Shown here piece by piece: positions 1-39,402 of a stretch of 39,402 bases of DNA (positions are counted from its first letter, which is position 1; each line of letters opens with the position of its first letter). The translations under genes and the position numbers were made by a program. Location of the stretch: positions 1-39,402 of the forward strand of contig JAFMFM010000015.1 of the NCBI GenBank assembly GCA_017856115.1. Reading direction: 5' to 3'. Below the pieces are notes generated by a model, which saw only the letters and a list, made by a program, of their open reading frames with translations, made no database searches and was not told where the DNA came from. This stretch comes from Actinomycetota bacterium (GTDB lineage: Bacteria; Actinomycetota; Acidimicrobiia; Acidimicrobiales; Ilumatobacteraceae).

Positions 1-30
1 AGCCGCAGCGGTGCGCGCTACCGCAGAGGA

Positions 31-672
31 CTAGAGCCAGGCGCGGCTGAGTTCTTCGGCGCGGGCTTCCCACTCTTCGACCGTGAAGCCGAAACGGTCG
101 TGGTCTTCCCATACACCGTTGATTTCTAGGAACCGTTTGGCGCAACCCTCGTATCGCCAGCCAAGTTTGTGCACCACGCGCAAACTGTTGGCATTGCGTG
201 GAATGATGCAAATCTCCAAGCGGTGCAAACGAAGTTGCTCGAAGGCGAATCGGGTGACTACTGCAACGGCTTCGGGAGTGTAGGAGTGTCCGGCTTTGGC
301 CTGGTCGATCCAATAGCCGATGGTCGCGGATTGCATTGAACCACGAGCAACGCCGTTGAGGTTCACCTCACCACAAAAAACGGAATCAACGAACACACCG
401 AAGCTGTATGCGTTACCCGCGATGCGCTCGCGCTCGCGCAACAAACAGCGACGCTCGAAGGCTTCCTGACTGACGGCGGGGTCGGCAGATGCCATCGGAC
501 GTAGCGGCTCCCAATCCGTGAGCCATCGACCATTGCGGGTTCGCACCTCGCCGAATGCAGCAAAGTCGCTGGTGATGAGCGGTCGCAACATCACTCGTCG
601 GCCGAAGAGGCGCACGGGTGGTGAACTGGTGGGATGTTCGATGCGGGTACGCGACGTGGTGGTGGGTTTCAT
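31..672 (-). CDS. RimJ/RimL-type GNAT N-acetyltransferase
   Basis: A 213-residue acetyltransferase of the GNAT fold, expected to move an acetyl group from acetyl-CoA to a protein N-terminus or small amine in the cytoplasm. The RimJ/RimL pattern is clear in the C-terminal half: IGYWID, then AGHSYTPEA in the acetyl-CoA pyrophosphate-binding position, then the RLEICIIPRNANSLRVVHKLGW segment typical of this subfamily (split here only by length), ending in the DRFGF strand. The start at 672 is chosen because its ATG overlaps the ppx stop in an ATGA; a longer reading frame to 795 would run into ppx. It is the last visible gene of the DUF501-ppx chain. The natural substrate cannot be read from sequence; ribosomal protein acetylation is only one option. 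Confidence 0.85.
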   Translation of the reverse strand: MKPTTTSRTRIEHPTSSPPVRLFGRRVMLRPLITSDFAAFGEVRTRNGRWLTDWEPLRPMASADPAVSQEAFERRCLLRERERIAGNAYSFGVFVDSVFCGEVNLNGVARGSMQSATIGYWIDQAKAGHSYTPEAVAVVTRFAFEQLRLHRLEICIIPRNANSLRVVHKLGWRYEGCAKRFLEINGVWEDHDRFGFTVEEWEARAEELSRAWL

Positions 673-1631
673 GCGCCACCGCCCGTGGGGGAGGCCGATC
701 GCATCTCGGCGATCACGCCATCGAGCAGATTGTGGGTGCTCACGATGATGTGGTCGAGATGGAGTCGTCGCATGATGGCAACCAGCAGGCAACATCCTCC
801 CACGATGACCCCGGCACGTTCCAGCGGGAGGCCCGGATTGTGTACTCGGTCCTCCAGTGCTTCGGTAGCGAGCGTACGAAATACGTCCTCTGCAGCCGCA
901 CGTGAAAGCACCATCTCGTGCAGTCGTGTTGCATCGAAGCGTTGTAGCCCCAACTCCACTGCCGCAATGGTGACGATGCTGCCCGCCACGCCCACCACGC
1001 GTGCAGTGTCGCCGAGGGCAGGTCGTTCGATCACTGCGTTGTCCACGGCATCGCTCACGATGGAAATGGCATTTGCGAGTTCCTCGGGGCGGGGTGGATC
1101 ACTGTGCAATTCGGCCTCCGTGAGAGTGACCACACCGTGGGGCAGGGAAACGCTGTCGCGCACCATGGCACGGCCTTCCCGTGTATCGCCGATGGTCAAT
1201 TCCGTGGAAGCACCGCCGATATCCACCACCATGGTGGTGCCATCGACGGGTGACAGGCTTGCCATGGCGCCGTGCCATGCGAGCTTTGCTTCTTCGCCGG
1301 CCGACAACACGCGTGGCTCGACACCCGTGGCTGCGTGCACACGTGCAACAAACTCGGCGGTATTGGTGGCCATACGGCAGGCAGCAGTGCCGGTGATGGC
1401 CAGTTGGGCACCATGGTTATGAACCAGCGTTGCGTACCTGGTGACCACCGCCATGGTTCGCTCGATGGCAGCCGGGGAAAGCAGCCGCGTTGACCCGACG
1501 CCTTCACCGAGAGCGGTGACGTTCACCTCGCGCGCGAGTTCGTTACCCGCTGCATCGACGATCAACAAGTTGGTGGAGTTGGAGCCGATATCGATTGCGG
1601 CGAGTGCGGTGGAGGGCGTGGCCTGGTTCAT
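669..1631 (-). CDS. ppx: Exopolyphosphatase / guanosine pentaphosphatase family (Ppx/GppA)
   Basis: A 320-residue protein of the Ppx/GppA family, which hydrolyses polyphosphate to orthophosphate or pppGpp to ppGpp. The first phosphate-binding motif, DIGSNSTNLL, lies at about residues 13-22 and the second, VVDIGGASTEL, near residue 150, as in the ASKHA ATPase fold. The length matches the short actinobacterial form, which lacks the C-terminal HD domain of E. coli Ppx. The ATG at 1631 overlaps the DUF501 stop (ATGA); 12 extra upstream codons are open but would reach into DUF501. In many actinobacteria the order is eno-ftsB-DUF501-ppx, which supports the call. Which of the two activities dominates is not decidable here. 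Confidence 0.92.
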   Translation of the reverse strand: MNQATPSTALAAIDIGSNSTNLLIVDAAGNELAREVNVTALGEGVGSTRLLSPAAIERTMAVVTRYATLVHNHGAQLAITGTAACRMATNTAEFVARVHAATGVEPRVLSAGEEAKLAWHGAMASLSPVDGTTMVVDIGGASTELTIGDTREGRAMVRDSVSLPHGVVTLTEAELHSDPPRPEELANAISIVSDAVDNAVIERPALGDTARVVGVAGSIVTIAAVELGLQRFDATRLHEMVLSRAAAEDVFRTLATEALEDRVHNPGLPLERAGVIVGGCCLLVAIMRRLHLDHIIVSTHNLLDGVIAEMRSASPTGGGA

Positions 1632-2101
1632 CAATGTGCCGTCGCTTCGAGCCGCAGGGCGACCCACCGACCGACCGGATCGGCGTTACCCACCAGCCAA
1701 TTGGCGTAGTGCGCGTGCAGACACTTGACACCACGACGGGTTCCGGCCACGCCACCGTACGGCGTGGGTCCCGTGTGACTTGTAGGGACGTGGGCATCGC
1801 GTTCGGCGGCGTATGCCTGGTGCGCGGCGAGCAGTTCGTCGGTGTCCACCTCGGCTTCGGCGGTGTTCACACCACCGGCGGCTTCGAGTCGTGAAACCGC
1901 AGCCACATCGGAAGGATCGACCAGCCAGTAGCGCGTGGGCATTGGTGTTCCGTCGTGCAGAAATGGGGCGTTGCGTACCACGCGCGGGGAGCCGTCGGGC
2001 TGTCGCACCACCACGCTGAAATCACCCTGTGGGCGACGACCGAGCAGTGCCGCGACCTGCTCGATGTCGAGCGTAGTCGCCGATTCAGCGGAAGATGACA
2101 A
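1631..2101 (-). CDS. DUF501 family protein
   Basis: A 156-residue member of DUF501, a family of unknown biochemical function found mainly in actinobacteria next to ftsB and ppx. The family hallmark near the C-terminus, GVKCLHAHYANWLVG followed by NADPVG, is present. The N-terminal part keeps the usual LGRxPxG and PFLHDGTPMPTRYWL segments, but a cysteine pair seen in many relatives is replaced by DGSPR. The start overlaps the end of coxG by 17 nt, and its stop overlaps ppx by 4 nt, so the gene appears transcriptionally and translationally tied to the cox genes upstream. This is odd, since in relatives its upstream partner is ftsB, which here lies 15 kb away. Confidence 0.88.
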   Translation of the reverse strand: MSSSAESATTLDIEQVAALLGRRPQGDFSVVVRQPDGSPRVVRNAPFLHDGTPMPTRYWLVDPSDVAAVSRLEAAGGVNTAEAEVDTDELLAAHQAYAAERDAHVPTSHTGPTPYGGVAGTRRGVKCLHAHYANWLVGNADPVGRWVALRLEATAH

Positions 2102-2759
2102 GGGCGGCCACCACTGCAGCCACTACCAGCGCAACCGGAACGAGGCGTTTCACGATGGTGCTTCCTGCGGTGTCGAGAAGGTCGAGCGGTGCAACGTCGT
2201 GCGTCTGTTCGATCTTGCGAACACCGGGTGTTGGTGGTGCAGTTTCCACTGCCGTGTCCATTGCACTCGAATCCGACGCCGAGGGAGTGGTGCTGTTTGA
2301 CGCGGTGACTGGTTGCGATGCAATCAGCGAGTTGAGATTGTCGACGAACTGCAGCAGAAGCTTGTCGCTCACGTCGGCCAAAGCACCGCGACCGAATTGC
2401 GCCACCTTGCCGGAGATGTTGAGTTGCGTATCCACCGTGCATTTGGCGCTGGTGTCGGTGACGGGGTCGAGTCGCGCGGTAATGGTGGCCGACGCATTGC
2501 CCTTGCCCGTTGTGTCACGACCCTCGGCCTTCAACGACGCCAGGAAGTTGGCGTCGTCACGCGACACGAACGAGGCCTGACCCTTGAACTGCGCGAGAAT
2601 CGGCCCCACCTTCACCTTCACTTGACCGCGGTAGATCTCACCTTCCACCTCGGTGAGCTGGGCACCCGGGAGACACGGCGCCAATCGTTCCAGGTCGGTG
2701 AGTATCCGCCAGGCATCGCTCGCCGGAACGGGAACCGTGAATTCGTGGTGGAGATCCAT
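2085..2759 (-). CDS. coxG: CoxG-like SRPBCC membrane-anchor protein
   Basis: A 224-residue protein with an N-terminal SRPBCC/CoxG (START-like) domain at about residues 1-145, starting with HHEFTVPVPASDAW and containing the typical LPGAQL segment. A low-complexity linker follows at 150-200, and a single C-terminal membrane helix (VPVALVVAAVVAALVIF) ends in two charged or polar residues. In Oligotropha CoxG recruits CO dehydrogenase to the inner face of the membrane, so here it would tether the CoxSLM-like enzyme near the respiratory chain; that role is inferred. The ATG overlaps the mocA stop (ATGA) and the gene overlaps DUF501 by 17 nt, placing it at the edge of the molybdenum hydroxylase block. 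Confidence 0.88.
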   Translation of the reverse strand: MDLHHEFTVPVPASDAWRILTDLERLAPCLPGAQLTEVEGEIYRGQVKVKVGPILAQFKGQASFVSRDDANFLASLKAEGRDTTGKGNASATITARLDPVTDTSAKCTVDTQLNISGKVAQFGRGALADVSDKLLLQFVDNLNSLIASQPVTASNSTTPSASDSSAMDTAVETAPPTPGVRKIEQTHDVAPLDLLDTAGSTIVKRLVPVALVVAAVVAALVIFR

Positions 2760-3388
2760 CAGTACTCACCTCGATTCGCCAAGTCGTGTTGCCACCGTGC
2801 CACATCGTCGGCGGTATCGATGTCGTCGGCGTTACCTTCGCAGGCTACTTCCGTCACCAAATCGGAGCGAACTCGTATGAGTGTTCGGGCACCCTCGTCG
2901 CCTTCGTGGGGGAGTTGGTCCCACAACTCGGCGTGGATGCGCACGGGGTTGCGTCGAACGCCGTGATAGGTGGCCACGGCGATCGGAGCGTTGGTGTCGG
3001 CAAGTCGTCTCCATGCATTCGCCGTCACCCCGGGTTGATCGCCGAGACCCACCACCACGCCGCCAAGTTCGCGTTGCCGTGCGACGTCGAGGCCCACCTG
3101 CAGCGATGACGCCATACCGGACTGCCAGTGAGCATTGTGCGCGACGATGACCTCCGGTGTGCCCGGCAGGGGTGATGTGAGCACGTCGTCGAGGGCCACC
3201 GCGCCGGTCACCACGATGATGGGGGACACACCACTGGCTGCCACCGCCTCCAGTACGTGGCGAACGACGGGCTTTCCCGCAAGCAGGGCGAGCAGTTTGT
3301 GTGTGGTACCGACATAGCGACTTCCACCCCCCGCAGCGAGCACTAGGGCCCCGCAGGAGGCGCTGGAAGGCGACACGCTCGACGTCAT
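2759..3388 (-). CDS. mocA: MocA-like molybdenum cofactor cytidylyltransferase (NTP transferase)
   Basis: A 209-residue nucleotidyltransferase of the MobA/MocA type. The N-terminal nucleotide-binding motif LVLAAGGGSRYVG with the downstream Lys (HKLLALL) is at residues 15-36, and the metal-binding GLGDQPGV is near residue 115. MocA adds CMP to molybdopterin to make the Mo-molybdopterin cytosine dinucleotide used by xanthine dehydrogenase- and CODH-like enzymes. It sits upstream of coxG with a 4-bp overlap and in the same cluster as two coxL genes. The cytidylyl rather than guanylyl assignment is from context. The start at 3388 has no obvious Shine-Dalgarno sequence. Confidence 0.85.
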   Translation of the reverse strand: MTSSVSPSSASCGALVLAAGGGSRYVGTTHKLLALLAGKPVVRHVLEAVAASGVSPIIVVTGAVALDDVLTSPLPGTPEVIVAHNAHWQSGMASSLQVGLDVARQRELGGVVVGLGDQPGVTANAWRRLADTNAPIAVATYHGVRRNPVRIHAELWDQLPHEGDEGARTLIRVRSDLVTEVACEGNADDIDTADDVARWQHDLANRGEY

Positions 3389-3461
3389 GAGGCACTCGAC
3401 ACAGCAGTCACGAAATCAGCCTCCCACAACGGTTTCGGGTCGTTCACAAGCCCACGAATTA

Positions 3462-3491
3462 TTACAGTTCCGTTACAGGCAGGGGTAGGAT
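3462..3491 (+). promoter_or_regulatory. Probable promoter of the NlpC/P60 gene with a TTACAG direct repeat
   Basis: A TTACAG hexamer at 3462-3467 is followed after 18 nt by TAGGAT at 3486-3491, an acceptable sigma-A type pair. A second TTACAG lies at 3473-3478, exactly 11 nt after the first. The arrangement of two TTAC half-sites one helical turn apart resembles MtrA-type direct-repeat sites. This is pattern reading only. Confidence 0.4.
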
Positions 3492-3548
3492 GGGGGTACT
3501 TCATCCACCCAACCAGTGGCGCACCCCCTGCGTCACCCGGAGGCCTCG

Positions 3549-4241
3549 ATGTCCCCCAAAAACCTCGGTCGAATGCCCTTGTCACTATCGAGCCACAAAT
3601 TACGAACGTGCGTTCGCTCTCTGGTTGCTGCGGCGCTCATGGTGGCTTTCCTTGTCGTGGTGAGTGCACCATCGCCGGCACGGGCCATCCCGGTGGCCGA
3701 GCGCACGGCTGCGTTCATTGCGTCCACGTCGCGCCACATCGCCCTGGAACTTCGCCGAAGCCACAACGTGCCCGAAGTGGAACGACAGGGAGTCGCCGAA
3801 CGCCAGATCAACGAGGTGGCGAGTTTGGTGGCGTACCTGCTCGACGCCGATGCCAACCAACTGCGCACGGTGTGGACCGCTGCACCCATGCCGCGCAAGA
3901 TTGCGCTCTTTAGTGCGCTCAGTCAGGTGGGGGTGCCGTACCGCACCAATGCCGATGCGCCGTTCATTGCGCTGGACTGTTCCGCGCTCACCAAGTTTGC
4001 GTGGGCGCAGGCCGGTGTTCCGATCGAACGGGGCTCGCAATACCAATACGCACAAGCAGAGCGGGTGATGCGTGACGAGGTGCAGGTGGGCGATCTGGTG
4101 TGGTATCCGGGACACATCATGTTTTCACTCGGCGTTCCCGAGTTGATCGTGCATGCGCGATCCGGACAGCGTTCGGTGGAAATTCATCGAATCGACTCCA
4201 CCCGACTTCCGTGGATGCGCTGGGTCAGCCCACTTCGGTAG
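3549..4241 (+). CDS. Secreted NlpC/P60-family peptidoglycan hydrolase
   Basis: A 230-residue exported protein. Residues 1-46 form a signal peptide: basic N-terminus, hydrophobic core VAAALMVAFLVVVSA, and an SPARA-I cleavage site. A helical region follows (about 50-115), then an NlpC/P60 domain with catalytic Cys144 in LDCSALTKF and His189 in WYPGHIMF; His202 or a neighbouring polar residue may complete the triad. Such enzymes cleave gamma-D-Glu-diamino acid bonds in peptidoglycan stems. The start at 3549 is chosen for a GGAGG 5 nt upstream; an earlier in-frame codon at 3516 lacks this and would lengthen the signal peptide. It is a lone plus-strand gene between two minus-strand parts of the cox cluster. 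DCSAL in place of the usual DCSGL is a minor variation. Confidence 0.88.
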   Translation: MSPKNLGRMPLSLSSHKLRTCVRSLVAAALMVAFLVVVSAPSPARAIPVAERTAAFIASTSRHIALELRRSHNVPEVERQGVAERQINEVASLVAYLLDADANQLRTVWTAAPMPRKIALFSALSQVGVPYRTNADAPFIALDCSALTKFAWAQAGVPIERGSQYQYAQAERVMRDEVQVGDLVWYPGHIMFSLGVPELIVHARSGQRSVEIHRIDSTRLPWMRWVSPLR

Positions 4242-4298
4242 GCGACCGTCGTTCCGCGCGTGGCCAATGGCCGTCATTCGCCACTTGGCGACCGTCGT
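4241..4298 (+). repeat. 12-bp direct repeat in the convergent gap after the NlpC/P60 gene
   Basis: GGCGACCGTCGT occurs at 4241-4252 (overlapping the stop codon) and again at 4287-4298, 46 nt apart, both preceded by CACTT. The 70-bp gap between the convergent NlpC/P60 and XdhC genes holds this repeat and no convincing terminator hairpin. Confidence 0.6.
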
Positions 4299-4311
4299 CG
4301 CTCGGCGTTTG

Positions 4312-5109
4312 CTAGTGAATTGCGCCGGTGGTCGCTGACAACGACTGCGCGGTACGGCCGGTGCGGCGCGCGATGATCTCACCACAGATGGAGATTGCCG
4401 TTTCCTCCGGAGTGCGCGCGCCGATGTCCAGACCAATCGGCGACATCACACGACCCAACTCGTCCGAGTGCAACCCAACTTCGGCCAGGCGTTCCATCCG
4501 CTTGGCGTGCGTCTTGCGGCTTCCCATCACACCGATGTAACCCACCTTGGTGCGCAAGGCGCCCTGGATGGCTGGGACGTCGAACTTCGGGTCGTGGGTG
4601 AGGATGCACACCGCGTCGCGCGGTCCGAGGTGATTGCCGTGGGTGAGGAACACCTCATCGGGCCATGCCACCATGATGTCGTCTGCCATGGGGAATCGTC
4701 GTGCAGTGGCGAACACCTTGCGCGCATCGCACACGGTGACTCGGTAACCCAACAACTTCGCCGCACGGGCGAGCGCACTGGTGAAATCCACGGCACCGAA
4801 GATCACCATGTGCGGTGGTGGCGCGAACGACTCGATGAATACCCGAACGGTGGGTGAGTCCACCAGATCCTCCGGCGTGGTTTGACCCTGCGGGCCGTAG
4901 TGACGGGTACTCGTGCGACCCGCCTCCAATTCGCCGAGCGTGTCGCGTGCCGCAACACGGGTGAGTTCGTCGTTTCCCAGTCCACCAAGCACCGGTTCAC
5001 CCGGTGACACCAACATGGTGGCTCCAGCGTGCGGTCCGTCGATCACCACTGCAAGTGCGGTGGGAGTGTGCGCGCGCAATCGCCGCGCAAGTTCGTCGTA
5101 GAGCGACAT
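4312..5109 (-). CDS. XdhC family protein with C-terminal Rossmann domain
   Basis: A 265-residue XdhC/CoxI-family maturation factor. The first 95 residues resemble a diverged XdhC_CoxI domain; residues 100-250 are the XdhC Rossmann domain with VIFGAVDFTSALA, ILTHDPKFD, YIGVMGSRKTH and SPIGLDIGARTPEET. XdhC proteins bind molybdenum cofactor, help to sulfurate it and insert it into the apo-hydroxylase. The ATG at 5109 is preferred over a 30-codon extension that would enter the upstream xdhC; a GTG directly before it is equally possible. The gene lies 46 nt after the 108-residue XdhC N-domain protein, so the two may act together. Confidence 0.85.
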   Translation of the reverse strand: MSLYDELARRLRAHTPTALAVVIDGPHAGATMLVSPGEPVLGGLGNDELTRVAARDTLGELEAGRTSTRHYGPQGQTTPEDLVDSPTVRVFIESFAPPPHMVIFGAVDFTSALARAAKLLGYRVTVCDARKVFATARRFPMADDIMVAWPDEVFLTHGNHLGPRDAVCILTHDPKFDVPAIQGALRTKVGYIGVMGSRKTHAKRMERLAEVGLHSDELGRVMSPIGLDIGARTPEETAISICGEIIARRTGRTAQSLSATTGAIH

Positions 5110-5155
5110 CACCGTTGCGCCACCACATTCTCGAACGCGGTTAGCGTCGCGGAAT

Positions 5156-5482
5156 TCACCACGTGAGCTCCTGCAGGAAGAGGTGAATCGTGCCGCCACA
5201 GGTGAGTCCCACCGCGAACGCCTCGTCGTCGGAGTAGCCGAACGTCACCACTTTTGCGTCGGAGTTGGCGCGCAACATCTCGAGCGCTTCCGCAACCACT
5301 GCACCCTCCACGCAGCCGCCACTGACGGAACCAACGACTTCCCCCTCTTCGTTCACCGCCATCGCGGCACCGGGATCGCGTGGACCCGAGCCCTCGATAC
5401 CTACCACCCGCCCCAGCACGCAGCGCTTTCCTGCTGCACGCCAACGGTCGAGATCGTCGAGGAGTTCACGCATGAAGGGCAC
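5156..5482 (-). CDS. Short XdhC_CoxI-domain protein
   Basis: A 108-residue protein consisting only of the XdhC_CoxI N-terminal domain. The family signatures GSGPRDPGAAM (residues 31-41), GSVSGGCVEGAV (51-62) and GLTCGG (92-97) are all present; the two cysteines in the latter motifs are conserved in the family and implicated in cofactor sulfuration. Full-length XdhC proteins carry a Rossmann domain after this point; here that domain is in the separate next gene. The GTG at 5482 overlaps coxE by 17 nt, and an in-frame ATG at 5473 is an alternative. Translational coupling to coxE is likely. Confidence 0.85.
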   Translation of the reverse strand: MPFMRELLDDLDRWRAAGKRCVLGRVVGIEGSGPRDPGAAMAVNEEGEVVGSVSGGCVEGAVVAEALEMLRANSDAKVVTFGYSDDEAFAVGLTCGGTIHLFLQELTW

Positions 5483-6596
5483 CTGCTACACGACCACCTT
5501 CGTCGTGGATCACCGCGGCGAGGTGTTCGAGCGCTTCCAGCGAGTGTCCCTCGACGAATGCATCCACGTGGGGGAGTGCGGCCGCCATACCGCGGGCCAG
5601 CGGCGCATAGCCGGGGGTGACCTTCAGCGGATTCACCCACACCACACGATGTGCAACCCTGCTCAGGCGCTGCATCTGTTCGCCGAGTACGTCGGGGTTG
5701 CCGCGATCCCATCCATCGGACAGCACCACGACGATGGCTCCACGCGCCAACCCGCGAACCCCCCAACGGTCGTTGAACATCCGTAGGCATTCACCGATGC
5801 GTGTGCCGCCGCTCCAGTCCGCCACCTGTTGCGAGGTGCGTGCCAACGCCTTGTCGGGGTCGCGATGCGAAAGTTCCCGTGTGATGCGCGTCAAGCGCGT
5901 ACCCAGCGTGAACGCCTCCACGCGCTGACGCCCCACCATTGCCGCGTGCATGAAGCGAAGGAATGCCCGCGCGTAGGGCTCCATCGACCCGGACACGTCG
6001 AGCAGCACCACCAAGCGGCGCATACGCTCGCTCGGGGCGCGCCACTGTCGGCGTACTGGTTCGCCGAGGTGCGCGAACGACGATCGCACGGTGCGCCGTA
6101 CGTCGACCTGTGCTCGACGCGAGCGACTGTGGCGAAGTCGCAACGATCGACGAGGCGAGCCGACGAAGCGCAGGCGTTGCATCAGCCGTTGTGCCTCGGC
6201 GAGCTCCGAGTCGGAGTAGGTGGCGAAGTCCTTCTTGCTCAGTGTTTCCACTGCCGAAAACCGAAGGGAGACGGAGTCGTCGCTACGTTCCGTCGAGTCG
6301 TCACCCTCTGCGTCGTCGGAGTCCGCCGCGAGCGACACCGTTTCCTCGGCGATGTGGTGGGGATCTTCGCCGGCGCTGATGCGGTCCCAGAACACGGCGA
6401 AGGCAACGTTGAAGGCCTCGCGATCCTCCGGACGACGAACCATGGCAGTGTGCGCGGCCCAGTACACACGGTTGCGGTCGGTGATGCCGACGGCGTCGAG
6501 ACACTGCACGAACGTGACGACGGAGTCGAGCGGCACTCGGAGGCCGGCGCCGCGCAATACGCGCCCGAAGGCAACGGCCATACGCTCGGCGGTCAT
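5466..6596 (-). CDS. coxE: CoxE-like VWA domain protein
   Basis: A 376-residue protein of the CoxE/VWA_CoxE family. The N-terminal half (from TAERMAVAFGRVLRGAG) is the helical CoxE domain; an acidic linker lies near residues 95-115 and an Arg-rich stretch near 150-190. The C-terminal VWA domain carries the MIDAS motif LLDVSGSM, GTRIGECL and VVLSDGWDRG. CoxE works with the AAA+ protein CoxD in maturing the molybdenum active site of CO dehydrogenase-type enzymes. The ATG at 6596 overlaps the coxD stop (ATGA). The frame stays open far upstream to 7310, but that part lies inside coxD and reads as an Arg-rich out-of-frame product. Confidence 0.9.
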   Translation of the reverse strand: MTAERMAVAFGRVLRGAGLRVPLDSVVTFVQCLDAVGITDRNRVYWAAHTAMVRRPEDREAFNVAFAVFWDRISAGEDPHHIAEETVSLAADSDDAEGDDSTERSDDSVSLRFSAVETLSKKDFATYSDSELAEAQRLMQRLRFVGSPRRSLRLRHSRSRRAQVDVRRTVRSSFAHLGEPVRRQWRAPSERMRRLVVLLDVSGSMEPYARAFLRFMHAAMVGRQRVEAFTLGTRLTRITRELSHRDPDKALARTSQQVADWSGGTRIGECLRMFNDRWGVRGLARGAIVVVLSDGWDRGNPDVLGEQMQRLSRVAHRVVWVNPLKVTPGYAPLARGMAAALPHVDAFVEGHSLEALEHLAAVIHDEGGRVAGALHA

Positions 6597-7525
6597 CCGT
6601 TCAGCGCACCACGCTCGAATGCATGCTTGATGAGGTCGGCGAAGCCGTGTTCGGTGACACGCTCGTGGTCTTCGCGGTACTTCAGCACCGTGCCGAGCGT
6701 CGAGCGCACGACGGCCTCGTCCAGTTGAGTGACACCGAGCGTGCCCAAGGCGGTGGCCCAGTCGATGGTTTCGGCGACACCCGGTGGCTTGTACAGGTGC
6801 AACGAACGCAGACGTTCCACGGCGCCGGCCACTTGTCGGGCCAAGCGCTCGTGCACCTGCGGCACGCGCAACCGAACGATGTCCACCTCGCGCTCGAATC
6901 CAGGATGTTCCACCCAGTGGTACAGGCACCGACGCTTCAACGCGTCGTGCACATCGCGTGTTCGGTTGGATGTGAGAACGACCAATGGAACTTCCGTGGC
7001 GCGAAACGTGCCAACTTCGGGCACCGTGATCTGGAAGTCTGACAGCACCTCCAACAGGTACGCCTCGAACTCGTCGTCGGCGCGGTCGATTTCGTCGATC
7101 AACAACACCGGGGCCACGCCGTTGCGCGGTTCGATTGCTCGTAGCAATGCTCGACGAATGAGGAAGCGCTCGTCGTACAACTCGTTCTCCAACTTCTCGG
7201 TTGCCTTGCCTGCTGCTTCGCCGCTCGCTTCGGCGGCGCGCAAGTGCAGCAGTTGTCGCGAGTAGTCCCAGTCGTACACCGCCTGACTGGCGTCGATGCC
7301 CTCGTAGCACTGCAGGCGAATCAACTCGCTGCCGCGCACCGTGGCCAGTACCTTGGCGAGTTCGGTCTTGCCCACGCCCGCTTCACCCTCGAGCAGCAGC
7401 GGCCGTTTGAGTGACAGGGCCAGGAACACCGCCGTGGCGAGGCCCTCGTCGGCGAGATATCCCGCGCCCTGCAATGCTTCTCGCACGTGCTGGACCGAGC
7501 CGAGGGATGCGCGCGGTGCCACCAT
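6593..7525 (-). CDS. coxD: CoxD-like MoxR family AAA+ ATPase
   Basis: A 310-residue MoxR-type AAA+ ATPase. Walker A is GEAGVGKTE (near residue 45), Walker B is LLIDEIDRAD (near 140), followed by sensor 1 in LTSNRTRD and the arginine finger region ALKRRCLY. In the cox system this ATPase partners the VWA protein CoxE as a chaperone that helps complete the metal centre of the large subunit. It is first in the coxD-coxE-xdhC-xdhC run and is divergent from the SDR gene across 65 bp. A TAGGCT hexamer ends 7 nt before the ATG, suggesting a leaderless mRNA. Confidence 0.93.
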   Translation of the reverse strand: MVAPRASLGSVQHVREALQGAGYLADEGLATAVFLALSLKRPLLLEGEAGVGKTELAKVLATVRGSELIRLQCYEGIDASQAVYDWDYSRQLLHLRAAEASGEAAGKATEKLENELYDERFLIRRALLRAIEPRNGVAPVLLIDEIDRADDEFEAYLLEVLSDFQITVPEVGTFRATEVPLVVLTSNRTRDVHDALKRRCLYHWVEHPGFEREVDIVRLRVPQVHERLARQVAGAVERLRSLHLYKPPGVAETIDWATALGTLGVTQLDEAVVRSTLGTVLKYREDHERVTEHGFADLIKHAFERGALNG

Positions 7526-7532
7526 GTCCTTG

Positions 7533-7581
7533 AGCCTAGGAAGACGGCCAGCCCGTGCCCTGACCGGTGCTCGGGTACGGT
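7533..7581. promoter_or_regulatory. Divergent promoter region between coxD and the SDR gene
   Basis: On the minus strand TAGGCT (7533-7538) ends 7 nt before the coxD ATG; on the plus strand TACGGT (7576-7581) ends 9 nt before the SDR ATG at 7591. Neither start has a well-placed Shine-Dalgarno sequence. No strong -35 element is visible on either side. Confidence 0.35.
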
Positions 7582-7590
7582 GAGTTCCCG

Positions 7591-8337
7591 ATGGACCTCG
7601 GCATCAACGGTCGAACTGCCGCAGTGGCTGCGGCAACCGCCGGGCTCGGTTTTGCATCAGCCAAGGCGCTGGTTGACGCCGGCGTGAAGGTGGCCATCTG
7701 TGGACGAACCACCAATCGCGTGAGCGAGGCCGTAGCTGCGCTGGGGGACAACGCCATCGGTATCGAGTGCGACGTGTCCACCGCGGGTGGCGCGGCAATG
7801 TTCGTGGAGATGGCTCGTGACCGACTCGGTCACATCGACGTGTTGGTCGCCAATGGCGGTGGACCCAAGCCAGGCAATTTCGCCTCGCTCACCGTCGACG
7901 ACTATCTGCCGGCTCTGCAACAGAGTTTGTTGTCGGTGGTGGCAATGTGCCAAGCCGCGGTTCCCGCCATGCGTGACCGCAGGTGGGGCAGGGTGGTGGC
8001 GATCACCTCGCTGTCGGTTCGGCAACCGATCGCCAACTTGATGTTGTCCAACACGGCACGCGCAGGCGTTACGGGTTTCCTCAAGACGCTGGCACGCGAG
8101 GTGGCCGGCGACGGGGTGACGGTCAACTCGGTGCAGCCGGGGATACATGCAACGGATCGAATCAACCAGTTGTACGGCTCGACACCGGATGCCACGCAAC
8201 TCGGTATCCCCGCCGGCGTCATTGGCGATCCGGCCGACTTCGGTCGAATCGTGGCGTTCTTGTGCAGCGAATCGGCACGATTCATCACCGGCGCCCATCT
8301 GCCGGTCGATGGCGGCAGTTACGCCGGCTTGCTGTAA
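7591..8337 (+). CDS. SDR family protein lacking the canonical Tyr/Lys catalytic pair
   Basis: A 248-residue short-chain dehydrogenase/reductase-like protein. The Rossmann fold is evident from AAATAGLGFASA at the cofactor site (the TG of the usual TGxxxGxG is replaced by AA), the VLVANGGGP strand, TVNSVQPG and the C-terminal FITGAHLPVDGG. Aligning to FabG, the catalytic YxxxK becomes SxxxR in LMLSNTARAG, while the preceding Ser survives in TSLS. This matches a known beta-ketoacyl-reductase-like SDR subgroup that departs from the catalytic tetrad, so it may use another mechanism or not be a redox enzyme. It is on the opposite strand within the cox cluster, convergent with coxM 13 nt away. The start at 7591 gives the normal N-terminus; a GTG at 7567 is open. 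Confidence 0.85.
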   Translation: MDLGINGRTAAVAAATAGLGFASAKALVDAGVKVAICGRTTNRVSEAVAALGDNAIGIECDVSTAGGAAMFVEMARDRLGHIDVLVANGGGPKPGNFASLTVDDYLPALQQSLLSVVAMCQAAVPAMRDRRWGRVVAITSLSVRQPIANLMLSNTARAGVTGFLKTLAREVAGDGVTVNSVQPGIHATDRINQLYGSTPDATQLGIPAGVIGDPADFGRIVAFLCSESARFITGAHLPVDGGSYAGLL

Positions 8338-8350
8338 TTGCGCGGAGCGA

Positions 8351-9175
8351 CTACTTCGACGCTTCCTCCAGCGCGCGACGTACCAGCACCTTTGCCAAGT
8401 GTGTGCGGTATTCCACGCTGGCATTCAAATCGCCCTGAGGTTCAGCGTCGTCGGCAGCGTGGCTTGCAGCATCCGCAATCGAAGCGCCGCTCGACAAGGC
8501 CGAACTCACCGCCGATGCGAGTACGGGCGTGGAGCCCATGTTCACCAATGCCACGCCGCTGGTGCCGTTGTTGCGCCACGCAGCCACACCGACGATGGCC
8601 CAGTCCTGCGCGCGTCGGTTGAACTTCTGAAAGCTCCAACCGGCACCGTTCATCTTGGGCACCTTGATTTCCACCAGCATTTCGTCGGCGGCAAGCGCAC
8701 TTTCGAGGAAGCCCTTGTAGAAGTCCCTCGCGGCGATGTCTCGTTTGCCCTTCGGGCCTTGCACCACGTACGTGGCGCCGAGCGCGAGGGTTGTTGCCGG
8801 CAAGTCGCTGGCCGGGTCGGCGTGGGCGATGGAGCCTCCGATGGTGCCGCGGTGTCGTACTTGTGCATCACCCACATGACTCGCCGCGTGGGCGAGAAGC
8901 GGCGCGTGTTGGGCGAGTACCGGTGACTTCTCAACGTCCATGTGGCGCGTGAGTGCACCGATGGCCACGTGGTCGCCGGCATCCTTCACGTACGACAAGT
9001 CCTTCACGCGACCGATGTCCACCAACACCGTGGGCTGCGCAAGACGCAGTTTCATCAGTGGAATGAGGCTGTGACCACCCGCCAAGAACTTGGCTTCGTC
9101 ACCGTATTGTCCGATGAGCGAGATCGCCTCTTCCGCGGAACCGGCCCGCTTGTAGTCGAATGCTGCGGGAATCAT
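8351..9175 (-). CDS. coxM: CoxM-like FAD-binding subunit of a molybdenum hydroxylase
   Basis: A 274-residue medium subunit of the xanthine dehydrogenase/CO dehydrogenase type. The two FAD-binding motifs are AGGHS at residues 32-36 and TIGGS at 111-115, the positions known for the Oligotropha CoxM protein; the domain ends with the CO_deh_flav_C region. It passes electrons from the 2Fe-2S subunit to the acceptor through FAD. The ATG at 9175 overlaps the coxL stop (ATGA); the extra 12 codons to 9211 would lie within coxL. Order on the minus strand is coxS-coxL-coxM. Confidence 0.94.
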   Translation of the reverse strand: MIPAAFDYKRAGSAEEAISLIGQYGDEAKFLAGGHSLIPLMKLRLAQPTVLVDIGRVKDLSYVKDAGDHVAIGALTRHMDVEKSPVLAQHAPLLAHAASHVGDAQVRHRGTIGGSIAHADPASDLPATTLALGATYVVQGPKGKRDIAARDFYKGFLESALAADEMLVEIKVPKMNGAGWSFQKFNRRAQDWAIVGVAAWRNNGTSGVALVNMGSTPVLASAVSSALSSGASIADAASHAADDAEPQGDLNASVEYRTHLAKVLVRRALEEASK

Positions 9176-11586
9176 TGGTTGCCTCCTTGGGCGGCTTGGA
9201 TTGCTTTCCACACGTTGTTGGGCGAGGCCGGCATGTCCAATTTGGTGATGCCAAGCCCCGACAACGCGTCGATCACCGCGTTCATCACCGCCGACGCCGC
9301 ACCGATGGTGCCGGCTTCGCCGATGCCCTTCACACCGAGCTGGTTCGTGGTCGACGGTGTGACGGTGAAGTCGGTGGTGATGGGTGGAACGTCACAGGCC
9401 GCCGGAACCAGATATTCCGCCAGGTTCGACGTTTTCAGGTTTCCGTCCTCGTCGTACACCGCTTCCTCGTACAGTGCCTGCGCCATGCCTTGCACCACGC
9501 CGCCGTGCACCTGACCTTCGACGATCAACGGATTGATTTGGTTCCCGCAATCGTCGACCGCCACGTACTTCAGCACGTCGACCTTGCCGGTTTCGGTGTC
9601 GACTTCCACCACGCAGACGTGGGTTCCGAATGGCCACGAAAAATTCTTCGGATCGTGGGTGTACTGTGCCTCGAGATTCGGCTCCACTCCATCGGGCAGG
9701 TTGTGCGCGGTGAACGCGGCGAAGGCGATTGCCGCGATGGGTACCGCCTTGTCGGGTGAACCCTTCACGCTGAACGTTCCCTTCTCGAACTGCAGGTCCT
9801 CCGCGGCGCACTCCAGCTGGTGGGCGGCGATGAGTCGCGCTTTGTCGATTACCTTGTCGCACGCACCGGCGATGGCCACACCGCCGACCGCGAGCGAACG
9901 CGAGCCGTACGTGTCGAGGCCGAGCGGGGCGATTGCGGTGTCGCTGTGGAGCACGTCGACGTCCTCCGGTGCAACCCCCAACTTCTCCGCGGCAATCATC
10001 GCCCACGACGTTTCGTGGCCCTGTCCGTGCGGCGACGTTCCGGTCACGACCTGCACCTTGGACGTTGGCAGCACGCGAACCGTCGCGGATTCCCAACCAC
10101 CGGCGCCGTAGTTGAGTGATGCAAGTACGCGAGACGGTGCCAAGCCGCACATCTCGAAGTAGGACGTCATTCCGACACCCAGACGCTTGCGAGCACCGGG
10201 TACGTTCTGTGTCGCTTGCACCTTACGTAGGGCGACGTAGTCGGCGTGTTGCATCGCCTTCTCGGCGGCGGCCAAGTGGTCGCCGGAGTCGTAGTTGAGG
10301 CCATGGAACGCCGTGTACCCCGTGGGGTTACCGCTGGCATCGTAGAACTGTTCCTTCTTGATGTAGTTGCGCTTGCGCAGTTCGTACGGATCGATGCCCA
10401 TGGTGCGAGCGAGCGCGTCCATCGCCACCTCGATTGCGTACGTGGCTTCGGGTCGCCCCGCTCCGCGGTAGGCGTCGGTGGGGGTCATGGTGGTGAACAC
10501 CGAGGTGCACGAGAAGTCGTACGCCTGGGGTAGGTCGTACACACCCGCATAGAGGAACGCACCGAGCAACGGAACACCAGGGGTCACCAGCTGCAGGTAG
10601 GCACCCATGTCGCCAATCAGGCGAACCCGCACGGCGGTGAGTCTGCCGTCCTTGTCGGCGGCGAGTTCGATGTTCTGAATTTGTCCGCGACCATGGATGG
10701 TGGCCTGGGTGTTTTCCGAGCGTTCTTCCACCCAGCGCACTGGTGCGCCGTGTTTGCGGGCGAGCGCCACGCACAGCAACTCTTCTGCGTAGACGTCGAG
10801 TTTCGAACCGAATCCACCACCGACCGACGGGGCCACCACGCGCATCTGGTGCTCGGGAATACCGAGTGTGATGGCCGTCATCACCTTGAGGATGTGCGGT
10901 ACTTGGGTGGCGGAATACAGCGTGACATCACCGCCGAAGGGTTGTGGTACCGCTGCAACGGCCCGCGGCTCCATCGCCATCGGGATGAGCCGTTGCTGAA
11001 CGTAACGCTCGCTCACGGTGAACGCTGCGTTCTTGAACGCCTGCTCGACGGCACCCTCGGCGGATTCCACTTTCAAGTTCCAGGTGTACGAGGTGTTGGT
11101 GCCGATTGCGTCGTGGATGACCACGCGGTCGCTCAGAGCATCCTCCAGATCGATTACCGCGGGCAACGGCTCGTACACCACGTCGATGGCATCGAGCGCG
11201 TCGCGCGACGCGGTTTCGCTTGTGGCGAGCACTGCCGCCACACCATCGCCGACGTAGCAGGCCTTGTCGACCGCGAGCGGATAGTGCGCGGGATTCTTCA
11301 TGTCGGGTGTCACCGGCCATGCGCACGGCATGGGCGCCGCCCAGGTGGACTGCAAGTCCTTGCCGGTGTACACCGCAACCACACCCGGCATCGAAGCGGC
11401 ATCGGAAACGTCGATGCTCTTTATGCGTGCGTGTGCGTACGGCGAACGAAGTACCGCAAGGTGAAGTGCTCCCGGGATGGCGAGGTCGTTCACGAACTTG
11501 GCCTCGCCCGTCAGCAACGCCGGGTCTTCCCGACGCAACATTCGCTGGCCGATCACGTTGTTGGTGCGCTCTTCGGTGATGCTCAT
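9172..11586 (-). CDS. coxL: CoxL-like molybdopterin-binding large subunit, form II
   Basis: An 804-residue large subunit of the xanthine dehydrogenase family that binds Mo-molybdopterin cytosine dinucleotide. Visible motifs are GGGFGSK, AYRGAGR (about residues 371-377), GQGHETSWA and the catalytic-Glu loop GIGEAGTIG (Glu near 755). Form I CO dehydrogenases have AYxCSFR, whose Cys binds the copper; the AYRGAGR loop here marks form II, for which CO oxidation is not established. The substrate is therefore open. The ATG at 11586 has an AGGAGGA 5 nt upstream. It lies 9 nt after coxS and overlaps coxM by 4 nt, so the three subunits are one operon. Confidence 0.94.
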   Translation of the reverse strand: MSITEERTNNVIGQRMLRREDPALLTGEAKFVNDLAIPGALHLAVLRSPYAHARIKSIDVSDAASMPGVVAVYTGKDLQSTWAAPMPCAWPVTPDMKNPAHYPLAVDKACYVGDGVAAVLATSETASRDALDAIDVVYEPLPAVIDLEDALSDRVVIHDAIGTNTSYTWNLKVESAEGAVEQAFKNAAFTVSERYVQQRLIPMAMEPRAVAAVPQPFGGDVTLYSATQVPHILKVMTAITLGIPEHQMRVVAPSVGGGFGSKLDVYAEELLCVALARKHGAPVRWVEERSENTQATIHGRGQIQNIELAADKDGRLTAVRVRLIGDMGAYLQLVTPGVPLLGAFLYAGVYDLPQAYDFSCTSVFTTMTPTDAYRGAGRPEATYAIEVAMDALARTMGIDPYELRKRNYIKKEQFYDASGNPTGYTAFHGLNYDSGDHLAAAEKAMQHADYVALRKVQATQNVPGARKRLGVGMTSYFEMCGLAPSRVLASLNYGAGGWESATVRVLPTSKVQVVTGTSPHGQGHETSWAMIAAEKLGVAPEDVDVLHSDTAIAPLGLDTYGSRSLAVGGVAIAGACDKVIDKARLIAAHQLECAAEDLQFEKGTFSVKGSPDKAVPIAAIAFAAFTAHNLPDGVEPNLEAQYTHDPKNFSWPFGTHVCVVEVDTETGKVDVLKYVAVDDCGNQINPLIVEGQVHGGVVQGMAQALYEEAVYDEDGNLKTSNLAEYLVPAACDVPPITTDFTVTPSTTNQLGVKGIGEAGTIGAASAVMNAVIDALSGLGITKLDMPASPNNVWKAIQAAQGGNQ

Positions 11587-11595
11587 GGCTTCCTC

Positions 11596-12051
11596 CTACT
11601 TGTTTGCTGCCGCGAGAACTGACTTCACGATGTTGTGGTACCCCGTGCATCGGCAGAGGTTGCCTTCCAATCCGAGACGAACTTCCTCCTCGGATGGTTT
11701 GGGGTTCTCGTTGAGCAACCCGATCGCGGCCATCACCATGCCGGGGGTGCAGTAGCCGCACTGGAGTCCGTGGTTTTCCATGAACGCCTTCTGCATCGGA
11801 TGCATCTCGCCGTTCTTGGTGAGCCCTTCGATTGTGGTGACGGTTCCGCCGTCTGCTTGCGCAGCCAGAATCGTGCAGCTCTTCACGGCTTCACCGTCGA
11901 GATGCACCGTGCACGCACCACAGCTCGACGTGTCGCACCCGATGTTGGTACCCGTGAGATGTGCATGTTCGCGGATGTAGTGAACGAGCAACGTGCGCGG
12001 TTCTACATCGTGCGATTGTGTCGTGCCATTGATGGTGATGGATACCTTCAT
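11596..12051 (-). CDS. coxS: CoxS-like 2x[2Fe-2S] subunit of a molybdenum hydroxylase
   Basis: A 151-residue small subunit. Cys39, Cys44, Cys47 and Cys59 form the plant-type ferredoxin cluster site and Cys98, Cys101, Cys133 and Cys135 the second 2Fe-2S site (CGYCTPGM and CRCTGY). It moves electrons from the molybdenum centre of CoxL to the FAD of CoxM. The ATG at 12051 follows a GGGAGGAA ribosome-binding site 4-5 nt upstream. It leads the operon after a 253-bp intergenic region. Confidence 0.96.
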
Positions 12052-12208
12052 CTGGTTCCTCCCTGGTGTGTGACGGGGTTCACGCGAGAACTCCTAGTGC
12101 GCAGTATTGCCCCACGGGGGGTCGGCTGGCAAATCCTGGTCGAATCCGCCGTTTACGTCAGTCCCGACGGCGGGTTGCGGACCGTGGGGCCGTGGGCCAT
12201 GTCGCCGC

Positions 12209-12252
12209 GGGCCGCGGGGTCGTGGGCCGCGGGGTCGTGGGCCGCGGGTAGT
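12209..12252 (+). repeat. GC-rich 15-bp tandem repeat between the ABC exporter and coxS
   Basis: Two perfect copies of GGGCCGCGGGGTCGT (12209-12223 and 12224-12238) are followed by a third partial copy to 12252, with degenerate versions just upstream from about 12182. The repeat lies in the 253-bp gap (12052-12304) downstream of the ABC permease stop and upstream of coxS. The rest of the gap must hold the coxS promoter; I see the ribosome-binding site but no convincing -35/-10 pair. Confidence 0.75.
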
Positions 12253-12304
12253 GGGGTCACGGGGCCAGCCACGACCGGCGCCGCCGGGCGCGGCTGACCT
12301 CGAT

Positions 12305-13084
12305 CTAGTTCGAGAGTTTTCGTAGCTGGCGCAGTGCAAAACCCAGGCTCAACCCACCCATCACCACGATGGCCACGATGCCACCCCACACGGCGTTGAA
12401 CGACAGATGATCGGCGTTCGATTCGTTCACCAGGCCCACGCGCGCCAAGCGCAGGATGTTGGTTGCGGGGTTGATCCTTGCCACCGTGTGCAACCAACCG
12501 TCCATCACGTTGAGCGGCACCTGCGCCGACGACAAGAACATCACCAGGAAGATCGAGAGCTGCATGATCGCGGCCCCGCGCATGTCCTTGAAGATGAACG
12601 CCAATCCCAACCCCCAGCCGGCTCCGATGGTGGAGAGTCCGAGTGCGGCAGCGTACAGACACAAGATTCCGAGCACGCCGCCGGTGAAGCGTGCGCCGAG
12701 CGCAATACCGATGACGATCACGATGGTGGTCATCATCACCACCCGCACGAGCGTGCCCGTCAATGGTCCTAGCACCAACGACAAGCGCGACGTTGGCGTC
12801 ATGCGAAGTCGGTCGTAGAAGCCGGTTTCGATGTCGCGAATTGCGGTGAACCCAAGCCCCACGCCGGCGAACGCGGAGCCCATCATGATTCCCAGCGGCA
12901 TGTACCAGTTGATGGAGCGATCGGTCGGAAAGCCCGGAATCTTCGTCACCGCAAAGAAGGTTCCGGCGAACACCACCATGTTGAAGATGGGCATGGCGAG
13001 AGCGGGGAAGAATGCCGATGGAAGTCGACGAATGTTGCGGATGCTTCGCGTCGCCAGGATGCCGACGCTTCGACTGGTGCTCAT
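12305..13084 (-). CDS. ABC-2 type transporter permease
   Basis: A 259-residue integral membrane protein of the ABC-2 family with about six hydrophobic helices and the family segment TGFYDRLRMTPTSR that follows the second helix, then LVMFLSSAQVPL and a NPATNILR motif typical of DrrB-like exporters. It should form the channel with the neighbouring permease and the DrrA-like ATPase. The ATG at 13084 overlaps the stop of the upstream permease (ATGA). The exported compound is unknown; the location beside an orphan coxL is the only hint. Confidence 0.88.
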   Translation of the reverse strand: MSTSRSVGILATRSIRNIRRLPSAFFPALAMPIFNMVVFAGTFFAVTKIPGFPTDRSINWYMPLGIMMGSAFAGVGLGFTAIRDIETGFYDRLRMTPTSRLSLVLGPLTGTLVRVVMMTTIVIVIGIALGARFTGGVLGILCLYAAALGLSTIGAGWGLGLAFIFKDMRGAAIMQLSIFLVMFLSSAQVPLNVMDGWLHTVARINPATNILRLARVGLVNESNADHLSFNAVWGGIVAIVVMGGLSLGFALRQLRKLSN

Positions 13085-13869
13085 CGTGCGGCCAATCGAA
13101 CCGAGAGTTGCCGAAGCGCGAGCATGGTGGTGAGCACGGCGATACCCACGGGAATCACCAGCGTCTGGGTCATGGCAATGAGCGATACGCCATCGATGGA
13201 CAACGATCGTTGACCCTCCACCATGTACGAGATGGGGTTGAAGTCGGCAATGCGACGGTACGCACCGCTCATGGTTTCTCGCGGAAAGAACGCACTCGAA
13301 AGAAACAACAGGATGAACAACACGGGAAACGTGCCCTGCACGGCCTCGGCCGAACCGGTCTTCAGTGCCACCACCGACATGAGTGCACCAACGGCGAACG
13401 CAGTGACGAACCCGGCTACGACGATTGACACATAGCCGAGCAACCCAGCCTGGACCGTGACGCCGAAAGGAAGGAGGGCCAGGAGGAAGATGAGTGCTTG
13501 CATTCCGCCGAACAGGGAACTGCCCGCCAATCGCCCGAACAAGATCGACGTACGCGACGTTGGTGCCGCCAGCAGACGGTCGAAGAATCCATCCTGAATA
13601 TCGGTGGCCAGTGCTGCCGCACCGGTAACGGAGCCAAAGAGCACACCTTGCGTCACCGTGCCGGCCAACGTGAACTGGAGGTACGAGTCGACCTTCGGAA
13701 ATCCGGGCAGGCTGATCGCTCGACTGAACGACGATGACCCCAGTGCCGCAAAGAACAGCGGGAAGATCAGCGACGGTCCGACGAGGGCGGGCTGACGGAA
13801 GATCGCCAACGTCGAGCGCCGTGACAATGCGACGAGTTGTCGCACCACGTCAGCGGGCTTGCGGCGCAT
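13081..13869 (-). CDS. ABC-2 type transporter permease
   Basis: A 262-residue membrane protein similar in layout to the next permease: about six membrane helices, the segment DGFFDRLLAAPTSR, then FLSSAFFPRETM and NPISYMVEG. Two related permeases with one ATPase suggest a heterodimeric channel with a homodimeric ATPase. The ATG at 13869 overlaps the ATPase gene by 20 nt; an open frame up to 14025 lies wholly inside the ATPase gene and is not used. Confidence 0.88.
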   Translation of the reverse strand: MRRKPADVVRQLVALSRRSTLAIFRQPALVGPSLIFPLFFAALGSSSFSRAISLPGFPKVDSYLQFTLAGTVTQGVLFGSVTGAAALATDIQDGFFDRLLAAPTSRTSILFGRLAGSSLFGGMQALIFLLALLPFGVTVQAGLLGYVSIVVAGFVTAFAVGALMSVVALKTGSAEAVQGTFPVLFILLFLSSAFFPRETMSGAYRRIADFNPISYMVEGQRSLSIDGVSLIAMTQTLVIPVGIAVLTTMLALRQLSVRLAAR

Positions 13870-14809
13870 TGTCGGCCCCTTCGAGACGGTAACCCGTCGC
13901 CTCGGCAAACACGTCGTCGAGGCTCGGTTGGTTGAGCTCGAGGTGCTCGACCACGATGTTGGCTTCGTCGAGTGCGCGCACCACTTCGGCGACGCGTTCG
14001 GCGCCACCACGCAGGCCCACACCAAGGGTGCCCTCTGCCGTGGGTCGCATTTCGCCGAATCGTGCCAGGACTCCGGACGCCGCGTCGGAATGTTCGCGCG
14101 ACACGTTGATGAGCAGGGTCGGGTCGCCCACCGTTCGCTTCAAGTCACTGGGCTTCCCTTCGCGAACGATCTTGCCGTGGTCGATGATGGCGATGCGATC
14201 CGCCAGCTGGTCGGCCTCCTCCAGGTACTGCGTGGTCAACATCACCGTGGTGCCCTCGCGATTGAGGCGTCGCACCTCCTCCCACAGCGTGAGTCGACTC
14301 ATGGGGTCGAGGCCGGTGGTGGGTTCGTCCAGGAACAACACGGCAGGTTGATGGATGAGCGAGAGTGCAAGGTCGAGGCGTCGGCGCATACCGCCCGAGT
14401 AGGTGGACACGCGTCGATCGGCGGCGGCCGTGAGTCCGACCCGCTCCAAGAGTTCGCTTGCGCGCTCCTTCATCTTGTTCGACGCAATGCCGTAGAGCAC
14501 GGCCTGCAACTCGAGCAACTCGTTGCCGGTCATGAGCGGGTCGATTGCGGCATCCTGCAACGCCACGCCGATGTTGCGACGTACCTCGTCGGCCTGCTTC
14601 ACCACGTCGAAGCCCGCGACGCGGGCGGTTCCACTGGTGGGACGCAACAACGTGGTGAGCATGCGTACCGCGGTGCTCTTGCCCGCACCGTTGGGACCGA
14701 GAAAACCGAATATTTCACCCTGGTTGACCGTGAGGTCGATACCGTCCACGGCCTTGACGTCGCCGAAGTGGCGGGCGAGTTGTTCTGCGATTATTGGGGC
14801 ACTGTTCAC
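13850..14809 (-). CDS. DrrA-like ABC exporter ATP-binding protein
   Basis: A 319-residue ATPase with Walker A GPNGAGKST (near residue 38), signature YSGGMRRRLDLA (near 138), Walker B VLFLDEPTTGLD (near 156) and an H-loop-adjacent MLTTQYLEEAD. The last 90 residues form the DUF4162-like domain of DrrA-type exporters. It energises export by the two ABC-2 permeases. The start is a GTG at 14809, 10 nt after the coxL2 stop, and lies inside a perfect inverted repeat that could fold over the start codon in mRNA. Exporters of this type often move drugs or lipids; no substrate can be inferred. Confidence 0.92.
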   Translation of the reverse strand: MNSAPIIAEQLARHFGDVKAVDGIDLTVNQGEIFGFLGPNGAGKSTAVRMLTTLLRPTSGTARVAGFDVVKQADEVRRNIGVALQDAAIDPLMTGNELLELQAVLYGIASNKMKERASELLERVGLTAAADRRVSTYSGGMRRRLDLALSLIHQPAVLFLDEPTTGLDPMSRLTLWEEVRRLNREGTTVMLTTQYLEEADQLADRIAIIDHGKIVREGKPSDLKRTVGDPTLLINVSREHSDAASGVLARFGEMRPTAEGTLGVGLRGGAERVAEVVRALDEANIVVEHLELNQPSLDDVFAEATGYRLEGADNAPQAR

Positions 14810-14818
14810 CCGAACAGT
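14801..14818 (-). promoter_or_regulatory. Inverted repeat enclosing the GTG start of the ABC ATPase gene
   Basis: ACTGTTC-ACCC-GAACAGT is a perfect 7-bp inverted repeat with a 4-nt loop. In the minus-strand mRNA the stem would hold the last base of the GTG start codon (14807-14809) and begin 2 nt after the coxL2 TAA. A ribosome finishing coxL2 would open it, so translational coupling is plausible; an operator role is the alternative. Confidence 0.5.
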
Positions 14819-14819
14819 C

Positions 14820-17090
14820 TTACTGATTGATGGCTCGCCAGACGCGTTCGGGAGTGGTCGGCATGTCGATGTGACGAACGCCCAGATGGCTCACTGCATC
14901 CACCACCGCCGATTGCACGGCCGGAGTGGATCCGATGGTCCCGGATTCGCCGACACCCTTTGCACCGAGGGGGTTGCGCGGTGTCGGTGTTTCCATCGGC
15001 ACCAACTCGATTCGCGGAGCCTCGACCGCGGAGATGAATGCATACTCCGCCAGGTTGCCCGTCTTGGGGTTTCCGTCCTCGTCGTACACGAACTCCTCGA
15101 GCAGTGCTTGGGCGGAACCCTGCGCGATTCCTCCGTGAATCTGACCCTCGAGCAGCAGCGGATTCAACACCGTGCCGGCATCGTCACACGCCACCTGCTT
15201 GAGGTGCGTCACCTTGCCCGTTTCCGTATCCACTTCCACCACCGCAACGTGGGCTCCGAACGGAAACGTGGCGCCGCCCGAGGTGAATCGATCGGAAATC
15301 GCCAAGCCACCCTCGGCTGCGCGGCGTGTCGCGAGCTCGGCCCACGTCACCGCTACTGCCGGTGTTCCCGCAACGTGGAATGCACCGCGGGAGGTATCGA
15401 GCACCACGTCGGCCTCGGCTGCTTCGAGCATCGAGGCGGCGACCGATCGGGCGAGCTCCACCAGTTTTTGTGCGGTTTGATGCACGGCCGCACCACCGAG
15501 TTGCAGCGACCTCGATCCGTAGGTACCGAGACCGTCGGGAATGATGTCGGTGTCGCCCCACACCACGTCGATCTTGTCCATCGGAATGCCCGTGTGTTCC
15601 GACGCAATCATCGACCATGCCGTGACGTGGCCCTGGCCGTGCGGGGAGGTGCCGGTGTAGACGATGGCCCGTCCGTCGGGGAGTACCTCGATTCGTGCGT
15701 CTTCGTGGTTGGTACCACCGCTGGTGATCTCCACGTACACGCTCACGCCGATGCCGAGTTGATGCCGATCGCCGCGCTGTCGTCGTGTCGCCTGTTCCGT
15801 GCGCAACTCCGAGTATTTCGACGCATCGAGCACCTTGTCGAGGGCAACTTCGTAGTCGCCGACGTCGTATGCCTGTCCGATCGCCGTGGTGTGTGGTTCC
15901 ATGAAGCGGGGAATCAGGTTCTTGCGACGCACCTCCGCGGCATCCATGCCGATCTCCGCGGCGAACATGTCCATTGCCCGCTCGATTGCGGCAGTGGCCT
16001 CGGGTCGACCCGCACCCCGGTAGGCCACGATCGGGGTGGTGTTGGTGACCACCGACTTGGTACGACACTCGATCCTCGGGATTGCATACACACCACTACT
16101 CATCGGACGAGTACAGGCGGGGGCCAGAACGGCACCAACGTCGACGAACGCACCGGAGTCTTGAATGGCTTCCAGTCGGTAGGCGAGTACCTTTCCGTCA
16201 CGGGTACCACCGATGGTGACGTATTGCAGTTGCGCACGCCCGTGTCCGAGCGAGAGCATCGACTCGCTGCGGGTTTCGCGCCATCGCAACGGACGACCGA
16301 CCGCTTGCGCAACGCGACCGAGCACGATCTCCTCGGGGTAGGCCGATATCTTCGCACCGAAGCCACCTCCGACATCCGGGGTCATCACCCGAACGTTGCT
16401 GGAGGCGTCGCTCTTGTTGATCTGGTCGCGCACGCCCTGTGCATGCTGCGTGGAGATCCATTGATACAGACGTCCGTCAACCCAGGCCACCGCCGAGCCG
16501 CGCACCTCGAGTGGACACGGCGCCAAACGCTGGTTCACGAACCTGCCCTTCACCACCACGTCGCAGTCGGAAAAGAAGTCGTCGCCGGTCACGTCGGGCA
16601 TTCCCCACACGGTCGAGTCGACGGCAACGTTGCTTCCGGCCGCGGGATAGAGGAGCGTGGTCGAGGCCATCGCCTGCTCGAGATCCACCAGCACCTCGAG
16701 GGGCTCGTAGTCGATCACCACGAGGTCGGCGGCATCCTCTCCTTGGTTTGCCTGTTCGGTGACGATGACGGCAACGGGTTCACCCACGTAGCGAACCCGG
16801 TCGCTGGCCAGCAATGTTCGGGCCACACCGGGGTTGTACGAGGATGCCTCGGGCAGCAAGTTGAGTGTCGCCGCAGTGTGGACGGCAATGACCCCGGGTG
16901 CCTCCAGCGCTGCGCTGACGTCGATGCCGTTGATGATTGCGTGCGCCAACTGCGAACGCACGAACGTTACGTGTGCTGCACCGTGGAGGAGCGGCTCGCT
17001 CTGCATGTCATCGACGTAGACGCCTCCCGTCGTGAGGAATTTCGGGTCTTCCTTGCGCAACACTCGGTTGCCGAGAATGCTTCCAGCCAT
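14820..17090 (-). CDS. Orphan CoxL-like molybdopterin-binding large subunit, form II
   Basis: A 756-residue protein of the same family as the coxL gene at 9172-11586 and about 50 residues shorter. Motifs: GGGFGAK, AYRGAGR (about residues 355-361), GQGHVTAWS, YGSRSLQLGG and the catalytic-Glu loop GVGESGTIG (Glu near 712). The AYRGAGR loop again indicates form II. No small or medium subunit gene lies next to it, so it may borrow CoxS and CoxM from the operon 3 kb downstream or act with partners elsewhere. The start at 17090 has no Shine-Dalgarno sequence; TAACTT ends 6 nt before it. Two palindromes lie over the expected -35 region. It is followed by an ABC exporter. Confidence 0.9.
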   Translation of the reverse strand: MAGSILGNRVLRKEDPKFLTTGGVYVDDMQSEPLLHGAAHVTFVRSQLAHAIINGIDVSAALEAPGVIAVHTAATLNLLPEASSYNPGVARTLLASDRVRYVGEPVAVIVTEQANQGEDAADLVVIDYEPLEVLVDLEQAMASTTLLYPAAGSNVAVDSTVWGMPDVTGDDFFSDCDVVVKGRFVNQRLAPCPLEVRGSAVAWVDGRLYQWISTQHAQGVRDQINKSDASSNVRVMTPDVGGGFGAKISAYPEEIVLGRVAQAVGRPLRWRETRSESMLSLGHGRAQLQYVTIGGTRDGKVLAYRLEAIQDSGAFVDVGAVLAPACTRPMSSGVYAIPRIECRTKSVVTNTTPIVAYRGAGRPEATAAIERAMDMFAAEIGMDAAEVRRKNLIPRFMEPHTTAIGQAYDVGDYEVALDKVLDASKYSELRTEQATRRQRGDRHQLGIGVSVYVEITSGGTNHEDARIEVLPDGRAIVYTGTSPHGQGHVTAWSMIASEHTGIPMDKIDVVWGDTDIIPDGLGTYGSRSLQLGGAAVHQTAQKLVELARSVAASMLEAAEADVVLDTSRGAFHVAGTPAVAVTWAELATRRAAEGGLAISDRFTSGGATFPFGAHVAVVEVDTETGKVTHLKQVACDDAGTVLNPLLLEGQIHGGIAQGSAQALLEEFVYDEDGNPKTGNLAEYAFISAVEAPRIELVPMETPTPRNPLGAKGVGESGTIGSTPAVQSAVVDAVSHLGVRHIDMPTTPERVWRAINQ

Positions 17091-17096
17091 CTCGCA

Positions 17097-17137
17097 AAGT
17101 TAGTGCAGTTCGCCTGGAGCGAACTTACGGTCGTAAG
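17097..17137 (-). promoter_or_regulatory. coxL2 promoter with two adjacent palindromes
   Basis: Reading toward coxL2, CTTACG-AC-CGTAAG (17137-17124) is followed by AGTTCGC-TCCAG-GCGAACT (17125-17107) and then TAACTT (17102-17097), which ends 6 nt before the ATG. The expected -35 position (17120-17125) lies in the second palindrome. Both palindromes have perfect arms (6 and 7 bp), as for operators of TetR- or GntR-type dimers; no such regulator gene is in the window. Confidence 0.5.
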
Positions 17138-17148
17138 GGTTGTCGGAC

Positions 17149-17574
17149 CTATGGTCGTAGCGGGTTGAACGTATCGAGATTTCCCTGCTCGACGCCGATG
17201 TTCTGTGATTCGCGAACCGAGACGATACCCGCAACCATGGTGTACGGCCAACGGTCAGGCAACGTGATGGGTGCCTCGGGCTGTGCCAGGAGGGGAATAC
17301 GCCGTTCATTGGGCAGGAGATAACCGAGTTGTGAGCGAATCGCCTGTCGCACGCCCTCCGGAGCGGACAGGGCGTCGATTTCGTCCTGCAACGCGTCGTT
17401 GACCTCTTCGTACACCCCGTACTTGGTGGAGCGCATGTCGAGGAGGTCGCGCTGGTTCATCCAGGTGCGAATGGGCATCACGAGGAACGTGACGGTCAGC
17501 GCAACAAGCCCGACCAGGATGAACAAGGTGGTGAATGGTCGCAGCCGATTGGCGACCACCAGCGGAAAGTTCAC
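17149..17574 (-). CDS. ftsB: FtsB/DivIC-family cell division protein
   Basis: A 141-residue bitopic membrane protein: short cytoplasmic N-terminus, one membrane helix at about 15-35 (TTLFILVGLVALTVTFLVM), then a coiled-coil-prone region 36-75 and a C-terminal tail of the septum formation initiator type, with a hydrophilic GYLLPNERRIPL segment. FtsB links FtsL and FtsQ in the divisome. It directly follows eno, as is usual in actinobacteria. The start is a GTG at 17574 with GGAGGG immediately upstream, unusually tight spacing. Confidence 0.82.
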   Translation of the reverse strand: MNFPLVVANRLRPFTTLFILVGLVALTVTFLVMPIRTWMNQRDLLDMRSTKYGVYEEVNDALQDEIDALSAPEGVRQAIRSQLGYLLPNERRIPLLAQPEAPITLPDRWPYTMVAGIVSVRESQNIGVEQGNLDTFNPLRP

Positions 17575-17640
17575 CCCTCCATTGTGACGGCTCGGTCGTC
17601 GATATCGGTGGAATCCGCCGAGTCCGTGGGCTTCGTGGAA

Positions 17641-18927
<1,287 letters not shown>

Positions 18928-18945
18928 GTTGAGGAGGCGTCCACG

Positions 18946-18994
18946 TCATCCGAGTTGGCGTTTGGCGTCGTCGTCACCCGAGTTGGCGTTTGGC
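18946..18994 (-). repeat. 28-bp-period direct repeat at the 3' end of mazG
   Basis: TCACCCGAGTTGGCGTTTGGC at the very end of mazG (18974-18994, including the stop codon) is repeated at 18946-18966 with one mismatch. The second copy lies in the mazG-eno gap and also carries a TGA in the same relative place, so it looks like a partial duplication of the gene end. Confidence 0.8.
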
Positions 18995-20470
18995 ATCCTC
19001 CCAAAGCGAATCGAGTTGTTCGAGATTGCACGCGGCAAGGTCGATCCCGCGCTCTGCGGCAAGGCGTTGCACGCACGTGAAGCGCGTGACGAACTTGTCC
19101 GACGCCTCGCGCAGGGCCGTTTCGGCATCGAGACCCATCTTGCGTGCCACGTTCACCACGCTGAAGAGCACGTCGCCCAACTCCATGCGCACCGCCTCGG
19201 GGTCGCCGGTCGCGGCCGCGGCACGAAGTTCGCGGATTTCTTCGTCCAGTTTGTTGCCGGCGCCGTCGACGTCGGGCCAATCGAAGCCCACTTCCGCGGC
19301 GCGCTTCTGCAACTTCTGGGCGAGCGACAGTGATGGCGCGGCACGTGAGACTCCGGCGAAGAAGTCCGTCGCGTCGCCCGAGTTCGCATCCGCACGGTTC
19401 CTCTTCGACGCGCGCTCGGCTCGTTTGATCTCGTCCCAGGTGGTGACGACGTCACCGGCGGTCGTCGCCTCGACATCACCGAACACGTGTGGGTGACGGC
19501 GCACGAGTTTGTCGTGGGTGGCGCGAGCCACGTCGGCCAGGCTGAACCGCCCTTGTTGCTCGGCAATCGTGGAGTGAAACTCGATCTGGTACAGCAGGTC
19601 GCCCAATTCCTCGATGAGTGCGTCGTCGGTGGAAGGGTCATCCTCGTCCAGTGCATTCAGAGCGTCGACCACCTCGTAGGTCTCTTCGATGAGATATCGC
19701 ACCAGCGAGGCGTGGGTCTGCTCGCGATCCCACGGGCATTGCTCGCGGAGCGTTCGGGCAAGTGAGTGCAAGCGTGCCATTTCGCCGGCGACCGGCTCGC
19801 CGAGTCGTGGAACGTACAACGAGGTGAGGTGATCCACCGCTACTCCGTGCGTGCGTTCGAGGCGGTCGAGAGCGTCCCACGTGGTTTCCACCACCTGCTC
19901 GTCGTCGAGACCGAGGTGGTGAAGGACCACCACACGTTCGTCGCCTCGGGCCGCATCGTGAGCGAGCTTGACCTGCGACAACACCCAGTCGGCATGACAT
20001 TGCGCCACCAGGAATGGTCCGGCGTCGTTGGCTGCAGTCTCGGCGAAACGATGTGCATCGACGAGGCGGATGCCGGCATCGACCGGGTCTATTCCCAGTC
20101 GCAACCACGCGATGTCGAGGAAACTCACGGCAGCCAGCACCCGAACGTCGAGTCGTTCGTCGGCAAGGAGTCGACGTACGCCGTCCTCCAACACCCCAGG
20201 TGAACCCGGAACGGCATACAGCGCCGATCCGGATTGGAGGGCGGCTTGCGCCACTCGCGTGGCGATGGCTGCATACACCTGCGCAAAGGTGTCGTGTCGG
20301 TCGTATTCGTCGTCGAAGGACACGGCGTCACCAACGAGTGAACTACTCGGGTGCCGCCGAGTACGGATGAATCGAGTCGTCGATGACCGAATCGCCTCCA
20401 GCGTCTCTCGCGTCACCAGGTCCGCTGGGCCCGGCCCCAAACCGACGACGGTGACGACCGGACGCGACAC
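18974..20470 (-). CDS. mazG: MazG nucleoside triphosphate pyrophosphohydrolase with N-terminal methylase-like domain
   Basis: A 498-residue two-part protein. Residues 1-225 form a tetrapyrrole methylase-like domain (VVGLGPGPADLVT at the start, AVPGSPGV near 88), as in YabN of Bacillus. Residues about 235-490 carry two MazG repeats: the first with CPWDREQTH, EETYEVVDAL and EELGDLLYQIEFH, the second with GFDWPD, LDEEIRELR and ELGDVLFSVVNVAR. MazG removes pyrophosphate from aberrant or surplus NTPs. The EExxE and ExxD metal sites are intact in both repeats, so it should be active. It sits between the SurA-like gene (6 nt) and eno. Confidence 0.92.
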   Translation of the reverse strand: MSRPVVTVVGLGPGPADLVTRETLEAIRSSTTRFIRTRRHPSSSLVGDAVSFDDEYDRHDTFAQVYAAIATRVAQAALQSGSALYAVPGSPGVLEDGVRRLLADERLDVRVLAAVSFLDIAWLRLGIDPVDAGIRLVDAHRFAETAANDAGPFLVAQCHADWVLSQVKLAHDAARGDERVVVLHHLGLDDEQVVETTWDALDRLERTHGVAVDHLTSLYVPRLGEPVAGEMARLHSLARTLREQCPWDREQTHASLVRYLIEETYEVVDALNALDEDDPSTDDALIEELGDLLYQIEFHSTIAEQQGRFSLADVARATHDKLVRRHPHVFGDVEATTAGDVVTTWDEIKRAERASKRNRADANSGDATDFFAGVSRAAPSLSLAQKLQKRAAEVGFDWPDVDGAGNKLDEEIRELRAAAATGDPEAVRMELGDVLFSVVNVARKMGLDAETALREASDKFVTRFTCVQRLAAERGIDLAACNLEQLDSLWEDAKRQLG

Positions 20471-20476
20471 GACGCG

Positions 20477-21370
20477 TTACGGAGCGACGACGCTGCCCGC
20501 GAGCGGATCCCATCGTCCGTATCGCGACGCAACGGAGACGTCGGCGTCTGCGAGCAAACCGAGCAACAGGAATTCACCGGCAGCCTCGGCAAGGTTCGCC
20601 GACACGCTCTCCGAAACTGCCGTGAACGGCCGAATGTAAATGACATGCCAGCCGAAGCTCGACTTCACTGGCCGAGTTGGCACGCCCGTACGAGCCGAGA
20701 GAGCACCCGCAACGAAATCGGGGTCGAATCCCGCTTGCCACTCGTTGATGCCGATGCATGGTCCGCTTCGACCTTCGAGCGTGCCGCCGGAGACGTCGGC
20801 ATTCGGTTCCGTCGAATATTTTGCGGCAACCGCCGCAAACTGGTCGTCGGCGGGGCTGTTGCCGAGCTCGTCGCGGGCCGCATCGGCCGTGGCTTCGTCT
20901 TCCACCACGAGGTGACGAACGCACAACATGCCCAACGACTTCGGGTTGCTGCCGTATCGCTCCGCAATCACGCTCGGGGCGGGTGCTTGCACGCGGTTCA
21001 GCACCGATTGGGCTGCGTTGAGCTCGATGATTAACTCGCGCAGCGTGTCGGGCAAACCTTCCGCTCCCTGTTCGGCGAGTTGTTCTCGCACCGAGTCGAG
21101 GTCGTTCTGCGTGACTTCTTCACCGGAGGCCGAAATGACCTGGTTGATTGCCTCTGCGCGAATGAGCGATGTCAACAGGCTGCGCACGGTTTCGGTATCC
21201 ACGACTCCGTTGTTGCTCTGGGCTTCACCGATGGTTACGAAGTCGGTGACGGTCTGCTCGAGATCGGCGCGGCGAATCTCCACACCGTTGATGGTTGCCG
21301 CACCGTCGGCGGTGCCACATGCGGTGAGTGCTAGGACCGCTACGACCGATGAAACGAGGCGGCGTGGCAC
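20477..21370 (-). CDS. SurA/PrsA-like peptidyl-prolyl isomerase lipoprotein
   Basis: A 297-residue predicted lipoprotein: hydrophobic signal VSSVVAVLALTAC with lipobox LTAC (Cys at residue 18). Residues 25-130 resemble the SurA N-terminal chaperone domain (INGVEIRRADLEQ opening), and about 145-250 resemble a parvulin rotamase domain with VRHLVVEDEATADAARDEL, FAAVAAKYSTEP and FGWHVIYI. It should fold or guard exported proteins at the outer face of the membrane. In actinobacteria a gene of this type often sits between mfd and mazG, as here. Two extra cysteines (near 150 and 205) could form a disulfide. Confidence 0.82.
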   Translation of the reverse strand: MPRRLVSSVVAVLALTACGTADGAATINGVEIRRADLEQTVTDFVTIGEAQSNNGVVDTETVRSLLTSLIRAEAINQVISASGEEVTQNDLDSVREQLAEQGAEGLPDTLRELIIELNAAQSVLNRVQAPAPSVIAERYGSNPKSLGMLCVRHLVVEDEATADAARDELGNSPADDQFAAVAAKYSTEPNADVSGGTLEGRSGPCIGINEWQAGFDPDFVAGALSARTGVPTRPVKSSFGWHVIYIRPFTAVSESVSANLAEAAGEFLLLGLLADADVSVASRYGRWDPLAGSVVAP

Positions 21371-21379
21371 CGCATCACC

Positions 21380-24300
21380 CTAGTTGTCGACGAATACGAG
21401 CGGCAGGACACGCAACAGGAACTCGACCGCGGTTTCGTCGCGCGGTACGTCCATCCGCAGGGTGAGAGCGTCACGGTCGTAGTTGCTCCTCGGCAAGACG
21501 GTGTCACAGCGACGTTCGTCGGCCTTGGAGAAGCGCACAGGGAAGAGTCGCACGCTGGCGTCTTGCACCACCACGCGGGTGAGGCGTGCCCGATGGCAGG
21601 CCACGCGGACGCTGCCGATTCGCAGAAGCGCCTCCGCCTGGGTGGGCAGCGGTCCGAAGCGGTCGGCCCACTCGTCGCGCAGCAATGCCAGTTCCTCGTC
21701 GTGGACGACGAGTGCAAGTTTTCGGTACGCGTCGAGGCGGAGTTCCTCGGAATCTACGTAGTCGTGGGGCAGGAACGCATCCACCACCATGTCGATCTTC
21801 AACTCGAGCGGTGTCTGGGGCGCCTCGCCCTTCATGTCGGCAACCGCCTCGCTCACCATTTGGCAGTACAGGTCGTAACCAACGGCGGTGATGCGACCAC
21901 TTTGTTGCTCGCCGAGAAGACTGCCCGCACCGCGCAACTCCAGATCGCGGCGGGCGATCTTGTAACCACTTCCCAAGTCCGTGGATTCGCCGATGGTCTT
22001 CAGCCGCTCGTACGCAATCTCCGTGAGCACCTGATCGCGTGGATGGAACAAGAAGGCGTACGCCTGTTGTCCTGCGCGCCCCACACGGCCCCGCAGTTGG
22101 TGCAATTGGCCGAGGCCGAGACGATGTGCATCCTCCACGACGAGCGTGTTTACCGCAGGCATGTCGATGCCGCTCTCGATGATGGTCGTGCACACCAATA
22201 CGTCGAACTTGCCGTCCCAGAAGTCGATGACGGTTCGTTCGAGAAGAGCTTCATCCATCTGACCATGGGCGAACGTGATTCGTGCCTCCGGCACCAGTCG
22301 ACGCAACTCTTCGGCGCGCTCCTCGATGGTGTCGACCCGATTGTGGACCCAGAACACCTGCCCTTCGCGTAGCAACTCCCGGCGGATCGCCTCCGCGGCG
22401 ACACGGTTGTCGTACGCCGTTACGTATGTGCGGATTGGTTGACGATCGGCCGGCGGCGTGTTGAGCAACGACATGTCACGGATGCCGACCAGGCTCATCT
22501 CCAACGTGCGGGGAATCGGGGTGGCCGACAACGTCAGAACGTCCACGTTGTTGCGCAGCATCTTGATGGACTCCTTGTGCTGTACGCCGAACCGCTGCTC
22601 TTCGTCGACCACCAGCAGTCCGAGGTTCTTGAATCGAATGTTTTCCTGCAGGAGTCGGTGCGTGCCGATCACCACGTCTACTTCTCCGGTGGCGAGTCCG
22701 GCGACGATCCGCTTGGCCTTGGTTGGAGCGACGAACCGCGAGAGCATCTCCACCCTCACGGGGTACGGCTTGAAGCGTTCGGCGAACGTACCCACGTGCT
22801 GGGATGCCAACAACGTCGTGGGAACGAGGATTGCAGCCTGCTTTCCGTCCTGGATGCACTTGAAGACGGCACGCAATGCGACCTCGGTCTTGCCGAACCC
22901 AACGTCACCGCACACCAAGCGGTCCATCGGACTGGCACTCTCCATGTCGTTCTTCACCGCGACGATGGCATCCATCTGGTCGGGGGTTTCCACGAACGGA
23001 AACGCGGCCTCCATTTCCGCCTGCCATGGCGAGTCGGGTGCAAATGCGTGGCCGACGGAGTGCAGCCGTCGCTGGTAGAGCACCACCAATTCCTGCGCAA
23101 TGACTCGCAGTTCGTTGCGTACACGCTGCTTGGTGCGGGCGAAGTCGGCACCACCCATTCGATTGAGTGGCGGCGCATCGCCGCCCACGTATTGTCGAAC
23201 GAAGTCGATCTGATCGCTGAGCACGAACAGGTTTCCGTCGGCGTAGCGAAGTTGCAGGAAGTCGCGTTCGACGCCGTCGAGTTTTCGGCGTGCCATGCCC
23301 TCGAACACGCCGATGCCGTGCACGTCGTGCACGATGTGATCGCCGGCTTTCAAGTCTTCGAACATGGTCGCCGCCCCGCGTCGCGCGTTTCGGCGACGAC
23401 GAGTGACCCGTCGACCGGTGATTTCGGCCTCGGTGGCGACCATGAGTTGGGCCGTTGGCAGGACGAAGCCGTCGTGCAGTGCCTGAACAACGATCTCCAC
23501 GGTGGTTGGTACGCCGAGCGCCGAGAGTTCGTTGCGAACCCGGGTGGCCGACTCCACGCTGTCGTAGGCCAACACGATTCGGTAGTCGAGAAGCAGCAGA
23601 TCCTGCAAGCGTGACGCCAGCGCCTCCACCGTGTTCGCCGGAGCACCCCAGCGGCTCGCCACGACGTCGATTGCTCCGTCGGTGGGTTCACTCAAACCGG
23701 GAGAGACGACCGAAAGCAGCAACGGGGTGGTGGCTCGCGACAACATGGTGTCGACGTCCACGTGCAACCGTGGCATCTCGGCGTCAACGTCGAACGACCA
23801 CGTCGACGCCAGGGCCTCCGCAACGGCACGTTCCTCCTTTTCCAGTTCGCGAGCTCGCGAGCGCAAGTACGCGGGGTCGCACACCACCAAACCGGATTGC
23901 TCGGGAAGCACGTCGAGCAGCGTGGTCTCGTCGTTCACCAACCACGCCAGCCAGTTCTCCATGCCATCGAATTCGCCATGGTGGGCGATGCGTTCCCACT
24001 GTTCGCGCCCCCATGGTTCGCTGGCCGTGAGTTGTTCGGCTCGCTCGGCGATTCGATCGTCGATCACCAATTCGCGTGCCGGGTACAGCACCACCTCCTC
24101 GAGTTCCCCGGTGCTGCGTTGGTCGCTCACCGAGAATTGCGACACTCGCTCGATCTCGTCACCCCAGAGCTCCACTCGCACTGGCGCGTCGTCGGTGGAG
24201 TTGTAGACATCGAAGATCGCACCACGATGTGCAAACTCCCCGCGGTGTTCGACGAGTTGTTCGCGCACGTACCCCCACTCCACGAGTGTTCGTGTGACTC

Positions 24301-24790
24301 TCTCCAGGTCGACACTCTCGCCACGACGCAACACGATGGGAGAGAACGTAAGCGCCGATGGACTGAGGCGTTGCAGCAGTGCGCGAATCGGTGCCACCAC
24401 GATGCGTGGGATGGAGTCGTGGGTGCTGCGACCAGTCTCCGAAGTTGTCGAGTTGCTGCGAAGTTGTGCGAGCAACTTCATTCGCCGCCCCATCGTTTCG
24501 ATGTCGGGGCTCACGCGTTCAAAGGGCAACGTTTCCCATGCGGGGAAGTAAGCGATTGGAACGTCGCAGTATGAAGCGAGGTCGTCGAACAACACCCGAG
24601 CTTGCGAGTCGGTCGGTAGCGCAACGACGATCGTGTCGTTGGGGCGCGTCCGGGCGAGGGCGGCCAACAGCACCGGACGAACATGGTCGGCCCAAGCCAC
24701 CACGGTGCCGGCAGGAGCACCGATGCCGAGCGACCGCCCGTGGCTGGCGGTACGTTCCGCGAGCGCGCTCAATCGACCCGGTTGGTTCAT
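21380..24790 (-). CDS. mfd: Transcription-repair coupling factor Mfd
   Basis: A 1136-residue Mfd, which frees RNA polymerase stalled at DNA damage and recruits UvrA. The UvrB-like N-terminal domain (1-340) is present without a Walker A, as usual. The RNA polymerase-interacting CarD-like domain starts near residue 475 (LKAGDHIVHDVHGIGVFEG). The RecG-like translocase has CGDVGFGKTE (near 632), VVDEEQRFG (near 728), LSATPIPRTL, and the TRG motif region LRGRVGRAGQQAYAF; the TRCF domain ends the protein. Length is normal for the family. TACCGT ends 6 nt before the ATG, with no Shine-Dalgarno sequence. Confidence 0.98.
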   Translation of the reverse strand: MNQPGRLSALAERTASHGRSLGIGAPAGTVVAWADHVRPVLLAALARTRPNDTIVVALPTDSQARVLFDDLASYCDVPIAYFPAWETLPFERVSPDIETMGRRMKLLAQLRSNSTTSETGRSTHDSIPRIVVAPIRALLQRLSPSALTFSPIVLRRGESVDLERVTRTLVEWGYVREQLVEHRGEFAHRGAIFDVYNSTDDAPVRVELWGDEIERVSQFSVSDQRSTGELEEVVLYPARELVIDDRIAERAEQLTASEPWGREQWERIAHHGEFDGMENWLAWLVNDETTLLDVLPEQSGLVVCDPAYLRSRARELEKEERAVAEALASTWSFDVDAEMPRLHVDVDTMLSRATTPLLLSVVSPGLSEPTDGAIDVVASRWGAPANTVEALASRLQDLLLLDYRIVLAYDSVESATRVRNELSALGVPTTVEIVVQALHDGFVLPTAQLMVATEAEITGRRVTRRRRNARRGAATMFEDLKAGDHIVHDVHGIGVFEGMARRKLDGVERDFLQLRYADGNLFVLSDQIDFVRQYVGGDAPPLNRMGGADFARTKQRVRNELRVIAQELVVLYQRRLHSVGHAFAPDSPWQAEMEAAFPFVETPDQMDAIVAVKNDMESASPMDRLVCGDVGFGKTEVALRAVFKCIQDGKQAAILVPTTLLASQHVGTFAERFKPYPVRVEMLSRFVAPTKAKRIVAGLATGEVDVVIGTHRLLQENIRFKNLGLLVVDEEQRFGVQHKESIKMLRNNVDVLTLSATPIPRTLEMSLVGIRDMSLLNTPPADRQPIRTYVTAYDNRVAAEAIRRELLREGQVFWVHNRVDTIEERAEELRRLVPEARITFAHGQMDEALLERTVIDFWDGKFDVLVCTTIIESGIDMPAVNTLVVEDAHRLGLGQLHQLRGRVGRAGQQAYAFLFHPRDQVLTEIAYERLKTIGESTDLGSGYKIARRDLELRGAGSLLGEQQSGRITAVGYDLYCQMVSEAVADMKGEAPQTPLELKIDMVVDAFLPHDYVDSEELRLDAYRKLALVVHDEELALLRDEWADRFGPLPTQAEALLRIGSVRVACHRARLTRVVVQDASVRLFPVRFSKADERRCDTVLPRSNYDRDALTLRMDVPRDETAVEFLLRVLPLVFVDN

Positions 24791-24796
24791 GACACG

Positions 24797-24802
24797 ACGG
24801 TA
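24797..24802 (-). promoter_or_regulatory. Possible -10 element of mfd
   Basis: TACCGT on the minus strand ends 6 nt before the mfd ATG, inside the 48-nt pth-mfd gap. It fits a leaderless transcript; no good -35 is visible. Confidence 0.25.
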
Positions 24803-24838
24803 TTCATCGCCGAAGGTGGTTCGCTGCCAACAGTCCGA

Positions 24839-25456
24839 TTACTCGGCGTGGATTTGCTGCATGGCGGTGTCCACGCCGTGCTTCAGGATGATTTCCACTG
24901 CATCCGCGGCCCGTTGAACGGAGGCATCGAGCAGTTCTCGCTCGGGTCCCGGAATACGACCGAGAACGTGGTCGCCTCCGCGCTCCTTGCTCGGTGGCTT
25001 GCCCACTCCGATTCGCACACGCACGAAATCCTGGGACTTGAGGTGCTGGGTGATGGATCGAAGACCGTTGTGACCCGCGAGTCCGCCACCGACCTTCACC
25101 CGAACGACACCCGGAGGGAGGTCGAGTTCGTCGTGAACGATGACTACACGCTCAACTTCCGTCACCCCGTAACGGCGGGCGAGTGGCCCAACGGCTTGCC
25201 CCGAGTTGTTCACGTAGGTCATCGGTTTGGCCAGGAGGTAATGCAGAAACTCGCCGTGCACCTCGGCCACGAGTGCCTTGTCGCGCCCAGCCTTCAGCGT
25301 GACCGAGGCTCGTCGCGCGAGTTCATCAATCACTTCGAAGCCGACGTTGTGACGACTTCGCTCGTATTCACGTCCGGGGTTTCCCACTCCGACGATGAGC
25401 GCAGAAAACGGCGTGCCACGTCGGTCCGGTCGCGACGAGCGACCAAACAGGGCCAT
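24839..25456 (-). CDS. pth: Peptidyl-tRNA hydrolase
   Basis: A 205-residue Pth, which frees tRNA from prematurely released peptidyl-tRNA. The family core is intact: GVGNPGREYERSRHNVGFEV with the catalytic His (about residue 37), PMTYVNNSG, the HDELDLPPG segment with the catalytic Asp, and GGGLAGHNGLRS. An N-terminal extension of about 18 residues precedes the core. It lies 21 nt after rplY, the usual actinobacterial partner, and 48 nt before mfd. Confidence 0.97.
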   Translation of the reverse strand: MALFGRSSRPDRRGTPFSALIVGVGNPGREYERSRHNVGFEVIDELARRASVTLKAGRDKALVAEVHGEFLHYLLAKPMTYVNNSGQAVGPLARRYGVTEVERVVIVHDELDLPPGVVRVKVGGGLAGHNGLRSITQHLKSQDFVRVRIGVGKPPSKERGGDHVLGRIPGPERELLDASVQRAADAVEIILKHGVDTAMQQIHAE

Positions 25457-25477
25457 CGCGGCTTACCGCATCGCGAC

Positions 25478-26191
25478 TTACTTGGTGGGCTTGCCGCCCG
25501 CGGCAGGTTTGCCACCTGCAGCCGGCTTGTCGGCATCGCCCGCGCCCGCGGCACCCTCGGCGGCACCTTCGGCAGGTGCCGCACCCTCGGCTGCGGCTTC
25601 GCCTTCGGCGGCCGCGGCAACCGGTGCCACTTCTTCCACCTTGGTGGTGACGACGGTGACCACCACGAATTCCGGATCTCCCACCACCGAGACACCTTCG
25701 GGCATGTTCAAATCGCCGAGTCGAACGACGCTGTCCATGGTCATGTTGGTGACATCGACCACGATTTCGTTCGGAATGTTGGCGGCGGTCGCGCGTACGT
25801 CGATGGAGGTGACGACGGGGTCGACGAGTCCGCCCTCGGAGAGCACCGCCTTGGCGACACCCTGTACGTGCAACGGCACGTGTACCGTGATGACTTCGGT
25901 GAGGCTGATCTGCTGGAAGTCGACGTGGCGCACGTTGCGCTTCACCGGATCGCGCTGCACTTCCTTGACGATCGCGGGGTAGGTGTCGTTTCCGACGTGC
26001 AACTCCAGCACGGTGTTGAGACCGGCCGGACCCGACAACGCAACGCGCAACTCCTTACGGTCGACCGAGACGGGGGTTGGGGTCATGCCGTGTCCGTACA
26101 CGACGGCGGGGATCTGGTCTTGGGCGAGCAAGCGTCGGGCGGCGGCGCTGCCGAGCGGGCGGCCGAGGCTGGTTTTCAGTGCTGTTGGCAT
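25478..26191 (-). CDS. rplY: 50S ribosomal protein bL25/Ctc (long form)
   Basis: A 237-residue bL25 of the CTC type, which binds 5S rRNA. The N-terminal bL25 domain (1-90) contains IPAVVYGHG and RHVDFQQI; the second TL5/CTC beta domain follows (95-185, with GGLVDPVVTSIDV and DLNMPEGV). The last 45 residues are a low-complexity Ala/Gly/Glu/Pro tail with short repeats (AAEGA, AAGGKP), common in actinobacterial Ctc proteins. It is between prs and pth. The start at 26191 lacks a Shine-Dalgarno sequence; TAGACT ends 6 nt upstream. Confidence 0.95.
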   Translation of the reverse strand: MPTALKTSLGRPLGSAAARRLLAQDQIPAVVYGHGMTPTPVSVDRKELRVALSGPAGLNTVLELHVGNDTYPAIVKEVQRDPVKRNVRHVDFQQISLTEVITVHVPLHVQGVAKAVLSEGGLVDPVVTSIDVRATAANIPNEIVVDVTNMTMDSVVRLGDLNMPEGVSVVGDPEFVVVTVVTTKVEEVAPVAAAAEGEAAAEGAAPAEGAAEGAAGAGDADKPAAGGKPAAGGKPTK

Positions 26192-26197
26192 TTGGTC

Positions 26198-26203
26198 AGT
26201 CTA
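26198..26203 (-). promoter_or_regulatory. Possible -10 element of rplY
   Basis: TAGACT on the minus strand ends 6 nt before the rplY ATG. A loose -35 match, CTGACG (26223-26228), lies 19 nt further upstream in the 73-nt prs-rplY gap. Confidence 0.3.
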
Positions 26204-26264
26204 TGGGCGTACTTTCCGCCAGCGTCAGGCGACGGTTTCGTCGGTGCGCCCCACGACGACCCGG

Positions 26265-27269
26265 TCAGGCGAGGTTCTCGCCGCCGAAGAGTTCGCTCAC
26301 GCTGGTTTCCTCGAACACGGCTGCCAAGGCGTCGGCGATGATCTTGGCCACCGAGAGCACCTCGATGCGATCGATCCGCTTCTCCTTGGGGAGGGGAATC
26401 GTGTTGGTCAGCACCACACGGCTGATGGAGGATTTCTGCAGGCGCTCGATGGCCGGGTCGGACAGCACGCCGTGAGTGGCCATGGCCCACACCTCTTTTG
26501 CGCCGCGCGCCATGAGCAATTCGGCCGCCGAGGTGATGGTGCCGGCCGTGTCGATCATGTCGTCGGTGAGCACGCAGAGCCGACCCTCAACGTCGCCGAT
26601 GACTTCTTTGGCGCTCGCGACGTTGACGGAGTTCTTCTCGCGGCGTTTGTAGACGAATGCGACGTCGGCACTCATGTCGGCCAGGTGTTGTGCGAAACGC
26701 TCGGCAACCTTCACGCGACCCGTGTCGGGAGAAACGATCACCACGCCTTCGCGCGCATTGTCACGCAGGTACTTTTCGAGTACCGGCATCGCGGTGAGGT
26801 GGTCGACCGGACCCTCGAAGAACCCCTGGATCTGTCCACTGTGCAAGTCCACCGACACCATTCGCTTCGAACCTGCGGCCTTGAACATGTCGGCCACCAC
26901 GCGTGCGGTGATGGGCTCGCGGCCTGCAGCCTTGCGGTCCTGGCGCGCGTAACCATAGAACGGACATACCGCAGTCACCCGCTTCGCCGATGCTCGATAT
27001 GCGGCATCGATCATGATGAGCTGCTCCATGATCGCATCGTTGATGCTGTAGCCGTTGTGTCCGTAATGGGATTGCATGATGAACACGTCGCCACCGCGGA
27101 TACTCTCCCCGAATCGTGGTCGAATTTCGCCATTGGCGAACTCGATGACGTCGGCCTCTCCGAGCGAGATATTGAGATGACTTGCCACTTCGCGAGCGAG
27201 TTCGGGATGGGCACGACCGGTGTAGAGCACCATCCGTTTGGTGGTGACTTTGTCGATCGATTTGTTCAC
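26265..27269 (-). CDS. prs: Ribose-phosphate pyrophosphokinase (PRPP synthetase)
   Basis: A 334-residue class I PRPP synthetase that makes phosphoribosyl pyrophosphate from ribose 5-phosphate and ATP. Motifs in order: LYTGRAHPELAREVA at the N-terminus, FANGEIRPRFGESIRG, the flexible-loop RQDRKAAGREPI, VDLHSGQIQGFF, VSPDTGRVKVAE, and the PRPP loop LTDDMIDTAGTI. The start is uncertain: GTG at 27269 is preferred because TATGCT ends 8 nt before it; ATG at 27308 and ATG at 27233 are alternatives. In many actinobacteria glmU precedes prs; here the upstream neighbour is tRNA-Gln. Confidence 0.95.
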   Translation of the reverse strand: MNKSIDKVTTKRMVLYTGRAHPELAREVASHLNISLGEADVIEFANGEIRPRFGESIRGGDVFIMQSHYGHNGYSINDAIMEQLIMIDAAYRASAKRVTAVCPFYGYARQDRKAAGREPITARVVADMFKAAGSKRMVSVDLHSGQIQGFFEGPVDHLTAMPVLEKYLRDNAREGVVIVSPDTGRVKVAERFAQHLADMSADVAFVYKRREKNSVNVASAKEVIGDVEGRLCVLTDDMIDTAGTITSAAELLMARGAKEVWAMATHGVLSDPAIERLQKSSISRVVLTNTIPLPKEKRIDRIEVLSVAKIIADALAAVFEETSVSELFGGENLA

Positions 27270-27277
27270 TTTGAGCC

Positions 27278-27283
27278 AGCATA
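27278..27283 (-). promoter_or_regulatory. Probable -10 element of prs
   Basis: TATGCT on the minus strand, close to the TATAAT consensus, ends 8 nt before the GTG at 27269. With a start site about 7 nt downstream the mRNA would begin at or next to the GTG. The rest of the 119-nt gap to tRNA-Gln shows no other clear signal. Confidence 0.4.
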
Positions 27284-27388
27284 GAACGCGAGGTGTCGGT
27301 CGCACCATTCGACACGGTTGGCAGATGGTGTCGGCGAGTTACTGCCACTGCGGATGGCCGTTCGTTGCAGGTTGCCGTCGCGGGAGTG

Positions 27389-27462
27389 TGGTTCCGGGGA
27401 GAGGATTCGAACCCCTATATTCGGGACCAAAACCCGATGTCCTGCCGTTGAACGACCCCGGA
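27389..27462 (-). tRNA. tRNA-Gln (anticodon UUG)
   Basis: A complete 74-nt cloverleaf on the minus strand. Acceptor arms TCCGGGG and CCCCGGA pair fully, followed by discriminator A and an encoded CCA (27391-27389). The anticodon stem TCGGG/CCCGA encloses the loop TTTTGGT with UUG in the anticodon position. The T arm GGGGTTCGAATCC is standard. It lies between prs and the divergent bS22 gene. Confidence 0.96.
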
Positions 27463-27513
27463 GTGAACCGATTGCACGGATGTGCGTACTTTCAGGGTAG
27501 CGTCGTGGCTCGC

Positions 27514-27609
27514 ATGGGATCACTCGTCAAGCGTCGCCGTAAGCGAATGCGCAAGAAGAAGCACAAGAAGATGCTTCGTCGCACTCGTCACCAACGCAAC
27601 AGCAAATAA
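27514..27609 (+). CDS. Small basic ribosomal protein bS22 (AURKAIP1/COX24-like)
   Basis: A 31-residue, extremely basic protein with the sequence pattern MGSLVKRRRKRM-KKKHKK-LRRTRHQR. This is the actinobacterial AURKAIP1/COX24-domain protein, identified in mycobacterial ribosomes as bS22, a component of the small subunit near the decoding region. The ATG at 27514 gives the conserved MGS start; a GTG at 27505, closer to an AGGGTAG, would add three residues. It faces ispE with a 17-nt gap. It is easily missed because the frame is short and continues an unrelated open stretch upstream. The same strand upstream is occupied by the tRNA antisense. Confidence 0.88.
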   Translation: MGSLVKRRRKRMRKKKHKKMLRRTRHQRNSK

Positions 27610-27626
27610 CGTCGTCGCTCGCCGCG

Positions 27627-28439
27627 CTAGCGGCTTCGTGTGGCAATGACCGTTGCCCCACTCAAGGCTTCGGCGATGTCGTGATGTCCTCGCAGGAACC
27701 ACGTGGCACCACTTCCAGCCAGGATCGGTGCGACGCCAGCCGCCTCGCGAATGCGATCGCGCCAGACCGTCAGACGCGGCTCCACCACGAGTGCTGCGGC
27801 TTGCAGATCGTTCGCTCCGAGCGGGGCGTCGCTGGCGTCATATCGCGACGCGCCGTCCTGAGGCGCTTCACGTCCCAGTTCATCCCACGCGCGATACACC
27901 GCCGGGGTCGAGACATGCAGTGGTGGCACCACCAGCGTGATGTCGATCGGCTCTTCACTCCGTTGATGCGCCGAGAACGGCTCGACAATCTCGCCGATTC
28001 CGCGAACGCGTGCGCGACCACCGACCATGCAGAACGGAATGTCGGCACCGAGTCTCGATGCCGCCTCGAGGTCGGTGAAGCCGGCCCAGCGCAAAATGGC
28101 GGCGGCGTCGGCCGAGCCACCACCCAAACCGCCGCCGTTGGGGATGTGTTTTTGGATGTGTACGTGGGCAGTGCGGCCGACCAGGTTCATCGCTCGGGCG
28201 ACCAAGTTGTCGGTGGTGGTTGGCACGCCCTCTGCGAATGGTCCACTCACGCTGAGGTGCAGTGGACCGGGGCCGACGGTCAGCGTGTCGTGCAGGGCCA
28301 GGGTGATCATTTCCGCATCGATCAGGTGGAAGCCATCGTTGCGTACCCCGACCACGTGCAGCGACAGCGTGAGTTTCGCCGGGGCTTCCAGCACTTCCAC
28401 TCCCATGTCGACGCCCGCTTCGGCCCCTGAATTGGTCAT
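27627..28439 (-). CDS. ispE: 4-diphosphocytidyl-2-C-methyl-D-erythritol kinase
   Basis: A 270-residue GHMP kinase of the MEP isoprenoid pathway, phosphorylating CDP-methylerythritol at the 2-hydroxyl. The first motif is APAKLTLSLHVVGVRNDGFH (the Asn of the usual KINL is Thr here), the ATP loop PNGGGLGGGSADAA lies near residue 85, and the third motif is APILAGSGATWF near 245. The ATG at 28439 overlaps the rsmA stop (ATGA), giving the usual rsmA-ispE coupling. A small GCCGC/GCGGC hairpin (27621-27634) spans the stop codon and may help termination toward bS22. Confidence 0.95.
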   Translation of the reverse strand: MTNSGAEAGVDMGVEVLEAPAKLTLSLHVVGVRNDGFHLIDAEMITLALHDTLTVGPGPLHLSVSGPFAEGVPTTTDNLVARAMNLVGRTAHVHIQKHIPNGGGLGGGSADAAAILRWAGFTDLEAASRLGADIPFCMVGGRARVRGIGEIVEPFSAHQRSEEPIDITLVVPPLHVSTPAVYRAWDELGREAPQDGASRYDASDAPLGANDLQAAALVVEPRLTVWRDRIREAAGVAPILAGSGATWFLRGHHDIAEALSGATVIATRSR

Positions 28440-29272
28440 GTTCTTGCCTGCTTGCGCGCAATGACCGCGAGCGTGAGTCGTGACCAATCGTCCAATGTCA
28501 ACTGTTCCGCCCGCGCCTGCGGATCGACCCCGCTTGCCGTGAAGTCCTCGCCGGTTACTTCACCATCGAGGGCACGTCGCAGCATCTTTCGACGTGTTGC
28601 AAAACCTTGGCGTACGAGTGCGAACATTTCGACGAACGGCGCGGCTACCGCGGGAGTTTCGCGGCGAACGATTTCCACCAACGATGATGCAACTCGTGGT
28701 CGAGGTAGGAAGACCGCCGACGAAACCTCGCCGACGATGCGGGATGTTGCCCAGTAGTTCACTTTCACGCTCACCGCACCGAATGCATCACTGCCGGGTT
28801 GCGCCACGAATCGCTGTGCAACCTCCTTCTGAACCATCACCAACAAGCGTTTCACCTGTGGAACGTCGTCGAGCAGATCGGCAACGAGTGGCGTGGCCAC
28901 GTTGTACGGCAGGTTTGCAACCACCGTCCAACTCGGTGCGGCCGAAAGGAGTGCCACCCAGTCGAGTTGCATCGCATCGTCGTGCACTACCCGAACGTTC
29001 GTCAATGTCCGCACGTTCTCGCGCAACACCTGCACGATCCCGGAGTCGATCTCCACGGCGAGTACCTGGGCGTTGGTTTCGGCGAGTGCCATGGTTAGGG
29101 CACCGAGTCCGGCGCCGATCTCCACCACGTGATGACTTGCGTCCACACCCGCGAGTGAGGCGATCCGACGAACCGTCTCGGGCTCGACCACGAAGTTCTG
29201 GCCGAATGCGCGGCGGGGGGCGAGGCCGTGCTGCTCGAGCAACTCGGCGGTTTGCGAACGAGTGAGTGTCAC
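28436..29272 (-). CDS. rsmA: 16S rRNA (A1518/A1519) dimethyltransferase KsgA/RsmA
   Basis: A 278-residue methyltransferase that dimethylates two adenines near the 3' end of 16S rRNA using S-adenosylmethionine. Motifs: AFGQNFVVEPE near residue 23, VEIGAGLGALT (SAM motif I, near 50), HDDAMQLDW, the catalytic NLPYNVATPL near 122, and FLPRPRVASSLV. The C-terminal domain is complete. The GTG at 29272 overlaps the stop of the preceding gene (GTGA); the frame is open much further upstream, but that lies in the preceding gene. Confidence 0.96.
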   Translation of the reverse strand: MTLTRSQTAELLEQHGLAPRRAFGQNFVVEPETVRRIASLAGVDASHHVVEIGAGLGALTMALAETNAQVLAVEIDSGIVQVLRENVRTLTNVRVVHDDAMQLDWVALLSAAPSWTVVANLPYNVATPLVADLLDDVPQVKRLLVMVQKEVAQRFVAQPGSDAFGAVSVKVNYWATSRIVGEVSSAVFLPRPRVASSLVEIVRRETPAVAAPFVEMFALVRQGFATRRKMLRRALDGEVTGEDFTASGVDPQARAEQLTLDDWSRLTLAVIARKQART

Positions 29273-29766
29273 CAGGTGATGGATACGGGGATCGGCGCGT
29301 TCACCAGATCGGAGAGCTCCACGAACAATCGCGTGTGCAGCACCACGGTGATGTTCGCCGGAGTCGAGGGCATCATCACGTTGGAACACGCGATGGAACG
29401 GCCGTTGTTGAGGTTTTTCACCACGAGAGTGACCCCATACGGTGCCGACGGGGCATTGCACACGGTGTTCGGCGCCCCGTTGAAACTGCTGAACGTTGCC
29501 TGCCCGGTGAGTTTGGCGCTGTCGCCACTGGGGTAGGCGATCGGTGCGGTACCCGTTGGCGCAACACCCGCGGGTCCGGAGAGGAACACCGGTGCGAGGG
29601 CCTCGCTGGTCCCCGGCGAGGCGTCGATGCTCAACCCGGCGGCGGCAACGGTGGCCACTTCTGCTTGCGGCTCACCTCGGGTGAAGAACACCACCGCCGG
29701 CACCACCACGAGGGTGAGCAGCCCAACGAGCGTGACTCGCCGACGATCCGTTGCGCTGAGGAACAT
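29269..29766 (-). CDS. Membrane-anchored protein with RlpA-like double-psi beta-barrel domain
   Basis: A 165-residue protein: a basic N-terminus, one membrane helix at about 11-28 (VTLVGLLTLVVVPAVVFF), an Ala/Pro/Ser-rich linker to about 85, and a C-terminal domain of about 80 residues. This domain reads like an RlpA/DPBB barrel: KLTGQATFSSF, GVTLVVKNLNNGRS (111-124) and LHTRLFVELSDL followed by a short terminal strand. Cys103 and Cys127 could form a disulfide. The barrel is shortened relative to RlpA and the usual SWYG and RGPF motifs are not recognisable. The gene lies between tatD and rsmA, where many actinobacteria have rpfB. The ATG at 29766 places it 13 nt after tatD; a start at 29814 is open but would overlap tatD by 35 nt. 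The fold call is moderate. Confidence 0.68.
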   Translation of the reverse strand: MFLSATDRRRVTLVGLLTLVVVPAVVFFTRGEPQAEVATVAAAGLSIDASPGTSEALAPVFLSGPAGVAPTGTAPIAYPSGDSAKLTGQATFSSFNGAPNTVCNAPSAPYGVTLVVKNLNNGRSIACSNVMMPSTPANITVVLHTRLFVELSDLVNAPIPVSITW

Positions 29767-29779
29767 GGGGCAAGAAACG

Positions 29780-30568
29780 CTAGCGAGAGAGTCGTGGAAA
29801 CGCCCTGTGGGCATTTTCCACCGTTATGCGTGCGATGTCGGACACCGACTCGTCGCGCACGTTCGCCAAACATTCGCCGACGAGTCGCACGTGCGCCGGC
29901 TCATTCTCCTTGCCTCGATGGGGTACCGGTGCAAGCCACGGTGCATCGGTCTCGGTGAGCAGTTTCTCGCTTGGGCAGAACTTTGCGGCGCGACGAATGT
30001 CGTCGGCCTTGTTGAACGTGACGATTCCAGAAAACGACAGCCATGCGCCACGCTCCACCGACTGGCGCGCTTCTGCTTCGTCACCCGTGAAGCAGTGGAA
30101 CACCACACGATCGGGCATTCCTTCTCCGTCGAGAACGTCGAACGTGTCGGGCCATGCGTTTCGCGTGTGGATCACGAGCGTGAGGTCGTGCTGTTTGGCG
30201 AGTGCAATCTGCTGGGCGAATGCCTCGCGTTGCACGGTGCGCTCCGAATGGTCGTAGTAGAAGTCCAGCCCGCATTCGCCGATTGCCACGATCTTCTTCT
30301 CGTCGATCCCTGCAGAACCAAGCCCAGCGACGAACGGTGTGATCGTGTCGACACCGAGCTTCGCCTCGTGCGGGTGTAGACCAACCGTCGCCCACACGTT
30401 TTCGTGTCGCTGGGCGAGTGCGAGGGCCTGCGCGGTAGTGGTGGCATCGGTGCCGATGACGATCACCTTGTCGACGTCGTGTGCGTGTGCGTTGGCGATG
30501 GACGCGTCGGCACCCCCGGGGGTGCGCTCGTCGTACACGTGACAGTGGGTGTCGATCCAGTTCGCCAT
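29780..30568 (-). CDS. tatD: TatD family metal-dependent DNase
   Basis: A 262-residue TIM-barrel hydrolase. Metal ligands are visible: His8 and His10 in DTHCHVYD, Glu in IGECGLDFYYD, His in VIHTRNAW and FHCFTGD, and Asp in LLTETDAPWL. TatD proteins are 3'-5' DNases or related metal hydrolases of the cytoplasm. It lies 5 nt after metG and ahead of the RlpA-like gene and rsmA, the typical actinobacterial order. Confidence 0.94.
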   Translation of the reverse strand: MANWIDTHCHVYDERTPGGADASIANAHAHDVDKVIVIGTDATTTAQALALAQRHENVWATVGLHPHEAKLGVDTITPFVAGLGSAGIDEKKIVAIGECGLDFYYDHSERTVQREAFAQQIALAKQHDLTLVIHTRNAWPDTFDVLDGEGMPDRVVFHCFTGDEAEARQSVERGAWLSFSGIVTFNKADDIRRAAKFCPSEKLLTETDAPWLAPVPHRGKENEPAHVRLVGECLANVRDESVSDIARITVENAHRAFPRLSR

Positions 30569-30573
30569 CGTTC

Positions 30574-32085
30574 CTATGCCTTCTTGCGCGGGAAGAGCGG
30601 CTCTCCCTTTTCCACCTTGAGACCACCGGGGTAGGCACCCCAGATGGTGTCGGTGCCGATACGGCAGTCTTCGATTCGTCCCGAGAGTCCGATTCGACGC
30701 CAGATTTCCTGTGTTGTAGTGGGCAGCGCCGGATTGGCGAGTATCACCACGATGCGCAGTGCTTCGAGTGCATCACCCATGATTTCGTCGACCGCGGTGC
30801 CTGGTTCCATCTTCCACGGCTCGTGTTGTTCGAGGTGTGCGTTGGTTGCGCGAATCAGACTCCAGGTTGCCTCCAGTGCGCGACTCGGCTGCACACCGCG
30901 CCAGGCGGCATCAGTATCGCGCACCACCTCGGATGCGATTGCGGCGAGCGGTGAGTCGCGTCGTGGGGCAGGTCCGCGTCCTGCGCACTTCTTCTCCACG
31001 ACGGTTGCCACGCGGGCCGCGAGGTTGCCCAGGTTGTTGGCAAGATCGGAGTTGTAGCGGGCGACGAGCCCCTCGTAGGTGAAGTCGCCGTCGTTGCCGT
31101 AGATCGTGTCGGCCAGAACGTAGTAGCGGAAGCCGTCGACTCCGAACTCGTCCACCAGGTCGAGCGGGCTCACCACGTTGCCCGTGGTCTTCGACATCTT
31201 CTCGCCGCCAACCATCAGAAACCCGCCTACCGCCCAACCTTTCGGTGGCTGGAGCCCTGCGGACATGAGCATCGCGGGCCAGTAAACGCAGTGAAACCGA
31301 ATGATGTCCTTGCCGATGAAATGCCAGTCCACCGGCCATCGTTCGGCGAATCGGTTGTCGTCCGTGCCGTATCCGTGGGCAGTGACGTAGTTGGCGAGGG
31401 CGTCGAACCAGACGTAGGCGACGTGGTTGGTGTCCCACGGTAGGGGAATGCCCCACTTCAGGGTCTTTCGGCTGACGGAAAAATCGTTGAGTCCGCCCTT
31501 GATGAATCCGATCACCTCGTTGCGACGGAAGTTGGGCACGATTGCGTTGGGATGCTCGTCGTACCAGTCGAGCAACCGTTGCTCGAAGCGCGACAAACGA
31601 AAGAAGTAGTTCTCCTCCTCGACGTACACCGCCTTGGTGGTGTTGTGAATGGGGCAGTTTCCGCCGACCAGTTCTTCGTCCGTGTAGTAGGCCTCGCACG
31701 CCACGCAGTAATGGCCGCGGTACACGTCGAGTTCGATGTCGCCTGCGTCGAAGCATGCCTGCAGCAGTTTGTGAACCCCGATCTTGTGACGCTGCTCGGT
31801 CGTTCGAATGAAGTCGTCGTAGCGAACATCGAGACGTTTCCATGTGTCGGCGTACAGCGGAGCAATCTCGTCGACGAAGTCACCTGGGGTTTTGCCGGCC
31901 GCATCGGCGTACTGCTGCACCTTCAGGCCGTGTTCATCGGTTCCGGTGAGGAGGTGAACGTCATCGCCGCACAACCGATGCCAGCGGCATACGGCATCGG
32001 TGACGATGGTGGTGTACGCGTGCCCGAGGTGCGGCTTGGCGGTGACGTAGTAAATCGGTGTCGTTGCCGAGAAGTTTGGCACCAC
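30574..32085 (-). CDS. metG: Methionyl-tRNA synthetase
   Basis: A 503-residue class I synthetase charging tRNA-Met. The HIGH-type motif is HLGH (residues 19-22), the zinc-binding knuckle is CVAC with CPIH about 14 residues later (near 129-148), and the KMSKS loop is KMSKT (near 298). The anticodon-binding helical domain completes the protein; no C-terminal tRNA-binding appendage is present, as in the short MetG class. The start is either of two adjacent GTG codons at 32085 and 32082. TAGGTT ends 6 nt before the second. Confidence 0.97.
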   Translation of the reverse strand: MVPNFSATTPIYYVTAKPHLGHAYTTIVTDAVCRWHRLCGDDVHLLTGTDEHGLKVQQYADAAGKTPGDFVDEIAPLYADTWKRLDVRYDDFIRTTEQRHKIGVHKLLQACFDAGDIELDVYRGHYCVACEAYYTDEELVGGNCPIHNTTKAVYVEEENYFFRLSRFEQRLLDWYDEHPNAIVPNFRRNEVIGFIKGGLNDFSVSRKTLKWGIPLPWDTNHVAYVWFDALANYVTAHGYGTDDNRFAERWPVDWHFIGKDIIRFHCVYWPAMLMSAGLQPPKGWAVGGFLMVGGEKMSKTTGNVVSPLDLVDEFGVDGFRYYVLADTIYGNDGDFTYEGLVARYNSDLANNLGNLAARVATVVEKKCAGRGPAPRRDSPLAAIASEVVRDTDAAWRGVQPSRALEATWSLIRATNAHLEQHEPWKMEPGTAVDEIMGDALEALRIVVILANPALPTTTQEIWRRIGLSGRIEDCRIGTDTIWGAYPGGLKVEKGEPLFPRKKA

Positions 32086-32088
32086 TCC

Positions 32089-32098
32089 AACCTACGCT
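32089..32098. promoter_or_regulatory. Overlapping divergent -10-like hexamers of metG and the thioesterase gene
   Basis: TAGGTT on the minus strand (32094-32089) and TACGCT on the plus strand (32093-32098) share two bases, in a 20-nt gap between divergent starts. TACGCT ends 7 nt before the thioesterase GTG, and TAGGTT 6 nt before the second metG GTG. Confidence 0.35.
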
Positions 32099-32105
32099 CA
32101 ACCCC

Positions 32106-32900
32106 GTGACTTTTCGGTTCGATGTCGCCACGCAAGTAGGGACAGTTGGTAACGGCGAGTTTTCCGCCCGTGTGCACGACGGGTGGGATATCGGTGGCAA
32201 TGCGAACGGTGGATACTTGTTGGCGTTGGTGGCATCGGCGTTGCGCGAAGCCACGGGCCGGCCGTTGCCGGTTGCATTGTCGTGTCATTATCTGGGACCG
32301 GTGAACGACGCCGACGTCACCATCGAGACCAGGGTGCTGAAGACGGGCAAAGCCTTCACCACGGCTCTGGCCACCATGCGTCAGGGCGACCGCGTGATTG
32401 TGTCGGCACTCGGCACGTGTGGCGACGCGTTGGCAACCGGAGCGGTGGAACATTCCACGCTGACGATGCCGCACATGCCCGGGTTCGACCAAGCGGTACC
32501 ACGCGGTTCGACCAGTGCCGGGGTGCCCGGACTCATGAACAATGTCGACGTGCGGCTGCACCCAGACGACACGGGATTTGCCACGGGTACGGCAAAGGGA
32601 CAAGCCCACGTGCGTGGATGGTGTGCATTTCGCGATGGTCGACCCGTGGACGCTCTCGCACTCACGTTGTTTTGTGACGCGTTGCCGCCAGCGATGTTCA
32701 ACTTGTCCGGGGCGCCCGGGTGGGTCCCCACGGTGCAGATGACGTTCTATCTCCGTGGCATTCCCGATGGTGCACCGGTGTGTGCCGAGTTCACCACGCG
32801 CGAATTGCACAACGGCATGTTCGAGGAGGATGGTTTGCTTTGGAATGCATCGGGGGAGTTGGTGGCGCAATCGCGACAACTCGCATTGCTGCCGCGTTGA
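32106..32900 (+). CDS. Acyl-CoA thioesterase-like protein (double hotdog fold)
   Basis: A 264-residue protein of the thioesterase-like (TesB-related) superfamily. The N-terminal hotdog domain (1-115) includes DGWDIGGNANGGYLLALV, the usual active-site region of this group, and LSCHYLGPVNDADV. The second hotdog domain (about 140-260) includes FRDGRPVDALAL and FTTRELHNGMFEEDGLLWN, the typical C-terminal signature. It should hydrolyse acyl-CoA to free acid and CoA in the cytoplasm; chain length is unknown. The GTG at 32106 is chosen because a TACGCT hexamer ends 7 nt upstream; an ATG-type start at 32058 would enter metG. Confidence 0.82.
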   Translation: MTFRFDVATQVGTVGNGEFSARVHDGWDIGGNANGGYLLALVASALREATGRPLPVALSCHYLGPVNDADVTIETRVLKTGKAFTTALATMRQGDRVIVSALGTCGDALATGAVEHSTLTMPHMPGFDQAVPRGSTSAGVPGLMNNVDVRLHPDDTGFATGTAKGQAHVRGWCAFRDGRPVDALALTLFCDALPPAMFNLSGAPGWVPTVQMTFYLRGIPDGAPVCAEFTTRELHNGMFEEDGLLWNASGELVAQSRQLALLPR

Positions 32901-32905
32901 CTTCC

Positions 32906-32943
32906 GCCGAACCGGCCACCACGCTGATTCCCGCCGGTTCGGC
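32906..32943. terminator. Bidirectional terminator-like hairpin
   Basis: GCCGAACCGGC (32906-32916) and GCCGGTTCGGC (32933-32943) form a perfect 11-bp inverted repeat with a 16-nt loop, in the 54-nt gap between the convergent thioesterase and rsmI genes. There is no T-run on either side, so efficiency is uncertain. Confidence 0.65.
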
Positions 32944-32954
32944 CCCCGCGGGCG

Positions 32955-33785
32955 TTAGCCGAGCGTCAGCGTCAATTCGTACACGTGGCGCTTCGACACC
33001 CCGAACCGCGCCGACACCCTCGATGCCGCGTCCTTGCGCGACACACCGGCGGAAATTTCGGCACGCAATGCAGTGATGAGTTCGTCGTCGGTTGGTGGCG
33101 CGGCGGGTGTCGCACCCGCCAGTACCAACACGAATTCGCCACGCGGGTCACCATCCGCGTATCGCTTGACGGCGTCGTGCAGATTGCCGCGCCACACCTC
33201 CTCGTGAATCTTCGTGAGCTCGGCAGCAATTGCAACCGCGCGGTGTGGACCACACATGGTTTCCAGGTCGGTGAGCGTCTTGTGCAGTCGGTGCGGTGCC
33301 TCGTACAGGATGGTGGTGCGTTCTTCGCCGGCGACCGCTTCGAGCCGTTCCTTTCGCTCCACTCCGGAACGTGGCAGGAATCCCTCGAAGACGAAGCGCC
33401 CCGCCGGTAGGCCGCTGATCGTCACCGCCATGATCGCCGCGGATGGTCCGGGCGTGGCCGAAACGACGCCCCCAGCGTCGATCACTGCGCGAACGATCCG
33501 CTCGCCAGGGTCGCTGATACCGGGGGAACCGGCATCGGTGATGAGTGCCACAGCCTTTCCCTTGCTGACGAGATCCACGATCTTTTCTCGGATGTCGTAT
33601 TCGGTGTGCTCGTTCACGACGAGCAGCGGCTTGTCAGCAACGCCGATGTGCTGCAGCAATTTGCTGGAGTGACGAGTGTCTTCGCAGCAGATGACGTCGG
33701 CTTCGCGGAGTGCATCGATGGCGCGTGAGGTGATATCGGCCAGATTGCCGATGGGTGTGGCAATGAGGACGAGTTTGCCGCTCAC
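32955..33785 (-). CDS. rsmI: 16S rRNA (C1402 ribose-2'-O) methyltransferase RsmI
   Basis: A 276-residue SAM-dependent methyltransferase of the tetrapyrrole methylase fold that modifies C1402 of 16S rRNA. Motifs: LIATPIGNLADIT at residues 6-18, CEDTRHSSKLL, LITDAGSPGISDPG, TPGPSAAIMAV, and LYEAPHRLHKTL. The C-terminal helix-turn-helix-like tail, typical of RsmI, contains VSRKDAASRVSARFGVSKRHVY. The GTG at 33785 overlaps the DUF192 stop (GTGA); an open extension to 33887 lies in DUF192. Confidence 0.95.
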   Translation of the reverse strand: MSGKLVLIATPIGNLADITSRAIDALREADVICCEDTRHSSKLLQHIGVADKPLLVVNEHTEYDIREKIVDLVSKGKAVALITDAGSPGISDPGERIVRAVIDAGGVVSATPGPSAAIMAVTISGLPAGRFVFEGFLPRSGVERKERLEAVAGEERTTILYEAPHRLHKTLTDLETMCGPHRAVAIAAELTKIHEEVWRGNLHDAVKRYADGDPRGEFVLVLAGATPAAPPTDDELITALRAEISAGVSRKDAASRVSARFGVSKRHVYELTLTLG

Positions 33786-34186
33786 GCGCGACCACCTTCC
33801 GATGGCGCGTCGCATGCGCGTCGAGATGTTGCCGGTGCGTCGCTGACGCGCCGCACTTCCACGATGTCGCCCACGCGCACACCCCAACGATCGAACGAAC
33901 CGGCGCGCGCTTCCACTACCTTGCGGGCAGCCAGCACGGGCAACGGCAAGCGCATGGGGCGCAGCCGTTGCAATTTCACGATCCGAGACTCGTCATCCAG
34001 GTACGCGATGTCAAGTTCGCACTGCATTCCTATGGTGTGTACCCACCTGCAGTTCGCAAGTACCAGGGCAAACTCGGGCTGTCGTTGCCCGAGCATTCCG
34101 CGTCGCCGTTGTGCCCGAGTCTCGGCCACGGTGGCACTCGCCAACACGCGGCCCTGTGTAACCAGCCACGCATCGGTAGAGGTCAT
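33782..34186 (-). CDS. DUF192 family protein
   Basis: A 134-residue DUF192 protein of unknown biochemical role. Family landmarks: RRRGMLG near residue 30, CRWVHTIGMQCELDIAYLD at about 46-64, and a closing DRWGVRVGDIVEV. Many members carry a signal peptide; this one has none and starts directly at the domain, so it is probably cytoplasmic. It is coupled by ATGA to ychF and by GTGA to rsmI. The last 25 residues are Arg/Ala-rich and poorly conserved. Confidence 0.87.
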   Translation of the reverse strand: MTSTDAWLVTQGRVLASATVAETRAQRRRGMLGQRQPEFALVLANCRWVHTIGMQCELDIAYLDDESRIVKLQRLRPMRLPLPVLAARKVVEARAGSFDRWGVRVGDIVEVRRVSDAPATSRRACDAPSEGGRA

Positions 34187-35280
34187 ACGTTGAAGCGAAT
34201 CTCCATCACGTCGCCGTCGGCGACCTCGTAGTCCTTGCCCTCAACTCGCAACTTGCCGACGTCGCGCGCCTTGGACCACGAGCCGATCGCCAGCAATTCG
34301 TCGCAATGAATGACGTCCGCACGGATGAATCCACGCTGCAGGTCCGTATGGATCCTTCCTGCACATTCCGGGGCCTTGGCGCCTGCGTGGAAGGTCCATG
34401 CTCGCGACTCCTTCTCGCCGGTGGTGAAGAACGTGCGCAATCCGAGCAGGTGATACGCCGAGCGCACCAACCGGGGGAGTGCTCCTTCGCCCAAGCCGAG
34501 CGCCTCGAGCATGTCGATCCGATCCTGTCCGACGAGCTGAGCGGCCTCCGCCTCGATTTGCACGCTCATGCCCAGCACCTCGACCTGATGCTCGCTGGCC
34601 GATCCCGGCGGAGCCAATTCGGCGGATACGCGGGCCACCTGGTTGGGAATCGTGTCGAGTGCGTCCTCTGCAACGTTCACCACGGCGAGCACGCGACGCG
34701 CCGTGAGCAGGAAGTGGGGCGCCAACAGCGTGCGATCTGCTTCGGAGATACCGGCGCGGTACAACGGGCGACCCTCGGCAAGGAGCACCTGCGCACGTTC
34801 CAGCGCCTCGACTTCGTCGGCGATGGAACTATCCATGCGGGCGGCTTTCTTCATCTTGCCGAGTTTGGTTTCCACACTCTCCAGGTCGGCCAACGCCAAC
34901 TCCAACTCCACCACGCGCAAGTGTTCGAGAGGATCGCTCGGTCCGGGAATGTCGTCGTCCACGAACGCGCGCAGAACGAACACGATGGCATCAACCTCCC
35001 GAATGTTGGCGAGGAACTTGTTGCCGAGACCTTCGCCTTTGCTTGCGCCTTCCACCAGGCCACCAATGTCCACCACTTCGATGGTGGCGTTCACCACCTT
35101 CTTGCTGTTCGACATCTTTGCCAACGCATCGAGACGCGGGTCGAGCACCTTGGCCACCCCGATGTTGGGATCCTTCGTGGCGAACGGATATGGCGCGGCA
35201 AGTGCATTGGATCCGGTCAGTGCGTTGTAGAGCGACGACTTGCCTGCATTGGGAAGTCCGACCAGTCCGAAGCGCTCCAT
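34183..35280 (-). CDS. ychF: Obg-related ATPase YchF/OLA1
   Basis: A 365-residue P-loop protein of the YchF family, which prefers ATP to GTP and binds ribosomes. G1 is GLPNAGKSS (residues 8-16), G3 is VDIGGLVEGASKGEGLGN with Gly where many have Ala, and G4 is VVNVAED instead of NKxD, as expected for ATP use. A coiled-coil arm (about 125-180) and a C-terminal TGS domain (TGEKESRAWTF onward, with IHTDLQRGFIRADVI) complete it. The ATG at 35280 begins MERFGLVGLPN; the frame remains open to 35619, but that would enter sufB. Confidence 0.96.
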   Translation of the reverse strand: MERFGLVGLPNAGKSSLYNALTGSNALAAPYPFATKDPNIGVAKVLDPRLDALAKMSNSKKVVNATIEVVDIGGLVEGASKGEGLGNKFLANIREVDAIVFVLRAFVDDDIPGPSDPLEHLRVVELELALADLESVETKLGKMKKAARMDSSIADEVEALERAQVLLAEGRPLYRAGISEADRTLLAPHFLLTARRVLAVVNVAEDALDTIPNQVARVSAELAPPGSASEHQVEVLGMSVQIEAEAAQLVGQDRIDMLEALGLGEGALPRLVRSAYHLLGLRTFFTTGEKESRAWTFHAGAKAPECAGRIHTDLQRGFIRADVIHCDELLAIGSWSKARDVGKLRVEGKDYEVADGDVMEIRFNV

Positions 35281-35354
35281 ACGACGCAACGACGCTACGC
35301 CTGTTCGGTGCGCCCTGCGCCACAGTCTTCCGCGGTGGGGCAGAGCCCGATAAT

Positions 35355-35374
35355 TGTTACTATCTGCGTAGGAG
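35355..35374 (+). promoter_or_regulatory. Promoter and ribosome-binding site of the suf operon
   Basis: TGTTACTAT (35355-35363) is an extended -10 element, and TAGGAG (35369-35374) is a Shine-Dalgarno site 9 nt before the sufB ATG at 35384. No clear -35 is visible, as allowed for extended -10 promoters. The mRNA leader would be only about 14 nt, so no riboswitch fits. Confidence 0.55.
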
Positions 35375-35383
35375 AAATTACCG

Positions 35384-36784
35384 ATGACCAGCTTCGATCT
35401 CGACCTTTCCAAGTACTCCCTGGGATGGAGCGATGACGTCGAATATGCCTTCACCCCGGAGAAGGGCCTCAACGACCGGGTGGTGGAGCAGATCTCCTGG
35501 TGGAAGGGTGAGCCCGAGTGGATGCGCAAGATGCGGCTGCGTTCCCTCAATACGTTCGACAAGAAGCCGATGGCCGAGTGGTTCGCGGTGAACATGCCGG
35601 AACTCGACTTCCAGGACATCTACTACTACTTGAAGCCCGCCACCGAGCAGGTGAGCGAGTGGGACGACCTGCCCGAGCAAATGAAGGTCACCTACGAAAA
35701 ACTGGGCATCCCCGAGGCCGAGCGCAAGTATCTCGCCGGCGTTACGGCTCAGTACGAGAGCGAAGTGGTGTTCCACCGCAATCGCGAGGATCTCGAACAA
35801 CAGGGAATCCTGTTCTGCGACATGGACACCGCGCTCCGCGAATACCCGGACCTGGTGAAGCAGTATTTCGGCACGGTCATCACGCCGGGAGACAACAAGT
35901 TTTCCGCGCTCAACACTGCGGTGTGGTCGGGTGGATCGTTCATCTACGTTCCACCGGGCGTGGAATGTGAGATGCCGTTGCAGGCGTACTTCCGTATCAA
36001 CTCCGAGAACGCCGGTCAGTTCGAGCGCACGTTGATCATCGCCGACGAAGGCTCCAAGGTGCACTACATCGAGGGCTGCTCGGCACCCGTGTACACCAAC
36101 GATTCACTGCATTCCGCGGTGGTGGAAATCGTGGTGAAGCCGAGCGCGCACGTTACCTACACCACCATTCAAAACTGGTCGCCCAACGTGTACAACCTTG
36201 TCACCAAGCGTGCTCGAGTGGAGGCCGAGGGCCACATGGAGTGGATCGACGGCAACATCGGATCCAAACTCACCATGAAGTACCCGAGCGTGTATCTCGT
36301 CGGTCCAAAAGCCACGGGTGAAGTGTTGTCGGTTGCGTACGCGGGTGCGGGTCAGCACCAGGACGCCGGCGCAAAGATGGTGCACGCGGCGCCGGAAACG
36401 TCGTCGAAAATCGTTTCCAAGTCCATCAGCAAGGATGGTGGAATCACCACGTATCGCGGTTTGGTTCGCGTGGAGGAAGGTGCCACCGGTTGCAAGAGCC
36501 ATGTGCAGTGCGATGCGCTAATCCTCGATGAAGACTCCGAGAGTCGCACGCTGCCGTACATGGAAGTCGGTGAGCGTGACGCACAAATCGGTCATGAGGC
36601 CACCGTGTCGAAGATCGCGGATGAGCAGTTGTTTTATCTCACCAGTCGCGGACTCACCCCCGAGCAGGCCATGGGCATGGTGGTGAATGGCTTCATCGAG
36701 CCCGTCACCCGCACGCTGCCGATGGAATATGCCGTGGAGTGGAGCCGTCTGATCGAATTGCAGATGGAAGGTTCGGTGGGCTGA
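35384..36784 (+). CDS. sufB: Fe-S cluster assembly scaffold SufB
   Basis: A 466-residue SufB, the scaffold partner of SufC and SufD on which Fe-S clusters are built. The beta-helix core is complete, with [33 protein letters not shown], the [13 protein letters not shown] region and [11 protein letters not shown] near the C-terminus, which contain the conserved Cys and His implicated in cluster formation. Length is normal for the short SufB class. It is the first gene of the operon; no sufR-type regulator precedes it, and ychF is divergent. Confidence 0.97.
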
Positions 36785-36822
36785 ACCCACTGCAGCCTTT
36801 GCGAACTACCGTTCTTCCCGCC

Positions 36823-37161
36823 ATGTCGATGCGCACCGATTGTCGCCACTTCGAGAGTCGCAGCTACAAGAACGGCGACACCGTCCGTGGCTGCAAGTTG
36901 GGTCTCGCTCCGGAGGCGCCATGGCGCTGTCCAACCGATTGCCCCAAGTTCGACCGTCGCGCTATGGACGTTGGCTGGACCCACGGCACGCTCGTGACCG
37001 GGGCAGCCCCGGAGGCGCCATCGAGTCTCGACGACGGCAGCGCCGCAGCCATTCTGAGCGAGGCCGAGTCGATCATCAATGCCATCGCGCCCGACGTGGT
37101 GAGCGAATTGGAGCGCGGCAAACCCAAGAAGTTCAAACGAAAAAAGAAGCGCAAGAAGTAG
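36823..37161 (+). CDS. Four-cysteine protein of unknown function in the suf operon
   Basis: A 112-residue protein I do not recognise as a named family. Cysteines 7, 24, 36 and 40 (pattern C-x16-C-x11-C-x3-C) lie in the first 45 residues together with conserved-looking aromatic and basic positions (CRHFESRSY, APWRCPTDCPKF). A flexible Ala/Ser/Asp region follows, then a helix (AAAILSEAESIINAI) and a strongly basic tail KKFKRKKKRKK. There is no signal peptide or membrane helix. It lies 38 nt after sufB and 5 nt before sufD on the same strand, so it is almost surely co-transcribed with Fe-S assembly genes. The cysteines could bind zinc or an Fe-S cluster. ATG at 36829 is an alternative start. Confidence 0.8.
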   Translation: MSMRTDCRHFESRSYKNGDTVRGCKLGLAPEAPWRCPTDCPKFDRRAMDVGWTHGTLVTGAAPEAPSSLDDGSAAAILSEAESIINAIAPDVVSELERGKPKKFKRKKKRKK

Positions 37162-37166
37162 ACATC

Positions 37167-38315
37167 GTGTCCGTGATTGCCGATCTCGTGCTGCCAACTG
37201 CTGAGCAGGAACTGTGGCGGTACAGCCGCATCGGCGAACTCGACCTCGGCGCGTACGCGGTTGGAGCCGCCGACACCACCGTGTCGGGTGATCAGTCGAT
37301 CATCTCGCGCGATATGCGGTTGACGCTCGACGACGTGTCGGCGGAGCCCGCCGACGTGTTCGAGCAACTGCACGCACGGCACACCTCATCCGATGGGCGG
37401 CACACCCCAGGCGGTTCCGCGCATGGCAGCACCGTGCGAATCGGCACGAGCCGCGGTCAGACAATCGCCGATCCGATTCTCATCACCCACAACGTGCGCG
37501 ACTCGAGTGTCGTGTGTTTTCCCTCGCTGGAAATCGACGCAGGGGAGAACAGTGAAGTCGTGGTGGTTGAGCGGTTCGTGTCGGACGACGATTGTCGTTC
37601 GCTCGTGGTGCCGATGGTGAAGATTCGTGCCGCACAATCGGCCCGCGTTACCTACGTTGCAATCAACGACTTGGGTATGAACACCTGGCTCATCGGCTAC
37701 CAGCGCGCACTCGGCGAACGAGATTCCACCGTCTCCACCTCCACCATCGCACTCGGTGGCGATTACGCCCGCACTCGTGCCGGGGTTCGACTTGTCGGTC
37801 AAGGTGCATCGGCAAAACAAGTCGCGCTGTATTTCGCCGACGGCACGCAAATGCACGACTTCCGCACGTTGCAGGACCACGCGGCTCCACGCACGCACAG
37901 CGATCTGTTGTTCAAGGGTGCGGTGAAGGACCACGCCAAGAGCGTGTACACGGGCCTCATCAAGATTCGTGACAACGCCGACAAGTCGGAGGCATTCCAG
38001 ACCAACCGCAACCTGACGCTCTCCAGTGGTTCATGGGCCGAAAGCGTGCCGAATCTGGAAATTGAAACCAACGATGTGAAGTGCAGTCACGCAAGTACCG
38101 TCGGACCCGTCGACGACGATCAGCGGTTCTACCTGGAAAGCCGGGGTATTCGTCCGGAGATCGCGGAGCGGTTGGTGGTGTTCGGATTCTTTGCCGATGT
38201 GATCAATCGCCTGCCGGCTGCTGCACAACCCGACGTATTGCGCGAAAAGGTGGGTCGCAAATTGCTGGGTGATGCCACCAGGGGTGCTACGCCCGAATCG
38301 GGGGTGCGAGCATGA
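37167..38315 (+). CDS. sufD: Fe-S cluster assembly protein SufD
   Basis: A 382-residue SufD, which pairs with SufB and SufC in the SufBC2D scaffold. The beta-helix core runs from about residue 90, and the C-terminal signature LEIETNDVKCSHASTVGPVDDDQ with its conserved His and the LESRGI segment are intact. The N-terminal region (1-90) is variable. The GTG at 37167 is chosen as the first start after the upstream gene's stop (37161); the frame is open further upstream but only inside that gene. The stop overlaps the Rieske gene start (ATGA). Confidence 0.94.
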   Translation: MSVIADLVLPTAEQELWRYSRIGELDLGAYAVGAADTTVSGDQSIISRDMRLTLDDVSAEPADVFEQLHARHTSSDGRHTPGGSAHGSTVRIGTSRGQTIADPILITHNVRDSSVVCFPSLEIDAGENSEVVVVERFVSDDDCRSLVVPMVKIRAAQSARVTYVAINDLGMNTWLIGYQRALGERDSTVSTSTIALGGDYARTRAGVRLVGQGASAKQVALYFADGTQMHDFRTLQDHAAPRTHSDLLFKGAVKDHAKSVYTGLIKIRDNADKSEAFQTNRNLTLSSGSWAESVPNLEIETNDVKCSHASTVGPVDDDQRFYLESRGIRPEIAERLVVFGFFADVINRLPAAAQPDVLREKVGRKLLGDATRGATPESGVRA

Positions 38316-38677
38316 CCATGCGTCGCGTTTGCTCGCTCGATGAGTTGGTCGATGGTGCCGCCGCAACGTTCGAGGTGGGCAAGCACATCGTGGCAGTGGT
38401 GCGAATCGGCGAACAGGTGTATGCCATCGGCGGCCGTTGCAGCCATGCCGATGTGGCGCTGGCCGACGGTGATGTCGATTGCGACACCAAGCAACTGTCG
38501 TGCATTCGCCATGGCAGTGCATTCAGTTTGGAAACCGGCGTACCAAGCACCCTTCCTGCCACGCAACCCGTACCCGTGTTCGTCGCCGAGGCTCGTGGCG
38601 ATGACGTGTTCGTATCCGACCAGCCCACCGTGAACACGCCCACCCCGAGTCCCCGCGTGAAGCGAGTCGAATCATGA
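38312..38677 (+). CDS. Rieske-type [2Fe-2S] ferredoxin
   Basis: A 121-residue soluble Rieske protein. Ligands are Cys43 and His45 (RCSHADV) and Cys64 and His67 (CIRHGSAF), spaced as C-x-H-x18-C-x2-H, as in bacterial dioxygenase-type ferredoxins. The C-terminal 25 residues are a Pro/Thr-rich tail. It is translationally coupled to sufD and to sufC by ATGA overlaps. Rieske ferredoxins occur between sufD and sufC in several actinobacteria; an electron-donor role in cluster assembly is assumed but unproven. Confidence 0.93.
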   Translation: MTMRRVCSLDELVDGAAATFEVGKHIVAVVRIGEQVYAIGGRCSHADVALADGDVDCDTKQLSCIRHGSAFSLETGVPSTLPATQPVPVFVAEARGDDVFVSDQPTVNTPTPSPRVKRVES

Positions 38678-39402
38678 CCGTGTTGTCCATTCGTGATCTT
38701 CACGCCAAGGCCGGAGACACACAGATTCTGAACGGCATCAACCTCACCGTTCGGGCCGGTGAAGTTCATGCCGTTATGGGCCCGAACGGCGCCGGCAAGT
38801 CCACCCTGTCCGCGGTCATCATGGGCAAACCCGGCTACACGGTGACGAAGGGGAGCATCATGCTGGACGACGTCGACATCGTGTCGCTGCCAACGTGGAA
38901 GCGTGCGCTCGCCGGGCTGCACTTGGTGATGCAGTATCCGACCGAGATTCCTGGTGTAGGCATCGACGACCTCCTCGATGAAGCCCTCGCCGAACGTGGG
39001 AGCGACCGATCGCGACTTGCCGCACAAATCGGTGCGGAAGCCGAGCGAATCGGGTTGAACGAATCCCTCATCCATCGCTCCGTGAACGTGGACTTCTCTG
39101 GTGGCGAGAAGAAGCGCAACGAAACGCTCCAACTCGCCATGCTCGACCCGCGCATCGTGGTGCTTGATGAACTGGACTCCGGCTTGGACATCGACGCATT
39201 GCGTGACTGTGCACGGCGCGTGGAAGACCTCACCAACGAACGTCAGTTGGGGGTGCTCGTCATCACGCACTACAGCCGGATCTTTGCCGACTTGAAACCC
39301 AACTTCGTGCACATTCTCGCAAAGGGCCGCATCGTTGCTAGCGGCGGACCCGAGTTGGCTGAACAACTCGAACGTGACGGTTACGACGCGTTCAACTCGT
39401 AG
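38674..39402 (+). CDS. sufC: Fe-S cluster assembly ATPase SufC
   Basis: A 242-residue ABC-type ATPase with Walker A GPNGAGKST (residues 35-43), signature FSGGEKKRNE (near 146), Walker B VLDELDSGLD (near 168) and the H-loop His in VITHYSR. SufC dimers drive shape changes of SufB/SufD during cluster assembly. The ATG overlaps the Rieske stop by 4 nt. The TAG ends exactly at the last base of the window, so any sufS, sufU or sufT genes lie beyond it. Confidence 0.97.
   Translation: MTVLSIRDLHAKAGDTQILNGINLTVRAGEVHAVMGPNGAGKSTLSAVIMGKPGYTVTKGSIMLDDVDIVSLPTWKRALAGLHLVMQYPTEIPGVGIDDLLDEALAERGSDRSRLAAQIGAEAERIGLNESLIHRSVNVDFSGGEKKRNETLQLAMLDPRIVVLDELDSGLDIDALRDCARRVEDLTNERQLGVLVITHYSRIFADLKPNFVHILAKGRIVASGGPELAEQLERDGYDAFNS

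Follow-up and report, generated by a model that had tools for sequence, protein, structure and literature searches.

A gene encoding a small protein with four invariant cysteines lies between sufB and sufD in the suf operon of the window (the whole stretch of DNA analysed, 39,402 nucleotides, which is an entire contig), and its linkage to suf genes is strong across the whole order Acidimicrobiales. The family is unnamed and was found here only in the class Acidimicrobiia; its four-Cys domain likely binds a metal. From the gene neighbourhood it is plausible, at a probability a little short of even, that the suf-linked form is a lineage-specific small metalloprotein serving as a SUF accessory in Acidimicrobiales.

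The four-Cys gene (P0001, positions 36823 to 37161, forward strand) has an ATG start and a TAG stop and encodes 112 aa. On the same strand it is preceded by sufB (35384 to 36784; TIGR01980, 705.6 bits) with a gap of 38 nt, and followed after 5 nt by sufD (37167 to 38315, GTG start; TIGR01981, 232.6 bits), a Rieske-type [2Fe-2S] ferredoxin gene (38312 to 38677; PF00355, E 1.3e-14) and sufC (38674 to 39402; TIGR01978, 279.5 bits), which extends to the contig end. The Rieske gene overlaps both sufD and sufC by 4 nt, which is consistent with one operon. These coordinates and neighbour profiles agree with a preliminary description of this DNA that had reported a 112-residue C-x16-C-x11-C-x3-C protein between sufB and sufD, 5 nt from the latter. 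The start codon at 36823 was accepted because it falls at a conserved M-x-M-R motif where the homologs begin; a 140-aa version from an upstream GTG was set aside, both on this account and because several homologs have a stop immediately before the motif. The Rieske-type gene between sufD and sufC is retained in most of the Acidimicrobiales suf loci examined.

The cysteines at residues 7, 24, 36 and 40 delimit a domain (codons 7-40, 36841 to 36942, forward strand; C7-x16-C24-x11-C36-P37-x2-C40) that is the core common to paralogs of 57-65 aa. All four were invariant in 94 of 94 distinct homologs, as were R13, A29-P30, A32-P33-W34 and P37, and invariance of C7, C24, P33, C36, P37 and C40 extended across 90 diverse homologs, short paralogs included. 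The x16/x11/x3 spacing was exact in 150 of 151 homologs, the exception (L150) carrying one additional residue in the first spacer. Comparison with ten congeners gave dN/dS values of 0.00-0.11, demonstrating that the four-Cys gene is under strong purifying selection; these low values, together with homologs in 95 of 100 related genomes and four Cys in every distinct homolog, show that it is not a chance ORF. The window protein and its homologs display the invariant ligands and fixed spacing by which a four-Cys metal-binding domain is recognized. Because four invariant, rigidly spaced Cys are held within a very small domain, there is a high probability that it binds metal, and the absence of a C-x2-C knuckle from the spacing makes it unlike an ordinary zinc ribbon. 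The candidate metal centre is likely Zn or Fe-S, between which the sequence does not discriminate.

An AlphaFold2 model built from 90 sequences (mean pLDDT 83.5, pTM 0.54; an earlier model had been poor, with pLDDT 64) predicted strands at residues 10-14 and 20-24 and an alpha helix at codons 73-99 (SAAAILSEAESIINAIAPDVVSELERG; 37039 to 37119, forward strand; alignment A4) with pLDDT of about 90. The basic C-terminal tail (RGKPKKFKRKKKRKK; 37114 to 37158, forward strand) is conserved in charge and not in sequence, the median net charge over the last 25 residues being +7 in 144 homologs. The helical segment and basic tail named in the preliminary description were thus recovered, the former as a prediction, and the invariance of the Cys, which it had proposed to check, was borne out.

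Searches of Pfam, NCBIfam and PDB sequences with the four-Cys protein gave no significant match, and comparison of the AlphaFold2 model with PDB folds returned none under E 1 in Foldseek and none at Z 2 or more in VIA-align. Zinc-finger matches in a PDB profile search (best E 0.13) covered only the CP-x-x-C stretch and were treated as chance, and tblastn of the consensus domain against plasmids and phages gave matches at chance level only. WhiB-like proteins of actinobacteria are small as well, with four Cys and a basic tail, but their cysteines follow C-xn-C-x2-C-x5-C rather than the x16, x11 and x3 found here, and no PF02467 match was obtained. SufT (DUF59) and SufU are also small accessory genes in suf operons, yet they have no sequence relation to the four-Cys protein. 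The C-terminal 42 positions of DUF5787 (PF19100, haloarchaea) align weakly to residues 2-44, with matches in 12 of 90 homologs (best E 0.042); however, this is a family of 278 positions compared with the 112 aa of the window protein, which scored 12.3-12.6 bits against a cut-off of 25 bits. As no described family was matched in the profile searches, the view that the protein could not be linked to a described Suf factor stands. Among the open-licence papers searched, none mentioned DUF5787, and none linked either the suf operon or iron-sulfur cluster assembly to Acidimicrobiia.

By profile search, 76 of the 148 Acidimicrobiia genomes examined carry the family; in a phylum-wide sample it was found in 24 of 296 genomes, all 24 within Acidimicrobiia and none in the sampled genomes of other classes. 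Homolog loci with named records belonged to Acidimicrobiia or to unplaced Actinomycetota, apart from two titled Bifidobacterium and Actinomyces, which are probably mislabelled MAGs. Three forms of the family were distinguished. Besides the window type there is another full-length one (VARFCVLD...); in some Acidimicrobiales families, such as f22, this second type is the copy linked to suf, and in some other orders it is an extra copy not linked to suf. The third form, of 57-65 aa, consists of the four-Cys domain alone.

Within Acidimicrobiales, sufB and/or sufD adjoin the gene in 54 of 55 informative loci on genome contigs. Both neighbours were present in 38 loci, sufB only in 8 and sufD only in 8, with neither in one, although these loci include close relatives, so that the sufB-only and sufD-only cases are not 16 independent events and the count overstates the evidence. 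Where only sufB was present, the gene lay 26-75 nt from it with no sufD within about 6 kb; where only sufD was present, the distance was 0-162 nt. When the suf operon is split, the gene remains with one half. Moreover, in family f22 it still lies inside the sufB-sufD interval despite the presence there of HpcH/HpaI lyase and MaoC genes (L215). Two other f22 loci (L208, L209) carry, near the suf operon and on the opposite strand, a second sufC-like gene and genes named by sequence reading as sufS-like and sufU-like.

The other orders of Acidimicrobiia present a different context, which argues against an obligate SUF role. There the homologs are located away from suf, and a 'suf' label outside Acidimicrobiales (L179) is probably false, stemming from an ABC-transporter match. 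Directly adjacent sufB and sufD genes occur without the four-Cys gene (L196, L197). SufB/SufD were found in 141 of 148 class genomes compared with 76 of 148 for the four-Cys gene; as many Acidimicrobiia have SufB/SufD without it, SUF does not require the four-Cys protein. The proposal of the preliminary description that the location implies a part in Fe-S assembly is therefore partly supported, the suf linkage being strong inside the order but not extending to the rest of the class; likewise, of its two expectations, that homologs keep the cysteines and that they stay with suf operons, the first was confirmed and the second broke down in other orders. On a phylogenetic tree, suf-linked copies grouped largely apart from rdgB-linked ones, with 5 changes of suf label versus 20.8 in shuffles, in a tree of few columns and many open forks that is uninformative on which location is older. 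In one locus of another order (L204:5921-9630), sufB occupies two frames, the second of which opens with a long insert resembling an intein or homing-endonuclease element.

The locations outside suf bear on the main alternative, rather unlikely albeit appreciable, namely that the protein is a general small zinc protein whose Lys/Arg tail contacts RNA or another polyanion, for instance in association with the ribosome or RNA processing, and that it merely rides in the Acidimicrobiales suf operon. Most homologs in the other orders follow RNase PH-rdgB; for 18 full-length copies the upstream genes include RNase PH-rdgB and/or the conserved protein encoded after these two, and nine Acidimicrobiales loci show the order sufB-gene-phoH-ybeY, with era further along in eight; the strongly basic tail of the 144 homologs would suit such a function as well. 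However, these neighbours are little informative, since both rph-rdgB and phoH-ybeY-era are housekeeping clusters that occur commonly; the distance to rdgB varies from about 60 to 5900 nt, and no RNA-binding family matched the four-Cys protein in profile searches. The conserved protein, which follows rdgB in many Acidimicrobiia, comprises 185 aa (VADLKDHAVEHGFHVHDERHFVESYS...), has no Pfam match and was observed at L160:7098-7658 and 18 other loci.

Regulation of the suf operon offers another explanation. SufR of M. tuberculosis (Rv1460 type) is a repressor that binds DNA with a winged-helix domain, and Cys 203, 216 and 244 serve as its three ligands (PMC6034842). Like SufR, the four-Cys gene is suf-linked and has several conserved Cys, but the 112-aa window protein lacks a winged helix and matched no SufR profile in Pfam or NCBIfam. 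Most Gram-positive bacteria depend on SUF alone; a review of SUF factors and auxiliary proteins calls the control of suf unknown for Gram-positive bacteria that lack SufR (PMC8593673). None of 16 Acidimicrobiales genomes encodes a SufR above the curated cut-off, which upholds the absence of SufR asserted in the preliminary description, and cotranscription would fit feedback control by an Fe-S or redox sensor that carries a cluster on the four Cys, places its basic tail on nucleic acid and controls suf instead of SufR. Such a sensor is nevertheless improbable, as profile searches matched no helix-turn-helix or other DNA-binding family, relatives in other orders are found away from suf, and each of the 16 genomes has an Rrf2-family regulator. 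The one in the window genome (Rrf2/IscR family; L216:7629-8075, contig 65), located away from suf and bearing a C-x5-C pair, is a candidate Fe-S regulator; its presence weakens the idea that any other Fe-S regulator is absent and, with the occurrence of Rrf2 in all 16 genomes, leaves a role as regulator by default not compelling. A broader version, in which the protein would be an undescribed dedicated SUF factor, either an Fe-S-binding sensor or an assembly partner, giving Acidimicrobiales, with no clear SufR, a feedback of their own, has an equally slim chance.

The four invariant Cys and the position beside sufB/sufD might also point to a dedicated carrier or scaffold to which SufBCD would pass Fe-S clusters. 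A-type carriers (PF01521) and Nfu (PF01106) are likewise small Cys-bearing proteins around Fe-S assembly, but the four-Cys protein matched neither profile, nor NifU_N, and both kinds of protein are encoded elsewhere in the same genomes. All 148 class genomes have Nfu-type domains and 138 have A-type carriers, whether the four-Cys gene is present or absent, and a stand-in for a missing A-type carrier or Nfu was rejected on these grounds. Four full ligands would moreover favour a stable site over a labile, transferable one, and a carrier function appears the least probable of these possibilities.

The SUF-accessory role in Acidimicrobiales is favoured by the suf linkage, the invariant and rigidly spaced Cys, the purifying selection and the largely separate grouping of suf-linked copies on the tree. 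The beta hairpin of the N-terminal domain and the loop APEAPWRCPxxC would build one metal centre (Zn or Fe-S) on the four Cys, the C-terminal helix and basic tail may dock the protein onto a partner, either SufB/SufD or an acidic surface, and the docked protein would tune cluster assembly or delivery on the SufBCD scaffold; it is the gene neighbourhood that suggests the SUF partnership and the docking. Against this reading stand the short paralogs, which possess the Cys domain but neither helix nor tail, and the lack of a function-giving structural match among the PDB folds compared. As an order-wide neighbour of sufB/sufD with four invariant Cys and no family name, the protein is a cheap target for distinguishing Zn from Fe-S; if it were unrelated to SUF, the gene would still define a widespread, unnamed and putatively metal-binding family of Acidimicrobiia. 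Finally, the paralogs of 57-65 aa (six loci, L154-L159) are located near genes for NIL-domain, chlorite-dismutase-family (HemQ-like), ThiI-like and pyridine-nucleotide disulfide reductase proteins, neighbours that hint at sulfur, heme or redox metabolism.
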